Origin: Microbacterium gorillae
Lineage (GTDB): Bacteria; Actinomycetota; Actinomycetes; Actinomycetales; Microbacteriaceae
Assembly: GCF_000826185.2 (NCBI RefSeq)
Contig: NZ_LN648875.1
Span: 124,001-188,000, forward strand
DNA: 64,000 nucleotides
Direction of reading: 5' to 3'
Below the pieces are notes generated by a model that did not search any database, was not told the DNA's origin, and was given only the letters and a program-made list of their open reading frames with translations. Each line of letters opens with the position of its first letter. Within the stretch, counting starts at the first letter, position 1. A program made the translations under genes and the position numbers. Positions 1-64,000 of the stretch are shown here, piece by piece.

Positions 1-421
1 CGTTCTCCGGCCGGATGCAGATCTCCATGCGATGCAAGCGCAGTTGCGTGAACGCGATGTCCGTCGCGAGCGCGACGGCCGTCGGCGTGATCCCGCGTCC
101 GGCGAACCGCTCCGCCACCCAGTATCCGATCGTGGCCGAGTTCAGCGACCCGCGAGCGATGCCCCAGATGTTGAGCTGGCCGCACACCTCGCCGTCGGAT
201 TCCACCACGAACGGCACGCCGCTGCCGTCGCGGTACTGCTGCAGCAGTCGACGGATGCCCAGGCGCATGTCGAAGGAGATCGAACCGCCCGGCACCGTGG
301 CCTCCCACGGCCGCAACCAGGCGCGGTTGCTCAGCAGCTCATGCTGCAGCGTTCTGGCGTCCTTGACCTTCACCAGGCGCAACGACACATCTCCGTGCCG
401 GCTCGTGATCTGCTGGTCCAT
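1..421 (-). CDS. GNAT-family N-acetyltransferase (RimJ/RimL type), 3' end cut by window edge
   Basis: The first 140 or so residues are visible and the C-terminus lies beyond base 1. The protein opens with a beta strand (VSLRLVKVKDA), then a helix rich in Leu/Arg, then FVVESDGEVCGQLNIWGIA. Next comes SATIGYWVAERFAGRGI, the beta4/acetyl-CoA-binding turn typical of RimJ/RimL-like acetyltransferases, followed by LRLHRMEICI. Family members acetylate the N-terminus of ribosomal or other proteins. The substrate here cannot be told. The start is the ATG at 421, with GGGGCGAG just upstream; a TTG four codons earlier is in frame. It lies 17 bases after the galU stop in the same direction, so the two are probably co-transcribed. 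Confidence 0.85.
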   Translation of the reverse strand, partial: MDQQITSRHGDVSLRLVKVKDARTLQHELLSNRAWLRPWEATVPGGSISFDMRLGIRRLLQQYRDGSGVPFVVESDGEVCGQLNIWGIARGSLNSATIGYWVAERFAGRGITPTAVALATDIAFTQLRLHRMEICIRPEN

Positions 422-438
422 CTCGCCCCGCAACGCTC

Positions 439-1320
439 TCAGAGGGTTTTCGCGAAGTCCTTCAGCCAGGCCCGCAGCTCCGGACCCAGGTCCTCCCGCT
501 CGCACGCCAGCTGCACGATGGCCTCGATGTAGTCCAGCTTCGCGCCGGTGTCGAACCGACGACCGCGGAAGACGACGCCGTACACGCCGCCCTCACCGCG
601 CGCCTGCTCCTCGAGCGCGTCGGTGAGCTGGATCTCGCCGCCCTTGCCGGGTGCGGTGTGCTCGAGGATCGGGAAGATGTCCGGGCTGAGCACGTAGCGT
701 CCGATCACGGCGAGGTTGGACGGCGCCTCCTCGCGGGAGGGCTTTTCCACCATGCCCGTGATGCGGACCACGTCATCCTCATCGGTCGGCTCGATCTGCG
801 CGACGCCGTACAGGTGGATGTGCTCCGGCGGAACCTCCATCAGCGCCACGACCGAAGCACCGCGCTTGGTGTGCTGGTCGATCATGCGCGACAGCAGGTC
901 TTCCTTGGCGTCGATCAGATCGTCACCCAGCATCACGGCGAACGAGTGATCGCCGACGTGAGACTTCGCCCGCAGGACCGCGTGACCGAGACCCTTCGGG
1001 TCGCCCTGCCGGACGAAGTGGATGTCCGCCAGCTCGCTCGGCGCCATCACCTGGGCGAGCTTGGTCGCGTCGCCCTTCAGCTCCAACTGCGCTTCCAGCT
1101 CCGGAACCGAGTCGAAGTGGTCCGAGATGGAGTTCTTCCGACGGCCGATGATGACCAGCACGTCATCGATCCCCGCCTTCACCGCCTCCTCCACCACGTA
1201 CTGGATCGCCGGCTTGTCGACGACCGGGAGCATCTCCTTCGGCATCGCCTTCGTGGCGGGAAGGAAGCGCGTCCCGAGGCCGGCGGCGGGGATGACGGCC
1301 TTGATCGGCAGATTCGACAT
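439..1320 (-). CDS. galU: UTP--glucose-1-phosphate uridylyltransferase
   Basis: This enzyme makes UDP-glucose from UTP and glucose 1-phosphate in the cytoplasm, feeding cell-wall polysaccharide and glycolipid synthesis. The 293-residue length is normal for bacterial GalU. The N-terminal nucleotide-binding signature is plain (KAVIPAAGLGTRFLPATKA near residues 8-26), followed by MPKEMLPVVDKPAIQYVVEEA. The middle carries GLGHAVLRAK and FAVMLGDDLID, and the metal-binding region VEKP lies near residue 190. It starts at an ATG divergent from the folate gene at 1370, with only 49 bases between, so the promoters share that gap. The acetyltransferase at 421 follows it. Confidence 0.97.
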   Translation of the reverse strand: MSNLPIKAVIPAAGLGTRFLPATKAMPKEMLPVVDKPAIQYVVEEAVKAGIDDVLVIIGRRKNSISDHFDSVPELEAQLELKGDATKLAQVMAPSELADIHFVRQGDPKGLGHAVLRAKSHVGDHSFAVMLGDDLIDAKEDLLSRMIDQHTKRGASVVALMEVPPEHIHLYGVAQIEPTDEDDVVRITGMVEKPSREEAPSNLAVIGRYVLSPDIFPILEHTAPGKGGEIQLTDALEEQARGEGGVYGVVFRGRRFDTGAKLDYIEAIVQLACEREDLGPELRAWLKDFAKTL

Positions 1321-1356
1321 CCCCCCACTCTAGACGGTGCCCCCATCGTGTCCCTC

Positions 1357-1362
1357 TACAAT
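1357..1362 (+). promoter_or_regulatory. -10 box of a leaderless promoter
   Basis: TACAAT ends seven bases before the ATG at 1370, so transcription should begin at or next to the start codon. There is no room for a ribosome-binding site. The same arrangement recurs at lsr2, marR, serC and the XPB gene in this window. Confidence 0.6.
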
Positions 1363-1369
1363 CAAGGTC

Positions 1370-1957
1370 ATGGTCGGAGACATCGAAGCCGAGAAACGCG
1401 CCATGCGCGCCGAGGTGCGCGAGCGACGCCGGGCCCTGTCCGAGCCTCAGCTCGAAGCCGCCGCGGCCGGCATCACGGAGCAGCTCGACCGGCTGGTGCA
1501 AGCGCACGACGCCCGGAGCATCTCCTGCTACCTCTCCTCCCCGATGGAGCCGGGCACACGCCCCTTCATCAACGCCGCCATGGACCGCGGACTGCGCGTC
1601 CTGCTGCCCGTCACCCGCGCCGACGGGCTACTGGACTGGACGGTCGCGAGCCCGGAGGGTGACGAGTTCCTCGGTCCGCTCGGCATCGCGGAGCCGACCG
1701 GAGAACTGCTCGGCCCGATGGCCGTGGACACGGTCGATCTGCTGCTGATTCCGGCCGCGGCCGTCGGCGCGGACGGCAATCGCCTCGGCTGGGGCCGCGG
1801 CTACTTCGACAAGACGCTGGGCTCGATGACCAAGTGTCCCCCCGTCTACGCGGTCCTGTTCGACTCGGAACTCGTCGACGAGGTCCCTCGCGAAATCCAC
1901 GACCGTCCGGTCGACGGGGTCGTCACCCCGACCCGGACCGTCACGCTTCACCCCTGA
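1370..1957 (+). CDS. 5-formyltetrahydrofolate cyclo-ligase
   Basis: The enzyme uses ATP to convert 5-formyl-THF to 5,10-methenyl-THF, returning the storage folate to the one-carbon pool. The protein is 195 residues, the usual size. It shows KRAMRAEVRERRRAL at the N-terminus (basic helix of the family) and the conserved GNRLGWGRGYFDKTL near residues 133-147, which forms the ATP/Mg site. The ATG at 1370 is preferred to upstream in-frame codons because the -10 box TACAAT ends seven bases before it (leaderless mRNA). The next gene (FmdB-like) follows after 40 bases. Confidence 0.93.
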   Translation: MVGDIEAEKRAMRAEVRERRRALSEPQLEAAAAGITEQLDRLVQAHDARSISCYLSSPMEPGTRPFINAAMDRGLRVLLPVTRADGLLDWTVASPEGDEFLGPLGIAEPTGELLGPMAVDTVDLLLIPAAAVGADGNRLGWGRGYFDKTLGSMTKCPPVYAVLFDSELVDEVPREIHDRPVDGVVTPTRTVTLHP

Positions 1958-1997
1958 CGCGCCGCACGGCGCACGCACGCAGAAAGAACTCCTCACC

Positions 1998-2243
1998 ATG
2001 CCCACCTACGCCTACGCCTGCACGAATTGCGGGCACCGCTTCGACGCGATCCAGTCCTTCTCCGACGCCGCACTGACCACGTGCCCGGAGTGCGGTGGCG
2101 CGCTTCGCAAGGACTACGGGACCGTCGGGGTGACCTTCAAGGGCTCGGGGTTCTACCGCACGGATTCCCGCGCGCCTGGTGGCGACGCGGCCGCATCTGC
2201 GTCATCATCGTCTACCGGGGCGTCTGCCTCACCCGCGGCATGA
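1998..2243 (+). CDS. FmdB/CxxC_CxxC zinc-ribbon small protein
   Basis: This 81-residue protein has the FmdB-type zinc ribbon: MPTYAYACTNCGHRFD, with CTNC near residues 8-11, paired with CPECGG near 30-35. Together these give four Cys for one zinc ion. GVTFKGSGFYRTD follows, which is typical of the family. The tail from residue 60 is low-complexity Ala/Ser. Members occur widely in actinobacteria between the folate cyclo-ligase and mscL, as here. Their molecular role is unknown, although the name comes from a putative regulator of formamide use. It lies 31 bases before mscL and is likely co-transcribed with it. Confidence 0.85.
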   Translation: MPTYAYACTNCGHRFDAIQSFSDAALTTCPECGGALRKDYGTVGVTFKGSGFYRTDSRAPGGDAAASASSSSTGASASPAA

Positions 2244-2274
2244 CCGCTGCGGTCAGCGATATCGGGGGTCAGCA

Positions 2275-2685
2275 ATGATCAAGGGCTTCAAAGAGTTCAT
2301 CATGCAGGGGAACGTGATCGACCTCGCAGTCGCGGTCGTCATCGGAACTGCATTCGGCAACATCGTCAACGCCGTCGTCTCGGCGGTCATCAACCCGCTG
2401 GTCGCGCTGTTCTTCGACTCGAAGAGCACCGAGGGTGCGGGCCCGACGATGACCGGCATCTACGGACAGCCCGTGCTGTTCCCGCTGGGCGATCTCATCT
2501 CTGCCGTGATCAGCTTCATCGCCACGGCCCTGGTGGTGTACTTCGTGTTCGTCGTGCCGATGAACAAGTTCAAGGAGCGCCAGGCCGCCAAGGCCGGCGT
2601 CGTCGAGGAGGAGCTGCCGACCGAGGCCGAGCTGCTCGTCCAGATCCGCGACCTGCTCCAGAAGGACGGCAACGTCGCGCGATAG
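2275..2685 (+). CDS. mscL: Large-conductance mechanosensitive channel
   Basis: MscL is a homopentameric inner-membrane channel that opens under membrane tension and releases solutes on osmotic downshock. The 136-residue protein begins MIKGFKEFIMQGNVIDLAV, the conserved N-terminal amphipathic helix and start of TM1. TM1 is LAVAVVIGTAFGNIVNAVV. A periplasmic loop (residues 45-70) contains the usual Gly/Pro residues. TM2 is ISAVISFIATALVVYFVFVV, and a charged cytoplasmic helix ends the protein. The ATG at 2275 matches the family start; in-frame codons upstream would add a non-family extension. A strong hairpin terminator follows the gene. Confidence 0.96.
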   Translation: MIKGFKEFIMQGNVIDLAVAVVIGTAFGNIVNAVVSAVINPLVALFFDSKSTEGAGPTMTGIYGQPVLFPLGDLISAVISFIATALVVYFVFVVPMNKFKERQAAKAGVVEEELPTEAELLVQIRDLLQKDGNVAR

Positions 2686-2697
2686 CGCACAGCGTTC

Positions 2698-2732
2698 CGG
2701 AAGGCGTCACCCCCGCGGGGTGGCGCCTTCCG
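2698..2732 (+). terminator. Intrinsic terminator after mscL
   Basis: A nearly perfect inverted repeat (CGGAAGGCG..CACCCC pairing with GGGGTG..CGCCTTCCG) lies 13 bases after the mscL stop. The stem is about 15 bp with a very small loop. Confidence 0.75.
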
Positions 2733-2784
2733 CGTATCCGGGCTTGCAGCTGACACCGTGTGAAGGGGTGGAGTGGAAGACGAC

Positions 2785-3546
2785 ATGTTGAGCATCGGCG
2801 AATTCGCACACGCCACGGGGGTCTCCCGGCGCATGCTGCGCCATTGGGAGGACCAGGGGCTGATCGTCCCGGCCGAGGTCGACGAGCGCACCGGCCATCG
2901 TCGGTACGCCCGACGGCAGGCCGGTCGGGTGCGCGCGATCGCCGCTCTGCGAGCGTCCGGTTTCGGCCTGGACGACATCGCCGGGCTGCTGGACTCGGAC
3001 CTCACCGAGTCCGGCTTGGTGGCGCTCCTGCGTCGTCGCGAGGCGGAACTGGCCGCCGAACTCGCCGTGACCTCAGCACGTCTGGCCGAGGTGCGATCGC
3101 GCCTGGCAGCGATGACGGAAGGACGACACCTCATGACCGCTCTCACTCTCACCCCACTCCCGGCGCTGCACCTCCTCGGTGCTACGGAGGACGTCACCGA
3201 CGAGACCGAGATCCCGGACGCCGCGGCACGCCTGCGCACGGCCGCGGGAGCACCCGCGAACGTCGATCTCGTGCAGTGCTTTGACGGCAGTGCGCGGACG
3301 GACCGCATCACCGTCACCGTGGGCACGCCGGCGCCGGCCGGCACGGCCGCGACCATCACGATCCCGGGCGCCGACCACGCCGCCACCATCACTCTCGACG
3401 CGGCCCCGGAGCGCATCGCCGACGCGTGGATCCACCTCGACGCCGCGCTGGCCGCCCGGTCCCTCCGCGCCACCGGGCCGTACCGGCACACCATCCACGT
3501 GGACGGGACCGTGACCCTCGCCGCCCCTGTCCTGCCCGTGGATTGA
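2785..3546 (+). CDS. MerR-family transcriptional regulator
   Basis: Residues 1-70 form a MerR winged helix: MLSIGEFAHATGVSRRMLRH, then an RHWEDQGLI turn and the wing GHRRYARRQ. A dimerisation helix rich in Glu/Arg follows (residues 75-115). The C-terminal 130 residues are an effector-like domain containing LPALHLLGATEDV and repeated Thr/Ala-rich strands. This arrangement resembles MerR proteins with GyrI-like ligand domains, but the match is loose and the ligand is unknown. The ATG at 2785 was chosen because MLSIGEF is the usual beginning; a GTG at 2773 is also in frame and has a better-placed AAGGGG. The gene stands alone and may act on its own promoter or a distant target. Confidence 0.8.
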   Translation: MLSIGEFAHATGVSRRMLRHWEDQGLIVPAEVDERTGHRRYARRQAGRVRAIAALRASGFGLDDIAGLLDSDLTESGLVALLRRREAELAAELAVTSARLAEVRSRLAAMTEGRHLMTALTLTPLPALHLLGATEDVTDETEIPDAAARLRTAAGAPANVDLVQCFDGSARTDRITVTVGTPAPAGTAATITIPGADHAATITLDAAPERIADAWIHLDAALAARSLRATGPYRHTIHVDGTVTLAAPVLPVD

Positions 3547-3607
3547 CGGGTCCGGACGCGGGTACGCGAATGCGTGCCCGCGTCTCGACGGCTCCCCCTC
3601 CTCCTCG

Positions 3608-3619
3608 GTACAATTGCAA
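3608..3619 (+). promoter_or_regulatory. Candidate GntR operator and -10 box of the GH127 gene
   Basis: GTACAATTGCAA lies 28 bases before the GH127 start codon. It contains TACAAT (3609-3614), a good -10 box, so a bound repressor would block RNA polymerase. The same 12 bases occur at 14026-14037, and a 10/12 match occurs at 25055-25066. All three sites are at the promoters of the hydroxyproline/arabinoside island. Confidence 0.6.
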
Positions 3620-3646
3620 CCTTTCCCGGCAAGGAGCAGGAGCACC

Positions 3647-5560
3647 ATGCACCGCGAAGCGCCCACCCCTGAATTCGCATCGACGACGCGTCCGCGCAGT
3701 CGCACCGCCGTCGGTCGACCGCGGCATGGCGTCCGCGCCCCGTTGCCGGAGCCGCCGACCGTCCGCGACGGCGTCCTGGCGACGTGGCACGAGCGCAACC
3801 GGCGCGTCACCCTCCCCCACGGCATCGCCATGCTCACCGAGTGGGGGAATCTGGACAACCTCCGCCGGGCGATCGGAGAGTCCGACGCGCCGTTTCGCGG
3901 CATGGTGTTCGCCGACTCGGACGTCCACAAGATGCTCGAGGCGGTCGCCTGGGAGCTCGCCCGGGAGGAGGACGACGACCTGCGCGCCTTCTTCGAGGAC
4001 ACGGTCGCGCTGCTCGCCCGCGTGCAGGACCACGACGGATACCTCGACTCCGCGTTCGGCGAGTACACCGGGCGCGAACGCTGGAGCGACCTCGCCGAGG
4101 GGCACGAGCTGTACTGCCTCGGCCACCTCATCCAGGCCGGCGTCGCGGCGCACCGCGCGCTCGACGATGACCGGCTCCTGGGGATCGCGCACCGCTTCGC
4201 ATCGCTCGCGGTGACACGATTCCTCGCGGACGAGAGCTCCGGGTACTGCGGACATCCGCTGATCGAGACGGCGCTGATCGAACTGTGGCGGGAGACGGGC
4301 GACGACGCGATGCGGCAGTTGGCGCAGTCCTTCCTCGAGCGGCGCGGCAGCGGGTTCTTCCGCGGCTCCCCGTTCCCGCCGGAGTACTACCAGGATGACA
4401 GCCCGGCGCTGACGACCCGGCACCTGCGCGGCCACGCCGTCCGCGCCCTGTACCTCAATCAGGGCATCGTCGATCTCCACCTGGAGACCGGCGACGCCCG
4501 GGCGGCCGACGTGGTTCGGGCGCTGTGGGAAGATCTGGTCTCCCATCGCCTGTACGTCACCGGCGGCACCGGGTCCCGCCACGACGGCGAGGCGTTCGGT
4601 GCGGCCTACGAGCTGCCGCCGGACCAGGCCTACGCCGAGACGTGCGCGGGGGTCGCCCTGTTCGGCTGGGCGTGGCGGATGTATCTGCTCACCGGGTCCG
4701 CGGAGCACCTGGATGTCGCGGAGACCGCGCTGTACAACGTGGTGGCCGCCGGAATCTCCGAGCACGGCGACGAATTCACGTACGTCAACCCGCTGCAGCG
4801 CCGGGATGACCGCGCCTATGGGGGCACGGAGTCCCCCGGCGGTCGGCGCCGATGGTTCAACTGCGCCTGCTGTCCGCCCAACCTCGCCCGCACGTTCGCG
4901 AGCCTGGAGCAGTACGTCGCCGCGGAGCGCCCGGACGGCATCGATCTGACCCTGTACGCCGGCGCGCGGATCCCGGCCGCGGGTGCGAGCATCGAGATCG
5001 ACACCGACTACCCCCGGTCCGGAGCCGTGCGCATCACGGTGCACGGCGATGCGGCGGCAGGCCGGCGCGCGCTCGGGCTGCGCATCCCGTCCTGGGTCGG
5101 AGCGGAGCAGTGGACACTGCATCGGGACGGCGCCCCGCTCGCCGTCACGGCGGAGGACGGCTGGGTGGTGCTCGCGGACGCGATCGTGGACGGCACCGTC
5201 CTGGACCTGCACCTGCCGATGCCCCCGGTGATCCTCCGGCCGCATCCGCGCATCGACGCGGTCCGCGGCACGGTGGCCGTGCGCCGGGGTCCGGTCCTCC
5301 ACTGCGCCGACGGCGTCGACACGGACCTCGCCATCGATGACCTGCTGGTGGACGCCGCGTGCGTGACCGAGATGACGGGGGCGGGGGTCTTCGGGCCGGG
5401 ACTGGCCGTACGAGCGACCGTCGCCGACACCGCGCGGCCGCTGTACGGCCCGCAGGACGCGCGTGCGGTGGAGGCCGCGGAGACGGTCATCCCGTTGCGC
5501 CCCTACGCCACCAGTGACGGCGGGGCCCCGATGCGAGTGTGGCTGCCGACCCTCGGCTGA
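3647..5560 (+). CDS. Beta-L-arabinofuranosidase, GH127 (HypBA1-like)
   Basis: This 637-residue DUF1680/GH127 enzyme should release beta-L-arabinofuranose from Hyp-linked arabino-oligosaccharides. In Bifidobacterium longum HypBA1 (about 658 residues) the catalytic/zinc residues are E322, E338, C340, C417 and C418. Here GEAFG gives E315, AETCA gives E331 and C333, and CACCPPN gives C408 and C409. The E-E-C spacing is identical, so the enzyme looks active. There is no signal peptide: the N-terminus is Arg/Pro-rich and polar, so it should act in the cytoplasm on imported sugar. AAGGAG sits 10 bases before the ATG. The gene faces the rest of the island across a shared terminator, and its promoter carries the same motif as the other two operons. 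Confidence 0.92.
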   Translation: MHREAPTPEFASTTRPRSRTAVGRPRHGVRAPLPEPPTVRDGVLATWHERNRRVTLPHGIAMLTEWGNLDNLRRAIGESDAPFRGMVFADSDVHKMLEAVAWELAREEDDDLRAFFEDTVALLARVQDHDGYLDSAFGEYTGRERWSDLAEGHELYCLGHLIQAGVAAHRALDDDRLLGIAHRFASLAVTRFLADESSGYCGHPLIETALIELWRETGDDAMRQLAQSFLERRGSGFFRGSPFPPEYYQDDSPALTTRHLRGHAVRALYLNQGIVDLHLETGDARAADVVRALWEDLVSHRLYVTGGTGSRHDGEAFGAAYELPPDQAYAETCAGVALFGWAWRMYLLTGSAEHLDVAETALYNVVAAGISEHGDEFTYVNPLQRRDDRAYGGTESPGGRRRWFNCACCPPNLARTFASLEQYVAAERPDGIDLTLYAGARIPAAGASIEIDTDYPRSGAVRITVHGDAAAGRRALGLRIPSWVGAEQWTLHRDGAPLAVTAEDGWVVLADAIVDGTVLDLHLPMPPVILRPHPRIDAVRGTVAVRRGPVLHCADGVDTDLAIDDLLVDAACVTEMTGAGVFGPGLAVRATVADTARPLYGPQDARAVEAAETVIPLRPYATSDGGAPMRVWLPTLG

Positions 5561-5577
5561 CCGCGACGAGACCGGAA

Positions 5578-5622
5578 CGGGCTCGGGCCGGGCGGATCGA
5601 TGATCCACCCGGCCCGAGCCCG
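5578..5622. terminator. Bidirectional terminator between convergent GH127 and dehydrogenase genes
   Basis: A 21-bp near-perfect inverted repeat (CGGGCTCGGGCCGGG.GGATC and its complement) fills the gap between the two convergent stop codons. It can terminate both operons. Confidence 0.8.
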
Positions 5623-5633
5623 TGCGACGTTCG

Positions 5634-7088
5634 TCAGTCGCGGCGCAGCTCGCCGTCGACGCGGCGCGGAATGCCGAGCGGGTTGGCCTCCTTCAGGGCG
5701 TCCGGCAGCAGTGCGTCCGGAACGTTCTGGTAGGCCACCGGGCGGAGGAACCGGGTGATGGCGGCCATCCCGACCGAGGTCGTGCCCACGGCGGTCGTCG
5801 CGGGGTACGGACCGCCGTGCTGCTGCGCCCAGGTGACCGAGACGCCGGTGGGCCACTGGTTCCACAGCACCCGGCCGGCCTTCTCGGCGAGGATCGGCAG
5901 CAGTTCCGCGGCGATCGCGTCGTCCTCGTCCGCGACGAGTGTCGCGGTGAGCTGACCCTCCAGACGCGACGCCGCGGCCACGAGGTCGGCTTCGTCCGTG
6001 TAGGTCACCACGAGGGCGGCCGGACCGAACATCTCGGCCATCAGCTCGTCCATGTCCGCCAGCAGCGTGGTCGTCTCCGTCGCGTACAGCACCGGCGCGA
6101 GGGGGTCCTCGCCACCGCCGTTGATCAGTTCGACGCCGGACGTCGCGGCGGTGCGGCCGGACGCTTCCGCGAAGGCCGCCTCGATGCCCGTGTTCAGGAG
6201 CGGAACCGCGCCGGGAAGCTCGGCCGCGCGCAGTTCGTCGACGACGGTCGATTCCGCCGGCACGAACAGCACCCCCGGCTTGGTGCACAGCTGTCCCGCG
6301 CTCCCGGTGACGGACGCGACGTAGTCCCGGGCGATGCCGACCGGGTTCGCCGCGGCGGCGCTCCGCGTCACGAACGCCGGGTTGGTGCTGCCGAGCTCGC
6401 CGAAGAAGGGGATCGGCTCCGGGCGGGCGGAGGCGATGTCGAACAGGGCGCGACCACCGGCGACCGAGCCGGTGAAGGCGGCGGCCTTGACCGCGGGCGC
6501 CCGCAGCGCCTGCACGCCGGACTGAGTGCCGTACACGGTCGCGAACAGGCCCCGCGGGGCGCCGACGGACGCGAGCGCGGCCACGACCACATCGCTGGTC
6601 GCGCGGGACAGCTCGGGGTGGCCGCGGTGCGCCTTGAGGATGACGGCGTTGCCGGCGGCGAGCGCACTGGCCGTGTCACCACCCGCGACGGAGAACGCGA
6701 ACGGGAAGTTGCTGGCGGCGAAGACGACGACGGGCCCGATCGCCTCGAGCTGGCGGCGCAGATCCGGACGCGGCGCGCCCATCGGCCACGCCGGGTCGGC
6801 GTGGTCGATGCGGGCGTCCAACCACTCGCCGTCCGCGAGCGCCTCACCGAACATGCGCAATTGGAAGCTCGTGCGCTTCAGTTCTCCCTGCAGCCGGCCC
6901 TCGGCCAGGTGCGTCTCGCGCTGGGCGATCGCGATGAGGTCGGGGCCGTGCGCGTCCAGGGCGTCGGCCACGGCATCCAGTGCGCGCACCCGCGTGGGGA
7001 TGTCCGAGCGCTTCCACTCCGCAGACGCGGCGTCCGCGGCCGCGACGATCGCGTCCACCTCGGCGGGGGTGGTGGGGGTGATGCTCAT
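5634..7088 (-). CDS. 2-oxoglutarate semialdehyde dehydrogenase (NADP-type aldehyde dehydrogenase)
   Basis: This is the last step of hydroxyproline breakdown: 2,5-dioxopentanoate (alpha-ketoglutarate semialdehyde) is oxidised to 2-oxoglutarate, which enters the TCA cycle. The 484-residue protein is an aldehyde dehydrogenase with FAASNFPF (N127), a lysine near 152 in the cofactor pocket (VILKAHRGHPE), GELGSTNPAF (general base E231) and GQLCTKPG (nucleophile C268). The run AHRGHPELS and GSTNP are typical of the FALDH/KGSADH branch also used in glucarate and arabinose pathways. The start overlaps the stop of the preceding dehydrogenase subunit by four bases (ATGA), so translation is coupled. The substrate is inferred from family and context. 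Confidence 0.9.
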   Translation of the reverse strand: MSITPTTPAEVDAIVAAADAASAEWKRSDIPTRVRALDAVADALDAHGPDLIAIAQRETHLAEGRLQGELKRTSFQLRMFGEALADGEWLDARIDHADPAWPMGAPRPDLRRQLEAIGPVVVFAASNFPFAFSVAGGDTASALAAGNAVILKAHRGHPELSRATSDVVVAALASVGAPRGLFATVYGTQSGVQALRAPAVKAAAFTGSVAGGRALFDIASARPEPIPFFGELGSTNPAFVTRSAAAANPVGIARDYVASVTGSAGQLCTKPGVLFVPAESTVVDELRAAELPGAVPLLNTGIEAAFAEASGRTAATSGVELINGGGEDPLAPVLYATETTTLLADMDELMAEMFGPAALVVTYTDEADLVAAASRLEGQLTATLVADEDDAIAAELLPILAEKAGRVLWNQWPTGVSVTWAQQHGGPYPATTAVGTTSVGMAAITRFLRPVAYQNVPDALLPDALKEANPLGIPRRVDGELRRD

Positions 7089-8563
7089 GAGTCTGCTCTT
7101 TCTGCGGTCAGGGGAACCAGGTCGGCGATCTCCCCGAGGGTGATCGGCACGCCGATGTTCCGTTTGGCGATGGATTCGAGTTCCGCGGCGGTGGCGGGGC
7201 GGCCGGTGTGCGCGGTGACGAGCTGGGCCAGGCCGAATCCGCAGACGCGCCCCTGGCACAGTCCCATTCCAGGACGCGAGGTGACACGCACGTCGCGGGC
7301 GTCGTCCGCACCGAGATCGCAGACCGACGCGGCGACCTCGCCCGCGGTGACCTCCTCGCACCGGCACACGGTGGTCGTCGGGGTCACCCAGGAGGACCAC
7401 TCCGGGGGCACCGGGCCGGCCCGGTGCATGCCGACGGCGAAGCGTCGCCCGCGATCGATGCGCCGACGCCGCCGTCGCAGCGCGGCCTCCTCGACGGTCC
7501 GGCCGAGCTCCGCCGCGACGGCGAGCGCGGCGAGCTCGCCCTCGGCGCAGGATTGCACTGCGCCACCGATGCCGGTCGCCTCCCCCGCGGCGTACACCAG
7601 CGGGTGCGAGGTGCGCTGCCGATCGTCGGCGACCACGACCAGGGAGTCGTCCACATCGACGGTGGTGTCCAGGCCCAGACCGATCGCGAGCTCGAGTTGG
7701 GGGGTGAACCCCCAGCCGAGAGCCACCAGGTCGGCCTCCACGGTCCGTTCCGTGCCGGGGCGGACGCGTCCGCGCCCGTCGACTGCGGCGATCTCCACCT
7801 GCTGCACCCGTCCGGTGCCGCGAATCGCGGTGACCACCGTCCGCATCTTCAACGGCACCCGGTGGCGCAGGAAGGTCCGCGCGTACTCCACGCCCTCGAA
7901 CAGCTTGCCCGGCTCCTGCACCGCGCGCAGCGGCGTGCGAGCCCAGCGGAGGTACGAGTTCGCCTCACAGATCGCCAGGACCTCGACACCGGCCTCCGCG
8001 AGTCCCGCGGCGACCGACATCAGGAACGGTCCGGTGCCGGCGACCACCGCGCGGCGCCCGGCGGCGACCTGGTTCGATTTCAGCAGCGCCTGCACTCCCC
8101 CCGCCGCCATCGCGCCCGGCAGTGTCCACCCGGGAATCGGCAGCTGCCGATCGTACGCGCCGGTTGCGAGCACCAGGCGTCGCGCGGTCACGGTTCGCTC
8201 CGTGGCGGGGACCTGGTCCGTACCGATGGACGCGGTCGTGCGCAGGTGCACGAGGTCCGCCGCGACATCGACCCGCCAGACGTGCCGGCCGGACAGGTGC
8301 CGCACGGCACCCCGCTGCACCGCGGCGGCGAGCCGCGAACGCAGGTCGACATAGCGCTTCCAGTGGTGATGGCCGGTGCTCTCCGGTGCCCGGAACTGCG
8401 CCAGGTGCCGTTCGTCGGGATGACGCCAGAACTGCCCGCCGGTCTGCGAGCCGGCATCGACGAGGACGACGTCGAGCCCGTGTTCGGCGGCGATGTCCGC
8501 CGCGCTCAGGCCCGCCGGTCCCGCGCCGATGACGGCGAGATCGGGGATGCGCTCGGCGGTCAT
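7085..8563 (-). CDS. D-hydroxyproline dehydrogenase, large FAD subunit (HcnB-like)
   Basis: This 492-residue subunit belongs to HcnB-like proteins of three-part amine dehydrogenases that oxidise D-hydroxyproline, D-proline or opines. An FAD-binding GAGPAGLSAA motif lies at residues 13-22, a second nucleotide motif (VVAGTGPFLMSVAAGL) in the middle, and LVYAAGEATGIGG near 370. The C-terminus has a BFD-like iron-sulfur domain with CRCEEV and LCQGRVCG, four Cys. It should oxidise cis-4-hydroxy-D-proline to 1-pyrroline-4-hydroxy-2-carboxylate together with the HcnA- and HcnC-like subunits upstream. ATG at 8563 overlaps the stop of the frame before it by four bases. The region just upstream is duplicated (8385-9062), but this copy is complete. 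Confidence 0.9.
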   Translation of the reverse strand: MTAERIPDLAVIGAGPAGLSAADIAAEHGLDVVLVDAGSQTGGQFWRHPDERHLAQFRAPESTGHHHWKRYVDLRSRLAAAVQRGAVRHLSGRHVWRVDVAADLVHLRTTASIGTDQVPATERTVTARRLVLATGAYDRQLPIPGWTLPGAMAAGGVQALLKSNQVAAGRRAVVAGTGPFLMSVAAGLAEAGVEVLAICEANSYLRWARTPLRAVQEPGKLFEGVEYARTFLRHRVPLKMRTVVTAIRGTGRVQQVEIAAVDGRGRVRPGTERTVEADLVALGWGFTPQLELAIGLGLDTTVDVDDSLVVVADDRQRTSHPLVYAAGEATGIGGAVQSCAEGELAALAVAAELGRTVEEAALRRRRRRIDRGRRFAVGMHRAGPVPPEWSSWVTPTTTVCRCEEVTAGEVAASVCDLGADDARDVRVTSRPGMGLCQGRVCGFGLAQLVTAHTGRPATAAELESIAKRNIGVPITLGEIADLVPLTAERADS

Positions 8564-9062
8564 GCGCCCTCCTCCAACGGTGCGGCGGGGTCGGGGGTGG
8601 GGGCGGCCCGGGCCGCGCACGCCGGGACCAGGCAGGCCCCCCGCGGGCGGACGCCGCGCGCGGGGGCCAGACAGGCGGAGCAGACGCCGACGCCGCAGAA
8701 CAGACCGCGGGGGTGGGGGGGGGGCCCCCCGGGTGCCCGGACCTGCGCCGGGGGCCGTTCGGCGGGAGGACGCCAGACCTCCCCGCCGGTCTGCGAGCCG
8801 GCATCGACGAGGACGACGTCGAGCCCGTGTTCGGCGGCGATGTCCGCCGCGCTCAGGCCCGCCGGTCCCCCGCCGATGACGGCGAGATCGGGGATGCGCT
8901 CGGCGGTCATGCGCCCTCCTCCAACGGTGCGGCGGGGTCGGTGCTGCGGACGTCCTGGCCGGCGCACGCCGGAACCAGGCAGGCCCGCTGCGTGCGAACG
9001 CCGTCGACGGTGACCAGACAGTCGAAGCAGACGCCGATGCCGCAGAACAGACCGCGCGGCTC
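8385..9062. repeat. Imperfect tandem duplication, offset 347 bp, spanning the HcnA/HcnB junction
   Basis: Bases 8385-8715 align with 8732-9062 at a constant offset of 347. The unit covers the end of the HcnA-like gene and the start of the HcnB-like gene. The core around the two HcnB start codons (8473-8594 against 8820-8941) is almost identical. Outside it, differences in the inner copy are to G or C only: 9 of 9 in 8595-8630 (seven G, two C) and 7 of 7 in 8732-8790. The join at 8711-8733 is a G-run (ten G at 8715-8724) followed by six C. This may be an assembly artefact. Confidence 0.9.
8560..8910 (-). pseudogene. Chimeric 116-codon frame: HcnB start fused to HcnA end
   Basis: The frame starts exactly like the HcnB-like subunit (MTAERIPDLAVIGGGPAGLS) and then switches, near the G/C homopolymer at 8711-8733, to the HcnA [2Fe-2S] tail (GLFCGVGVCSAC, then ACLVPAC and PLEEGA). 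It contains half an FAD-binding fold and most of a ferredoxin cluster site, so a working protein is unlikely. It is the product of the 347-bp duplication. Both of its ends overlap the neighbours by four bases (ATGA), so coupling would pass through it if the duplication is real. If the duplication is an assembly error, this frame does not exist and HcnA would directly precede HcnB. Confidence 0.7.
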
Positions 9063-9197
9063 ACCACCGGTGCGCGTGGTCCGCCACGACGAGATACCGG
9101 CCGCCATCAGCGCCCCGCCGAGCGTCTGGCCGGGCTGGAACGGGGTCGGTTCGCCGTCGAAATCGAACGTGCTCGTGGCCTTCTCCGCGCCGCTCAT
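8907..9197 (-). CDS. D-hydroxyproline dehydrogenase, [2Fe-2S] small subunit (HcnA-like)
   Basis: This 96-residue protein is a ferredoxin-like subunit. It has a ubiquitin-fold start (FDFDGEPTPFQPGQTLGGAL) and cluster ligands C52, C57, C60 and C73 in the pattern C-x4-C-x2-C-x12-C (LFCGIGVCFDC). It would pass electrons from the FAD subunits towards the respiratory chain. The ATG overlaps the stop of the HcnC-like gene by four bases, and its own stop overlaps the next frame by four. The last third is copied in the inner repeat at 8560-8720. Confidence 0.88.
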   Translation of the reverse strand: MSGAEKATSTFDFDGEPTPFQPGQTLGGALMAAGISSWRTTRTGGEPRGLFCGIGVCFDCLVTVDGVRTQRACLVPACAGQDVRSTDPAAPLEEGA

Positions 9198-10360
9198 GCC
9201 GCCGCCACCTCCGCGAGTCGCTCCGGACGGAACGGCGTCAAGTCCAGATCCGGCGTCCGCCCGGTGAGTCCTTGCGCCAGGAGCTTTCCGGTCCCGACGG
9301 ACAACCCCACGCCGGCCCCCTCGTGGCCGGCAGCGTGCCACAGTCCGGGCAAGCGAGCGTCCGCGCCGATGGACGGGAGGTGGTCGGGGCAGTACGGACG
9401 GAAGCCGGAGTACGCCCGCTGCGCGCGCACGCCACGCAGCACCGGAAAGAGCTGCAAGCCGCTCGCGGCGATCCGGGCGACCGCTTCGGCGGAGAAGGAC
9501 GCATCGAACCCGACACGCTCGCGGCTCGCTCCCATCAGGATCGTTCCGGACGGCGTGCCCTCTACGACGGGAGAGACCTGCAGGCCCGCGTCCGAGCTCG
9601 CCACGTCACCGACGTACTCGGCGGCGTACACCTTGTGGTGGACCGTGATCGGCACGGGCTCCGTGACCAGCACGAATCCGCGACGCGGCAGCACCGGCAG
9701 GTGCACGTTCGCGAGCGCGGCGATCTCCCCGCTCCACGCCCCGGCGCAGTTGACCACCGCGGGGGCGCTCATCCGTCCCGCCGCGGTCTCGACTCCCGTG
9801 ACCTGATCGCGTTCGACGAGGATTCCCGTCACCTCGGTCCCGGTGAGAACCGTGGCGCCGTGGCCACGTGCCAGTCGCAGGAGGTGGTGGGTCGCCAACA
9901 GCGGCTGCACCTGCGCGTCGTCGGGATAGTAGGCACCACCGGCGAGGTCGCGGTTGATGGACGGTTCCAGCTCTGCGACGCCGGCGATCGAGTCGATCAC
10001 CTCGACCCGGATACCGAGGCCGGCCTGGTGCTGCGCGAGGGTGCGCAGACCGGCCAGGCCTGCGGAACCGCTCGCGACGACCACGCCACCTTTCGCCTCG
10101 AACTCCCACAGCCCGGCGAACTCGGCGAGGTCCTCGCGCCAGACCCGCTGCGAGTACAGCGAGAGCTCGAGCTCCGGACCGACCTCCTTGTCCGAGACGA
10201 GGATGTTGCCCTCGCACCGGCTGGAGGTTCCGGCGGCGATCGTGCCGCGTTCGACGACGACGACGTCGAGCCCGGATGCGGCGGCGAAGTACGCCGTGGC
10301 GGCGCCGACGACACCGGCACCGATGATCACGACATCGGCGCGTGGGGGGATGGTTCTCAC
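9194..10360 (-). CDS. D-hydroxyproline dehydrogenase, catalytic FAD subunit (HcnC/DadA-like)
   Basis: This 388-residue flavoprotein is in the DadA/glycine-oxidase family (DAO fold). It has VVIIGAGVVGAATAYF for FAD near residues 10-25, the ERGTIAAGTSSRCEGNI flavin loop, a VVNCAGAWSG strand, and a C-terminal LWHAAGHEGAGVGLSVGTG that closes the FAD site. In three-subunit enzymes this is the amine-oxidising subunit. Given the epimerase in the same operon, cis-4-hydroxy-D-proline is the likely substrate; D-proline or an opine would be alternatives. It follows the GntR gene by 12 bases and overlaps the ferredoxin subunit by four. Confidence 0.9.
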   Translation of the reverse strand: MRTIPPRADVVIIGAGVVGAATAYFAAASGLDVVVVERGTIAAGTSSRCEGNILVSDKEVGPELELSLYSQRVWREDLAEFAGLWEFEAKGGVVVASGSAGLAGLRTLAQHQAGLGIRVEVIDSIAGVAELEPSINRDLAGGAYYPDDAQVQPLLATHHLLRLARGHGATVLTGTEVTGILVERDQVTGVETAAGRMSAPAVVNCAGAWSGEIAALANVHLPVLPRRGFVLVTEPVPITVHHKVYAAEYVGDVASSDAGLQVSPVVEGTPSGTILMGASRERVGFDASFSAEAVARIAASGLQLFPVLRGVRAQRAYSGFRPYCPDHLPSIGADARLPGLWHAAGHEGAGVGLSVGTGKLLAQGLTGRTPDLDLTPFRPERLAEVAAA

Positions 10361-10372
10361 ATGTGCTCCGGT

Positions 10373-11071
10373 TCAGGTGACCGCGGGGGCGGCAGCGCTC
10401 GGATCGGCGGAAGATCCGGACCAGTCGGTTCGGACGTGTTCGATATGGGTGCGGATGAGATCGCGCGCCCGGGCGGCATCGCGCTCCTGCACCGCAGCCA
10501 GGATGTCGTAGTGCTCACGTGCGGAATGCACGAGCAGTCCGCTCTTGTGCAGACCAGCCAGACCGAACAAACGGGTCTGCGAGCGCAGTCCGGTGACCAG
10601 GTCCAGCAGTCGAGCGTTGCCGGCGTGACGCAGCAGGGCGAGGTGGAAATCGCTGTCGGCGCTGAGGTACTCCACGAGGTCCCCGGCTTCGGCGGCCGCG
10701 ACGATGCGATCGGCGAGGGAGCGCAGCCCGGCGAACTCGGCTGCCGGGATCACCGGCGTGGCCTTCTCGACCGCAGGCGGCTCGAGCATCATGCGCAGTT
10801 CGGTGACCTCCTCGAGCACCTTCCCGGAAACCTCGGTGACCTGGAAACCGCGGTTGGGCAGCGCGACGACGATTCCTTCCCGGACGAGATCGAGCATGGC
10901 CTCCCGGATCGGGGTCGCGGAGACGCCGAACTGGGCTCCGAGCGTCGGCGCGGAGTACACCTGTCCGGGCGCCATCTCCCCGCTGATGATCGCGGACCGC
11001 AGCGCCTGCTTGACGGTGTCCCGCACGCTCGGCTGCTTGTTGATCTTCGTCACGTTCAATTCGGCTGCCAT
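10373..11071 (-). CDS. GntR-family (FCD) transcriptional regulator of the island
   Basis: This 232-residue protein has a winged HTH (SVRDTVKQALRSAIISGEMA, FGVSATPIREAMLDLVREGI, PNRGFQVTEVS; residues 15-75) and an all-helical FCD ligand domain. The FCD metal/ligand residues are visible as D-x3-H in SDFHLALLRHAGN and later His in AREHYDIL and RTHIEH. FCD regulators usually repress catabolic operons until their substrate or an intermediate binds. The gene sits inside the Hyp operon and overlaps the preceding stop (ATGA), so it would be autoregulated. The GTACAATTGCAA motif at the three island promoters is the probable operator. The inducer is unknown; hydroxyproline or a pathway intermediate is likely. 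Confidence 0.92.
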   Translation of the reverse strand: MAAELNVTKINKQPSVRDTVKQALRSAIISGEMAPGQVYSAPTLGAQFGVSATPIREAMLDLVREGIVVALPNRGFQVTEVSGKVLEEVTELRMMLEPPAVEKATPVIPAAEFAGLRSLADRIVAAAEAGDLVEYLSADSDFHLALLRHAGNARLLDLVTGLRSQTRLFGLAGLHKSGLLVHSAREHYDILAAVQERDAARARDLIRTHIEHVRTDWSGSSADPSAAAPAVT

Positions 11072-12063
11072 CACGGAGCACCTTTCCGACTGCGGTCGTC
11101 GGTGATCAGGTCGGCGGCTCCGGCCATGATCCCTTCGACCACGGCCAGATCCTCCCAGCTCATGCCGACACCGGTGTAGACGGCCGGACGGCGCGCGGTG
11201 CGCACGATCGAGTCCGAGACCAACTCCCGAACATTGTGCATCGGCTGTGCCCCTGCCCGCCATTCTTCGGCCGGCCGGGCGACGAGGACGTTGCCGTTCT
11301 CCCGCAGCGCGGAGGCGCGAGCTTCAACGACGAGGTCCGCACCGCGGATGAGGTCCGCGGCCAGTTCACGATGGTCGGTGCCGTGCGATCCGACCGCCGC
11401 GACGATCGCGTCGTCGGCGACCTGGGCGCGGGCGAGCACCGGCTCGGACGAGGAGGTGACCGTCACGATGACCTCGGCCGTCGGCAGGTCCGCGGGCGTT
11501 CCGACGCGGGCATCGAAACCGTCGGCGCGCAGGCGCTCGACCAGCGCGCGCACGCGCTGCGGGGTCCGTCCGATGATGGACACCGCACCGACGCTCACCG
11601 TGGCGGCGAGCACGCGTACGTGCGCCTCCGCCTGAGGACCGGAGCCGATGACCGCCAAGGACGCGATCCGATCCCGAGGGCCGCGCGGGTCCGCCGCCAG
11701 CAGCGCGCGCACCGCCACCGCGGTGACCGCGGGGGTACGCAGCAGCGTGAGGTGCGCGCCGTCCAGGATCGCGACCGGAGACAGCGTCGCCGCGTCGAAG
11801 AGCAGGTACCAGGCCTGGATCTTGGGCAGTCCGCGTTCGGTGTTGCGCGGCGCGATCGTGACGACCTTGATCCCGGCATGCTGCGGCGATTGGGTCGGCA
11901 TCAGCAGGAACTCCCCCGCGACCACCGGCGAGAACAGACGCGGTGCGTCGTTCTCGATGTCGATGCCGCGCCGGAGGGCGTCCTCGATCGCCGCGACCGC
12001 TCCGGCGGCGGTGAGCGCGCGCTCGATGTCGTCCTGGTCGAGAACGGGAACTGCCGTGGTCAC
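11071..12063 (-). CDS. Ornithine cyclodeaminase/mu-crystallin family; probable 1-pyrroline-2-carboxylate reductase
   Basis: This 330-residue NAD(P)-dependent enzyme has the OCD-family layout: LFSPVVAGEFLLMPTQSP near the N-terminus, GIKVVTIAP, then a Rossmann fold with LAVIGSGPQAEAHVRVLA near residue 125, and EVIVTVTSSSEPVL. In hydroxyproline and proline-racemase clusters such proteins reduce 1-pyrroline-2-carboxylate (or its 4-hydroxy form) to proline or hydroxyproline, rather than cyclising ornithine. It may thus handle trans-3-Hyp or D-Pro side products. The start is GTG at 12063, overlapping the epimerase stop by four bases (GTGA). A true ornithine cyclodeaminase cannot be ruled out. Confidence 0.82.
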   Translation of the reverse strand: MTTAVPVLDQDDIERALTAAGAVAAIEDALRRGIDIENDAPRLFSPVVAGEFLLMPTQSPQHAGIKVVTIAPRNTERGLPKIQAWYLLFDAATLSPVAILDGAHLTLLRTPAVTAVAVRALLAADPRGPRDRIASLAVIGSGPQAEAHVRVLAATVSVGAVSIIGRTPQRVRALVERLRADGFDARVGTPADLPTAEVIVTVTSSSEPVLARAQVADDAIVAAVGSHGTDHRELAADLIRGADLVVEARASALRENGNVLVARPAEEWRAGAQPMHNVRELVSDSIVRTARRPAVYTGVGMSWEDLAVVEGIMAGAADLITDDRSRKGAP

Positions 12064-13061
12064 AGCACGAAGCCCGTCGGGAACGGATCGGAGGGATCGA
12101 GCATGTACTGCGCCGTTCCGGTCACCCAGGCCCGGCCCGTGATCGTGGGTACGACCGCCGGGATGCCGGCGACGGTGGTCTCCTCGACGAGCCGGCCGAT
12201 GAACTGCGTGCCGATGAAGGACTCGTTCACGAAGTCGGTCTCCAGAGCCAACTCGCCGCGGGCGTGCAATTGCGCCATCCGCGCACTCGTGCCGGTGCCG
12301 CACGGCGAGCGGTCGAACCAGCCCGGGTGGATCGCCATGGCGTGGCGTGAGTGCTGCGCCGTCGATCCCGGGGCCTTAAGGTACACGTGGTGGCAGCCAC
12401 GGATCGTCTCGTCGACGGGGTGCACCGGCATGTCCGCCGCATCGATCGCGGCCATGATCGCGAGCCCGGCCGCGAGGAGGTCGTCCTTGCGCGCTCGATC
12501 GAACGGCAGGCTCAGGGCGTCGAGCTCGACGATGGCGTAGAAGTTGCCACCGAACGCCAGGTCGTAGGTGACCGTGCCGTAGCCCGGCACCTCGACCTGC
12601 GCGTCCAGGGACACCACGAAGGACGGCACGTTACGGATGGTCACGCTGTCCGCGTGCCCATCCGCAACGGAGACGTCGGCGATGACGAGGCCGGCCGGGG
12701 TGTCCAGCCGGATCGTCGTGACCGGTTCGGTCACCGCCACCATCCCGGTCTCGACCAGGACGGTGGCGACGCCGATCGTGCCGTGCCCGCACATCGGCAG
12801 GCACCCGGACACCTCGATGTAGAGCACGCCCCAGTCCGCGTCGGGGCGCGTGGGCGGCTGCAGGATCGCACCGCTCATCGCGCTGTGCCCGCGCGGTTCG
12901 GTCATCAACAGGGTGCGCAGGTCGTCCTGGTTCGCCATGAACCACTGACGACGCGCCTCCATCGACTCGCCGGGTATGACTCCGACCCCGCCGACGATCA
13001 CACGAGTGGGCATGCCCTCCGTGTGAGAGTCGACGGCGTGGAAGACGCGCTTCGTTCGCAT
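12060..13061 (-). CDS. 4-hydroxyproline 2-epimerase (proline racemase family)
   Basis: The enzyme turns trans-4-hydroxy-L-proline into cis-4-hydroxy-D-proline, the entry step of bacterial Hyp catabolism. The 333-residue protein opens with FHAVDSHTEGMPTRV and carries both catalytic cysteines of the proline racemase family: C91 in MCGHGTIG and C254 in SPCGTGTSA. Having Cys at both positions separates it from trans-3-Hyp dehydratases, which have Thr at the second. The D-rich loop GGNFYAIV near residue 171 is conserved. It lies 16 bases after the DapA-like deaminase gene in the same operon. Confidence 0.93.
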   Translation of the reverse strand: MRTKRVFHAVDSHTEGMPTRVIVGGVGVIPGESMEARRQWFMANQDDLRTLLMTEPRGHSAMSGAILQPPTRPDADWGVLYIEVSGCLPMCGHGTIGVATVLVETGMVAVTEPVTTIRLDTPAGLVIADVSVADGHADSVTIRNVPSFVVSLDAQVEVPGYGTVTYDLAFGGNFYAIVELDALSLPFDRARKDDLLAAGLAIMAAIDAADMPVHPVDETIRGCHHVYLKAPGSTAQHSRHAMAIHPGWFDRSPCGTGTSARMAQLHARGELALETDFVNESFIGTQFIGRLVEETTVAGIPAVVPTITGRAWVTGTAQYMLDPSDPFPTGFVL

Positions 13062-13077
13062 CGGTGTCCGTTCTGGA

Positions 13078-13986
13078 TCAGCGGTAACCCTTGGCCAGGA
13101 CGGCCTCGGTGTCGGAGATGATCTGCGCGCGCACGTCCTCGGGAAGGTCCAGACGCGGCGGGCGCGTCGTGCGGCCACCGGGCATCACACCGGCGACCTC
13201 CTGCGACAGCTTGATGGCCTGGACGAACCACACCTTCGAGTCCCAGCGCAGCAGCTTGTGCAGATCACGGTACATCTCCAGGCCCTTCGCCCAGCTCGCC
13301 GGGTCACCCGAGGTGGCCAGGTTGTAGAGCTCGACGGTCGACGTCGGGATCACGTTCGGGTAGCCGGCCACCCAGCCCACGGCGCCGTTGATGCCGAGCT
13401 CCAGCAGCACGTCGTCCGAGCCGATCGAGACGTCCAGGCCGGGAGCCAGTTCGTGGATCTGGTAGGCGTTGCGCACGTCTCCGGAGAACTCCTTGACCGA
13501 GACGATGTAGCCGAGCTCGTACAAGCGGGCCAGCAGGTCCGGGCGCAGGTTGACCCGGGTGTCGATCGGGTTGTTGTAGGCCAGGATCGGCAGGCCGACC
13601 TCCGCGACGCGGCGGAAGTGGTCGACGACCTCGTCATCACTGGCCCGGTAGGCGTTCGGGGGCAGCAGCATGACCGCGGGCGCGCCGTTCGCAGCGGCGT
13701 GCTCGGTCAGGCGGACGCTCTCCAACGCGCCGTACGCGCCGACACCAGGCATCACCGCGGTGCCCGCGGGCGAGGCCTCGACGGCCGTGAGGAAGACCTG
13801 CTTGCGCTCGTCCTCGGTCAGCGTCTGGTACTCACCGAGCGACCCGTTCGGGGCGAGACCGGTGACGCCGTTGGACGTGACGAATCGCACGTGCTCGGCG
13901 AAGCCGTCGTAGTTGACCGAGAAGTCGGGGTTGATCGGCAGCGTCGTCGCGAGATTGACTCCGTGCCAGGGCTTCTTGTCCGTCAT
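13078..13986 (-). CDS. 1-pyrroline-4-hydroxy-2-carboxylate deaminase (DapA/DHDPS family)
   Basis: This 302-residue Schiff-base TIM-barrel enzyme belongs to the dihydrodipicolinate synthase family. It has GLAPNGSLGEYQTLTEDE near residue 43, the catalytic tyrosine in ILAYNNP (Y137) and the Schiff-base lysine in VSVKEFSGD (K165). In Hyp operons this family deaminates 1-pyrroline-4-hydroxy-2-carboxylate to 2-oxoglutarate semialdehyde, the substrate of the aldehyde dehydrogenase at 5634-7088. It is the first gene of the catabolic operon, with AGGAG just before the ATG and the GTACAATTGCAA motif 40 bases upstream. It is not part of a lysine pathway cluster. Confidence 0.9.
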   Translation of the reverse strand: MTDKKPWHGVNLATTLPINPDFSVNYDGFAEHVRFVTSNGVTGLAPNGSLGEYQTLTEDERKQVFLTAVEASPAGTAVMPGVGAYGALESVRLTEHAAANGAPAVMLLPPNAYRASDDEVVDHFRRVAEVGLPILAYNNPIDTRVNLRPDLLARLYELGYIVSVKEFSGDVRNAYQIHELAPGLDVSIGSDDVLLELGINGAVGWVAGYPNVIPTSTVELYNLATSGDPASWAKGLEMYRDLHKLLRWDSKVWFVQAIKLSQEVAGVMPGGRTTRPPRLDLPEDVRAQIISDTEAVLAKGYR

Positions 13987-14025
13987 GGGAGCTCCTGTCG
14001 TGGGCGCCGGGTGGCGCTGATTTAA

Positions 14026-14037
14026 GTACAATTGCAA
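14026..14037. promoter_or_regulatory. Candidate GntR operator of the Hyp catabolic operon
   Basis: GTACAATTGCAA is identical to the motif at 3608-3619, and is followed by TGC so that ATTGCAAT (a perfect 8-bp palindrome) is present at 14031-14038. It lies 40 bases upstream of the deaminase start. On the minus strand it is followed by an AT-rich TACTTAAAT that may hold the -10 box. Confidence 0.6.
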
Positions 14038-14079
14038 TGCTAGCGGTCAGAACGGACTTCCGTCCACCCCCTCCGCGAA

Positions 14080-16845
14080 TCAGATCCAGGTCACATCGGG
14101 AGCCGCTGCACGATCGCCGTCTCGCGCCGGAAGCACCAGGCGATGACGCGGTTCCTCGTTGCCGGCACGATCGGTGGCGGCGAACTCGATCACCTGCTCG
14201 GTATCGCCGAGCGCCCGGACGAAGGCCTCCTGGAACGTGGCCCAGAAGGTGCCGTCGCCCTCCCACTGGATGCGCTCGACGCCGGACACCTCGTCCCGCG
14301 CCAGGAGCGTGATCTCCACGCTCGATCCGAGGCGACGGACGCGGGCGTGCGCCGTCGGCGGTGCGGTGTCGATGCTCAGCTCACGGACGGCGGAGCCGAT
14401 CGCACCGGACGCCGACGTCGCGCGCGCGCGCACGCGGTGCACGCCCTCGTCCGCGAGCGTGAAGGGCCCGGCGTACGCCGCCCACTCCCCGTCGTCGACC
14501 CGCACCTCGACGACCAGGTCGGCGGCGCGCTCTCCCCCGAGGTCGACCGCCTCGACGACGACCTCCGGTGCCTCCCGATACCAGCCGGTGGGGCCGGCCG
14601 GGGTGGGCGTCGTGATCGCGACGGCGGGCCGCGTCGGAGCGTCCCGGACAGCGGCCGGCAGCGTCCACACGATGCTGTCGCCGACGTCGGACCAGCTCGC
14701 CGCGCCATCGCCGAAGCACACCCGCGAGCCCTGATCGCGCGGGACACCGTCCACCTGTGCGGTGGTGGCGCCGGCCAGCGCGGTGGCCACCTCGTCGTTC
14801 GAGAGCAGACCGTCGCGCCGCGCCGTCACCACGGCGGACAGCACGCGATCCAGGAACGCGGGCCGGGTGGCGGGCAGCGGTTCGACCCAGACATCGGTCA
14901 GCACCGTCGATCCGTCCGCGCGCGGACGCGCCGGGACGCTGTGCACCGCGCCGTCGAAGCCGAGGCGATCAGACGCCGCGCGCACGTACATGTGATAGCG
15001 CCGGTCCGCGCCGGTCCAGATCGGCTCGAAGCGCTGGCCGAGCAGGTCGATCCCGCCCGAGGCACGCAGGGCCTGCGCCACCGCGGCGTCGTCCGCATGC
15101 ACCGCGCCGGTCAGCAGGCGCCGCGAGGCGAGGTCCAGCTCCAGCGTCGTCGTGGCGTCCGAGCGCGCGACCAGCACCGTCGGTCCGTACTCGACCGACT
15201 GCAGCGTGGCGTCATCGATCGTCCCGATCGCGCGCACCGCCATCGGCAGCTCCAGATCGAGGATGTCCCCCGGCCGCCACGTCCGGGCGATCTCCGCGTA
15301 CGCGCCCGCCGCGGCGCGCGGCCGCGGCACGTCGCCGACCCGAGCGGTCGCGGGGGCGACGAGCCACTCCGGCATCCGGATCCGCAGCGTCAGTTCGACG
15401 GGCTCCGCACCGTCCAGGGATTCGACCCGCAGGCGAGCGCTCCCGGCGTGGGGCAGCTCGGACTCCTGCACGACGCGCACCCGGCGCTCGGCCCATTCCA
15501 GCGTCGCCGAGGTGAACAGATTCACCAGCACGCTGCCGTCGGCACCGCGGAAGAAGATCGTGTCCTGGTATTTGACGTGGTTCTCCAGGCCGGTCCCGCC
15601 GCAGCAGGTCCCGACGTTGTCGAACTCCCCCAGCGCCCCCGGATGCACCGGGAACATGTACGTCACCTCGGGGCTGTCGTCGCTGTCGAGCGCCGCTCGT
15701 GAACCGAGGATCTGGTTCAGCACGCCGCGCTCGTAGTACGCCATGTACGCCGCGTCCCCGGTGTGCGAGAACAGCAGACGGGCGATCTTCAAGAGGTTGT
15801 AGGTCGCACAGGTCTCGGCGTTGCGGTGACCGATGTCGCCGGCGACCGTCTGGGGCGGACCCCACAGTTCGCTCTCGCCGGTCCCGCCGTGGGCGTACAT
15901 CCGACCCGGCACGATCTGATCCCACAGCCCGACGACGGCGTCGAGGTACCGACGCTCGCCGGTGATCTCGTACAGGTGCACGTAGCCGATGAGCTGCGGC
16001 AGGTGCTGGTTGGCGTGCATGTCGGTGAGGATGTCCACCCGCTGCGCACCGGCCTCCAGCAGGTTCTCCTGATCGAACAGCCGCGCCGTCGCCAGGAACG
16101 CCGGTTCGTCGGCGAGCACGCTCAACCGTGCCATCGTCTCGTTCATCCCGCCGTACTCGCCGGCGATGTACAGCGACCACATCTTCTGGATGCGGTCAGG
16201 CTCGAGCCGCGCCAGACGGTGGTGGACCCAGTGCCCCATCGCCGTGGCGATCTCCAGCGCCGCGGCACTCCCGACGAGCTCATGGGCGTCCAGGAGTCCG
16301 GCCATGATCTTGTGGCACGTGTAGTACGGGGCCCAGATCTCGCCATACGGCGCGTAGTCCTCGAGCCGGGAGAACTGCCACTCGCCGTAGGCGGCCAGAA
16401 AGCCCGGGTGGGAGTACCGGCCGGTCGCGGCCAGGGCGGCCTGGACCTCACCGAGCCCGGCGACGAACTCGTCGACCTTCGCCCGCAGGGCCGGGTCGTC
16501 CTCCCCCGCGGCCGCGCGGGCGACGGCGGCCAGGAAGTGCCCGGCGTAGTGCCCGCGCAGCAGACTCGCCGTCTGCGCATGCTCGCGCCCCGGGTAGTCG
16601 TGTTCGCCCCAGGCCTCTTCCTGCGGATGACCGAAGTCCTCCCAGGTGCCGGGAGCGGCCGCCCCGCGGGTGTCCAGGCCGGCATTCGCACGGAAGACCG
16701 CCAGCAGGCGATCCACCGGGTACACCCGAGCGAGGTGCAGCATCTCGTCGCGCGCGCGGGCGAACACGGAATCGTCGTGCACCCGGACCTGGTGCATCGC
16801 GAACGGCTCGGCGACGCGCGTCGTCGTGTCGGTCGTCGGGGTCAT
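14080..16845 (-). CDS. GH127/GH146-type (DUF1680) beta-L-arabinofuranosidase with C-terminal beta domains
   Basis: This 921-residue protein has an (alpha/alpha)6 DUF1680 domain over residues 15-620. It carries AETCATYN (E344, C346) and GTCCGGTGLE (C414, C415), matching the E-x-C and Cys-Cys zinc/catalytic residues of HypBA1. YYTCHKIMAGLLD and MHANQHLPQ are typical of the family. Residues 720-921 form Ig-like/OmpL47-type repeats (YREAPEVVVEAVD, then DDGEWAAYAGPFTL, ERIQWEGDGTFW) that may bind sugar or shape the site. No signal peptide is visible, so it should act in the cytoplasm. It is the last gene of the transporter/peptidase operon and overlaps the peptidase stop by four bases. GH146 is a possible alternative family. 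Confidence 0.88.
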   Translation of the reverse strand: MTPTTDTTTRVAEPFAMHQVRVHDDSVFARARDEMLHLARVYPVDRLLAVFRANAGLDTRGAAAPGTWEDFGHPQEEAWGEHDYPGREHAQTASLLRGHYAGHFLAAVARAAAGEDDPALRAKVDEFVAGLGEVQAALAATGRYSHPGFLAAYGEWQFSRLEDYAPYGEIWAPYYTCHKIMAGLLDAHELVGSAAALEIATAMGHWVHHRLARLEPDRIQKMWSLYIAGEYGGMNETMARLSVLADEPAFLATARLFDQENLLEAGAQRVDILTDMHANQHLPQLIGYVHLYEITGERRYLDAVVGLWDQIVPGRMYAHGGTGESELWGPPQTVAGDIGHRNAETCATYNLLKIARLLFSHTGDAAYMAYYERGVLNQILGSRAALDSDDSPEVTYMFPVHPGALGEFDNVGTCCGGTGLENHVKYQDTIFFRGADGSVLVNLFTSATLEWAERRVRVVQESELPHAGSARLRVESLDGAEPVELTLRIRMPEWLVAPATARVGDVPRPRAAAGAYAEIARTWRPGDILDLELPMAVRAIGTIDDATLQSVEYGPTVLVARSDATTTLELDLASRRLLTGAVHADDAAVAQALRASGGIDLLGQRFEPIWTGADRRYHMYVRAASDRLGFDGAVHSVPARPRADGSTVLTDVWVEPLPATRPAFLDRVLSAVVTARRDGLLSNDEVATALAGATTAQVDGVPRDQGSRVCFGDGAASWSDVGDSIVWTLPAAVRDAPTRPAVAITTPTPAGPTGWYREAPEVVVEAVDLGGERAADLVVEVRVDDGEWAAYAGPFTLADEGVHRVRARATSASGAIGSAVRELSIDTAPPTAHARVRRLGSSVEITLLARDEVSGVERIQWEGDGTFWATFQEAFVRALGDTEQVIEFAATDRAGNEEPRHRLVLPARDGDRAAAPDVTWI

Positions 16846-18284
16846 CGGTTCGGCGTCTCCAGCTTGTCGAGGGTCCAGGCCTCCACGCCGGCGGCGTCGA
16901 TCGGCAGCGCGGCCGAGAGAACCTCCGAACCGCGTGCGGTGACGAGCACGTCGTCCTCCAGACGGACGCCGATCCCGCGCAGCTCGGGCGGGAGCGTGAG
17001 GTCGTGCTGGTGGAAGTACAGTCCCGGCTCCACCGTCATCACGACGCCGGGCACCAGGTCGGCGCCCATGTAGTCCTCGTAGTGGGACTGGCTGCAGTCG
17101 TGGACGTCGAGCCCGAGGTGGTGCCCGATGCCGCACGCCAGGTATCGCCGATGGTGCTGCCCCTGCGGGGAGAGCGCCTCGTCCACGGACACCGGCAGCA
17201 GGCCCCAGTCGTGCAGCCCCTGCGCGATGACCTCCATCGCGGCGAAGTGGAAGTCGAGGTACTCGACGCCCGGACGGATGAGGGCGAGCCCCGCGCGGTG
17301 CGCGCGCTCGACGAGGTCATGCACCTCGCGCTGCGCGGTGGAGAAGGTGCCGGACGCGGGAATCGTGCGTGTGACGTCGGCCGTGTACAGTGAGCGCGCC
17401 TCGACCCCCATGTCCAGCAGCAGAGCGGCGTGCGGCACGATCGGGCCGTCGCAGCGCACCCAGTGCAGGATCGGAGCGTGGCCGCCGGACCCCACGATCG
17501 TGGAATAGCCGGGGCCATTGCCGAACGTGCGCGCATGCCGGTCGAAAGTACCCTGCAACCATCGCTCGCCGAGGCCCTCGGCGATCGCGCGGGGAACTTC
17601 GCGAGCCACGGCCGCGAAGCCGGCGACACTGGCGTCGACGGCATCGCGCAGCTGCCCGACCTCCCAGTCGTCCTTCACCATGCGCAGATTCGACAGCGTG
17701 CGCTCCAGCTCGTCGGAGACCTCGGCGCCGACGCGGGCGGCGAGGCTCGCCGCGGCGCGGGAGGCGAATGCGCCCCGCAGCTCCGACTCGCGTGCCGACA
17801 GAGCGGACAACGGCTGGACCGCGATGCCGAGCGCGTCGGCCCACTCGGGCAGGCCCGCGGACGGTCCGACCCAGAGCTCACCGTGGGCGGCGTTCGAGAA
17901 GAAACCGTCGTCACCGGGGCGGAAGGGCGCCGGGATGTAGAGCACCGCATCGTGACCGCCGGCCCGCGGGGTCATCACCAGGACCGCGTCCTCGCTCTGG
18001 CAGCCGGTGAGCCACACGAACGAGCTGTCCGCGCGGAATCCGTAGTTCGAGTCGTCGTTGCGCACCGGCGCCGTACCGGCGGACGCCACCACGGTGCGTC
18101 CGGGCAGGGCGGCGCTCAGTCGGTCCCGATGCGCGGCAGCGGCCTCGGCCGTCCCCGCGACCAGATCCGGGAACACGGGCACCGTGTCCCAGTCCCGTGC
18201 GATGCACTCGGTGAAGGCGGGGATCTGGGCCAGGCGCGGGTAGCGCGAACCGGCGTAGGGGGGTCGGATTCCGGTCTCAGTCAT
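16842..18284 (-). CDS. Xaa-Pro aminopeptidase (M24B, PepP-like)
   Basis: PepP-type enzymes remove the N-terminal residue before proline, and some also before hydroxyproline. The 480-residue protein has an N-terminal creatinase-like domain (NYGFRADSSFVWLTGC) and a pita-bread catalytic domain. All five metal ligands are present: Asp in LLLDMGVEARSLYTADVTRT (two Asp), His in CGIGHHLGLDVHD, Glu in MTVEPGLYFH and Glu in IGVRLEDDVLV. No signal peptide is seen, so it is cytoplasmic. It overlaps the S33 peptidase by eight bases and the arabinofuranosidase by four. In this operon its job is most likely to open imported Pro/Hyp-rich peptides. Confidence 0.93.
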   Translation of the reverse strand: MTETGIRPPYAGSRYPRLAQIPAFTECIARDWDTVPVFPDLVAGTAEAAAAHRDRLSAALPGRTVVASAGTAPVRNDDSNYGFRADSSFVWLTGCQSEDAVLVMTPRAGGHDAVLYIPAPFRPGDDGFFSNAAHGELWVGPSAGLPEWADALGIAVQPLSALSARESELRGAFASRAAASLAARVGAEVSDELERTLSNLRMVKDDWEVGQLRDAVDASVAGFAAVAREVPRAIAEGLGERWLQGTFDRHARTFGNGPGYSTIVGSGGHAPILHWVRCDGPIVPHAALLLDMGVEARSLYTADVTRTIPASGTFSTAQREVHDLVERAHRAGLALIRPGVEYLDFHFAAMEVIAQGLHDWGLLPVSVDEALSPQGQHHRRYLACGIGHHLGLDVHDCSQSHYEDYMGADLVPGVVMTVEPGLYFHQHDLTLPPELRGIGVRLEDDVLVTARGSEVLSAALPIDAAGVEAWTLDKLETPNR

Positions 18285-19572
18285 GCTGCGCCTCTTCTCG
18301 TTCGCCACCGCGGTCCCGGACCAGCTCACGTAGCCGCGTGAACGTGCGGCCCGACGCGATGCCGTCGTGCTCATATTCATTGGTGACCCAGTACTGCGAT
18401 GCCCCGACCCGGCTGAGGGTGTCCAGCTGCAGTCCGGCGTCCACGTACATGTCGTCGAAGTAGACCGCCGCAGCCAGCGGGACCTCGTTGGTCCGCAGGC
18501 GCTCGAGGTCGTACAGCGCCGGCCAGTCGGTCTTGCGCGCGAGCGCGTCCACCGCAGCGCGGAATCCGCGCAGCAGACGGACGTCATCGAACATCCACGG
18601 GAACGCCATCTCACCGGTGAACAGCAGCGGGCGCCGGTCCTCGTCGAACGCGGGGCGACGCTCGCGCTCTGCTTGCGCCGCCCACCCGGTCGCGCCGCCC
18701 TCCGGCGTGCCGTAGATGGATTCCTGCAGGGTCCAGAACAGCGGGTTGCCGGCACTCGAGGTCAGCGTCATCACGTTCTGCAGGAAACCCGCCGACAGGC
18801 GATCGCCCGCGATGAACGCGTGCTCGACGAGCCAGTGGATCCGCTCGAATCCGGGCTTCATCCCGAAGTCGATGCCGAGGGACTGGAACCTTCGCACGGT
18901 CAGCACGTCTCCGTCCGGCAGCACGGTCTCCCCCCGCGCGAGGACGTCCGCGATGCGCGCGATGATCTCCTCGTCCTGCGGGTACCGGCGGTAGTACTCC
19001 GCGGTCTTGGTCGCGACCCGGTCGAACGTCCGACGGTAGACCTCGGCGGCCGCCGGCGGTGTGCCGGGGATGCCGCCGCACACGTACGCGGCGCGCAGGC
19101 CGTCGGGCGCGATCGACAGGTAGGTCAGGGTGATCCACCCGCCGAAGCTCTGCGCGAGAGTCGACCATCGCCGCCCGCCGTAGAGCTCGGTGCGCACGTG
19201 CTCGAGATCGCGCACGATCGCGTCGGTGCGGAAGCAGGCGAGGAAGTCGCCGCCCGCGTCGCCGCGCAGGCGCACGGTCTCGGCGTCGATCGGCGTGCTC
19301 CGGCCGGTGCCGCGCTGGTCCACCAGCACGACCCGGTAGTCGTTCAGCGCTTCGTCGATCCACCCGTCCCGGCGCAGCGGCCGGGGGTTCTCGCCGCCCG
19401 GACCGCCCTGCAGGAAGGTCAGCAGCGGCAGATCGGCACGATCACGGTCCGGGTCCACCAGCTCGCGGACGAACACCTCGATGGTCTCACCGGCGGGCTC
19501 GGCCCAGTCCAGTGGCACGGTCACCGCGCGCTCGCGCACGCGGATCCCGGGCAGCATGTACGACGCGCTCAC
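18277..19572 (-). CDS. Prolyl aminopeptidase (proline iminopeptidase), S33 alpha/beta hydrolase
   Basis: This 431-residue protein begins with the oxyanion-loop motif FLQGGPGGENP (HGGPG type), followed by VVLVDQRGTGRSTP. The nucleophile elbow is LAQSFGGW (GxSxGG type with Ala first), and the catalytic His is probably in YEHDGI near the C-terminus. The layout and length fit the tricorn-interacting-factor/prolyl aminopeptidase branch of S33, which frees N-terminal Pro, and in several species Hyp, from short peptides. It lies between the importer genes and PepP, overlapping both by 4 and 8 bases, so the two peptidases and the importer form one coupled unit. Hyp preference is inference. Confidence 0.87.
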   Translation of the reverse strand: MSASYMLPGIRVRERAVTVPLDWAEPAGETIEVFVRELVDPDRDRADLPLLTFLQGGPGGENPRPLRRDGWIDEALNDYRVVLVDQRGTGRSTPIDAETVRLRGDAGGDFLACFRTDAIVRDLEHVRTELYGGRRWSTLAQSFGGWITLTYLSIAPDGLRAAYVCGGIPGTPPAAAEVYRRTFDRVATKTAEYYRRYPQDEEIIARIADVLARGETVLPDGDVLTVRRFQSLGIDFGMKPGFERIHWLVEHAFIAGDRLSAGFLQNVMTLTSSAGNPLFWTLQESIYGTPEGGATGWAAQAERERRPAFDEDRRPLLFTGEMAFPWMFDDVRLLRGFRAAVDALARKTDWPALYDLERLRTNEVPLAAAVYFDDMYVDAGLQLDTLSRVGASQYWVTNEYEHDGIASGRTFTRLRELVRDRGGEREEAQHD

Positions 19573-20453
19573 GCGGCTCCTTCCGTCGCGGGTCCGGCAG
19601 CCGACAGGGCTCGCCGACGTGCGGCCCTGTTCTCCTGGCGGCGTCGCTCCCAGTCCGGGTCGATGCGCGGCACCGCGTTCAGGAGGGTCCGGGTGTACTC
19701 GTCCTGCGGGTGATCGAACACCTCATCGCGCAGCCCAGTCTCGACGATCCGTCCCTGGCTCATCACGGCGACGCTCGTGGCGATCTGCCGGACCACGGCG
19801 AGATCGTGCGCGATGAAGAGGTAGCCGAAGCCCTCCTCGTCCTGGAGCCGACGCAGAAGGTTGATCACCTGCGCCTGCACCGACACGTCCAGGGCGGAGA
19901 CCGCCTCATCGCAGATCACGAGTCTGGGTCCGACGGCGAGAGCCCGTGCGATCCCGATGCGCTGCGCCTGTCCGCCGGAGAACTGTGACGGATACCGCTC
20001 GGAGTGCATCGGGTCCAGGCCGACGCGCTCCATGAGCTCGCGCGTGAACTTCCGCGCTCCGCCGGGGACCTTGCGACCCTGGTACACCAGCGGAGCCGTG
20101 ACGAGACGCTCGACCGTGTGCCGCGGGTTCAGCGAGGAGTAGGGGTCCTGGAAGATCACCTGCACGGCTCCGCGGAACTCTCGCAGCTGTGCTCCCGAGG
20201 CACGGGTGACATCCTGCCCCTCGAACTCGACCGTGCCGGCGGTGACGTCCATCAGTCGTGCGACCAGTCGCGCCGTCGTGGATTTTCCGGACCCCGATTC
20301 ACCCACCAGCGCCAGCGTCTCGCCGGCGGCGACCTCGAGGGACACGTCATCGACGGCCCGGAACTTCCTGCTCTTGGCGAAGGGTCCGCCCGAGCTCGCG
20401 GCGAACTCCTTGACGAGATTCTTCCCGCGAAACAGCGGGGTCTTGGTGCTCAT
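19569..20453 (-). CDS. Oligopeptide ABC transporter ATP-binding protein (OppF/DppF type)
   Basis: This 294-residue ATPase has the Walker A GESGSGKST, a Q-loop in VIFQDPYSSLNPRHTV, the signature FSGGQAQRIGIARAL, Walker B RLVICDEAVSALDVSVQAQ and a switch His in FIAHDLAVV. The C-terminal TRTLLNAVPRIDPDWE is the OppF/DppF-specific extension. It pairs with the OppD-like ATPase beside it to power peptide import. The start overlaps the OppD-like stop by four bases. Confidence 0.93.
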   Translation of the reverse strand: MSTKTPLFRGKNLVKEFAASSGGPFAKSRKFRAVDDVSLEVAAGETLALVGESGSGKSTTARLVARLMDVTAGTVEFEGQDVTRASGAQLREFRGAVQVIFQDPYSSLNPRHTVERLVTAPLVYQGRKVPGGARKFTRELMERVGLDPMHSERYPSQFSGGQAQRIGIARALAVGPRLVICDEAVSALDVSVQAQVINLLRRLQDEEGFGYLFIAHDLAVVRQIATSVAVMSQGRIVETGLRDEVFDHPQDEYTRTLLNAVPRIDPDWERRRQENRAARRRALSAAGPATEGAA

Positions 20454-21304
20454 ACGCGAGCCCCTCCTGTCTGGGTCGGGATCGCCGTGGTGCGCAGGGT
20501 CCCGATCTCGTCGTCGATCCGCGGCACCGCATCCAGCAGCCGCTCGGTGTACTCGGCCTGCGGATCGGTGAAGATTTGCTCCGTGGTGCCGGACTCGACG
20601 ACGTCCCCGGAGCGCATCACCACGACGCTGTCGGCCACTTCGCTGACCACGGCCAGGTCGTGCGTGATCAGGATGAGTCCCGCCCCGGTCTCCCGGCGGA
20701 TCTCGCTGAGCAGGTCCAGGATCTGCGCCTGCACGGTGACATCGAGCGCCGTGGTGGGCTCGTCGGCGATGATCAGGTCCGGGTCCATGCTCAGAGCCAT
20801 CGCGATCATGATCCGCTGGCGCATGCCGCCGGAGAACTGGTGCGGGTAGTAGTCCACCCGCGTGGCCGCGTCGCGGATGTGCACGCGCTCCATCGCCTCG
20901 ATGGCGACCCGTCGCGCCGCCTTCTGCGAGACCCCGGTGCGGTGGGACAGGTACGCTTCCGCGATCTGAGTTCCGACCGTGTAGTACGGATTCAGCGACG
21001 AGAGCGGGTCCTGGAAGATCATCGCGATCCGGTCGCCCCGGTAGGAGCGCATGTGCGCGTCCGAGAGCCCCATCAGGTCGGTGCCGTCGAACTCGACGAC
21101 GCCGGTGGCCGACCCGCCCTTCGGCAGCAGCCCCATGATGGCCAGGGACGTCATGGACTTCCCCGAACCGGACTCCCCGACGATGCCGAGGGCCCCGCCG
21201 CGCGGGACGTCGAAGTTGAGGTCACGCACGACACTGGTGGGGCCGCCGGAGGTGCGGAACGAGACGGTCAGATCCCGCACGCTCAGCAGTGGTTGCGAGG
21301 TCAT
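20450..21304 (-). CDS. Oligopeptide ABC transporter ATP-binding protein (OppD/DppD type)
   Basis: This 284-residue ATPase has Walker A GESGSGKSMT, Q-loop IFQDPLSSLNPYYTV, signature FSGGMRQRIMIAMAL, Walker B DLIIADEPTTALDVTVQAQ and the switch region ITHDLAVV. TERLLDAVPRID near the C-terminus is typical of OppD. The ATG at 21304 is preferred because AGGAG lies seven bases upstream; an earlier ATG at 21325 overlaps the permease stop and would add seven residues. It works with the OppF-like partner as a heterodimer. Confidence 0.92.
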   Translation of the reverse strand: MTSQPLLSVRDLTVSFRTSGGPTSVVRDLNFDVPRGGALGIVGESGSGKSMTSLAIMGLLPKGGSATGVVEFDGTDLMGLSDAHMRSYRGDRIAMIFQDPLSSLNPYYTVGTQIAEAYLSHRTGVSQKAARRVAIEAMERVHIRDAATRVDYYPHQFSGGMRQRIMIAMALSMDPDLIIADEPTTALDVTVQAQILDLLSEIRRETGAGLILITHDLAVVSEVADSVVVMRSGDVVESGTTEQIFTDPQAEYTERLLDAVPRIDDEIGTLRTTAIPTQTGGARV

Positions 21305-21321
21305 GGACTTCTCCTGCCCGG

Positions 21322-22320
21322 TCATGCTCTGGCCGCCGTTCGAACGCGCGGATCGATCGCCGTGTAGAGGACGTCGACGACCACGTTGCCCACGATCACG
21401 AAGAACGCCGACAGCAGGGTCACGGCCATGATCACCGGCTGGTCATTCGCCGGGATCGAGTCCGCGGTGAGCTTGCCGACACCGTTGAGGCCGAACACCG
21501 ACTCCGTGATGACCGCGCCGCCGAGGAGCCCCGCGACATCCATGCCGAACATCGTGACGATCGGAGTCAGGGCCGGGCGCAGAGCGTGGCGTCGCCACAC
21601 GAGCGACGGTTTCAGGCCCTTCGCCCGCGCCGTGCGAACGAAGTTCTCCTGCAGCGTGTCGATGACGTTGGCGCGCGTGAGACGTGTGTAGGTCGCCGAA
21701 TAGCCGATCGCCAGCACGATCCAGGGCATCAGGAAGTTCAGGAACCACTGCACCGGATCCGCGCTGAATCGCACGGCTTGGGGGAACGGCAACCACCCGA
21801 GCGCCACGACCAGCACGAACTGCAGGACGAGCGCGAGGACGTAGTTCGGGATCGACATCGCACCGAGCGTGAGACCGGCGAAGAATCGGTCCAGGAACTT
21901 GCCCTCCTTCACCGCCGAGAGCACACCGGCGATGAGTCCGGAGAGCAACCACAGCACGGCCGCTCCGAGAGCGATCGTGATGGTCACGGGCAGCCGCTGC
22001 AGGATCATGTCGCCCACGAGCTGGCTGGTCTGGAAGGAGTAGCCGAGACACGGTGCGGCACAGGCCACCTCGGATCCGGCGACCATGAACGTGCGCCCGA
22101 CGAACAGGCCGCTCACATAGGTCCAGAACTGCGTCCAGAAGGGTTGATTCAGCCCGAGGTTCTCCCGGATCTGATCGATCCGCTCCGGGGTGCAGTTCTT
22201 GCCGCAGATCTGGACGGCGGGGTCCGCGGAGAGCACGAAGAAGATGATGAAGGTGAACAGCGTCACCAGGAACAGCACGATCACCATTCCCATCAGGCGG
22301 GAAGACAGGAATCGGATCAC
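21322..22320 (-). CDS. Oligopeptide ABC transporter permease (OppB/DppB type)
   Basis: This 332-residue membrane protein has an N-terminal TM (MVIVLFLVTLFTFIIFFV), a long extracytoplasmic loop with four Cys (VQICGKNCT, VACAAPCLG), and five further TM segments. The EAA loop that contacts the ATPases is visible as NFVRTARAKGL with RHALRPALTP. The four loop Cys are unusual for a cytoplasmic-membrane permease and may form disulfides. The start is GTG at 22320 with GGGGAGG eight bases upstream; it overlaps the OppC-like stop by four bases (GTGA). Confidence 0.92.
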   Translation of the reverse strand: MIRFLSSRLMGMVIVLFLVTLFTFIIFFVLSADPAVQICGKNCTPERIDQIRENLGLNQPFWTQFWTYVSGLFVGRTFMVAGSEVACAAPCLGYSFQTSQLVGDMILQRLPVTITIALGAAVLWLLSGLIAGVLSAVKEGKFLDRFFAGLTLGAMSIPNYVLALVLQFVLVVALGWLPFPQAVRFSADPVQWFLNFLMPWIVLAIGYSATYTRLTRANVIDTLQENFVRTARAKGLKPSLVWRRHALRPALTPIVTMFGMDVAGLLGGAVITESVFGLNGVGKLTADSIPANDQPVIMAVTLLSAFFVIVGNVVVDVLYTAIDPRVRTAARA

Positions 22321-23291
22321 GAACGAACCTCCCCGCTCGCGACGAGGACGCGGATGCGATCGCCGAGCGTGGTGAATGAGAGCACCAGCAGGAAGAGGCA
22401 GGCACCCGGGATGACGAAGTACATCGGGTCGACGGCGTACCAGGGCGCCGCCGATGCGATCATCTGGCCCCAGCTCGGCGTGGGCGGCACGACACCCACG
22501 CCCAGGAAGGACAGTCCGGCCTCGGTGCCGATGTAGCCGGGCACGGACAGCGTCGACATCACGATGATCGTCGACTGCAGATTGGGCAGGATCTCGCGGA
22601 AGATGATCTTGCCGCTGCTCGCGCCGGACGCCTTGGCCGACTCGACGAACTCGCGCTCCTTCAGCGACATGGTCTGGGATCGGACGATGCGAGCGAGATA
22701 CGGCCACCCGAAGAGCGAAATGACGACCACGAGCAGGACGACGCGGTTGTCGGCCGGCAGTGCCGACAGGATCGCGATCATGAAGATCAGGGCCGGGAAG
22801 GCCATCAGGAACTCCATCACCCGCGAGATCACCATGTCGATGAGGCCGCCGAAGTACCCGGCCAGCATGCCGAGGACGACGCCGAGGACGGTGGTGAGGA
22901 CGGTGGCTGACAGCGCGACGGTCATCGACACGCGCGCACCGTAGACGATGCGGGCGAAGATGTCGCGTCCGCTGCCGGGCTCGACGCCCAGCCAGTGCTC
23001 CGCGCTGATGCCGCCGAGGTCGCCCTTCGGAATCGCACCCATGTCAGGATCGATCGCTGTCTGGTCGAACTGGTACGGACCCCACCCGCTCAGCGCTGTC
23101 AGCAGCGGGGCGAGGATCGCCGCGAGGATCACCAGCAGGATGTACACCGTGGACAGCACGGCTGCCCAGTCGGTGATGAACGCCCGGAACAGCCGTCGGC
23201 CCGACGCCGGGCGGGAATCCATGGACTCAGAGAGTGTGGAGTCACCGCCCGACGTGGCCTCAGCCTCGAGCTCGGTCGAGGTGAAGGTCAT
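22317..23291 (-). CDS. Oligopeptide ABC transporter permease (OppC/DppC type)
   Basis: This 324-residue permease has an N-terminal cytoplasmic tail, the first TM near residues 42-65 (AVLSTVYILLVILAAILAPL), the conserved HWLGVEPGSGRDIFARIVYGARVS segment (given here in parts: LGVEPGSGRD and IFARIVYGA) and a bundle of five TMs. The EAA loop REFVESAKASGASSGKII contacts the ATPase pair. It starts two bases after the substrate-binding protein stop. Confidence 0.92.
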   Translation of the reverse strand: MTFTSTELEAEATSGGDSTLSESMDSRPASGRRLFRAFITDWAAVLSTVYILLVILAAILAPLLTALSGWGPYQFDQTAIDPDMGAIPKGDLGGISAEHWLGVEPGSGRDIFARIVYGARVSMTVALSATVLTTVLGVVLGMLAGYFGGLIDMVISRVMEFLMAFPALIFMIAILSALPADNRVVLLVVVISLFGWPYLARIVRSQTMSLKEREFVESAKASGASSGKIIFREILPNLQSTIIVMSTLSVPGYIGTEAGLSFLGVGVVPPTPSWGQMIASAAPWYAVDPMYFVIPGACLFLLVLSFTTLGDRIRVLVASGEVRS

Positions 23292-23293
23292 GC

Positions 23294-24988
23294 TCAGCCC
23301 TTCGACGCGTCTTTCAGGCCGACGATGCTGTAGTCCGTCATGCTCGTGCTGGGCACGAATCCGGCGATGTTGCTGCCCGGCAGGAAGACACCCTTCTCCC
23401 ACGCCAGCGGCGCGATCGGGGACAGCTTGAGGATCTGCTGGTCCAGCTCGCCCCAGGCGGTCGCGGCTGCGGCGGTGTCGGTCATCGCCTTGATCTCGAC
23501 GATCCGCGCGTTGATCTCCGGGTCGTTGAGCTGGGCGAGGTTGGAGTTGCCCTTCTCGTAGATCTGGGTGCCGTCGAACAGCGGCGGGATGAAGGTGCTG
23601 GCGCTGGAGGCCCAGTCCGGGCACCAGCCGGTGATCGCGGCGTCGTGCTGCTGCGAGGGCGTGCCGATGGTCTCGTAGTACACCGACGTGTCGATCACGT
23701 TGAGCTTGACCGTGATGCCCGCCTTCTTCAGCGAGTCCTGAACGGCCTCCGCCTGCGCCTGCATCTTCGGCTGCGACCGGATGTCCATGGTGAACTCGAT
23801 GCCGTCCGGGTAGCCGGCCTCCGCGAGCAGTTCCTTGGCCTTCTCCGGGTCACCGGACTCGTCGGCCCACAGGTTGAAGTCCTTGTGGCCGCTGACGCTC
23901 GGCGGAATGATCGTGGTCGCGACATCGGCGAGCTGGCTGCCACCGGAGGCGTTGACCACGGCCTTGCGGTCCATCGCGATGTTGACCGCGTCGCGCACCT
24001 TCACGTTCTTGAACACGTCCTTGGTCGTGTTCATCGACATGTACGTGGTGCAGAACGCCGGGGCGGTGAGGACGCGGTCCTTCAGCTGCGGCGTCTGGAG
24101 ACGGGGCAGAGTGGCCGCGCTGATCGTGCCGGCGATCGCGTTGGCGTCGGCGCCCTGGTCAGCGATCATGCGCTCATCGATCGTGGCGCCGTCCAGTCCG
24201 ATCACGACCTCCCAGTTGTCCGGGTAGGCCTTGCGGACATCGTCGGTCTCGGGCTTCCAGTACTTGTTGCGCTCGAGCTTGATGCTGCTGCCCGGGGTGT
24301 ATTCGGCGAGCGTGTACGGGCCCGAGGCGATGATGTCGTTGATGAACGAATCACCCGCGCCGGAGCCCTTGGGGAACGGCACGGCGTTCGGCTGAGCGAG
24401 CACGTTGTCGAACTCCGGGAACGGCGCCTTGAGGTGGAACACGATGGTCTTCGCATCCGGGGTCTCGATCGTCGGCATGTCGCCGGACTCGTAGGGGCCC
24501 TTGTAGTCAGCCGGTGCGTCGATGACCTGACGCAGGTAGGGCGACCCGATGCCGATCTGGGGGTCCCAGGCGCGGGAGATGCCGAACTTCACCTCGGCGG
24601 AGGTGATCGGGGTGCCGTCGTCGAAGAAGATGTCGTCCTTGAGCGTGTACGTCCACGTCAGGCCGTCGTCGCTGGGCTTGCCGAGGGACTCGGCGAGGTC
24701 GGGAACGATCTCGTTCGGATCCTTCGCGTCACCGGCGGTCTGCATCGTGAGGCCGCGGTAGATCAAGCGGTAGAACGCGTTGACACCCCCGTCGAACCCA
24801 CGAGCGGGGTCGAGGTAGGAGAAGTCGGCGTTCTGCAGAATGCGGACGGTGCCGCCCTTCTGGGGTGTGCTGGCGGAAGCCGCATCCGACGCCTTCGTCG
24901 ATGAGCCCGCCGTGCTGCACCCCGCCAGCAGGAGAGCGGCGGCGGCCGCGACGGCGATAAAGCCGGCAGTCCTTCGTTTCGTAATCAC
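23294..24988 (-). CDS. Peptide ABC transporter substrate-binding lipoprotein (SBP family 5)
   Basis: This 564-residue family-5 binding protein (DppA/OppA class) starts at GTG 24988, giving a short basic stretch, a hydrophobic segment and the lipobox LLAGC with the lipidated Cys at 24. Family 5 markers include GGTVRILQNADFSYLDPA, LTWTYTLKDDIFFDDGTPI, VKVRDAVNIAMDRKAVV and a C-terminal TDYSIVGLKD. It should be anchored outside the membrane and capture oligopeptides. Upstream in-frame codons up to 25090 would spoil the lipoprotein signal. It is the first gene of an eight-gene operon; given the peptidases and arabinofuranosidase in that operon, Pro/Hyp-rich glycopeptides are the predicted ligand. 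Confidence 0.92.
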   Translation of the reverse strand: MITKRRTAGFIAVAAAAALLLAGCSTAGSSTKASDAASASTPQKGGTVRILQNADFSYLDPARGFDGGVNAFYRLIYRGLTMQTAGDAKDPNEIVPDLAESLGKPSDDGLTWTYTLKDDIFFDDGTPITSAEVKFGISRAWDPQIGIGSPYLRQVIDAPADYKGPYESGDMPTIETPDAKTIVFHLKAPFPEFDNVLAQPNAVPFPKGSGAGDSFINDIIASGPYTLAEYTPGSSIKLERNKYWKPETDDVRKAYPDNWEVVIGLDGATIDERMIADQGADANAIAGTISAATLPRLQTPQLKDRVLTAPAFCTTYMSMNTTKDVFKNVKVRDAVNIAMDRKAVVNASGGSQLADVATTIIPPSVSGHKDFNLWADESGDPEKAKELLAEAGYPDGIEFTMDIRSQPKMQAQAEAVQDSLKKAGITVKLNVIDTSVYYETIGTPSQQHDAAITGWCPDWASSASTFIPPLFDGTQIYEKGNSNLAQLNDPEINARIVEIKAMTDTAAAATAWGELDQQILKLSPIAPLAWEKGVFLPGSNIAGFVPSTSMTDYSIVGLKDASKG

Positions 24989-25048
24989 AGGCCGTGAACC
25001 TTTCGTCAATGAGGAGTCATGTCGTCGAGCGATCAACACCAGTGGTGG

Positions 25049-25074
25049 TGCAATGTACAACTGCACTTGCAATC
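25049..25074. promoter_or_regulatory. Candidate GntR operator of the peptide importer operon
   Basis: GTACAACTGCAC at 25055-25066 matches the 3608 and 14026 motifs at 10 of 12 positions. It is flanked by TGCAAT (25050-25055) and TTGCAAT (25068-25074), so three half-site-like elements occur within 26 bases. The site lies 60-85 bases before the lipoprotein start codon. Confidence 0.55.
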
Positions 25075-25196
25075 TACGGGGCCTGATCATCGATTCGCAA
25101 GAGCATCCCAGGTAACGAGAGCGTCACGACTCGCTATCAACAGTGACCGGTCCCATCCGCGCGCTGACGCGGAGCCGGAACAACGCGTCGGACCGC

Positions 25197-25226
25197 GGTG
25201 GAGCGAGCGCTGACGCGCTCCGCCGG
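25197..25226 (-). terminator. Possible terminator after the small gene at 25329
   Basis: GGTGGAGCG and CGCTCCGCC form a 9-bp GC-rich stem around a 9-base loop, downstream of the small gene and upstream of the importer promoter. No clear T-run follows. Confidence 0.4.
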
Positions 25227-25328
25227 CTGCCAGAGATCACCTGTTCAGAGCGCGAAGTTCACCCGCGGCGGCTCGATTGGAGGGCCACAACCCGCACCAG
25301 AATCCTGAGTCGCGACGTGCGCACGAAT

Positions 25329-25529
25329 TCAGTAGTGCGGGGGGACGTCTCGACGCATGCGCTCGTCGTTCGGGCCACCACTCGACACCGCGGGCGTCGG
25401 GTCCGCCTCGTCGATGTGCGGCTCCGGCTGGGTTCCCGGCGCCGCGGTCAGCTTCGCGCGCCGACGAGATACGCGCACCACATGCTGGCGCTCCGGCTCG
25501 CCCTCGGACGAACGATCCTGCTCGGACAT
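25329..25529 (-). CDS. Small conserved actinobacterial protein with a DVPPHY C-terminus
   Basis: This 66-residue protein begins one base after the helicase-like stop and so is probably translated from the same mRNA. The N-terminus is acidic and polar (MSEQDRSSEGEPE), the middle basic (VVRVSRRRAKL), and it ends in GPNDERMRRDVPPHY. A closing (N)D-R-L/M-x-x-D-x-PPH-W/Y element is a recurring pattern in small actinobacterial proteins of unknown function. I do not recognise a domain. There is no signal peptide or membrane segment. Confidence 0.72.
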   Translation of the reverse strand: MSEQDRSSEGEPERQHVVRVSRRRAKLTAAPGTQPEPHIDEADPTPAVSSGGPNDERMRRDVPPHY

Positions 25530-25530
25530 G

Positions 25531-28500
25531 TCAGACCGTCGGCACCGGAGCGGTCTCGTCGGACGCAGCGGGCGTCGCGGGTGTGTGACCGAGCAGAACC
25601 GCGATGCGCGTCGCCACCCCGTTGGGGTCGCTGTAGAGGTCGAAGGCGTGCACCCGCACGTAATGCCAGCCGAGCCGGCGGAGGGTCTGGGGGCGCAGCC
25701 GCACGCTCTCGCGGAGGGACTCACCGGCGACATCGGTGTCGCTCTCCACGACCACCGCCTTGCCCCCGTGCCGCGCGACCAGAGGCAGTGTGCCCCGGTA
25801 GTTCAGTTCCACGGTGATGCCGAAGCGGGTCAACTCGTGCGCGAGCGAGCGCAGCAGTGGATCGACGCCGTCGGTCGGATAGGTGATCTGGGCGCGCTCG
25901 TCCACACCGGCGAGGATGCCCATCACCGTGGCGGCACCGTGCTCCAGACGGCCGTCCTCGACGTCCGAGGGGCGGATGCAGGACACGATGACCATCGATC
26001 GGCGGGCGCGCGTCATCCCGACCGTGAGCAGCCGCTCGCCGTCCGGGGTGGACAGATCGCCGAAATCACTGAGCACCCGGCCGTGGCGCGTCACGCCGAA
26101 CCCGAGGGAGAAGATCACCCGATCCCGGCTCTCCGCGACCGACTCCTCCAGGGTGAGCACGGCGAACGGCTCCCCCGCGTCGCGCGAGACGAAGTCGGCG
26201 ACGTCCGAGCGTCCGGCGAACGCGGCGGCCACGGCGCTGCGCACGCGCTCCGCATGCCGACGGCTCGCCGTGACCACCATGAGCGACTCGCGCGGTCGCT
26301 TGACCGCGTGCTCGACCACCAGCGTCACGACGCGGTTGACCTCGGCGTCCGGGCTCTCCACGGCCCCGGAATCCGGATCCGGGACACCATAACCGCCGTC
26401 CACGTAATCCACGCTGAGACTGCCCCGGCCGAGGAAGGATCCGGCCCAGGGCAGCGAGACGATCTCACCGCCGTAGAAGGCGTCGTTCACCAGTTCGGCG
26501 AGGTCCTCGCCACCGGCGCGATAGCTGCGGGTCAGCGTCTCCACCGGGACGATCTCGGCGACCCGCTCGAAGATGCTGGTGGTATCGAACGACTCCTCGG
26601 CCTCCCAGTCCCCGGAGGATGCGCTGGCGATCGTGAACGGCGTGGGCGCCTGCGTTGCGGGGTCCCCGATCACGACGAGCTGACGAGCTCGACGGATCGT
26701 CGGGGCGGCTTCGGCGAGGTTGATCGCGCCGGCGTCGGCGATGATCGCGACGTCGAAGCGGTACTCCTCACCCAGCTGCGGCACCTCGTAGGGCGAGGCC
26801 AGCCACACGGGCGCGAGGATGTCGGTCAGGTGCGGGGCGACGGTCCGCAGGTCGCCGGGGGTGGGCGCGCCGCGCGTCAGTGCACGCTTGAGCGCGGCGG
26901 CCTCATCGGGGTGATCGACCAGTCCGATGCGCCAGTCGGTGGCGAGCTTCGCCGCCAGCAGGGGGCCGGAATTGGCGTTGTGCGCCTCGTCCACGAGACG
27001 GAAATCGCGCTCCAGGCTGTCCACGATCGACGTGTTCGCCCCGAGCAGGCGCCGATCGTGCTGCAGCAGGTGCTCGAGCACCGACTGCCACCAGGTGAAT
27101 TCCAGCTCGTCGGCCACGCGCGCCTCGTCGACGTGGCGGACCGACATCTCCTCCAGCAGCGGTTCGAGGCCGAGCTTGGCGAGCTGGGTGCGCAGCTTCG
27201 CGCGCTCGACCAGGTTGTCGAAGTACTTCGATTCCGCGGCCAGACCGGCGAGCGTGCGCACCAGTTGGGCGACCGGCATCGCGGCCAACCGCGCGTTTCC
27301 GGTCCGTCCGAGGACCCCGTCGAGCTCGCCGAGGTCGGCGTGGACCCGCTGCCATTTCACGGCCACGTCGTGCAGTCCGACCGGCACCTCGGGCACGGCA
27401 CCCTGCTCGACGTAGCGCTGCCACAGCGTGCGCTGCGTGCGGATGCGCACCAGTGCCTCGTACATGTCGGCCACATGCACCCCGGGCCGGACGTACTCGC
27501 GCGAGAGGTTCTTCAACCGTCGACGCGTGGCGTTGTTCATGTCCGCGGATTCCCGGCGCGGTCCGTGCGCGGCGATCAGTTCGTCCAACGGACGTTCGAA
27601 CACGGCCGGGGAGAATTTGTCCAGCGTCTCGCGGATGCCGGCCAGAAGCCGCAGGTACTCCCCCAGCTCGTCGACGGTGAGGAACGGACGCATGCGCGTG
27701 TGCGCGATCAGCTCGTAGCCGCGCTCCAGCAGCGTCGAGACATCCTGCTTGTGCAGGCGCCCAGCGAGGTCATGCGCATGACCGGCGGATTCCGTGGTCG
27801 AGAACGACACGCCGTACCAGGGCGAGTCGTCCGGGCCGAAGCGGAACTCCCCGAGCCGCGCCGCCAGCGTCAACTGCGCGGCCGCCGCCGAGCGGTCCGC
27901 GGCGACGGATGCCAGCGCTCGGGCGTCCAGACGGGCTGCGGTCGTGGGCGGGTCCGCGCGCTGTGCGAGTTTGGCCAGGGCGCGGGTGGCGTCCATGACG
28001 GACACCCCGAAGTCCGGATGCGGAGCAGCCAGCGCCGCGCGGTAGTCGGCCAGGATCGGTCGCAGCCGCACGAGCGCCTCGTCGATCTCGGCGACCTTCG
28101 GCTGGGTTGCCTTCTCGTTGCGGCCGATCGCGCGGATGAGGTCCTTGCGCAACGTCGGCGGCATCACGCCGAGACCGTCGAGGCCGATGGCCCCCAGCCG
28201 GTGGCGGATGCCGTCCAGCGTGGAGCGGCGGGCGCTCACCACGAGCACCCGCTTGCCGGCGCGCACGAGCGAGCCGATCGCGTTGATCGCGGTTTGCGTG
28301 CCGCCGGTTCCGGGCAGGGGGGGCAGCGCCAGCGATTGCCCCGCCGTGATGCGGGAGAGCACCTGCTCCTGCTCGGCGTCGGCATCCAGCAGCAGGGTGT
28401 CGGCCGCGGGTGCTGGCGCGCACGAGCGAGCCGATCGCGTTGATCGCGGTTTGCGTGCCGCCGGTTCCGGGCAGGGTGGTCAGCGCCAGCGATTGCCCCG

Positions 28501-29398
28501 CCGTGATGCGGGAGAGCACCTGCTCCTGCTCGGCGTCGGCATCCAGCAGCAGGGTGTCGGCCGCGGGTGCTCGCGTGTCCGGACCGGCGGTCTCGACCGG
28601 GCGTCGGTTGGCGCGCAGCCGGTCCCGCTCTTCGGCGTGACCGCCCAGCGCGTTCAGGACCGGATGATCCAGGCCGCCGTCGCGTGCGAGATCCGCGGCG
28701 ACGTCGCCGAAGACCGAGACGATGATGCGCGGATGAACGGTGAAGCTGTCGATGTGGTTGGTGGCGCGCCGGAGGTGATCGATGACCGGCTGGGGCTTGA
28801 ACAGCCCGCCGTCGTAGGCCAGAGCGGCCAACCGCGGGCCGTCGATGAGGATGCCGAAGTGGTCCTTCGCGGCCCGCACGAGCTCGGGGTTGATCTGGAA
28901 CGTGCCGTGCAGTTTCAGTTCGAAGTCACGCTGGTGCCGACGGATGGCGAGCGGACGCAGCAACACCGGCGCGGTGTAGGCGATGCCGCCGATCCGCCAG
29001 GAAGCGAGGCCCACCGCGAGGTGGACCGCGTCGATGCCGCGCACCGCCCGCAGCTCGACGTTCTTCGCCGTGATGCGCTCGGCCGCGCGTCGAGCGGTGT
29101 GCAGGGCGACCTCATCGCGAAACAGCCCCGACAGCAGCGTCGAACGCCCGGTGATGAACTGCGGCAGGCTGCCCGGGTGGGCCTTGGTGATCTCGATCCC
29201 GGCGTCCGGGACGTCGACGTACTGCAGCAGCGGCGACGGACCGCCCAGTTCGGCGGACTGCTTGGCGATCGCCTCGCGCTGCGGCTGCGCGACATGGCTG
29301 ATGCGCACTCCGGGCCCGATGCCGTCCACGTCACCGGGATCGACCGTGCGCGGGGTCGGCACGCCCTCGCCTCCGCCGTCCGAATTCTCGTGCACCAC
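25531..29398 (-). pseudogene. Superfamily-1 helicase-like protein, frame broken by a 157-bp tandem duplication
   Basis: Two halves in different frames make one gene. The 5' half (29398 to about 28415) holds an N-terminal domain with FITGRSTLLSGLF and VGLASWRIGGIAYTAP, as in actinobacterial DUF4011-like helicases. The 3' half (to 25531) holds the helicase core and a C-terminal restriction-endonuclease-like segment (RRLGWHYVRVHAFDLY). Deleting one 157-bp copy leaves 3711 bases, exactly 1237 codons, so the break is due to the duplication alone. Key ATPase residues look altered: the P-loop reads LPGTGGTQT (Gly where Lys is expected, in both copies) and the Walker B region reads VAIIADAGAI rather than DEA. 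Motif VI is recognisable as TVGMTRARRSM. The protein may be a nucleic-acid binder without ATPase activity. Confidence 0.85.
28258..28571. repeat. 157-bp direct tandem duplication inside the helicase-like gene
   Basis: Bases 28258-28414 and 28415-28571 are identical apart from two positions in the first copy, where GGTGGT reads GGGGGG (two T-to-G changes). 157 is not a multiple of three, so the frame is lost. The unit includes the P-loop region. Confidence 0.95.
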
Positions 29399-29552
29399 AT
29401 CGCCACCCTAGGCGGTCGGGCGATGATTCCCCGGTAAACGCCGCCGTTTCCGCGCCGATCGCGCCTCCTCCCCTGCGCCGCCGCGACGCTCGTCCTCCAC
29501 ACTGCCGCGCCCGACCCCCGTGCACGTCCGTCCTCGCCGCGAAGATGGACCC

Positions 29553-30095
29553 ATGACCTTCACCTGGGATCTCGCCCCCACCCCGTTCGGCCCCGCGCTC
29601 GCCGCGTTCACCGACGACGGACTCGTCGCTCTGACCCTGGTGGACTCCGACCCCGGCGCCCAGGTCGAACGACTCATCCCGCAATTGGGTGATCTGCCCG
29701 ATCACGCCCCCGGCGCGGCCGCCGCGTTGGCGATCCAGCTCGAGGAGTACTTCGACGGTGGCCGTCGCGAGTTCGACATCACACTCGACTGGCGGCTGGC
29801 GACCGGCTTCACCCGGGAGGCCCTGAGCGCCATTCGCACGATCCCGTACGGCACGACCGCCTCCTACGGCGAGGTCGCCGTTCTGGCCGGGCGCCCGCGC
29901 GCACATCGCGCCGTCGGGACCGCGTGCCGCCTCACGCCGTTCTCGATCGTCGTCCCGGTCCACCGCGTCATCCGCTCGGACGGCACGATCGGTGAATACG
30001 GGGCACATCCGGAGGTCAAGCGCCGGCTGCTGGAGCGGGAAGGCGCGCTCAGCCCGCTCGAGGACCGGGTGCACGCAGCAGCGCGGACACGCTGA
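29553..30095 (+). CDS. Alkyltransferase-like protein: MGMT fold with Val in place of the active-site Cys
   Basis: This 180-residue protein matches O6-methylguanine-DNA methyltransferase in length and order: an N-terminal beta domain, then AIRTIPYGTTASYGEVAVLAG (helix and DNA-binding wing), RAVGTACRLTPF and the active-site strand. There the canonical PCHRV reads VPVHRVI, so residue 136 is Val and alkyl transfer is not possible. The Asn-Gly turn before it (usually NGxNP) is also altered to CRLTP. Known alkyltransferase-like proteins (ATL) have Trp or Ala here; they bind O6-alkylguanine and hand it to nucleotide excision repair. I infer an ATL role. The start is ATG 29553, chosen by family alignment; it is monocistronic. 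Confidence 0.85.
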   Translation: MTFTWDLAPTPFGPALAAFTDDGLVALTLVDSDPGAQVERLIPQLGDLPDHAPGAAAALAIQLEEYFDGGRREFDITLDWRLATGFTREALSAIRTIPYGTTASYGEVAVLAGRPRAHRAVGTACRLTPFSIVVPVHRVIRSDGTIGEYGAHPEVKRRLLEREGALSPLEDRVHAAARTR

Positions 30096-30187
30096 CCCGC
30101 GACGGCTCGCTCGCGCGCCCCACACCGCGCCCGCGGGCGGGTATTCTCAGGCTTCACCCCGATTCGCCGTCTGTGCGAGGAGAAGTC

Positions 30188-31057
30188 ATGAACAGCCCGG
30201 CACAGCCCAGCGAGGACGCCCTCGTCGCGCACGCCGTGAGCGAGCTCGCCCGGCGCACCAACTTCCCGGTCGCGTTCGGGGGGCTTTTCGAATCCGGCGA
30301 GGTTCACATCACCGCCATCCACGGTGCCCGTACTCGGTCACTGTCCGGACTGCGCGTGCTGCCCGAACACGGGCTCGGCGGCCGCGCCGTCGTCGAACTG
30401 CGCCCGCGCATGACGAATGACTACGGCTCCAGCACGGTGATCACACACGATTACGACGAAGCGGTGCTCGGCGAGGGCATCTCCACGCTCCTCGCGGTCC
30501 CGGTCATCGTCGGCGGCGTCGCGCGCGGCGTCCTGTACGGCGGGGCGTGGAACAACCAACCGATCCGCAACGTCGCCGCGGCCCCCGCGTTCCAGGTCGC
30601 GGACGCGCTCGCCGGCGAGCTGCGAATGCGCGACGAGGTCGATCGCCGGGTGGCCATGATCGCCCACACCGCTCCGATCCCGCAGGTCGAGGCGACACCG
30701 AGCATGACGGGCGCGCAGCAGGAAGCCCTGCGCGACGCCTACGCCTCCCTCCGGCGGATCGCCGCGGACGCCTCGGACCCCGACATGCGCGGTCGACTGG
30801 GCGAAGTCGAGCACATGCTCGTCCTCCTCGCCGGCGACGCGCAAGCGGCAGAGCGCGAGGACGTCCGACTCGCGCCGCGCGAGGTAGACGTTCTGGCGTG
30901 CGCCGCGCTCGGGGGCACGAACGCCGACATCGCTCGTCAGCTCGGTCTGAAGCCCGGCACCGTGAAGGCGTACCTGGGTTCGGCGATGTCGAAGCTCGGT
31001 GTGTCCACGCGGATCGCCGCGGTCACCCGCGCCCGTCGCGCCGGCCTGATTCCCTGA
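30188..31057 (+). CDS. GAF-LuxR transcriptional regulator
   Basis: Residues 10-140 look like a GAF sensor domain (LARRTNFPVAFGGLF, LLAVPVIVGGVARGVLYGG). The C-terminal 65 residues are a LuxR-type HTH: LAPREVDVLACAALGGTNAD, IARQLGLKPGTVKAYLGSAM, SKLGVSTRIAAVTRARRAG. Between them is a helical linker. The ligand is unknown. GAGGAG lies seven bases before the ATG at 30188. The gene stands alone ahead of lsr2. In actinobacteria related GAF-LuxR proteins control catabolic or stress genes elsewhere, so no local target is implied. Confidence 0.85.
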   Translation: MNSPAQPSEDALVAHAVSELARRTNFPVAFGGLFESGEVHITAIHGARTRSLSGLRVLPEHGLGGRAVVELRPRMTNDYGSSTVITHDYDEAVLGEGISTLLAVPVIVGGVARGVLYGGAWNNQPIRNVAAAPAFQVADALAGELRMRDEVDRRVAMIAHTAPIPQVEATPSMTGAQQEALRDAYASLRRIAADASDPDMRGRLGEVEHMLVLLAGDAQAAEREDVRLAPREVDVLACAALGGTNADIARQLGLKPGTVKAYLGSAMSKLGVSTRIAAVTRARRAGLIP

Positions 31058-31167
31058 CACGTCACGGCACGCTCTCCGGTACGGCCGTCCACGGTTGGAC
31101 CGCACCGGTTCGGCGACACGGTGCCACGAAATCGTGGGGTCCTCGCGTGATCAGGGGTATCGGTCAC

Positions 31168-31173
31168 TAGAGT
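31168..31173 (+). promoter_or_regulatory. -10 box of a leaderless promoter (lsr2)
   Basis: TAGAGT ends seven bases before the lsr2 ATG at 31181, leaving no space for a ribosome-binding site. Confidence 0.5.
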
Positions 31174-31180
31174 GGCCGTC

Positions 31181-31534
31181 ATGGCGCGAAAAATCGTTCA
31201 CCAGCTCATCGACGACCTCGACGGCACCGTGCTGGAGCCCGGCACCGGCGACACGGTGCACTTCTCGCTCGACGGCACGGCGTACGAGGTTGACCTCACC
31301 GCCGAGCACGCGGACGAGCTGCGCGCTGCGCTGGAGCCATACGTTCGAGCGGGTCGCCGCCTCGGCCGCGGCTCTGCCGCCGCTTCCTCGCCTGCGAAGA
31401 GCCGGCGCGGATCCGGTGCCGCTCGCGACGACCTCGCCGAGGTTCGCTCCTGGGCCAACGCGAACGGGCACACCGTGTCCGACCGCGGTCGGGTCCCGGC
31501 GGCGGTGCTCGAAGCGTACGACGCCGCGAACTGA
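31181..31534 (+). CDS. lsr2: Lsr2 nucleoid-associated protein
   Basis: Lsr2 is the actinobacterial functional counterpart of H-NS: it binds AT-rich DNA in the minor groove, bridges it and silences foreign genes. The 117-residue protein starts MARKIVHQLIDDLDGT, followed by the dimerisation beta region (VHFSLDGTAYEVDLT) and HADELRAALEPYV. The C-terminal DNA-binding domain ends in VRSWANANGHTVSDRGRVPA, with the RGR hook. A GTG three codons upstream is in frame, but ATG 31181 matches the family and the -10 box. Confidence 0.95.
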   Translation: MARKIVHQLIDDLDGTVLEPGTGDTVHFSLDGTAYEVDLTAEHADELRAALEPYVRAGRRLGRGSAAASSPAKSRRGSGAARDDLAEVRSWANANGHTVSDRGRVPAAVLEAYDAAN

Positions 31535-31546
31535 TCGCGACGCGAT

Positions 31547-31575
31547 CGGGCCGCATCACGCATGCGGCCCGTTTC
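31547..31575 (+). terminator. Intrinsic terminator after lsr2
   Basis: CGGGCCGCAT and ATGCGGCCCG form a 10-bp stem with a 5-base loop, followed by TTTCC. It lies 13 bases after the lsr2 stop. Confidence 0.75.
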
Positions 31576-31621
31576 CGTGCGCATCGACGACCCCGCTCCG
31601 GCGATTAGGCTGGAGCACAGC

Positions 31622-31694
31622 GCCCCCGTAGCTCAGTGGATAGAGCGTCGGTTTCCTAAACCGTGCGTCGCTGGTTCGAGTCCAGTCGGGGGCA
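31622..31694 (+). tRNA. tRNA-Arg (anticodon CCT)
   Basis: A full cloverleaf is visible: acceptor GCCCCCG/CGGGGGC with A as discriminator, D-arm GCTC..GAGC, anticodon loop TTCCTAA, and T-arm CTGG-TTCGAGT-CCAG. The anticodon CCT reads AGG. CCA is not encoded. Confidence 0.95.
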
Positions 31695-31869
31695 CTCTGT
31701 CGCGACAGCGGGCTCTGCACCGAGGGTGCGGGTCGGGGTCATGAGCCGATTCCGAACAAGCCGAGGTCATGGATCGCACGCGGCCAGGATGAAGCCGATG
31801 ACCCGAGGATCCGTGTCGAACCCGCGGGCCCCGACCCCTGGGCGGTGATGATTCCGATTCCGCTAGCCA

Positions 31870-32778
31870 TCAGCTCCGTCGGCCGCCCGCTGAGAGATCG
31901 ACCACGGGCAGGCGAGAGCGTGGAGCCCGCGACGGAAGGTTCGCGACGATCACGCCGGCGATCACGAGCAGCAGGCCGAGCAGCTGCAACGGACCGAACG
32001 CCTCTCCCGCCAGAAGCACACCGAGCACCACCCCGGTGACCGGATTGAGCAGGCCGATCGTACCGACGGCGCTCGCGCGCAGGTGCTTCAGCCCCGTGAA
32101 CCACGCCGTGTAGCCGAGTGCCGTCGCGATCACGGTGATGTAGACGAAGCCGAGCAGTTCGCCGCCGACCGGAATCGGCGGGGCACCCTCCACGATGGCG
32201 GCGATCGGCAGAAGCAGCACACCGCCGGCACCCAGCTGCCACGCCGCCATCGTCACCGGGGGCACCTCCCCGCTCCACCGCGCGGTGAGGACGAAGCCGA
32301 GCGAGGACGACAGCATGGCCGCCAGCGAAGCGGCGACGCCCCACGGGTCCACGCGCTCAGCGCTCACGCCGAGCATGACCAGAACACCGACGATGCCGAT
32401 CGCCGCGCCCGCCACTGCCATCAGCCGAGGACGCTGCTTCAGGAACGCCCATCCGAACAGCAGCATCACCGCCGCCGACGCGGACATCAGCGTGGCCGCG
32501 ACCGAGGACGGCAGACGGGTCCCGGCGACGTAGATCAGCACGAAGAACCCCCCGACGTTGAGGACGCCGAGCAGGATCGATCGCCACCACCAGATCCCGC
32601 GGGGCAGGCGACGGGTCACCAGAAGCAGAATCAGCGCGGCGGGCACCGCCCGATACACCGCGCCCCACAGCGGCACGTCACCCGGGAGCAGATTCCTGGT
32701 GACGACGTACACGCTCCCCCAGGCGATCGGCGCGATCGCCGTCACGAGCATCCAGCGCAGCGGAATTTTATCTTCCAT
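31870..32778 (-). CDS. EamA/DMT-family transporter
   Basis: This 302-residue membrane protein has ten predicted TM helices in two EamA repeats, beginning MLVTAIAPIAWGSVYVVTR and, in the second half, GVAASLAAMLSSSLGFVLTARW. Conserved features include NVGGFFVLIYVAGTRLPSS and LNPVTGVVLGVLL. Family members export amino acids, metabolites or drugs; the substrate cannot be told. Its start codon lies inside an 18-bp perfect palindrome, and the divergent neighbour encodes a MarR regulator. This is the classic layout of a MarR-controlled exporter. Confidence 0.9.
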   Translation of the reverse strand: MEDKIPLRWMLVTAIAPIAWGSVYVVTRNLLPGDVPLWGAVYRAVPAALILLLVTRRLPRGIWWWRSILLGVLNVGGFFVLIYVAGTRLPSSVAATLMSASAAVMLLFGWAFLKQRPRLMAVAGAAIGIVGVLVMLGVSAERVDPWGVAASLAAMLSSSLGFVLTARWSGEVPPVTMAAWQLGAGGVLLLPIAAIVEGAPPIPVGGELLGFVYITVIATALGYTAWFTGLKHLRASAVGTIGLLNPVTGVVLGVLLAGEAFGPLQLLGLLLVIAGVIVANLPSRAPRSRLPVVDLSAGGRRS

Positions 32779-32786
32779 GGAAGATA
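32769..32786. promoter_or_regulatory. MarR-type operator palindrome
   Basis: TATCTTCCATGGAAGATA is a perfect 18-bp palindrome covering the EamA start codon (CAT at 32776-32778 on the plus strand) and lying 28 bases before the marR-like start. The length and position are as expected for a MarR dimer site controlling both genes. Confidence 0.75.
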
Positions 32787-32801
32787 TGTTACCTCGGTCA
32801 G

Positions 32802-32807
32802 TAGGAT
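32802..32807 (+). promoter_or_regulatory. -10 box of a leaderless promoter (MarR gene)
   Basis: TAGGAT ends six bases before the ATG at 32814. The palindrome at 32769-32786 lies just upstream, about where the -35 region would be. Confidence 0.5.
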
Positions 32808-32813
32808 GAGGCC

Positions 32814-33350
32814 ATGCCGCGAACGGATGACATTCCTGCCTCACGCCCCGGCCTGCCCGCCTCGACCGGCGATCGGGTCGACGCGATCATCGCGGAATGG
32901 CGGCGGGAGCGACCCGATGTGGACCCCTCCCCGCAGGGTGTCATCGGCCGGTTGCATCGTGTCGCCGACATGCTCGACGCCGAGCTCACGGCGAACTTCG
33001 CCCGCTTCTCCCTCACCCGTGGCGAGTTCGACGTCCTCGCCACCCTCCGCCGCGCCGGATCGCCCTTCGGCCGCACGGCCGGTGAACTCGCCGAGCACAC
33101 CATGATCACCAGCGGCGGACTCACCAAGCGCGTCGACCGACTGATCGCTCGGGGCCTGGTGGAGCGCAACGTCGATGACGCCGACGCGCGCCGCCGGCTC
33201 ATCGCTCTGACCCCCGCCGGAGTCGCACTGGTCGATGAGGCGTTCACGAGCCACATGGCGCTCGAGCACCGCCTGCTCCAACCTCTCGGCGGAGACGGCG
33301 ACATCCTCGCCACTGTCCTGCGCCGCTGGCTCATCGCCACCGACGGCTGA
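32814..33350 (+). CDS. MarR-family transcriptional regulator
   Basis: This 178-residue protein has the MarR winged helix: LTRGEFDVLATLRRAGSPFG, then TAGELAEHTMITSGGLTKRV for the recognition helix, then a wing DADARRRLIALTPAG. Long N- and C-terminal helices form the dimer. The repressor should bind the palindrome at 32769-32786 and silence both the exporter and itself until a ligand binds. The two genes are divergent with 35 bases between starts. Confidence 0.92.
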   Translation: MPRTDDIPASRPGLPASTGDRVDAIIAEWRRERPDVDPSPQGVIGRLHRVADMLDAELTANFARFSLTRGEFDVLATLRRAGSPFGRTAGELAEHTMITSGGLTKRVDRLIARGLVERNVDDADARRRLIALTPAGVALVDEAFTSHMALEHRLLQPLGGDGDILATVLRRWLIATDG

Positions 33351-33359
33351 TTCGACGCG

Positions 33360-33857
33360 TCAGGCCGCGTGCGCGAGGTAGGGCTTCCAGACCGGATCCG
33401 CGCGCTCGGTGCCACGCACGGTCCACTCGCCGCCGCGCGGCTGGCGCGGCGTCACGCGCAGCTCCCACCCCATCTCCTGGGGCGTCCGGTCGCTCTTGGT
33501 GTTGTTGCACCGCAGACAGCACGCGACGAGGTTCTCCCAGGAGTCCGCTCCCCCGCGAGACCGCGGGAGAACATGGTCGATCGTCGAGGCAGCGCGGCCG
33601 CAGTACGCGCATCGGTAGCCGTCACGCCGGAGCACACCGCGACGTGTGACCGGGACGCGCCGACTCATCGGAACCCGCACGTAGCGGGTCAGGATGATCA
33701 CGGCGGGCCGGTCGTATGTGGCTCGTGTGCCCCACACCGGCTGTCCGTCCACCTTCTCGATCACTGTCGCGCGCTCGTTCATCACCAGCAGCAGGGCTCG
33801 TTTGAACGAGACCACCGCCAGGGGCTCGTACCCGGCGTTCAACACCAACGTTCGCAT
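33360..33857 (-). CDS. HNH endonuclease family protein
   Basis: This 165-residue protein is of the small HNH type widespread in actinobacteria (MRTLVLNAGYEPLAVVSFKR start). The zinc-binding CAYC and CLRC pairs and the HNH core are seen in TIDHVLPRSRGGADSWENLV and NNTKSDRTP. The function of this family in the host is unknown; the catalytic His and Asn appear present, so it should cut or nick DNA. It follows a small ORF with a strong ribosome-binding site and a hairpin. Confidence 0.88.
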   Translation of the reverse strand: MRTLVLNAGYEPLAVVSFKRALLLVMNERATVIEKVDGQPVWGTRATYDRPAVIILTRYVRVPMSRRVPVTRRGVLRRDGYRCAYCGRAASTIDHVLPRSRGGADSWENLVACCLRCNNTKSDRTPQEMGWELRVTPRQPRGGEWTVRGTERADPVWKPYLAHAA

Positions 33858-33896
33858 CCGTCGTCCTCTCGATTCAGCCCGGCTGGTTGCCGGGTG

Positions 33897-34067
33897 TCAC
33901 GATGCATGGCGACGCCGTCGGGCCGACAACGGCGCACAGACGACGAAAGGCGCAGCCGTCTGTGGCTGCGCCTTCGGTTCTGCGGTCGAGATCGACTGCG
34001 GATGATGATGTCCGTGGACGGCACTCCGCGCGGCGCTCGTGGTTCGAGTGCTTCGCGACCCGTCCAT
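33897..34067 (-). CDS. Small 56-codon ORF, possible leader peptide of the HNH gene
   Basis: The ORF begins MDGSRSTRTTSAARS, with GGAGGTG six bases before the ATG, one of the best ribosome-binding sites in the window. It contains HGHHHPQS and ends in a basic RARRRR-like stretch. I do not recognise it. Its second half overlaps a stable hairpin at 33947-33974, and its stop lies 39 bases before the HNH start. Translation through the hairpin could regulate the downstream gene, or the ORF may be a small protein of its own. Confidence 0.45.
   Translation of the reverse strand: MDGSRSTRTTSAARSAVHGHHHPQSISTAEPKAQPQTAAPFVVCAPLSARRRRHAS
33947..33974. terminator. Hairpin upstream of the HNH gene (terminator or attenuator)
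   Basis: AAGGCGCAGCC and GGCTGCGCCTT form a perfect 11-bp stem with a 6-base loop. On the minus strand it is followed by TCGTCGTC rather than a strong T-run. It lies inside the small ORF and about 90 bases before the HNH start. No further gene was seen in the rest of 33858-34226. Confidence 0.5.
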
Positions 34068-34226
34068 GTGATTCACCTCCGCGTGCTCCGGCGTCAGGGA
34101 CAGCGTAGACCCCGGTGGTGACCGCCTGCCCTCCAGCGGGTGAACGGGAGTCGGCGTGTCGCCGATCCTGGACGCGACAAGACCGCGCTCACGCACGCAT
34201 GCGGAGACAGTGTCGCGTGGGCGCTA

Positions 34227-35156
34227 TCAGCCGGCGTTCTGCTGCAGCCAGGCGTAGCCGTCGACCTTCGAGCCGTTGACCGCCAATTCGAAGTGCAGGT
34301 GGTTCGCCGTCGAGTTTCCGGTGCTGCCGACGAGGCCGATGATCTGGCCCGCTGCCACCTGCTGCCCCTGCGAGACGACCCGGGTGCCGTGCGTCATGTG
34401 GGCGTAGCAGGTCTCGACGTTCTGGCCGCCGACCGTGCCCTCGATGACCACCGCGACACCGAAGCCGTAATAGCCCTCGCTGGAAACGGTGACGGTCCCG
34501 GCGTGCGCGGCGTAGATCGGCGTACCGCCGGCGATCAGCATGTCCACACCCTCGTGGCTGCCGCCACGACTGCGGAATCCATCCCCGAGCGTGTAGCCGC
34601 CGGGCAGGGGCCACCGCACTTCGCCGCTCCCGGGAGCGGTCATGCTCAGATCGATGTCGTAACCGCCGCCACCACCGCTGTCGGAGTCGTTGTTCTTGTT
34701 GGCAGCCGCTGCGGCAGACGCCTCGGCTGCGGCCTTGGCGCGCGCGACCGCGGCCTCCTCGGCCTTCTTCTTATCGATCTCCGTGCGCGTGGTCGCGGTG
34801 TAGCTCGCACGCTCTACCGACGCATCGGCGACGTCCGACGCGGAGAGGAATGTCTGTGCACCCTCCGCGGCCTCCTGCTGCAGGGTGCGCGGAGCTGCGT
34901 CCGTCGTCGCCTCGCGCTCCGCACTCTGGAAGGCACCGTATGCCGGGAGCGCGACCGTGGCCATCATCGCCACCGCCGCGACGAGGATGCCGGCGGTGCG
35001 GGCCGGCCGCCATGCGCGGCGCGCGGACACGGTAGGACGGCGAGATCGGCCGATCGACGTCGTCAGGGGTGACTCGTGGATGCGATCGGTGGGCTCACTC
35101 TCGCCGCTGCGCATCGATTCGGGCTCGTTCGCGGACGAATGGTTGTCTTCGGTCAA
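34227..35156 (-). CDS. M23 metallopeptidase with N-terminal membrane anchor (paralogue 1)
   Basis: This 309-residue protein has a cytoplasmic basic tail, one TM near residues 55-80 (AGILVAAVAMMATVALPAYG), an Ala/Lys-rich stalk (IDKKKAEEAAVARAKAAAEA) and a LytM/M23 domain. The zinc motifs are present: SHEGVDM (H-x3-D) and NHLHFEL (HxH), plus CYAHMTHG. M23 enzymes cut peptidoglycan cross-links. The predicted start is TTG at 35156, with GGAGG seven bases upstream; the paralogue has the same arrangement. Upstream, three hexamers at an 11-bp period resemble MtrA sites. The next gene leftwards is unrelated. Confidence 0.9.
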   Translation of the reverse strand: MTEDNHSSANEPESMRSGESEPTDRIHESPLTTSIGRSRRPTVSARRAWRPARTAGILVAAVAMMATVALPAYGAFQSAEREATTDAAPRTLQQEAAEGAQTFLSASDVADASVERASYTATTRTEIDKKKAEEAAVARAKAAAEASAAAAANKNNDSDSGGGGGYDIDLSMTAPGSGEVRWPLPGGYTLGDGFRSRGGSHEGVDMLIAGGTPIYAAHAGTVTVSSEGYYGFGVAVVIEGTVGGQNVETCYAHMTHGTRVVSQGQQVAAGQIIGLVGSTGNSTANHLHFELAVNGSKVDGYAWLQQNAG

Positions 35157-35311
35157 GCTGATTCCTCCGTGCCTCCACGCGTGGGGCGTGCGACTCGTCT
35201 GCACCGTCGGGCAATTGTGCGGGTCAATTGTGATCGAGCCGTGGGGGTGACGAGCCGATGAGGAACCCTCCACGGTGTCCGCGAGCCAGCTTGCGCTCCC
35301 GGACTCCTCAA

Positions 35312-35339
35312 CGATAACTGACCGTTACCGATTTGTCAC
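35312..35339 (-). promoter_or_regulatory. Three MtrA-like hexamers at 11-bp period upstream of M23 paralogue 1
   Basis: On the minus strand GTGACA, GTAACG and TTATCG begin 11 bases apart (plus-strand positions 35334, 35323, 35312). The GTNAC direct-repeat form matches the reported pattern of MtrA response-regulator sites, which control peptidoglycan hydrolases. The same array occurs at the paralogue. Confidence 0.6.
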
Positions 35340-35375
35340 CTGAACGCGGCCGGTCCTGCCACACTCGCCAACGAC

Positions 35376-35423
35376 GAAGCACCCCGGGGTCCGCGACGGA
35401 GGGTGCGGTTCCCGGGGTGCTTC
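35376..35423 (-). terminator. Terminator after M23 paralogue 2
   Basis: GAAGCACCCCGGG and CCCGGGGTGCTTC form a 13-bp stem, 12 bases after the paralogue-2 stop. Confidence 0.65.
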
Positions 35424-35434
35424 TGAGTCGTTCG

Positions 35435-36343
35435 TCAGCCGGCGTTCGCCCGGAGCCAGGCGAGCGGGTCCGACTTGACACCGTTGATGTCGACCTCGAA
35501 GTGGAGGTGCGGGCCGGTGGACCAGCCCGTGGACCCGACGGCACCGATCGGCTGGCCGACCGTCACGGTCTGGCCGACCTCGACGAGGCGCGCACCGTAG
35601 GGCATGTGACCGTACGTGGTCTCGACGGTGACTCCGTTGACCTCGCCCTTGATCTTCACAGCCACGCCGTAGCCGTAGTAACCGTCGCTGGACACGGTGA
35701 CCACACCGCTGTGCGCGGCGTAGATCGGGGTTCCCTGCGGGTCGACGAAGTCCACTCCCTGGTGCTCGCCCCCGCGAGCCATGAACCCTTCACCGATCTC
35801 CTGGATCGACGCGAGCGGCCAGCGAACCTCGCCGCTTCCGGGCGCCGTCATGTTCAGGTCTACATTCGAGCTGTTGTAGCCGGACGACGAGGACGAGCTG
35901 GCCGCTGCGGCGGCGGCGGCTGCTTTGGCGCGCTCGAGGGCTGCGGCCTCGGCCTTCTTCTTGTCGATCTCGTCACGCGTGGTCGCCGAGTAGCTGCCAC
36001 GCGCGACCTCGGTGTCCTTCGCATCGGAACCGGCGACGAACTTCTGGGCCGAGTCCTGCGCCTCCTGCTGGACGGTGCGCTCGGTGGTCTCGGCACCGGC
36101 GGCCGAGGTCGCTCCCTCAAGAGCGCCGTACGCGGGCAGCGCCACCGTGGCGAGCAGTCCGACGACGGCGACGAGGATTCCGGCGGTGCGCAGGGGCTTG
36201 CGTTCGCGTCGGATGGCCGGGGCCTTCAGTGGGGCGACCTGGGCGGCGGCACGGGAAGCGCGTCGGGTGGTGGGCACGGGTGGGGTGGAGTCCGATGCGG
36301 CATTCTCGGGGGGCGTCTCGGACGATTCGTTCACTGCGGTCAA
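35435..36343 (-). CDS. M23 metallopeptidase with N-terminal membrane anchor (paralogue 2)
   Basis: This 302-residue protein is built like its neighbour: basic tail, TM near residues 50-75 (AGILVAVVGLLATVALPAYG), an Ala-rich coiled stalk (IDKKKAEAAALERAKAAAAA), and an M23 domain with EHQGVDF (H-x3-D) and PHLHFEV (HxH). The two share GSGEVRWPL and a similar C-terminus, so they come from a gene duplication. TTG at 36343 is the predicted start, with GGAGGA nine bases upstream; a GTG a few codons later is possible. An MtrA-like triplet lies upstream. Confidence 0.9.
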   Translation of the reverse strand: MTAVNESSETPPENAASDSTPPVPTTRRASRAAAQVAPLKAPAIRRERKPLRTAGILVAVVGLLATVALPAYGALEGATSAAGAETTERTVQQEAQDSAQKFVAGSDAKDTEVARGSYSATTRDEIDKKKAEAAALERAKAAAAAAAASSSSSSGYNSSNVDLNMTAPGSGEVRWPLASIQEIGEGFMARGGEHQGVDFVDPQGTPIYAAHSGVVTVSSDGYYGYGVAVKIKGEVNGVTVETTYGHMPYGARLVEVGQTVTVGQPIGAVGSTGWSTGPHLHFEVDINGVKSDPLAWLRANAG

Positions 36344-36494
36344 AGCTGGTTTCCTCCGTCGCCTCGACGCGTGGGGCGCGGCTCGTCGGCACTCGTCTGG
36401 CACGTGGTGCATTGGAACCAAGGGCGGTAACGAGCCTCTGAGGCACCGTCCTCGGTGTCCGACCCCAGCTTGCGACGGGGTGGACGATATACGA

Positions 36495-36522
36495 CGTTAC
36501 CCGAACGTTACGAAGATGTCAC
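36495..36522 (-). promoter_or_regulatory. Three MtrA-like hexamers at 11-bp period upstream of M23 paralogue 2
   Basis: On the minus strand GTGACA, GTAACG and GTAACG begin exactly 11 bases apart (plus-strand starts 36517, 36506, 36495). TATATC follows at 36484-36490 as a likely -10 box, so the sites are placed for activation. Confidence 0.65.
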
Positions 36523-36549
36523 GTCAGGACACGTTTTCTCATCTTCGTG

Positions 36550-37251
36550 TCAGGAGCGCTCATCGACGAGGAAGATGTGACCGGCGATCTCCACAGGCAG
36601 CTCCAGCCCGTCCTCGATGCCGTCCATCTCAACCAGGACATAGCCCTCGTTGAACCGATACGAGCCGTGCGCACCCGGCAGGACACCGGCGTCGCGCAAC
36701 TGCTCCAACAGTTCCGGATCGACCTGCGCCGGTTCGGCCAGGCGCCGCACCGTGCCCGTGATGGGCGTCCCCGCGTCCGTGAGCCGCTGCACCAGGCCGA
36801 CGACTCCCTGTTCGAAACCCGACACGGCTTCCGCACCGATCAGTTCGAGGCCGGGAATCGGATTGCCGTAGGGGGACTCGGTGGGCTGCCCGAGGAGCTC
36901 GACGAGACGACGCTCCACCTGCTCGCTCATCACGTGCTCCCAGCGACATGCTTCCTCGTGGACATATGCCCAGTCGAGACCGATCACGTCGGACAGGAGA
37001 CGCTCGGCGAGTCGGTGCTTGCGCATCACGTCCACCGCCTTCGCGCGGCCGGCATCGGTCAGCTGCAGTCGACGGTCGTCGGAGACCACGACGAGCCCAT
37101 CGCGCTCCATCCGCCCGACCGTCTGCGACACGGTCGGTCCGGAGTGGCCGAGACGCTCGGAGATGCGTGCGCGCAAGGGCACGATGTTCTCCTCCTCCAG
37201 TTCCAGAATGGTGCGGAGATACATCTCGGTGGTGTCGATCAGGTCCGTCAT
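36550..37251 (-). CDS. DtxR/IdeR iron-dependent regulator
   Basis: With Fe(II) bound, DtxR/IdeR represses iron-uptake and siderophore genes. The 233-residue protein matches the diphtheria repressor residue for residue at its metal sites: M10, H79, E83, H98, C102, E105 and H106 are all in place (MTDLIDTTEMYLRTI; KHRLAERLL; VHEEACRWEH). The HTH (SERLGHSGPTVSQTVGRM) and the C-terminal SH3-like domain (GTPITGTVRRL, HIFLVDERS) are present. ATG 37251 is chosen because it gives the family start; a GTG is one codon earlier. Targets are not in this window. Confidence 0.94.
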   Translation of the reverse strand: MTDLIDTTEMYLRTILELEEENIVPLRARISERLGHSGPTVSQTVGRMERDGLVVVSDDRRLQLTDAGRAKAVDVMRKHRLAERLLSDVIGLDWAYVHEEACRWEHVMSEQVERRLVELLGQPTESPYGNPIPGLELIGAEAVSGFEQGVVGLVQRLTDAGTPITGTVRRLAEPAQVDPELLEQLRDAGVLPGAHGSYRFNEGYVLVEMDGIEDGLELPVEIAGHIFLVDERS

Positions 37252-37291
37252 CACGCCTCACAGTCACGAAAGATCAGCACGATCAGCCTAG

Positions 37292-38494
<1,203 letters not shown>

Positions 38495-38506
38495 GCTCCG
38501 TCTCAC

Positions 38507-38546
38507 GACGAAGGGTGCGTCTCCCACGGGAGGCGCACCCTTCGTC
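38507..38546 (+). terminator. Terminator between convergent serC and DUF3027 genes
   Basis: GACGAAGGGTGCG and CGCACCCTTCGTC form a long stem with an inner GTCTCCC/GGGAGGC pairing. Confidence 0.75.
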
Positions 38547-38555
38547 ATGCGGCGG

Positions 38556-39485
38556 TCATCGCGGGGCGGATGTCACCCCGGCGCGGTCACCGTCTGCGTC
38601 ATCGTCCGAGCCTTCGCCCCCGGCAGCCCCGTCCTGCGACTCCGCGTCGTCGTCCGAGTCGTCGTCGTTCACGTCGTCGTCCGACTCTTCGTCGTCCTCG
38701 GAGTCCTCCTCGTCCTCGGAGTCCTCTTCGTCGGTCTGAAGGTCGGTTTCGGACTGCACCGAGGGATCGATCGAGTCGATGTCGACACCGTCCACATCGC
38801 CGGAGTGCAGGATCGGCGAGCCGTCCTCGTCGAAGTCCTGGGCGTCGAGATCATCGACGTCATCGAACTCGTCATCGTCGGTCTCATCATCGAGGTCGTC
38901 GTCGGTCTCGTCGGCCGCCTGCGCGGCCTGAGCCGCCTGGTAATCGGCGAGGCGAACGGCCCACGGCACCCAGTCCGGCGCCAGCAGAGCCGCCTCACCG
39001 GGAAGCAGCTCGGCCTCCAGCACGGTCGGCTCCTCGCCCTCCACACGGGCGAGCGAGACGGTCCAGAACCAGCCCGGGTATCCCGCGAGCCTGTTCTGGA
39101 ACAGCAGCGACACGACCCCGTCGGCCTCGACGCGGTGGCCCGCGGGAGCACCCACGCTCGTCACCGCGGTGATCTCGTGCAGGGCGGCCAAGGCGAGGTC
39201 GTGGGCCTCGAGCAGACGCTCGTCCGCAACCGTGACGGCGGTGTCCTCCGCCGGGGCGGTCTCCGTCGCGACGGGTTCCGCGGCGCCGTCCTCGATGGGC
39301 ACCTCGGGCTCAGACGGAACCTCAGCGTCAGCCGACACCTCGGCCTCAGGCGACGCTTCCGGCTCAGCCGGGGGCTCCGGCGCGACCGGCACCGAGGACT
39401 CGGGCTCAGCGGCGGCGATCACCTCGGGGGATTCACCCTCGGCGGGGTCCGGGAAGGGGAACAGGGTCTCGTCGGAGTCAGGCAT
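38556..39485 (-). CDS. DUF3027 protein with acidic tail
   Basis: The DUF3027 core is the middle (residues 85-215): RLLEAHDLALAALHEIT, then PGWFWTVSLARVEGEEPTVL and LLPGEAALLAPDWVPWAVRL. The N-terminal 80 residues are Glu/Pro/Ala-rich, and the last 100 residues are almost entirely Asp/Glu/Ser. The function of the family is unknown. The ATG at 39485 overlaps the cold-shock gene stop by eight bases, so translation is coupled. This pair recurs in actinobacteria. Acidic tails are often found on nucleic-acid-binding or transcription-associated proteins, but no role can be assigned. Confidence 0.85.
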   Translation of the reverse strand: MPDSDETLFPFPDPAEGESPEVIAAAEPESSVPVAPEPPAEPEASPEAEVSADAEVPSEPEVPIEDGAAEPVATETAPAEDTAVTVADERLLEAHDLALAALHEITAVTSVGAPAGHRVEADGVVSLLFQNRLAGYPGWFWTVSLARVEGEEPTVLEAELLPGEAALLAPDWVPWAVRLADYQAAQAAQAADETDDDLDDETDDDEFDDVDDLDAQDFDEDGSPILHSGDVDGVDIDSIDPSVQSETDLQTDEEDSEDEEDSEDDEESDDDVNDDDSDDDAESQDGAAGGEGSDDDADGDRAGVTSAPR

Positions 39486-39861
39486 CGAGTTCGTCCGCGA
39501 CCTTACGCAGCACCGTCGCGACCTTGCGCGCGTGACCACTGGAGGGATACCGACCGTGACGGAGGTCGCCGCCGACGTCATCGAGCAGCTTGACCAGGTC
39601 CTCCACGATCACGGCCATGTCATCGGCCGGCTTGCGGTTCTTCTTGACCAGGCTGACGGGGGCGTCCAGCACCCGCACGGACAGGGCCTGCAGTCCGCGC
39701 TTGCCCTGGGCGACACCGAACTCCACGCGCGAGCCCGGCTTCGGAGCGGACTCCCCCTCCGGGAGGGCGGTGGCGTGCAGGAACACGTCTTGGCCGTCCT
39801 CCGACGTGATGAAGCCGAAGCCCTTGTCCTCGTCGTAGAACCTGACCTTGCCGCTGGGCAT
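39478..39861 (-). CDS. Cold-shock domain protein with C-terminal extension
   Basis: Residues 1-67 are a cold-shock domain: MPSGKVRFYDEDKGFGFITS with RNP1 (KGFGFI) and RNP2 (VFLHATAL). Unlike CspA (about 67 residues), this 127-residue protein carries a 60-residue basic/helical tail (KKNRKPADDMAVIVEDLV, HARKVATVLRKVADELDA). It should bind single-stranded RNA or DNA. The ATG at 39861 gives the usual MPSGKV start, with GAGGTGG upstream. It is coupled to the DUF3027 gene. Confidence 0.9.
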   Translation of the reverse strand: MPSGKVRFYDEDKGFGFITSEDGQDVFLHATALPEGESAPKPGSRVEFGVAQGKRGLQALSVRVLDAPVSLVKKNRKPADDMAVIVEDLVKLLDDVGGDLRHGRYPSSGHARKVATVLRKVADELDA

Positions 39862-39967
39862 CGCCACCTCGCTGACCTTCTCGCCCCGACGGGCGGTACC
39901 ACTGGATGAGCAGGAGACCCCTGCGGTGACAGCCTACCGGGGCGAGGGCGCACTACGCTGGAGGGTG

Positions 39968-40258
39968 ATGAACACTTCGCAGCCGGCCGAAGAGCCCCCC
40001 GTCCAGCGCGTCGACCGGTGGTTGGCGCTGGCCTCGATCACGCTCATCGTGCTCGCCGTGATCAGTTTCTTCGCGATCATCATCGGCACCGCCGTGGGCC
40101 TGACCCATGAGGACTTCCAACACGGCGTCTGGCCCGCCGCGGCCGCCATCATGACCTACGGTCTGCCGGTCGGCGTCGTGCTGTTCTTCATCCTGCTCAT
40201 CACCAACATGGTCCGCCGCTCGCGCGCGACCAAGCGCACCACGGACCGGAAGCGCTGA
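39968..40258 (+). CDS. Small two-TM membrane protein
   Basis: This 96-residue protein has two hydrophobic segments: LALASITLIVLAVISFFAII (about residues 19-40) and YGLPVGVVLFFILLITNMV (about 62-80). Both ends are polar and the C-terminus is strongly basic (RRSRATKRTTDRKR). I do not recognise the family. GGAGG lies four bases before the ATG. It runs 10 bases ahead of the helicase-associated gene and is probably in the same operon. Confidence 0.75.
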   Translation: MNTSQPAEEPPVQRVDRWLALASITLIVLAVISFFAIIIGTAVGLTHEDFQHGVWPAAAAIMTYGLPVGVVLFFILLITNMVRRSRATKRTTDRKR

Positions 40259-40268
40259 GCGTCCCTCG

Positions 40269-41942
40269 ATGACCGCCGACGCGCGCCCGCTCGCCGCCGC
40301 CCTCACGGCCGCGCCGGACGCCGAGGTGGCCGCCCTCCTCCGCGCGCGCGGCATCGTCGACCGCCCGGCGCTGCGAGACTTCTTCGACCTCGCCGAAGTG
40401 CTGCTCGAGCCCACTCACGTCGCCGATGCGCTCGCCGCCCTCCCCGCCGACCTGGCGCGGGCCATCGCCACGGCCGACCCCAGCGTGGCCGAATCTCACC
40501 GAGCGGCGCTCCAGTCGGCCGCTCTGATCGGCGCGGACGGTGCACCGTACGAAGCCGTGCGCGTGGCCGTCGCAACACTGCCCGTTCCGGATCTGCCCGC
40601 CACCCGATCGGTCGCGAGCGTCGACTCCGCCACCGCCGCCGAGCGCGCCTTCACCAGCGTGAGCGCGGTCGCAGACCTGCTGCTGGCGACGTACGCGCAC
40701 CCGATCGCGACCATCGGGTCGGGCGCGATCGGCGCAGCGGATCGCCGTCGACTTCTCGAGGAGGACGTCGTGGCGGCCCCCGAGGACGTCGATGCGTTCG
40801 TCGAGATCGCCGCGGCCGCCGGGCTCCTGCGCCAGGTGGACCGCGAATGGCAGGTGACCGCGCAGGCGCACGGTTGGCTGAACGCGTCGACCCCGGATCG
40901 CTGGCGATCCCTCGCACTCGGTCTGGCCGCTCTCGCCCCGGAACAGCTGCATGACGGGGATGCCTGGACTCCGGTCAGCGACTGGCTTCTCGCCTACCCG
41001 TGGAGTCCGACGTGGCCGACGCGCGCTGCGGAGCTGAGCCGGGACGCGGACCTGCTCGGACTGTTCGATCCCGCATCTCACGCTCCCACACCGTGGGCCG
41101 CCGGTGATGCCGCAGCCCTTAGCGCGCACCTTCCCGCCGAAGTGGATCGGGTGTTCCTGCAGAACGACCTGAGCGTGATCGCTCCGGGCCCGCTCGCCCC
41201 CGAACTGGACCTGCGGCTGCGCTCCATGGCCGTCCGGGAGTCGCACGCGCAGGCGTCCACGTACCGGTTCACCGCGGCGTCTGTGCAGAACGCGCTCTCC
41301 CACGGCGAGAGCGCCACGAGCATCACCGACTTCCTCGGCGCGCTGTCCCTGACCGGCGTTCCGCAGCCCCTGTCCTACCTGGTTCAGGAGTCCGCCACGC
41401 GGCACGGATCGATCACGGTGAGCACGGATGCCGCGTCGGGGCGCACGCGCGTTCGCACGGCCAACGACACCCTCCGCGAGATGCTCGCGGTGGATCAGAC
41501 CCTGCGCTCGCTCGGACTCGTCGTGGACGTCGGCAGCCTCAGCACCCGCGTGGACCGGGACCTGGTCGCGCTCGCGCTGGCCGAGGCCCATTACCCCGTC
41601 GCGGTCGTGGATTCCGACGGCCGGTTCGAGCCGTTGCAGCGCGGCCGCGTCGCGCCGGAGACGGACGACGCCCCCGATGCGAGCGCTGCGCTGGTCACCC
41701 GTCTGCGGGAGTCCGGCGGCACCGATGTCGAACACGCCTGGTTGATGCGGGAGCTGGACGCCGCCGTTCGTGCGAAAGCCCTCCTCGAAGTGACCGTCGC
41801 GATGCCGGGCGGAGAATCTCGCACCCTGCTGCTGGAGGCCGCCGGCCTCGGTGGCGGACGCCTCCGCGGACGTGACCGCGCCGCCGATGTGGAACGCACC
41901 CTGCCGCTGTCGCACATCACCCACGTCACCGTGGTGCGCTGA
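40269..41942 (+). CDS. Helicase-associated (Helicase_C_3-like) protein, XPB partner
   Basis: This 557-residue protein shows the pattern of actinobacterial helicase-associated proteins placed just before an XPB-type helicase. Features are an N-terminal helical region (VAALLRARGIVDRPALRDFF), FLQNDLSVIAPGPLAPELDL in the middle, and YRFTAASVQNALSHGESATS with FLGALSLTGVPQPLSYLV, the helicase-associated core. The C-terminus has SHITHVTVV. It carries no ATPase motifs. The likely role is to help the downstream helicase in DNA repair or recombination, from its genomic pairing. A 76-base gap separates the two. Confidence 0.85.
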   Translation: MTADARPLAAALTAAPDAEVAALLRARGIVDRPALRDFFDLAEVLLEPTHVADALAALPADLARAIATADPSVAESHRAALQSAALIGADGAPYEAVRVAVATLPVPDLPATRSVASVDSATAAERAFTSVSAVADLLLATYAHPIATIGSGAIGAADRRRLLEEDVVAAPEDVDAFVEIAAAAGLLRQVDREWQVTAQAHGWLNASTPDRWRSLALGLAALAPEQLHDGDAWTPVSDWLLAYPWSPTWPTRAAELSRDADLLGLFDPASHAPTPWAAGDAAALSAHLPAEVDRVFLQNDLSVIAPGPLAPELDLRLRSMAVRESHAQASTYRFTAASVQNALSHGESATSITDFLGALSLTGVPQPLSYLVQESATRHGSITVSTDAASGRTRVRTANDTLREMLAVDQTLRSLGLVVDVGSLSTRVDRDLVALALAEAHYPVAVVDSDGRFEPLQRGRVAPETDDAPDASAALVTRLRESGGTDVEHAWLMRELDAAVRAKALLEVTVAMPGGESRTLLLEAAGLGGGRLRGRDRAADVERTLPLSHITHVTVVR

Positions 41943-42004
41943 GGACCCTCCCGTCGCGGACCCGTCATCCGGTGACATGTCGCCCGTCCCCGGGCGCACG
42001 CCGG

Positions 42005-42010
42005 TAGAAT
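42005..42010 (+). promoter_or_regulatory. -10 box near the XPB gene start
   Basis: TAGAAT ends eight bases before the ATG at 42019, consistent with a leaderless transcript in addition to read-through from the upstream gene. Confidence 0.5.
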
Positions 42011-42018
42011 GGACCCTT

Positions 42019-43665
42019 ATGTCCGACGGTCCCCTCATCGTTCAGAGCGATCGCACCGTGCTGCTGGAAGTGGCACACCCCGACGCCGACGCCGCCCGCC
42101 ACGAGCTGGCGGTGTTCGCCGAACTGGAGCGCGCACCCGAACACATCCACACCTACCGCATCACGCGACTCGGCCTGTGGAACGCCCGCGCCGCCGGGCA
42201 CACCGCCGATGACATGCTGGCCACGCTGGACCGCTTCAGCCGGTTCCCGGTGCCGCCGTCGGTGTCCACCGACATCCGCGAAACGGTCGAGCGCTACGGG
42301 CGGCTGATCATCGAGCGCGATGCCGAGGGCCAGCTGATCCTCCGCACCAACGACGTCGCGGTCCTGACCGAGGTCGCACGCAACAAGCGGATTCAGCCAC
42401 TGCTGGTGGGCCACCCCACTCCGGACACGCACGTCATCGATGCCTGGGCGCGCGGTCAGATCAAGCAGGAGCTGCTGAAGATCGGATGGCCTGCCGAAGA
42501 CCTCGCCGGCTACACGCCGGGCACCCCGCACGAGATCGAGCTCGCCGAGGACGGCTGGGCACTGCGTCCGTATCAGCGCCAGGCGGTGGACACGTTCGTC
42601 ACCGGCGGTTCCGGGGTCGTGGTCCTCCCCTGCGGCGCCGGCAAGACCCTCGTCGGAGCGGGTGCGATGAGCCAGACCAAGACGAACACGCTCATCCTGG
42701 TCACCAACACCGTCAGCGCCCGCCAGTGGCGCGACGAACTCCTCAAGCGCACCTCGCTCACGCCGGACGAGATCGGCGAATACTCCGGTGCGGCCAAGGA
42801 GATCAAGCCGGTCACCATCGCGACGTACCAGATCCTCACGGCGAAGCGGAAGGGCGCCTACGCCCACCTGGCGCTCCTGGACGCCCTCGATTGGGGGCTG
42901 ATCGTCTATGACGAGGTGCATCTGCTGCCCGCGCCGGTGTTCAAGCTGACCGCCGACCTGCAGGCGCGCCGCCGCCTCGGGCTGACCGCCACCCTGGTGC
43001 GCGAGGACGGCCGAGAGGGCGACGTGTTCAGCCTGATCGGCCCCAAGCGCTTCGACGCACCCTGGAAGGAGATCGAGGCCCAGGGCTTCATCGCTCCGGC
43101 CGCCTGCTACGAGGTGCGGGTCGACCTGCCGGACGCCGAACGTCTGGAGTACGCGGCCGCCACCGACGACGAGCGGTACCGCATGGCGGCCACGGCGACG
43201 GCGAAGATCCAGACCGTCAAGGACCTGGTCGCCAAGCACGCCGGCGAGCAGATTCTCGTGATCGGCCAGTACCTCGACCAGATCGACGTGCTCGCCGAAG
43301 CCCTGGACGCCCCCAAGATCACCGGGGCCACCCCCGTGGACGAGCGCGAGGTGCTGTTCAACAAGTTCCGCACCGGCGAGGTCTCGGTGCTGATCGTGTC
43401 GAAGGTGGCGAACTTCTCCATCGATCTCCCGGATGCCTCCGTGGCCATCCAGGTCTCGGGGTCGTTCGGATCACGCCAGGAGGAGGCGCAGCGCCTCGGC
43501 CGGCTGCTGCGGCCCAAGTCGACCGATGCGACGGCGAGCTTCTACACGCTCATCGCCCGCGACACCGTCGATCAGGACTACGCGCAGAACCGTCAGCGGT
43601 TCCTCGCCGAACAGGGCTACAGCTACACGATCCTCGACGCCGACTCGCTCGCCCCGGCGGCCTGA
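42019..43665 (+). CDS. XPB-type DNA repair helicase
   Basis: This 548-residue SF2 helicase is the bacterial XPB form. An N-terminal regulatory domain (residues 1-170) precedes LRPYQRQAVDTFV (Q-like motif), Walker A PCGAGKTLVG, motif Ia TNTVSARQW, Walker B YDEVHLL, motif III LTATLVREDG (with the RED sequence of XPB) and motif VI QEEAQRLGRLLRPK. Bacterial XPB unwinds DNA 3' to 5' and is thought to act in repair. All ATPase motifs are intact, unlike the helicase-like gene at 25531. It is paired with the gene at 40269. Confidence 0.95.
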   Translation: MSDGPLIVQSDRTVLLEVAHPDADAARHELAVFAELERAPEHIHTYRITRLGLWNARAAGHTADDMLATLDRFSRFPVPPSVSTDIRETVERYGRLIIERDAEGQLILRTNDVAVLTEVARNKRIQPLLVGHPTPDTHVIDAWARGQIKQELLKIGWPAEDLAGYTPGTPHEIELAEDGWALRPYQRQAVDTFVTGGSGVVVLPCGAGKTLVGAGAMSQTKTNTLILVTNTVSARQWRDELLKRTSLTPDEIGEYSGAAKEIKPVTIATYQILTAKRKGAYAHLALLDALDWGLIVYDEVHLLPAPVFKLTADLQARRRLGLTATLVREDGREGDVFSLIGPKRFDAPWKEIEAQGFIAPAACYEVRVDLPDAERLEYAAATDDERYRMAATATAKIQTVKDLVAKHAGEQILVIGQYLDQIDVLAEALDAPKITGATPVDEREVLFNKFRTGEVSVLIVSKVANFSIDLPDASVAIQVSGSFGSRQEEAQRLGRLLRPKSTDATASFYTLIARDTVDQDYAQNRQRFLAEQGYSYTILDADSLAPAA

Positions 43666-43813
43666 CGGCGCTACCGCACGGGCGACGGCGGTCCTGATCA
43701 GCGGGCCCATCACGACGCGCTCACCCCGATCCGACCCCTGTTCGCCGCCGGCATACGGCCAATCCGCGCGTTCCACTGCCGCTACATAGGAATCGCTGGC
43801 AATAATGGGGGGC

Positions 43814-44500
43814 ATGACCGCACCGCGCATTCTGATCGTCGACGACGAGCCGAACATCCGGGATCTCCTCACGACGGGGCTCCGCTTCGCAGGTTTCCAG
43901 ACCCGTTCCGTGTCCAACGGCGCGCAGACCATCTCCGCCGTGCTGGAGGAGGAGCCCGACCTGATCGTTCTGGACGTCATGCTTCCGGACATGAACGGCT
44001 TCAGTGTCACCAAGCGCCTGCGTGAGGCCGGCTACACCGCGCCGATCCTCTTCCTCACGGCGAAGGACGACACCGAGGACAAGATCGCCGGGCTCAACGC
44101 GGGCGGCGACGATTACGTGACCAAGCCGTTCGCGCTCGATGAGATCGTCGCCCGGATCCAGGCGATCCTGCGCCGCACCATGCAGGCCGACGAGGAGTCC
44201 GTGATCCGCGCCGGCGAGCTGACGATGGACCAGGACACGCACGACGTCTTCGTCGGAGACGCCTCCATCGACCTCAGCCCCACCGAGTTCAAGCTGCTGC
44301 GCTACCTGATGCTCAACCCGAACCGGGTGCTCAGCAAGGCGCAGATCCTCGATCACGTCTGGGAGTACGACTTCAACGGCGACGCCGGCATCGTGGAGAG
44401 CTACATCTCCTACCTCCGCCGCAAGATCGACCCGCACACCGAAGAGTCGCTGATCCAGACCAAGCGCGGCTTCGGATACATGCTCAAGACCGCCAAGTAG
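43814..44500 (+). CDS. OmpR-family response regulator
   Basis: This 228-residue protein has a receiver domain with the acidic pocket (VDDEPNIRDLL), phosphorylated Asp in LIVLDVMLPDMNGF, Thr/Lys switch residues (FLTAKDD; DYVTKPFALDE), and an OmpR winged helix (LSPTEFKLLRYLMLNPNRVL, KRGFGYMLK). It resembles TrcR/TcrX-type actinobacterial regulators. ATG 43814 is chosen over the ATG three codons earlier. The partner kinase follows at once. Confidence 0.93.
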   Translation: MTAPRILIVDDEPNIRDLLTTGLRFAGFQTRSVSNGAQTISAVLEEEPDLIVLDVMLPDMNGFSVTKRLREAGYTAPILFLTAKDDTEDKIAGLNAGGDDYVTKPFALDEIVARIQAILRRTMQADEESVIRAGELTMDQDTHDVFVGDASIDLSPTEFKLLRYLMLNPNRVLSKAQILDHVWEYDFNGDAGIVESYISYLRRKIDPHTEESLIQTKRGFGYMLKTAK

Positions 44501-44507
44501 GTCGGCC

Positions 44508-46286
44508 CTGGAAGAGCACTCCGATCCGATCACTCGGTGGTGGCGCGGGATCAGTCTCCGCGCCAAGATCACCGGGGTCACGGTCGCGATCCTGACGATC
44601 GGTCTGCTGTCCGCGGGCCTCGGCGTCGTGCCGTTCCTGCAGCAGCGCTTCATCGAGCAGATCGACGACTCCCTGAAGCAGTCCTCGGCGAGCGACCTGG
44701 TCAGCCAGCTGTTCGATGTGACCAAGACGAGCGAGTCCAGCGTCACGATCTCCGCACTCGCTCCGGTCAGCGGCACGAACCCGCCCTACGTCGCCCTGTA
44801 CAAGCAGGACGGCTCGCTGGGGGCGACCGGCGGCCGCTCCGACGGCATGCAGCCGCAGTTCCCGACGCAGATGCGTCCGGACAAAGTGGCGCAGCAGTCC
44901 ATCGACGCGTTCTGGCTTCCGGACGCCGATGGAGACATCACCGCGTTCCGCGCGACCGTCTCATCGGTCCCGATCACGCTCGGGGACCGCAGCACGCTCG
45001 TCTACCTCGTGGTCGCGCTGCCGGCCTCGCAGGTGGAGTCGAACATCGGCGCGTACCTGACCATCTACCTGGCTCTCGCCGCCCTGACCGTGCTCGCCGC
45101 GGCCCTGCTCACCCGGTGGGTGGTGACCCTCGCGTTCCGCCGTCTCGGGCAGGTGGAGTCCACCGCCATGGCCATCGCCGCCGGCAACTTCAGCCAGCGC
45201 ATGCCCGGCGCCGAGCCGCGCACCGAGGTCGGTCGCCTGAAGCTGGCGATCAACACCATGCTGGGCCGTCTGGACGCGGCGATCGATCAGCGCGACACCA
45301 CCGTGCAGCAGATGCGTCGCTTCATCGGCGATGCCAGCCACGAGCTGCGCACCCCCCTCGTCACCGTTCGCGGCTACGCCGAGCTGTACCGCATGGGAGC
45401 CATCCGCGGGGAGGATGACACCGCCCAGGCGATGGAGCGCATCGAGAAGGAGGCGATCCGGATGACCACACTGGTCGAGGACCTTCTCGCGCTCGCCCGG
45501 CTGGACGAGCGCCGCGACATCGTCTTCGCCGCGGTGGATCTGCGACCGATCGCCCGCGATGCCGCGATGGACGTCCGCGCCGCCGCCCCCGATCGCACGG
45601 GGACCTTCATCGACACGACGGCCTCCCCGGTGCCCGCGGCACGGGATGCGGCCATCGTCGCGGAGGAGCAACCCGACGCCGCCGGTCGTCGACGCGCGCC
45701 CGGGACCGCCGCGATCGCGAGCCTCGGACGCCGCCTGGTGCGTCGCCGCGCCACCGACACCGGTCCGACCGAGCTCACCCCGCAGACGGCGCCGATGCCC
45801 GCGGTGCCGCCGATCGTGCCCGAGCCGATCGTCTCCGGCCAGGAGGACAAGATCCGCCAGGTCGTCACGAACCTCGTCGGCAATGCGCGGCGATACACGC
45901 CCAACGACTCCCCCATTGAGATCGCCGTGGGTGTCGATGACGCCCACGAGCACGGCTGGATCGCCGTGATCGATCATGGTGAGGGCATTCCGGAACAACT
46001 TCGCGGGCGGATCTTCGAACGCTTCTGGCGCGCCGACACGTCGCGGACCCGTGAGACCGGGGGAAGCGGGCTCGGACTGTCGATCGTCGCCTCGATCGTG
46101 GACAGTCTGCACGGCACGATCGCGGTCGCCGAGACCCCGGGCGGGGGCGCGACCTTCCGCGTCAGCTTCCCTCTGCTCAGCGCGCGCGATCCTCAGGACC
46201 ACCTCGCGATCCCGACCCAGCCGCTGCAACGGCTGGCGCTGGATGAGGACGGCGCGCCGATCCGACCGGACATCGCGACCGCCTGA
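44508..46286 (+). CDS. HAMP-containing sensor histidine kinase, apparent CTG start
   Basis: Partner of the OmpR regulator. The kinase has TM1 (ITGVTVAILTIGLLSAGLGV), an extracellular sensor region of about 120 residues, TM2 (IYLALAALTVLAAALLTRWV), HAMP, HisKA with DASHELRTPL, then a variable Pro/Ala-rich insert of about 80 residues, an N box (NLVGNARRY), and G boxes DHGEGIP and GGSGLGLSIV. No ATG, GTG or TTG lies in frame between the stop at 44451 and the GTG at 44628, which falls after TM1. CTG at 44508 is the best start I can see and would keep TM1 whole. The stimulus is unknown. Confidence 0.85.
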   Translation: MEEHSDPITRWWRGISLRAKITGVTVAILTIGLLSAGLGVVPFLQQRFIEQIDDSLKQSSASDLVSQLFDVTKTSESSVTISALAPVSGTNPPYVALYKQDGSLGATGGRSDGMQPQFPTQMRPDKVAQQSIDAFWLPDADGDITAFRATVSSVPITLGDRSTLVYLVVALPASQVESNIGAYLTIYLALAALTVLAAALLTRWVVTLAFRRLGQVESTAMAIAAGNFSQRMPGAEPRTEVGRLKLAINTMLGRLDAAIDQRDTTVQQMRRFIGDASHELRTPLVTVRGYAELYRMGAIRGEDDTAQAMERIEKEAIRMTTLVEDLLALARLDERRDIVFAAVDLRPIARDAAMDVRAAAPDRTGTFIDTTASPVPAARDAAIVAEEQPDAAGRRRAPGTAAIASLGRRLVRRRATDTGPTELTPQTAPMPAVPPIVPEPIVSGQEDKIRQVVTNLVGNARRYTPNDSPIEIAVGVDDAHEHGWIAVIDHGEGIPEQLRGRIFERFWRADTSRTRETGGSGLGLSIVASIVDSLHGTIAVAETPGGGATFRVSFPLLSARDPQDHLAIPTQPLQRLALDEDGAPIRPDIATA

Positions 46287-46404
46287 CCGACCGCTCCCGC
46301 TCCTCCCCAGGGCAGGGTGAGCCCGCCCCGCTCCGTTCGCGTGCGACGCGGCTCACGCCACCGCGGCCGCCTTCGTAGCCTCGAGGCAACGAAAGGACGG
46401 ACAG

Positions 46405-46692
46405 ATGGCAGTCTTCTCAGTCGACAGTGATGAGGTCATCGCGGCGGCGATGCGGGCACGCGCCACAGCGGCGCGCATCCGGCAGGACGTGGACACGATG
46501 GCGATCATGCTGGTCGATCTCCAGAGCACGTGGACCGGAGCGGCCTCGGCCGGCTTCCAGCGACTGCTGGAGGAGTGGCGCGCGGCGGACCGCACGGTGG
46601 ATCAGGCACTCGATCATCTCAACCAGACGCTCGACCACGCCGGCCGCAGCTACACGGAGGCGGAAGGGGCGGCGATGGCGATGTTCCGCTGA
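46405..46692 (+). CDS. WXG100-family protein (orphan)
   Basis: This 95-residue helical-hairpin protein has WTG at the central turn (LQSTWTGAASAGFQ) and no signal peptide, matching WXG100/EsxA-like proteins. Such proteins are secreted by type VII systems, and single copies occur in actinobacteria without a nearby ESX locus. No EccC, EccB or EccD gene is seen here. GGAC lies upstream of the ATG. Confidence 0.8.
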   Translation: MAVFSVDSDEVIAAAMRARATAARIRQDVDTMAIMLVDLQSTWTGAASAGFQRLLEEWRAADRTVDQALDHLNQTLDHAGRSYTEAEGAAMAMFR

Positions 46693-46730
46693 CCCGCCCG
46701 GGATTCCCGCCGCCCCCGGGCGGGAACGGC

Positions 46731-46760
46731 GAAGGGCCCCGGCATCAGCCGGGGCCCTTC
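46731..46760. terminator. Terminator between the WXG100 gene and groEL
   Basis: GAAGGGCCCCGGC and GCCGGGGCCCTTC form a perfect 13-bp stem with a 4-base loop, between convergent genes. Confidence 0.85.
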
Positions 46761-46776
46761 GTTCACTCGGTGTGAC

Positions 46777-48432
<1,656 letters not shown>

Positions 48433-48459
48433 TTAGCACTCACATGAGGCGAGTGCTAA
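48433..48459. promoter_or_regulatory. CIRCE element (HrcA operator)
   Basis: TTAGCACTC, nine bases, then GAGTGCTAA: the perfect CIRCE inverted repeat, 37 bases before the groEL start. Confidence 0.95.
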
Positions 48460-48467
48460 CAGCCATT

Positions 48468-48494
48468 CTGGCACTCGACCATGCCGAGTGCAAG
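48468..48494. promoter_or_regulatory. Second CIRCE-like inverted repeat
   Basis: CTGGCACTC, nine bases, then GAGTGCAAG keeps the CIRCE core (GCACTC-N9-GAGTGC) and spacing, with the outer bases changed. It lies eight bases from the perfect element, so two HrcA dimers may bind side by side. Confidence 0.65.
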
Positions 48495-48560
48495 CCGCGC
48501 ACACGCGCTTCTCAGCGACCGAATCGCGCTCCTCGCCGGGACCGGACCGTTCCGCTCCGA

Positions 48561-49121
48561 TCACTCGCTCGAGGAGAAGTCCTCGCCGATCACGACGGTG
48601 AGCTGCATCTTCTTGGACGCCGCGTCCTGCTGGTAGGCATCACTCTGCTGAACGGTCGCGAGACCGAGCGTCTTCGCGAGCCCGAGCGCCGCACCGCGAT
48701 CGCCGGGGTTCACGTAGTAGACGGTAGAGGTCGGGAAGTCCTTCTGGTCGCTCGAGACGGTCAGCACCGCGTCGGCGGTCCACCCCGCGGCCAGCACCTC
48801 CTGCTGCGCGACCTCGGTGTCGGCATCCGTGGGCCCCGCGTTCAGGATCAGCACGACGGATTTCGTGTCGATCGTGGGCGAGACGGTGGGAGTGGGGGTC
48901 ACCGCGGCTGTCGATTGCGTGGCGGGAAAGAGATCGATGCGATCGGTCACCACCAGCGCGGCGAAGACACCGACGAGGAACAGCACGATCGCCCCGACCG
49001 CCGCCCACAGGAACACCAGTCCGAGGCGCAGGCGTGGGTTCTCGGCCCGATGCGCGCCGACACGGCCCTGATCTCGCGGCACGGCGTCGAATCGGTCGTC
49101 CGGGTATCGGTTCTTCGGCAC
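48561..49121 (-). CDS. LytR C-terminal-domain membrane protein
   Basis: This 186-residue protein has a basic N-terminus, one TM (LGLVFLWAAVGAIVLFLVGV, about residues 33-55), a Thr/Pro linker, and a LytR_C-like domain (SVVLILNAGPTDADTEVAQQ, STVYYVNPGDRGAALGLA). Such proteins are membrane-anchored on the outside and are found in actinobacteria near cell-wall genes; the exact role is unknown. Confidence 0.8.
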   Translation of the reverse strand: MPKNRYPDDRFDAVPRDQGRVGAHRAENPRLRLGLVFLWAAVGAIVLFLVGVFAALVVTDRIDLFPATQSTAAVTPTPTVSPTIDTKSVVLILNAGPTDADTEVAQQEVLAAGWTADAVLTVSSDQKDFPTSTVYYVNPGDRGAALGLAKTLGLATVQQSDAYQQDAASKKMQLTVVIGEDFSSSE

Positions 49122-49171
49122 CCCCCGATGCTACCGGGCGACTCCATCAGAATCCGCCGGACGGGGGCGTG

Positions 49172-49402
49172 TCAGGCGACGGCGGCCGTCTCGCGCATTC
49201 TGCGCAGGCGCCGAACCAGCAGCGGATCGTGCGCGAGCGCGGCGGGAGCGTCCAGCAGTCGCCCGAGCAACTGGTAGTAGCGGACGGCGGTGATCCCCAG
49301 GTTTCGTTCGATGCGATCCTCCTTGGCGGCGCCGTGCCCCGGCCAGTCCGCCTCGAGCTCGAGGATCAGGCGGTCTCGGGGGCTGAGGTCGATCATCGTC
49401 AT
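49172..49402 (-). CDS. DUF3263 protein
   Basis: This 76-residue protein matches the actinobacterial DUF3263 family: LSPRDRLILELEADWPGHGA, EDRIERNLGITAVRYYQLLG and VRRLRRMR. It is thought to be HTH-like from its pattern (sigma-like helix), but the function is unknown. ATG at 49402 overlaps the DUF2332 stop by four bases. Confidence 0.88.
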   Translation of the reverse strand: MTMIDLSPRDRLILELEADWPGHGAAKEDRIERNLGITAVRYYQLLGRLLDAPAALAHDPLLVRRLRRMRETAAVA

Positions 49403-50424
49403 GGCTTCACCGTACGACCGACCCCCGACATCGAGCCGTCCGCTTCGCCCAACCAGCGCACGCGTGCACCGAGCGGGTCGGCGTCCGCGAGCACCTCGCC
49501 GTCCAGGGCGAGCGCGAACCCGTCCGTCACCTCCTCGACCGGGCCCCGCAGGCCCTCGTACAGCCCCGGACGATCCAGCGTCACCCACCGCACGGGCAGG
49601 GCCTGGATCATCTCGACGAGCGCGTTGCGCTGCCGCCAGGGCAGGAACGGCAGCAGGCCGGGCGTGGTGACGACCACGGTCGCCCCCGCCGGCGCGCGCT
49701 CGACGAGCTCCGGCAAGCGGGCGGCGGCATCTCCCGACACCAGCGACGGTGGGTCTGCGGCGGCGATGTCCAGGGCGGAGCGGATACGTTCGGCCCGACC
49801 CGTCTCGCCCGGCCAGACCAGGGCCTGCAGCCACGCACGATCCTCCGGGTCAGCGGGATCCAACGGGGACAGGTCGACGCCCGCCCGCCACACGATCTGC
49901 GGCAGGGCGAGCGGTGCGGGGCCGGACAGGTCCGCCGACAGGACGACGCCGGAACCGCCGACCGGCCCCACGCTGCGCACTCCGTCGACCGCGCGATATC
50001 GGTACGCGTACCGGTCCGGATACAGACAGAGCCCCGCCGCGGCGCCGAGCTCGACCAGCGCGATCGGGCCGTCGACGAGCGCGAGTGCCGGCAGCAGCGC
50101 CGCACACCGCTGCGGTTCGTTCGTCTGCAGCGAGCGTCGGTCGATCTCCCGAATGATCTCCTGGCGGTGCGCCCGCACGAAGGCGGTCCACTCCGCGGTG
50201 TCGTCGCCCTCCCCCGCGCCCAGAAGGCGCGTCACGGCGAACACCAGCGGCGGCTGACGTCGCTGCGACGGGAGGGCGGCGATGATGCCGGCGACCTCCG
50301 CGTCGGCGGCGACGCCCGTCGCCCATCGCCGATACACCTCGCTGCGACCCGGCGCCTCGTCCCGCGCGAACCGGGCGTACCGCTCGCGAACCTCGTCCGT
50401 CGCGGCCTGCTCTGGTGTGCTCAC
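49399..50424 (-). CDS. DUF2332 family protein
   Basis: This 341-residue protein is a DUF2332 member: YARFARDEAPGRSEVYRRWA near the N-terminus, then LLPALALVDGPIALVELGAA and AGLCLYPDRY, a Rossmann-like methyltransferase-type pattern (ELGAAAGL). The function is unknown. The start is GTG at 50424. It is coupled to the DUF3263 gene. Confidence 0.82.
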   Translation of the reverse strand: MSTPEQAATDEVRERYARFARDEAPGRSEVYRRWATGVAADAEVAGIIAALPSQRRQPPLVFAVTRLLGAGEGDDTAEWTAFVRAHRQEIIREIDRRSLQTNEPQRCAALLPALALVDGPIALVELGAAAGLCLYPDRYAYRYRAVDGVRSVGPVGGSGVVLSADLSGPAPLALPQIVWRAGVDLSPLDPADPEDRAWLQALVWPGETGRAERIRSALDIAAADPPSLVSGDAAARLPELVERAPAGATVVVTTPGLLPFLPWRQRNALVEMIQALPVRWVTLDRPGLYEGLRGPVEEVTDGFALALDGEVLADADPLGARVRWLGEADGSMSGVGRTVKP

Positions 50425-50491
50425 ACCCCATTCTGTCCCGCGTCCGGAAACCGGTGCCCCACATGCTCTCGCGACGTTGTTGAATGGAGGT

Positions 50492-50899
50492 ATGTCGTAC
50501 AGCGTGGACAAGACCCCCGAGCAGTGGCGAGAACAGCTCGACCCGGACCGTTTCGCGGTGCTGCGACAGGCGGCGACCGAGCGAGCGTGGACCGGTGAGC
50601 TCCTGGATGAGAGCCGCGCCGGGCTGTACACGTGCGGCGCGTGCGGCGCCGAACTCTTCCGCAGCGGCACCAAGTTCGACTCCGGCTGCGGCTGGCCGAG
50701 CTTCTACGAGTCGGTCCGCCCGGAGGCGGTGGAACTGATCGAGGACGACAGCCTCGGAATGGTGCGCACCGAGGTGCGTTGCGCCGCGTGCGGATCGCAC
50801 CTGGGCCACGTGTTCCCGGACGGTTTCGGCACGCCGACGGGTGATCGGTACTGCATGAACTCCCTCGCGCTCGAGTTCACCCCGGAGACGGAGGAATGA
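50492..50899 (+). CDS. msrB: Peptide-methionine (R)-S-oxide reductase
   Basis: MsrB reduces methionine-R-sulfoxide in oxidised proteins. The 135-residue protein binds structural zinc through CGAC and CAAC pairs, and has FDSGCGWPSFYE and the catalytic Cys in RYCMNSLAL. GGAGG lies just before the ATG at 50492. It overlaps the nitroreductase by four bases. Confidence 0.96.
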   Translation: MSYSVDKTPEQWREQLDPDRFAVLRQAATERAWTGELLDESRAGLYTCGACGAELFRSGTKFDSGCGWPSFYESVRPEAVELIEDDSLGMVRTEVRCAACGSHLGHVFPDGFGTPTGDRYCMNSLALEFTPETEE

Positions 50900-51771
50900 C
50901 GGCGTTCGACGCTGTCCTCGCCCGCCGTTCGCAGTCGAAGGTCACGGACTCCGCACCGGATCACGACGAGCTCGCGCGCCTCGTGGCCGCGGCCGGACGC
51001 GTCGCGGACCATTCGTCCCTGCGACCCTGGCGGTTGATCGAACTGCGCGGCGACGCTCGGCTGCGGCTCGGCCGGGCGTTGGCGCACGCTCGCGGCGAAG
51101 ATGCCGTCTCCACCAAACCCCTGCGAGCGCCTCTGCTCATCGCCGTCGTGGTCGTGGAGCGGCCGAGCAGCAAGGTTCCGGGCTGGGAGCAGGAAGCGGT
51201 CGCGGCCGGCGTCGCCCACACCCTGAGTCTGCTCCTGGATGAGGCCGGGTGGGGCGTCATCTGGCGCACGGGCGAGCACACGCGCGCCGAGCGAGTGGCT
51301 CTCGCGCACGGTCTGCGCTCCGGAGAGCGACTGCTCGGCTGGCTCTACGTCGGCGGAAAGCCGGACGACCGGGTCCGGGGCCGCCGCGAGCTGGACGCCG
51401 AGGCGTTCCTCTCCGACATGCCCACCGGCGAGCTGCCGACGGCGCTGCCTGCGGCCCCATCGAAGAAGAAGAACAAGGATAAGAGCGACAAGCACGGCAA
51501 GAAGGGCCGTAAGAAGGCCAAGAAGAAGGCCGAGAAGGAGCGGAAGAAGAGCCGGTCCGCAACGGAGGGCGCAACGCCCACCCCGGTGGGCGAGGATGGC
51601 GCGAACGCACCAGCGGATGCCGTCAAGCGCAGGGCCGATGCCGCCGCCGCCCGGATCGCCCGTGCATCGCGGCGACAGGAGAAGCACGTGCGGGCCATGG
51701 GATCGGAGGACGAACGCGAGGTCAGCGTCGTCAGTCGCGCCGCCCCCGCTCCGCCCGTGATCCGTCGCTGA
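50896..51771 (+). CDS. Nitroreductase-family protein with a Lys-rich tail
   Basis: Residues 1-180 form an FMN-binding nitroreductase domain: ARRSQSKVTDSAPDHDELAR, ADHSSLRPWRLIEL (flavin site), and LLLDEAGWGVIWRTGE. From residue 190 a long Lys-rich stretch follows (KKKNKDKSDKHGKKGRKKAK and on), then an Arg-rich tail. The tail is not part of the family and may bind nucleic acid or acidic surfaces. The substrate is unknown. Coupling with msrB suggests an oxidative-stress role. Confidence 0.85.
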   Translation: MTAFDAVLARRSQSKVTDSAPDHDELARLVAAAGRVADHSSLRPWRLIELRGDARLRLGRALAHARGEDAVSTKPLRAPLLIAVVVVERPSSKVPGWEQEAVAAGVAHTLSLLLDEAGWGVIWRTGEHTRAERVALAHGLRSGERLLGWLYVGGKPDDRVRGRRELDAEAFLSDMPTGELPTALPAAPSKKKNKDKSDKHGKKGRKKAKKKAEKERKKSRSATEGATPTPVGEDGANAPADAVKRRADAAAARIARASRRQEKHVRAMGSEDEREVSVVSRAAPAPPVIRR

Positions 51772-51789
51772 CCGGAAGGGGCCGCGCGT

Positions 51790-52767
51790 TCAGGCGCGGG
51801 ACGCCCGGCGCGGACGCAGCCGATGCCACGGTGAGGCCGCGACCACCACGGACGCGAGCGCGAGCGCGCCCATCGCCGTCGCATGCCACGCATCCGGACC
51901 CGACAGCGCGGGCCAGATCGCGTCGATCACGAGCGATGTGAGGATCTGACCGACCACACTGCCGAGACCCAGCAGCAGCACTCCGGTGCGGGCGACGAGG
52001 GCGGCCCCCAGGAAGATGTACACGACACCCATCGCCCCGCCGATGTAGAACCACGCATCGGTGGGAAACGGTGCGGTGGGTCCGGTCACGGCGACACTGA
52101 TCAGGGCGGCAACCCCGAGCACGGCGGTGCCCCCGATGAAGTTGACCAGGGTCGCCGTCAACGGCGTTCCCACGGCGCGACCCAGGCGGCCGTTGGTGGC
52201 CTGCTGCCAGGCGATGCCGACGCCGGCTCCGAACGGCAGGAGCAGCATCCACCACGCTGTGCGGCCGAGAACGTCGCCGGTGAGCGAGACGACCACCGCG
52301 GCCAGGGCGAGGACTCCCCCGATCAGTCGCGCCACGGTCACCGCCACGACCCCGGCCGGCCCGTAGCCGATCCGGTCGATGACCAGTCCGCACAGAGCCT
52401 GCCCCGCGACGACGCCGACGGTGAACAGCGAGACGCCGATGATCCCGACCGTGAGGCCCTGGGTGGCCACCGTGAGGGCTCCGGCCACACCACCGAGAAC
52501 CATCCACGGCGGAATCCGTCTCTCCCGCAGCCCCCGCACGAGCGAGCGTGCGCCGGCACGTCCGGCCGGAATCAGGGCGGACACGACCGCCATCAGCACC
52601 AGACCGCTGCCGAACGAGACGAACGCCGCGACGAAGCCGGAGTGCAGCTCCACACCGAGTGCGCCGTTGATGCGCGCCTGGGCCGCCGTCAGGACGCCGA
52701 TGAGAACGGCGCCGAGTAGAGCGAGCCAGAGCGGCAGGCGCGGTGCGTGAGGATCAGCGGGGGTCAC
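51790..52767 (-). CDS. DUF606 (YdcZ-type) ten-TM transporter
   Basis: This 325-residue membrane protein has two five-TM repeats in the DMT superfamily: AQARINGALGVELHSGFVAA in the first, then LFTVGVVAGQALCGLVIDRI and AWQQATNGRLGRAVGTPLTA in the second half, all typical of DUF606. The substrate is unknown. It is convergent with the nitroreductase gene. Confidence 0.88.
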   Translation of the reverse strand: MTPADPHAPRLPLWLALLGAVLIGVLTAAQARINGALGVELHSGFVAAFVSFGSGLVLMAVVSALIPAGRAGARSLVRGLRERRIPPWMVLGGVAGALTVATQGLTVGIIGVSLFTVGVVAGQALCGLVIDRIGYGPAGVVAVTVARLIGGVLALAAVVVSLTGDVLGRTAWWMLLLPFGAGVGIAWQQATNGRLGRAVGTPLTATLVNFIGGTAVLGVAALISVAVTGPTAPFPTDAWFYIGGAMGVVYIFLGAALVARTGVLLLGLGSVVGQILTSLVIDAIWPALSGPDAWHATAMGALALASVVVAASPWHRLRPRRASRA

Positions 52768-52822
52768 CGTCCCACGCTAGGCGACACCGGACCGGACCGA
52801 GAAATCCGGTCCTCGAAGCGAC

Positions 52823-52857
52823 GAGGACCCCCGCCGCCGAAGCGGTCGAGGGTCCTC
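52823..52857 (-). terminator. Terminator downstream of icd
   Basis: GAGGACCC and GGGTCCTC form an 8-bp stem with a long loop, 14 bases after the icd stop. Confidence 0.65.
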
Positions 52858-52870
52858 AGGTGACGGTTTC

Positions 52871-55093
52871 TCAGGCGCTGATGCCGTCGATGATCGCGTT
52901 CAGGGTCTGCGACGGGCGCATGACGGCGGACACCTTGGCCTCGTCCGGGTGGTAGTAGCCACCGAGGTCGACCGGCGATCCCTGTGCGCCGTTCAGCTCG
53001 CCGATGATGGCGTCCTCCTGGGCGACGAGCGCCTCCGCGATCGGCGCGAACGCGGAGGCGAGCTCGGCGTCGGCGGTCTGCTGCGCGAGCTCCTCCGCCC
53101 AGTAGCGGACCAGGTAGTAGTGGCTGCCGCGGTTGTCGAGTTCGCCGGCGGAGCGCGAGGGCGACTTGTCCTCGTCCAGGAAGCGACCGGTCGCCGCATC
53201 CAGTGCGACGCCGAGCACCTTGGCACGCGGGTTGTCGGCCTGCTTGGCGTTCTTCTCGAACGACACCGCGAGCGCGAGGAACTCACCCAGCGAGTCCCAG
53301 CGCAGGTGGTTCTCCTCCTGCACCTGCTGGACGTGCTTGGGCGCCGAACCACCGGCACCCGTCTCGAACAGCCCACCACCGGCGAGCAGGGGAACGATCG
53401 AGAGCATCTTCGCGGAGGTGCCGAGCTCGAGGATCGGGAACAGGTCGGTCAGGTAGTCGCGCAGCACGTTGCCGGTCACCGAGATGGTGTTCTCGCCGCG
53501 GCGGATGCGCTCGACCGAGTACTTCGTGGCGTCGACCGGGTTCATGACCTCGATCGTGAGACCGTCCGTGTCGAGGTCGGCCAGGTAGGCGGCGACCTTC
53601 GCGATCAGCTGCGCGTCGTGGGCGCGGTTCTCGTCCAGCCAGAACACCGCCGGGGTGTCGGACTCGCGAGCGCGCTCGACAGCCAGCTCCACCCAGTTGC
53701 GCACCGGGATGTCCTTGGTCTGGCATGCGCGCCAGATGTCACCGGTCGCGACGGTGTGCTCCAGGAGAACATCGCCGGCGGCGTTCACCACCTGGACCTT
53801 TCCGGGAGCGGCGATCTCGAACGTCTTGTCGTGCGAGCCGTACTCCTCCGCCTTCTGCGCCATCAGTCCGACGTTGGGGACATCGCCCATCGTGGCCGGG
53901 TCGTAGGCGCCGTTCGCACGGCAGTCCTCGATCACGGCCTGGTAGACGCCGGCGTAGGACGAGTCCGGAATGACCGCGAGGGCGTCCTGGCGCTCGTTGC
54001 CGACGTTCCACATCTTGCCGCTGTCGCGGATCATGGCAGGCATGGACGCGTCGACGATGACATCGCTCGGCACGTGCAGGTTGGTGATACCCCGAGCGGA
54101 ATCGACCATCGCGAGAGCGGGCCCGTCCTGGTAGCCCTTCTCGATCAGGCGCTCGACGCCGGCGCGGGTGTCCGCGTCCAGGGCATCCAGCCCGCCGATG
54201 ATCGATGCGAGGCCGTTGTTCGGCGACAAGCCGGCGGCGGCGAGCTGCTCGCCATAGGTCTCGAACAGCTCGGAGAAGAACGCCCGCACCACGTGACCGA
54301 AGATGATCGGGTCGGAGACCTTCATCATCGTGGCCTTGAGGTGTGCGGAGAAGAGGATGCCCTCCTCCTTCGCACGAGCGACCTGCGCGCGCAGGAACTG
54401 ATCCAGGGCGGCGACGCGCATGACGGTCGCGTCGACGACCTCGCCCTCGAGGACGGCGATGCCGGCCTTGAGGTCGGAGGACTGGCCGTCCTCACCGACG
54501 AACCGGATGGTGAGCGTGTCCGCCGCCGGAAGCGTCACCGACAGCTCGTTGGTGGCGAAGTCGTCCTGCCCCATCGTGGCGACGTTCGTCTTCGACTCAC
54601 TCGACCAGGCGCCCATGCGGTGGGGGTGCTTCTGGGCGTAGCCCTTGACTGACAGCGGTGCGCGGCGGTCGGAGTTTCCCTCGCGCAGCACCGGGTTCAC
54701 GGCGGAGCCCTTGATCCGGTCGTAGCGGGCGCGGACCTCCTGCTCCTCGGGCGTCCCCGGGGCGTCCGGGTAATCCGGGATGTCGTAGCCCTGCATCTGC
54801 AACTCGGCCACGGCTGCCTTCAGCTGCGGCACCGATGCCGAGATGTTCGGCAGCTTGACGATGTTGGCCTCGGGCGTCTTGGCGAGCTCGCCGAGCTCCG
54901 CCAGCGCGTCACCGATCTTCTGATCATCGGCGAGGTTCTCCGGGAAGGTCGCGATGATGCGTCCGGACAGCGAGATGTCACGGGTGGCGATGGAGACTCC
55001 GGCCCGGGAGGCGAAGGCCTCCACCATCGGCAGGAATGAGTGCGTCGCCAGCATGGGCGCTTCGTCGGTGTGCGTGTAGATGATCTCTGCCAT
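52871..55093 (-). CDS. icd: Monomeric NADP-dependent isocitrate dehydrogenase
   Basis: The 740-residue length marks the monomeric IDH found in actinobacteria (as in Corynebacterium glutamicum), not the 45-kDa dimer. The protein begins [20 protein letters not shown], followed by [20 protein letters not shown], the substrate-binding region [11 protein letters not shown], and [21 protein letters not shown] in the catalytic core. It converts isocitrate to 2-oxoglutarate. ATG 55093 is chosen by family alignment. Confidence 0.97.
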
Positions 55094-55239
55094 GGAAAAA
55101 GGCAACTCCCTCAGCGGTGCGACAGTCGTGGGCGGGCATACGCCGCCCCAGCGATTCTATGCCAGGGCACGTGCGCAACGTTCCGCGCCCCCACTCCCGA
55201 TCGGCGGGAATGGGAGCGCGGCTGCAGCGGAGGTCGGCC

Positions 55240-56745
55240 TCAGCTGCTCGAGGCACCGGCCCCGACGATCGGCAACGGCATCGTGGACGTGTCCACGAAC
55301 GGGTTCTCATCCTGCGTCTGCTCGAGTTCCTGCGCTTCCGCCCTCGTCTCCACGGAGGGCACCGAGCCGAGCAGCGGCCGCTTCGCGGTCTCCTTCATGG
55401 ACAGCAGCGCGATGCCGGCGATCGCGGCGAAGAACATGATGTAGAACGCCGGCATGAAGGTGTTGCCGGTGAGGTCGATCAACCACTGGCTGAACAACGG
55501 GGTCGTGCCGCCGAACAGCGAGACGGCCACGTTGTACGCGATCGCCATCGCGCCGAAGCGCGACGCGGTGGGGAACAGCGCCGGCAGCGCGGATGCCGAG
55601 ATGGCCACGTAGAACGCCACCGGAACGGCCACCATGACCAGCGCGACCATGACCGCCCACTCCGTGCCGATCTGCATGATCGCGAACGCGGGAATCATGA
55701 GCACGATCGTGGAGATGACCGCGATCGCGTACACCGGCTTGCGTCCGATGCGATCCGAGAGCCGGCCGATGAACGGAAGGCAGGCGCTCATCACGACGAG
55801 CACCGGGACCGTGGCGATGGCGGCCATGAGGTTGGACACCCCGACCTCGGTCTCCAGGTAGGTCGGCATGTAGCTCGTCAGCGCGTAGCCGGCGGTGTTG
55901 GTCGCCGACACCAGCGCGATGCCGATCAGGATCTCGCGCCAGTGATACTTGATGATGCCGATGATGCCGTGGCGGGCCAGCGGATCGGTCTGCGGCAGTT
56001 CCGGTACACCCTCGCGCTGCTCCGCCTCGTACGCCGGCGTTTCCGGAATCCGCATCCGGAACCAGATCGCGACGATGCCGAGGGGAATCGCCAGCAGGAA
56101 CGGAATGCGCCAGCCGTAGTCGACCATTGCGCCCGATCCCGACACGGCCTGCGTGATCCAGGTCGTCAACGCGACGGCCGTCGCGCCGGCGGCGAAGCCG
56201 ATGTAGCTGCCGACGTCCAGGAAGGAGGACCAGAAGCCGCGCTTGCTGTCCGGCGAGAATTCCGAGACGTACGTCGTGGCGCCGGCGTACTCGCCGCCGG
56301 TGGAGAAGCCCTGCACCATCTTCAGCACGTACAGCGGCACGATCGCCCACACGCCGATGGCCGCCGACGTCGGCAGCAGGCCGATGAGCGCGGTGGCCGC
56401 GGCCATCATCGCCATCGTGAGGAACAGGACGCGCTGCCGGCCGATCCGATCGCCGAGCGGACCGAGGATCAGCCCACCGATCGGGCGGACCAGGAAGGAG
56501 ATCGCGAACCCGAGCAGAGTGAGCAGGAGCCCGACCGGGCCGGCGTCAGCGCCGATGAAGACGGTCGTGAGCGTCACGGCCAGGTAGCCGTAGATGCCGA
56601 AGTCGAACCACTCCATGAAGTTGCCGACGACGGTGCCCGAGATCGCCGTGCGGAGGTTCTTCGGTTGGACGATGAGAACGTCGTCGGCAGTCAGGCGACG
56701 GGTCGTGCGCGGTGGACGCGCGGGGCGTTCAGAGATACGAGACAT
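55240..56745 (-). CDS. MHS-family MFS transporter (ProP-like)
   Basis: This 501-residue permease has twelve predicted TMs and the MHS hallmarks: GNFMEWFDFGIYGYLAV at TM1, GPLGDRIGRQRVL in the first loop, VQGFSTGGEYAGATTYVSEF at TM4-5, and GRLSDRIGRKPVYA in the central loop. Members carry proline, betaine, citrate or alpha-ketoglutarate with H+. The substrate is not clear; ProP-type osmolyte uptake is a fair guess from the closest motifs. ATG 56745. Confidence 0.9.
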   Translation of the reverse strand: MSRISERPARPPRTTRRLTADDVLIVQPKNLRTAISGTVVGNFMEWFDFGIYGYLAVTLTTVFIGADAGPVGLLLTLLGFAISFLVRPIGGLILGPLGDRIGRQRVLFLTMAMMAAATALIGLLPTSAAIGVWAIVPLYVLKMVQGFSTGGEYAGATTYVSEFSPDSKRGFWSSFLDVGSYIGFAAGATAVALTTWITQAVSGSGAMVDYGWRIPFLLAIPLGIVAIWFRMRIPETPAYEAEQREGVPELPQTDPLARHGIIGIIKYHWREILIGIALVSATNTAGYALTSYMPTYLETEVGVSNLMAAIATVPVLVVMSACLPFIGRLSDRIGRKPVYAIAVISTIVLMIPAFAIMQIGTEWAVMVALVMVAVPVAFYVAISASALPALFPTASRFGAMAIAYNVAVSLFGGTTPLFSQWLIDLTGNTFMPAFYIMFFAAIAGIALLSMKETAKRPLLGSVPSVETRAEAQELEQTQDENPFVDTSTMPLPIVGAGASSS

Positions 56746-57301
56746 GACGTCGACTCCGCTGATGAGCGGCGCCTGCCCCCGGCGTACCGGGGAGCGCCCA
56801 CGGCACCCGCGTGCGGAGTCCCTCACTTTCGTCTGGGCGATCCCGGGCGAGGCTGCTCTGCGCATCGCCGCGGGGCGGTTGCCGCGCTGAGCCCATGACG
56901 ATACGCGCGATGCACAGCGGCCACGCCGGTTTCTCCCCCGCGGGTTGGAAATCGCCGTGAACGTACTGCAAAGTCCCGGTGCCCACAGCGACCGGACCCG
57001 GCACGTCCGGAAGGCGATGCCCTGCTCGCGCCCCTCCGCCGGGAACACCGGAGAGCCCCACCACGAGCGAGGAGGCCTCCGGAAACGAGCAACGCCCCCG
57101 GCGAGTGCCGAGGGCGTCAGATGTCCGCCACGAACGGTCCCGGATCATCCGTGTGCAACTTCCATATCTTTCGATGAGAGACCACTCACGCTCGGTGCTG
57201 GGGGTGACGCGGCGCAGCGGCACCAGCCGTTTCCAGCTCGGCGTCATCCTGGAGCACCGGGGACTGCTACCGGCGTCCGCCGTCGACGGCTGAGCCCGAC
57301 G
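56746..57301. other. Intergenic region without a supported gene
   Basis: These 556 bases hold the MFS promoter and a hairpin at 57091-57118 (ACGCCCCCGGC paired with GCCGAGGGCGT). A 39-codon frame on the plus strand ending at 57293 (...SRFQLGVILEHRGLLPASAV) has no ribosome-binding site or family that I recognise, so I do not call it. Confidence 0.5.
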
Positions 57302-57663
57302 TCAGGGGTTGACCGGTGCCAGGTCGATGCGGAAGGGCTCGGTGGCCCCGGAGTAGTCGTCGAGGCGAGCTTTTCCACATCCTCGGCGGCGATCGGGTGG
57401 CGCGCCACCTGGATCTGGACCTCGCGCGCCGTCCACGGGTATGACGAAGCCGCCGCCTCCACCGATCGAGGCGATGCGGAAACCGTTCGCCTCGCCGGAG
57501 TGGTTCGCGCCATCCGCCTCGACGGTGATCACGCCGGCGGCGACGTCGTTCCACTCCGCCGCATCCAGCGCGGGCAGCTGAGCGTCGTAGCTGACGTCGA
57601 TGAGCGCGTCTCCGGGAGCATGACGAGAGCGACAGCGAGAGCTCCCACGCCCCGGCGCTTCAT
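57302..57663 (-). pseudogene. Decayed secreted-protein gene with several frameshifts
   Basis: The start codes MKRRGVGALAVALVML, a signal-peptide-like segment. The rest is only readable by changing frame at least three times: LIDVSYDAQLPALDAAEWND and FRIASIGGGGGFVIPVD in one frame, EVQIQVARHPIAAEDVEKLA in another, and YSGATEPFRIDLAPVNP to the stop in a third. Each piece is protein-like, so this is a broken gene (or a run of sequencing errors), not chance. The family is not recognised. Confidence 0.7.
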
Positions 57664-57692
57664 GCGTCCCCTCCCTGCTCCGGAACACGGCG

Positions 57693-57732
57693 AAGGCCCC
57701 GAAACCCGGACTGATCCGAGAGTCGGGGCCTT
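57693..57732 (-). terminator. Terminator after tRNA-Thr
   Basis: AAGGCCCCGA and TCGGGGCCTT form a 10-bp stem around a 20-base loop, just after the tRNA on its strand. Confidence 0.65.
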
Positions 57733-57740
57733 CACGTGAG

Positions 57741-57813
57741 AGCCGACTACGGGACTTGAACCCGTAACCGCCCGATTACAAGTCGGGTGCGCTACCAATT
57801 GCGCCAAGTCGGC
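57741..57813 (-). tRNA. tRNA-Thr (anticodon TGT)
   Basis: On the minus strand: acceptor GCCGACT/AGTCGGC with T as discriminator, D-arm GCGC..GCGC, anticodon loop CTTGTAA, T-arm CGGG-TTCAAGT-CCCG. TGT reads ACA and related Thr codons. CCA is not encoded. Confidence 0.95.
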
Positions 57814-57844
57814 ATGAGGGCCAGCCTACCGGCTGACCGTCACG

Positions 57845-58978
57845 TCACTGAGCGGGAACCTCTGACTCGGTGGGCTCCGGCGTGGCCGCCTCGGTCGGCG
57901 CGGGGGTGGCGGTGTCCGAGGCCGCCGGCGTCGGGGAGTCGGTCGGCGACGCGGTGGGCGTTGCGTAGTAGGCCTTCGACTCGGCGTCCATCACGAACGC
58001 CATGAACTCAGCCGGGTCATCGAGTGCGCCGATGTAGGGTGTGCCGTTCACGAGGACCAGCGGCACCTTGTTGAGGGGCTGCTTCGTGTCCGGCAGGTCC
58101 GCGGACTTGGCACGATCAGTGGCCGCCTTCACCCAGGGCTGGTAGGTGCCGTTCGTGATGCATCCGCGCAACCCCTGCGGGTCGCCGGCGCCGACGGCCG
58201 CAGCGAGGTCAGCCAGGGACGCGTCCGTCATGCCGTCGCCATCCGTCGACGGCTGCTTGGCCAGCAACTCGTAGGTGTAGGCGAAGAAGTAGTTCGGTGC
58301 GTACGAGGCGACGCACGCCGATGCAGCGGCTGCTCGCAGAGAGTATTTGGTGCCGTTCGACTTCGACGTCAGCGTCGCGACCGGGTGGTAGGACAGGTCC
58401 ACGGAACCGTCGGAGATCATCCGCGCGAGCTGCTTCGCATTGGCCAACTGGAAGGTCGCCGAATCCGGATCGAGGAAGTCGAAGTAGACGCGGACCTTGA
58501 CCGGAGCGGCAGGGCTGGAGGCGGGATCGGCCGTGGCCGACGGGTCCGGCGTCGCCGTCGCGGTCGGACTCGTGATGGTGCCATTGCCCGCATTGGTCGG
58601 CAGGCGCACACCGTCGGCGGTGATGTGGATGCCATCGTTGGCGGTGACGTTGGCCGGCGCGACCTGCGGCTTCCCGGCGGCGTCGGAGAGCACCGAGGTG
58701 ACGACGACGGCGATGGCGGCCACGATGGCGACCAGCACCACGAGCAGGACCGACCGACGGATCACGCGGTCGCGCCGCTGCTTGGCCTTGACCTGCTCCG
58801 CACGTTGACGCACCTGCGTGCGCGCGGATGCATCGGTCGCGACCGGTCCGGTGGGTACGGGCACCGCGCCGGTACGAACCGGTGCGGGACTCACGACCGC
58901 CGGGTTCTGCTCCTGCGGAGTCTCCTCGTTCGGGGTCTGATCGTCCGGGGTCCGGTCGTTCGTCTCGTCATTCGCCAT
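57845..58978 (-). CDS. Membrane-anchored DsbA/thioredoxin-like protein lacking CxxC
   Basis: This 377-residue protein has a basic cytoplasmic tail, one TM near 95-120 (VLLVVLVAIVAAIAVVVTSV), a Thr/Pro/Ala linker, and a DsbA-like domain. In the active-site position, where relatives have DFxCPxC, it reads YFDFLDPDSATFQ, with no Cys. The cis-Pro loop survives as LNKVPLVLVNGTPYIG. Two other Cys occur (ASACVASYAP; RGCITNG) and could form a structural bond. It thus cannot be a normal oxidase. A binding or chaperone role is possible. Confidence 0.82.
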   Translation of the reverse strand: MANDETNDRTPDDQTPNEETPQEQNPAVVSPAPVRTGAVPVPTGPVATDASARTQVRQRAEQVKAKQRRDRVIRRSVLLVVLVAIVAAIAVVVTSVLSDAAGKPQVAPANVTANDGIHITADGVRLPTNAGNGTITSPTATATPDPSATADPASSPAAPVKVRVYFDFLDPDSATFQLANAKQLARMISDGSVDLSYHPVATLTSKSNGTKYSLRAAAASACVASYAPNYFFAYTYELLAKQPSTDGDGMTDASLADLAAAVGAGDPQGLRGCITNGTYQPWVKAATDRAKSADLPDTKQPLNKVPLVLVNGTPYIGALDDPAEFMAFVMDAESKAYYATPTASPTDSPTPAASDTATPAPTEAATPEPTESEVPAQ

Positions 58979-59188
58979 AGGGTCTTCGTGCCTCCCGCGT
59001 CCGTCGGATTCGGACGCGCCGCCGTCGCGGCAACTGAACGATGCTACCGATTCACACTGGGAAATGCCCAGACTGCCCGGCTGTGCCATACTGATCGCGA
59101 CCCGATGACGGGTCACGGCGGTTCACCCCCGTCGCTCATTCACAACGGATCGTCCGGCACGTACCTGCCGGTGAAGGAGAAGAACGTC

Positions 59189-60295
<1,107 letters not shown>

Positions 60296-60315
60296 TCCGA
60301 CCCGATCCGATCCGC

Positions 60316-60360
60316 GATGATGCGGCGTGTGGGACTCGTCCCCACGCCGCATCATCCTTT
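60316..60360 (+). terminator. Terminator after the MsiK-type gene
   Basis: GATGATGCGGCGTG and CACGCCGCATCATC form a 14-bp stem, followed by CCTTTT. Confidence 0.85.
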
Positions 60361-60380
60361 TCCCCAGCCGGGAGGCCAGC

Positions 60381-61676
60381 ATGACTGAGGCGTTGAGCAT
60401 CACCGCCAGCGCGATCGATCCGGGGCTGCTGCAGCTGCCGTGGTCACTCCCCCTGGCGCAATGGCCCTCGCGCGCGATCGTCTCGCTCCCGAAAGGCCTC
60501 TCCCGCCACCTCGTGCGCTTCGCTTCGCTGTCCGGGCGCGTCGTCGCCGTCAAGGAGACCACGGAGGCGATGGCCCGCCGCGAGTACGAGATGCTCGGCA
60601 ACCTGCACCGCCTGGATGTGCCGTGCGTCGAGCGCGTGGCCGTCATCGCCGGGCGGACCGACGACGCCGGACTCCCCCTCCCCGCGGCCCTGGTCACCGC
60701 GCACCTGCGCTTCTCGATGCCCTACCGCGCGCTGTTCACGCAGGTGCTGCGTCCGGACACCGCCGACCGACTCGTCGACGCGCTGGCCGTCCTGCTCGTG
60801 CGCCTGCACAACGTGGGCTTCTTCTGGGGCGACGTGTCCCTGTCCAATACCCTCTTCCGACGCGACGCCGGAGCCTTCGCGGCCTACCTCGTGGACGCCG
60901 AGACCGGTGAACTGCACGAGAACGGCCTGACCCCCGGTCAGCGCTCGCACGACCTGGACGTCGCCCGAACCAACATCGCCGGCGAGATCATGGACCTCGC
61001 CGCGGGCGGGCGGCTCGAGCGCGGGGTCGACGCCATCGAGATCGCTGACCGCCTGGTGGCCTCGTACCGCTCGTTGTGGACGGCACTGACGTCGCAGGAG
61101 TCGTTCGCCGCCGACGAGTCCTGGCGCATCACGGAACGGGTTCAGAAGCTGAACGATCTCGGTTTCGATATCGATGAGATGTCCATCCGCACCACCGCGG
61201 ACGGCACCACGGTGCTCATCCAGCCCAAGGTGGTCGACGCCGGACACCACCAGCGACGCCTGCTGCGCCTGACCGGCCTCGACGTCGAGGAGAACCAGGC
61301 GCGACGCCTGCTGAACGATCTGGACCAGTACCGTGCGCGGATCAGTCGGCTGGGCAGCGACGAGGAGATGGCCGCGCACGAGTGGTTGACCCGCGTCTTC
61401 GAGCCGGTGGTGAAGTCCATCCCCTACGACCTTCGCGCCAAACTCGAACCGGCCGAAGTGTTCCACCAGGTGCTCGAGCACCGCTGGTACATGTCCCAGG
61501 AACGCGGACGTTCGGTCCCGCTCGCGGAGGTGCTCTCCAGCTACGTCCACGATGTGCTGCGCCACCGCCGGGACGAGGCGACGATCATGGGCCCGCCGAC
61601 GGAGACGACGTCGCTGCCGCTGCTCTCCCCCTCCGACGATGAGGACGACGGCCGCGACTGGCGCGACCTCGTCTGA
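60381..61676 (+). CDS. DUF4032 protein with kinase-like N-terminal half
   Basis: The 431-residue protein has a protein-kinase-like fold in the N-terminal half: RVVAVKETTEAMARREYEML (Lys and Glu), FFWGDVSLSNTLFR (catalytic-loop-like) and YLVDAETGELH (DFG-like). The C-terminal half has the DUF4032 region, with DEMSIRTTADGTTVLIQPKV and VFEPVVKSIPYDLRAKLEPA. The substrate is unknown. The ATG at 60381 follows GGGAGG. Confidence 0.85.
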   Translation: MTEALSITASAIDPGLLQLPWSLPLAQWPSRAIVSLPKGLSRHLVRFASLSGRVVAVKETTEAMARREYEMLGNLHRLDVPCVERVAVIAGRTDDAGLPLPAALVTAHLRFSMPYRALFTQVLRPDTADRLVDALAVLLVRLHNVGFFWGDVSLSNTLFRRDAGAFAAYLVDAETGELHENGLTPGQRSHDLDVARTNIAGEIMDLAAGGRLERGVDAIEIADRLVASYRSLWTALTSQESFAADESWRITERVQKLNDLGFDIDEMSIRTTADGTTVLIQPKVVDAGHHQRRLLRLTGLDVEENQARRLLNDLDQYRARISRLGSDEEMAAHEWLTRVFEPVVKSIPYDLRAKLEPAEVFHQVLEHRWYMSQERGRSVPLAEVLSSYVHDVLRHRRDEATIMGPPTETTSLPLLSPSDDEDDGRDWRDLV

Positions 61677-61835
61677 GCCCGGGTCAGGGCTCGACGTACC
61701 GACCCTGCGGCCGCAGCCGTAGCGGCGCTGCGGTGTATTCGGCCGCGGCCGGTTGGAGTGCCCGCGTGATCGAGCAGGCGGCGGATCATCCGCCCCTCCT
61801 CGCGCTACGTCGGTCCGCCGGTCCGAGCGTGAACG

Positions 61836-61867
61836 ACGAACGCCCCGGAGCGATCCGGGGCGTTCGT
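61836..61867. terminator. Terminator between convergent DUF4032 and NAD(P)-binding genes
   Basis: ACGAACGCCCCGG and CCGGGGCGTTCGT form a perfect 13-bp stem with a 6-base loop. Confidence 0.85.
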
Positions 61868-61874
61868 GGTGCGG

Positions 61875-62513
61875 TCAGTAGCCGACGGTGAAGCGCTCGC
61901 CGACGTGCTTCGGCGTCTCGATCTCGTCGAGCACGGCGATACCGAAGTCCGCCCCACCGATGTTGCTCTCGCCGTCCGCGTCGGTGACGATCACGTCGCC
62001 ACCGTCGCGGTAGGTGCCACGGCGCTCGTGGTCGTTCCACGGTCCGAATCCACCGGCGGGGTGGATCAGGAACCAGTCGTGCCCGGGACCGGCGGCCTGC
62101 AGGTCCTCGAGCACGGCCGCCATCTCGCGGGCCTCGTCCGCGAACTCGGCCGGGAACTCCCCGTCGATGACGCGCGGCCCGCCGGGCGCGACGAGCGAGC
62201 CGCCGGCGCCACCGATGACACCCACGCGGACGCCGGCCGGCAGAGCCGCGATGGTCTCCGCGATCGCCGGACGAGTGCGGCCGGCCATCTCGCCGCGCGG
62301 CGAGGTGGCGAAGATCACGACGTCGGCGTCCCCGATCGTCTCGACGAGAGCCGGGACGTCGAGCAGGGTTCCGGTGCGGTACGTCACCCCCTCCTGCGGC
62401 TGCTCGGGCTCGCTTCGAGAGACGGAGACGACGGCGTGACCGCGCTCCTTCGCCTCGGAGACGATGTTGCGGCCGGCGTAGCCGGTTCCGCCGATGACGG
62501 CAATGCGCGACAT
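61875..62513 (-). CDS. NAD(P)H-binding atypical SDR protein
   Basis: This 212-residue protein starts with a Rossmann motif (IAVIGGTGYAGRNIV, GxxGxxG) and continues as YwnB/NmrA-like: VVIFATSPRG, RVGVIGGAGGSLVA, and a C-terminal FLIHPAGGFGPWN and VGERFTVGY. It may act as an oxidoreductase or redox sensor; the catalytic Tyr-x3-Lys of classical SDRs is absent. Confidence 0.85.
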   Translation of the reverse strand: MSRIAVIGGTGYAGRNIVSEAKERGHAVVSVSRSEPEQPQEGVTYRTGTLLDVPALVETIGDADVVIFATSPRGEMAGRTRPAIAETIAALPAGVRVGVIGGAGGSLVAPGGPRVIDGEFPAEFADEAREMAAVLEDLQAAGPGHDWFLIHPAGGFGPWNDHERRGTYRDGGDVIVTDADGESNIGGADFGIAVLDEIETPKHVGERFTVGY

Positions 62514-62588
62514 GGGAGTCCTTTCCTCGTTCCCCGAACGTAACGCCCGCGCCCCGCTCGCATTCCCGGACCGGCATCCTTCGTCGAC

Positions 62589-63824
62589 TCACCCCAGCTG
62601 ATCGCGACGCCGGCGAAGATGGGCCCGCTCGGCGGTGTTCTCGGTCAGGTGCAGGGCCCGTTCGTACGCCGCCCGCGCGTCCGCGCTCCGGCCCAGTCGA
62701 CGCAGCAGATCCGCCCGCGCGGCATGGAACGCGTGGTAGTCCGCCAGGTCCGCGTTCAGGCGGTCCAGCTCGGCGAGCGCCGGTTGCGCGCCGTCGAGTT
62801 CAGCGACCGCCACCGCCCGGTTCAGTCGGACGATCGGCGACGGGTCCACGACCACCAGGCGGTCGTACAGCGCCAGGATCTGAGCCCAGTCCGTGTCGCC
62901 CGCCGTGGGCGCCGCGGTGTGGACCGCCCCCATCGCGGCGAGCAGCTGGTAGCGCCCCGGCGCGGGCCCGCCCGCCGCCACCGCGACCAGGCACTCGCGC
63001 ACGAGCGCGTGCCCCTCTCCGACCAAGGCACGATCCCATGCTCCGCGATCCTGCTCCGTGAGGGTCACCAGTTCGCCGGATCGGCTGAGTCGAGCACCGC
63101 GGCGCGCCTCAGTGAGGATCATCAGGGCGAGCAGACCCGTGACTTCACCGTCGTCCGGAAGCAGCGCATGCAGCACTCGCCCGAGCCGGATCGCTTCGCC
63201 GGTCAGCGCCGGCCGGAGCGGATCGTCGGTGCCACCGGAGAGGTAGCCCTCGTTGAAGATCAGGAACAGGACCGTGAGGACGCCGGCGACGCGGGCGCGA
63301 ACGTCGTCGGCGGACGGCACACGATACGCGATGTTCGCGGCGCGGATCTTGGCCTTCGCCCGGGTGATCCGCTGCGCCATCGTCGCCTCCGGAACCAGGA
63401 AGGCACGGGCGATCTCGGCGACCGTGAGCCCGCCGAGCATGCGCAGCGTCAGCGCCACGCGGGCCGGCATGGCCAACGCCGGGTGGCAGCAGATGAACAC
63501 CAGCCGCAGGCGATCGTCCTCGACCGCACCGACCGTTTCGGCCGGTTCGTCGTCGCTGAGCATGTCGGCGGCACCCTCCTTCGCCCCGCGGTGCGACTCG
63601 CGGCGCAGACGATCAAGAGCCTTCCGACGGGCCGTCGTCGCCAACCAGCCCCCCGGGTTCGGCGGCACGCCGTCGGTCGGCCACCGCCGCACCGCCATTT
63701 CGAACGCCTCCGCGGCGGCGTCCTCGGCGATGTCCAGATCGCCGAAGCGCCGGGCGAGGCCCGCGACCACGCGGGCCCACTCCTCCTGGTGAGCCCGCGT
63801 GAGAGACGCGGCGATCGCCGTCAC
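62589..63824 (-). CDS. ECF sigma factor with TPR-like extension (ECF42 type)
   Basis: This 411-residue protein has sigma2 (WARVVAGLARRFGDLDIAED and AAAEAFEMAVRRWP) and sigma4 (LTVAEIARAFLVPEATMAQR) regions at the N-terminus. A 230-residue helical C-terminal extension follows, with FNEGYLSG and TPR-like repeats (ADARAAYERALHLTENTAER). Both the extension and the coupled YCII/DGPF gene are hallmarks of the ECF42 group, where the extension replaces an anti-sigma factor. The start is GTG at 63824, overlapping the YCII stop by four bases. Confidence 0.9.
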   Translation of the reverse strand: MTAIAASLTRAHQEEWARVVAGLARRFGDLDIAEDAAAEAFEMAVRRWPTDGVPPNPGGWLATTARRKALDRLRRESHRGAKEGAADMLSDDEPAETVGAVEDDRLRLVFICCHPALAMPARVALTLRMLGGLTVAEIARAFLVPEATMAQRITRAKAKIRAANIAYRVPSADDVRARVAGVLTVLFLIFNEGYLSGGTDDPLRPALTGEAIRLGRVLHALLPDDGEVTGLLALMILTEARRGARLSRSGELVTLTEQDRGAWDRALVGEGHALVRECLVAVAAGGPAPGRYQLLAAMGAVHTAAPTAGDTDWAQILALYDRLVVVDPSPIVRLNRAVAVAELDGAQPALAELDRLNADLADYHAFHAARADLLRRLGRSADARAAYERALHLTENTAERAHLRRRRDQLG

Positions 63825-64000
63825 GGCTCCAGGAGGCTCCGAAGGTCCGCCTCGGTCTGGAAGGGACGCACCTCGACGACGCCGCGGCACGCCTTGGATC
63901 CCTCTGCGGCCAGCGCCAGGGCCTCATCGAGGTCGATGGCATCGATCACCCAGAAGCCGCCGAGGTACTCCTTGGCCTCCAGGTACGGCCCATCGGTGAT
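63821..64000 (-). CDS. YCII/DGPF-domain protein, 5' end beyond the window
   Basis: The last 59 codons are visible: TDGPYLEAKEYLGGFWVIDA (DGP motif and family core), then SKACRGVVEVRPF and the stop. YCII proteins usually lie beside ECF42 sigma factors, as here. The start lies past base 64000. Confidence 0.88.
   Translation of the reverse strand: MTDGPYLEAKEYLGGFWVIDAIDLDEALALAAEGSKACRGVVEVRPFQTEADLRSLLEP

Follow-up and report, generated by a model that had tools for sequence, protein, structure and literature searches.

Wall-cutting enzymes must be rationed by the bacteria whose own wall they attack, and we find that two neighbouring M23 peptidase genes (A and B) in the window (the whole stretch of DNA analysed, 64,000 nucleotides) are each preceded by a leader that is, on strong support, a conserved structured RNA, with the helix P3 and the pseudoknot PK1 best backed (Table 1). 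This leader probably controls the output of the wall-cutting enzymes. The explanation that we consider likely as a whole is that an MtrA-type promoter is combined with a pseudoknotted leader that switches hydrolase translation by way of a Shine-Dalgarno mimic, and it draws on computed promoter geometry, conservation, RNA structure and family-wide linkage to hydrolase genes, as well as on the lack of an Rfam match. Transcription of each gene would start from a sigma-70-type promoter (GTGACA-N17-TANNNT) on which an MtrA-type direct repeat with an 11-bp period is superimposed, the 5' ends being expected near 36487 and 35304, ~7 nt past the -10; the first ~150 nt of the mRNA would form a cis-acting pseudoknotted regulatory RNA made of P1/P2, P3, P4, P5, PK1 (GGCUCGU with ACGAGCC) and PK2 (GCCUC with GAGGC). 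PK2 would hold a CCUC/CUCC arm on the Shine-Dalgarno mimic, 2-3 nt before the true site in the window copies; the ribosome site would be free when the arm sits on the mimic and blocked when it sits on the true Shine-Dalgarno. Movement of the arm most likely sets translation of the peptidoglycan hydrolase, with a ligand or protein as the probable trigger; translational control, the direction of the switch and the existence of a ligand are what we infer here.

Table 1. Genes A and B with their promoters, leader RNA elements and start regions (positions in the window).
Feature	Position	Strand	Detail
Gene A, M23 peptidase, TTG start	35435-36343	-	PF01551, 87.8 bits (cut-off 28.7); start codon 36341-36343
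Gene A GTGACA	36517-36522	-	-35 and first MtrA-type half-site; 17 bp before -10 in 60/60 aligned genus promoters
Gene A GTAACG	36506-36511	-	middle MtrA-type half-site, 11 bp past the first
Gene A TAACGT	36494-36499	-	-10 hexamer; overlaps the previously annotated third hexamer GTAACG 36495-36500
Gene A leader RNA element	36335-36498	-	covariance-model match 93.1 bits; first bases overlap -10 box
Gene A P1/P2 hairpin	36457-36485	-	GTCC 36482-36485 / GGAC 36457-36460 enclosing CCCC 36477-36480 / GGGG 36463-36466
Gene A P3	36418-36455	-	CCGAGGACGGT 36445-36455 / ACCGCCCTTGG 36418-36428; 10/11 pairs by hand
Gene A PK2 5' arm GCCTC	36440-36444	-	anti-Shine-Dalgarno-like
Gene A PK1 5' arm GGCTCGT	36430-36436	-	
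Gene A P4	36389-36410	-	GCAC 36407-36410 / GTGC 36389-36392
Gene A PK1 3' arm ACGAGCC	36380-36386	-	
Gene A P5 hairpin	36367-36379	-	GCGC/GCGT
Gene A PK2 3' arm GAGGC	36361-36365	-	mimics the Shine-Dalgarno; 3 nt upstream of the true site
Gene A Shine-Dalgarno GGAGGA	36352-36357	-	
Gene A CCAGCTT	36343-36349	-	complementary to P2-loop AAGCTGG 36465-36471; possible start-region clamp, 4/60 rows
Gene B, M23 peptidase, TTG start	34227-35156	-	PF01551, 84.0 bits (cut-off 28.7); start codon 35154-35156
Gene B GTGACA	35334-35339	-	-35 and first MtrA-type half-site
Gene B GTAACG	35323-35328	-	middle MtrA-type half-site
Gene B TATCGT	35311-35316	-	-10 hexamer; overlaps the previously annotated third hexamer 35312-35317
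Gene B leader RNA element	35148-35315	-	covariance-model match 91.8 bits
Gene B P1/P2 hairpin	35277-35304	-	GTCC 35301-35304 / GGAC 35277-35280, GAGC 35295-35298 / GCTC 35283-35286
Gene B P3	35239-35275	-	35265-35275 / 35239-35248
Gene B anti-Shine-Dalgarno arm GGTTCCTC	35260-35267	-	PK2: CCTC with GAGG(C) 35171-35175; alternative: the full 8-base arm with GAGGAATC 35160-35167, covering the Shine-Dalgarno
Gene B PK1 5' arm GGCTCGT	35250-35256	-	pairs with ACGAGTC 35192-35198
Gene B P5 hairpin	35177-35189	-	ACGC/GCGT
Gene B Shine-Dalgarno GGAGGA	35163-35168	-	

Promoters overlain by MtrA-type repeats

GTGACA-N17-TANNNT fits all 60 aligned promoters of the genus (Microbacterium), and both window promoters carry two direct half-sites with an 11-bp period, as an MtrA operator does. 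The first-pass annotation had read each promoter as three GTGACA/GTAACG-type hexamers, 11 bases apart, that would bind cooperative MtrA dimers. The positions proved exact throughout, on the reverse strand; the third hexamer of gene B reads TTATCG, which is not GTNAC-like. A third MtrA site was rejected and the reading as three sites with cooperative dimers lacks support, as site 3 is the -10 hexamer (TANNNT) and shows GTNAC in 12 of the 60 aligned genus promoters; the 17-bp promoter spacer by itself thus places the outer two hexamers in a 22-bp register. The spacer of a sigma-70 promoter requires no conservation, and the middle hexamer, mostly GTTA(C/T)C and conserved within the genus across these promoters, is the one element that provides independent evidence for MtrA. 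Outside the genus this half-site is weakly kept (GTNAC in 9 of 34); among the 38 rows from other genera, three (L196, L197, L203) fail the promoter rule and one row has an 18-bp spacer.

A single match to the triplet GTNAC-N6-GTNAC-N6-GTWNC lies in the 64-kb window, compared to 0.01 expected and to 1 of 100 shuffles that had one; this sole match is the gene A site, and the gene B site does not match. Exact matches to GTGACA-N5-GTAACG number two in the window, both at the gene A and B promoters, and with two mismatches allowed there are four versus 2.86 expected, which is ordinary. A plain sigma-70 consensus scan (34100-36700) reported the gene B promoter and not that of gene A.

MtrA is encoded in the genome (NF040689, 382.7 bits; curated cut-off 300), and its binding at both promoters is plausible; unlike the promoter geometry, which is computed, MtrA binding and repression are what we infer. 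In C. glutamicum, the published MtrA consensus consists of 8-bp direct repeats separated by a 3-bp linker, giving a period of 11 bp, and binding close to the -10 brings repression (PMC3353115). MtrA targets there include mepA and nlpC (PMC3353115 and PMC9599347), and operators of C. glutamicum, M. tuberculosis and Streptomyces consist, as here, of two short direct repeats (PMC3353115 and PMC5650626). Compared with the C. glutamicum consensus, the half-sites of this putative operator have a higher G+C content and, unlike in those operators, the third repeat is the -10 hexamer. The motif reported for Dietzia is TCG-rich (PMC9599347), so that the MtrA motif is not uniform across the phylum.

Covariation in the leader RNA

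Two disjoint alignments, A2 with 60 genus rows and A5 with 38 rows from other genera (chosen by hand among model matches judged real), were used to count paired positions. With the pairs counted on the same sequences from which the structure was drawn, 92.1% of the cells in A2 are paired, two-sided changes affect 21 of its 38 pairs and number 127 cells versus 35.2 in shuffled data, and covariation is 0.207 versus at most 0.060 when slid. In A5, 81.4% of the cells are paired, two-sided changes affect 27 of 36 pairs and covariation is 0.378 versus at most 0.221 when slid; on two of the five shuffle measures, 2 and 5 of the 500 shuffles did as well as the real alignment. Under a phylogeny-aware null (custom script, E<0.05), significance was reached by 2 of 12,720 column pairs in A2, both in P3, by 5 of 13,041 in A4, all in P3 (an alignment fitted to a model containing P3), and by 1 of 11,935 in A5, in PK1; no off-structure pair was significant in these three runs, nor was any pair of PK2. 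Support for PK2 comes from de novo folds and two-sided changes: RNAalifold without a supplied structure returned PK1 and PK2 on both alignments, together with the whole of P5 on A2 and with two of its pairs on A5. It predicted neither P1/P2, P3 nor P4 on either alignment; P3 crosses the pairs that it chose. A conserved structured 5' leader with covariation is one of the features expected of a riboswitch.

Single-sequence folds of the window leaders are weakly better than shuffles (z of -1.47 for A and -1.09 for B); the minimum-energy fold contains P3 and lacks PK1 in the gene A leader, and contains P1/P2 and PK1 and lacks P3 in that of gene B. As proof of structure, single-sequence folding was discarded as too weak.

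If the conserved blocks were DNA operators, inverted repeats bound by a regulator rather than RNA structure, the MtrA-type direct repeat that adjoins them would be in keeping, but the PK2 arms lie ~75 nt apart in pseudoknotted order and the blocks form many G-U pairs, on the transcribed strand only (for example UG:12 and GU:8 at A2 columns 56-93), which renders such operators highly improbable.

Distribution of the leader in the Microbacteriaceae

The covariance model finds the leader in 189 of 198 genus genomes, or 188 of 197 excluding that of the window, with both window copies among its 60 training rows and part of the matched genus genomes likewise training rows; the window copies score (Table 1) below most genus members among the matches listed, and a strong member, the L088 leader, reaches 179.4 bits. 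Further genera of the family carry the leader too, again ahead of hydrolase genes of the NlpC/P60 or M23 type (a Pfam NlpC/P60 or M23 domain in 9 of 10 ORFs tested from these genera), and it occurs in 21 of the 23 family genomes listed in the order sample. Outside the family no convincing leader was seen at 9 loci examined of 10 matching genomes, and none of these precedes a hydrolase gene. The covariance test across the Microbacteriaceae that the first-pass annotation had proposed came out in favour of the element, with model matches in the genus and in other genera and with compensatory changes.

The matching leaders of ~150 nt with shared blocks in the same order, which had been noted earlier, are borne out (77% mean column identity, two 281-base stretches), and of the two readings then offered, an RNA element or a duplication relic, the RNA element is strongly supported and the relic is refuted as sole explanation, because single-copy relatives across the family retain the leader. 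Genes A and B do look like a lineage-specific tandem duplication: they are sisters in a 57-tip tree, with support of only 0.535, and their leaders alone among the 60 rows share GCAAGCTGG. Their adjacency, this sisterhood and the exclusive block are what a mere relic of recent duplication would predict, a reading to which we attach next to no probability given that the leader, mostly present in one copy per genome, was found conserved outside the pair, across genus and family, with compensatory changes.

The TTG start, also proposed earlier, is backed by conservation: the alignment column of genus leaders shows TTG in 58 of 60 and ATG in 2, and a script counted TTG in 35 of 38 leaders from other genera, GGAGGA preceding the codon in both window genes.

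DNA similarity is nearly blind to the element, judging by blastn with leader DNA, which matched 12 of 299 genomes across the family; besides the window's two copies, 1 of 11 matches is a leader (L009) and the other 10, by inspection, are not. A single-protein scan of the genome contigs yielded 2 loci only. Of 71 relative loci, 13 escaped a first regular expression; among these a second pattern recovered L051 and L062, and the covariance model found ten (L051, L056, L057, L058, L061, L062, L069, L078, L081, L082); L077, L084 and L085 gave no model match at E up to 0.01. A4 was built without the weak model matches L143 (at 2524) and L126 (at 2816), and 18 further family matches were inspected, 9 being judged real and 9 chance. 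L194, at the same place as L160, is among the nine real ones, belongs to the window's genus, lies before an M23-like gene and was excluded from A5.

At gathering score, no Rfam 15 family matches the window leaders or those at 21 relative loci, and a literature search, which does not establish absence from print as the former establishes absence from Rfam 15, found no description; the leader is apparently undescribed so far. The lysM-Actino RNA (RF03090) is alike in that its name and its type in Rfam mark it as a cis-regulatory RNA of actinobacteria tied to a cell-wall domain gene; membership in it was rejected at 18.3 bits, on the opposite strand, versus a gathering score of 153.8.

A slot otherwise held by the c-di-AMP riboswitch

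The c-di-AMP riboswitch (RF00379) is found in 164 of 297 genomes of the order sample (164 of about 274 outside the family) and precedes such hydrolase genes at 12 order loci examined. No RF00379 match above cut-off was found in 199 Microbacteriaceae genomes, and the diadenylate cyclase domain (PF02457), present in 11 of 14 controls, was detected neither in 199 family genomes nor in the window's genome, making c-di-AMP an unlikely ligand. By the slot we mean the stretch that separates the peptidoglycan hydrolase genes from their MtrA-type promoter. In C. glutamicum, as described in PMC9960051, the c-di-AMP riboswitch of nlpC is likewise a hydrolase-gene 5' leader behind a promoter with an MtrA site; it is reported to act on translation, and its CTCC arm is proposed to pair with an upstream GGAG or the ribosome site.

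A highly diverged c-di-AMP (ydaO) riboswitch would account for the same genomic slot, the same kind of targets and the MtrA-type promoter that is shared by C. glutamicum and at least one locus here (L174). Unlike ydaO/kimA, however, the leader has no match to the RF00379 model, whose gathering score (38 bits) is reached neither by the window leaders (E up to 10) nor at 21 relative loci (E up to 5), and the family sample is devoid of both above-cut-off riboswitch and cyclase domain, so that this identity is very unlikely. Somewhat less likely than not, in our view, is the more far-reaching reading of an orphan riboswitch class special to the Microbacteriaceae: after loss of c-di-AMP signalling, a different RNA that senses another signal and switches translation through a Shine-Dalgarno mimic may have taken the c-di-AMP slot. 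In a family with neither riboswitch (above cut-off) nor cyclase detected, another conserved RNA occupies the slot, in what is likely a natural replacement of a regulatory RNA by a different one; should its ligand turn out to be wall-related or a second messenger, it would constitute a new riboswitch class.

Possible competing pairings at the ribosome site

In 94 of 98 leaders the anti-Shine-Dalgarno arm can pair with the true site with an energy of at most -3 kcal/mol, a pairing partly implied by the mimic being Shine-Dalgarno-like, and in 95 of 98 it pairs more strongly with the mimic than with the true site; in gene B the arm finds its better partner in the true site. Both pairings are possible by energy. 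PK2 joins the CCUC/CUCC arm to the Shine-Dalgarno-like GAGGC beside the true site, which suggests translational control, and no terminator-like site was found on the reverse strand of 34100-36700.

That missing terminator, the conserved TTG and the want of a known ligand would equally suit a structured leader that does not switch and instead tunes mRNA stability or, with the weak TTG start, fixes ribosome access at a low level for a toxic hydrolase. A conserved long-range pseudoknot beside the ribosome site, whose arm could in nearly all leaders pair with the true site instead, nevertheless exceeds the needs of a static damper, and relatives carry a c-di-AMP riboswitch in the same slot; we judge a non-switching leader unlikely, if still worth reckoning with. 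The element supplies a ready covariance model, a clear target set and point mutations to try.

In gene A, the P3 loop holds the 5' arms of PK2 and PK1. A start-region clamp between the P2 loop and the start region (AAGC with GCUU) gave an own mean of -5.98 compared to -5.58 when permuted (sd 0.12, 0 of 200), a signal that comes from four rows; the clamp was rejected as a general feature and is retained only as a feature of a lineage.

A conserved leader ahead of two peptidase genes

The first-pass annotation had drawn attention to two neighbouring M23 peptidase genes, gene A and gene B, whose promoters each carry three MtrA-type hexamers starting 11 bases apart and whose leaders match; this observation was confirmed, hexamers and leader blocks being found in place. 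The roughly 150-nt leader of both genes is, judged from sequence, a conserved pseudoknotted RNA with a putative regulatory role, and comparison with relatives establishes its structure, conservation and linkage.

Features of the window, and one element in a relative locus
Feature	Sequence	Position	Strand	Remarks
Gene A, M23 peptidase	window	35435-36343	-	TTG start; GGAGGA before start
Gene B, M23 peptidase	window	34227-35156	-	adjoins gene A; TTG start; GGAGGA before start
DtxR-type iron-dependent repressor gene	window	36550-37254	-	immediately upstream of gene A; PF02742, PF01325
Long G+C-rich hairpin	window	35376-35423		no T-run; between gene A stop and gene B promoter
msiK RNA (RF01747), known cis-regulatory RNA	window	59127-59185	+	62.7 bits, gathering 33
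Leader element	L207	101-258		ahead of a 291-residue protein without Pfam match

The two proteins are nearest neighbours in a 57-sequence tree (support 0.535), and GCAAGCTGG occurs in their leaders alone among the 60 rows of A2, a MAFFT alignment of the two window leaders and 58 from 71 relative loci; the L080 genome likewise holds two tandem elements. The pair probably arose by tandem duplication within the lineage. In several relatives a coding end similar to that of the DtxR-type gene lies ahead of the leader, as judged by eye. The hairpin between the genes, also the source of a sub-threshold miRNA match, may mark the end of the gene A transcript.

Of 198 Microbacterium genomes, 196 encode M23 relatives and 189 carry the element according to a covariance model, R1 (E up to 0.001, training genomes included), once in most genomes and twice in the window's own. 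In a sample of the family Microbacteriaceae, R1 matched 86 of 299 genomes when hits with E values up to 0.1 were accepted, though many of these were weak; as judged from the hit list, 34 genomes reached E 1e-8, 28 of them from other genera. In an order sample, a second model (R2) was positive in 21 family genomes, with two listed family genomes lacking a match, and gave 10 weak matches outside the family (best E 2.6e-4), none of the nine inspected preceding a hydrolase gene. The leader, which had been read as either an RNA element or a relic of the duplication, is thus conserved beyond the gene pair, the covariance model being positive in the genus and in other genera of the family. No Rfam 15 family matches it in the window or in 21 relative loci, where the sub-threshold Rfam matches listed fall outside the element.

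At all 25 other-genus loci inspected, the ORF directly 3' of the element is, by motif, NlpC/P60 (22) or M23 (3: L127, L129 and L143), and Pfam assigned ten other-genus ORFs to NlpC/P60 (six), M23 (three) or no family (one, L207, possibly a new target type). Some genomes (L196, L197, L203) have a second element ahead of a longer M23-domain protein; Pfam was run for L196 and L203, with ORFs incomplete in the retrieved stretch.

Structure and proposed action of the leader

A structure was written for A2 and its pairs were counted on that alignment. All five pair measures were above 500 of 500 shuffles, and paired cells amounted to 92.1%, falling to at most 42.9% once partners were slid. For A5 (38 rows from other genera, aligned with MAFFT and not fitted to the model), pair counts were above shuffles, yet for two of the five measures 2 and 5 shuffles out of 500 reached the observed value. 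As a phylogenetic null for covariation we used a custom script, modelled on the published R-scape idea, in which alignments evolve on the tree with the observed substitution number. Significance was reached by 2 of 12,720 column pairs in A2 and 5 of 13,041 in A4 (68 rows fitted to R1), all in helix P3, and by 1 of 11,935 in A5, in the PK1 pairing (GGCUCGU with ACGAGCC). Restricted to structure pairs, 2/38 (A2), 14/41 (A4) and 4/36 (A5) passed; no pair of PK2, formed by a CCUC/CUCC arm and a Shine-Dalgarno mimic, passed in any of the three. RNAalifold, given no input structure, returned PK1, PK2 and P5 from A2 and PK1, PK2 and two P5 pairs from A5, and predicted P1/P2, P3 and P4 from neither. 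Since P3 crosses PK1 and PK2, either the fold is pseudoknotted or P3 alternates with these two pairings.

The CCUC- or CUCC-type arm lies in the P3 loop, and its PK2 partner, mostly GAGGC or GGAGC, sits directly ahead of the true GGAGG. Mean duplex energies were -8.3 (A2) and -11.1 (A5) kcal/mol for arm and mimic, and -4.9 and -5.3 kcal/mol for arm and true site. The mimic is the stronger partner in 57/60 (A2) and 38/38 (A5) leaders, and the arm reaches the true site at -3 kcal/mol or better in 59/60 and 35/38. For gene B the true site binds the arm more strongly than the mimic does. The minimum-energy fold of gene B covers the Shine-Dalgarno sequence with GGUUCCUC; in that of gene A, CCAGCUU at the start is paired with AAGCUGG of the P2 loop. 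A search of the minus strand of 34100-36700 found no terminator-like site, so translational control is favoured, and the leader would act on translation. TTG is the start codon after 58/60 genus leaders (A2) and 35/38 leaders of other genera (by script, A5), followed in most leaders of both alignments by a conserved G or A; for a start codon this is unusual, and it may play a part in the control.

Promoter architecture and MtrA

GTGAC(A/T)-N17-TANNNT was present in all 60 aligned genus leaders, its hexamers partly by construction, as the script required a -10 starting with TA and ending in T or G and tolerated a few -35 variants; the constant 17-bp spacer was not imposed (16-19 bp accepted). 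The layout recurs in 35/38 leaders of other genera, 34 with the 17-bp spacer. A plain consensus scan of 34100-36700 found the gene B promoter only and missed that of gene A. Of the interpretation in the first-pass annotation, an MtrA-type repeat and a leader element stand, but the three MtrA sites give way to a direct repeat over the core promoter: the outer two hexamers are the -35 and -10, their 22-bp register resulting from the 17-bp spacer, and GTNAC occurs at site 1 in 57/60, site 2 in 34/60 and site 3 in only 12/60 genus leaders. The middle hexamer (site 2), where GTTA followed by C or T predominates in the genus and GTNAC occurs in 9/34 leaders of other genera, is the independent signal for MtrA.

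The Corynebacterium glutamicum MtrA consensus is described as a direct repeat of 8 bp whose copies are separated by a 3-bp linker; sites close to the -10 are associated with repression, and the targets include mepA and nlpC (PMC3353115). Direct MtrA repression is stated in PMC9599347, which for Dietzia reports a TCG-rich motif instead of the C. glutamicum consensus. Given the C. glutamicum site geometry and targets, and the MtrA gene in the window's genome, we predict by analogy that MtrA likely represses gene A and gene B.

Comparison with c-di-AMP riboswitches

The nlpC gene of C. glutamicum is preceded by a promoter under MtrA control and by a c-di-AMP riboswitch, which reportedly works at the level of translation and for which the authors proposed a CTCC/GGAG exchange (PMC9960051). 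The c-di-AMP (ydaO) riboswitch RF00379 was found in 164 of 297 order-sample genomes, with no matching rows from the window's family, and 12 of 12 ydaO loci inspected precede NlpC/P60-like genes (by motif). Among 199 family genomes, none had RF00379 above the cut-off of 38 bits (one match of 25.4 bits) and none the diadenylate cyclase domain (PF02457; controls positive 11/14); c-di-AMP signalling appears to have been lost across the family. Because RF00379 gave no match above cut-off in the family genomes and none of the nine R2 matches inspected outside the family lies before a hydrolase gene, the new leader RNA and RF00379 have complementary distributions in these samples. At L174, from another family of the order, GTTACC and GTGACA lie 11 bp apart upstream of a c-di-AMP riboswitch and an NlpC/P60-like gene, a promoter of the same logic as those of the window.
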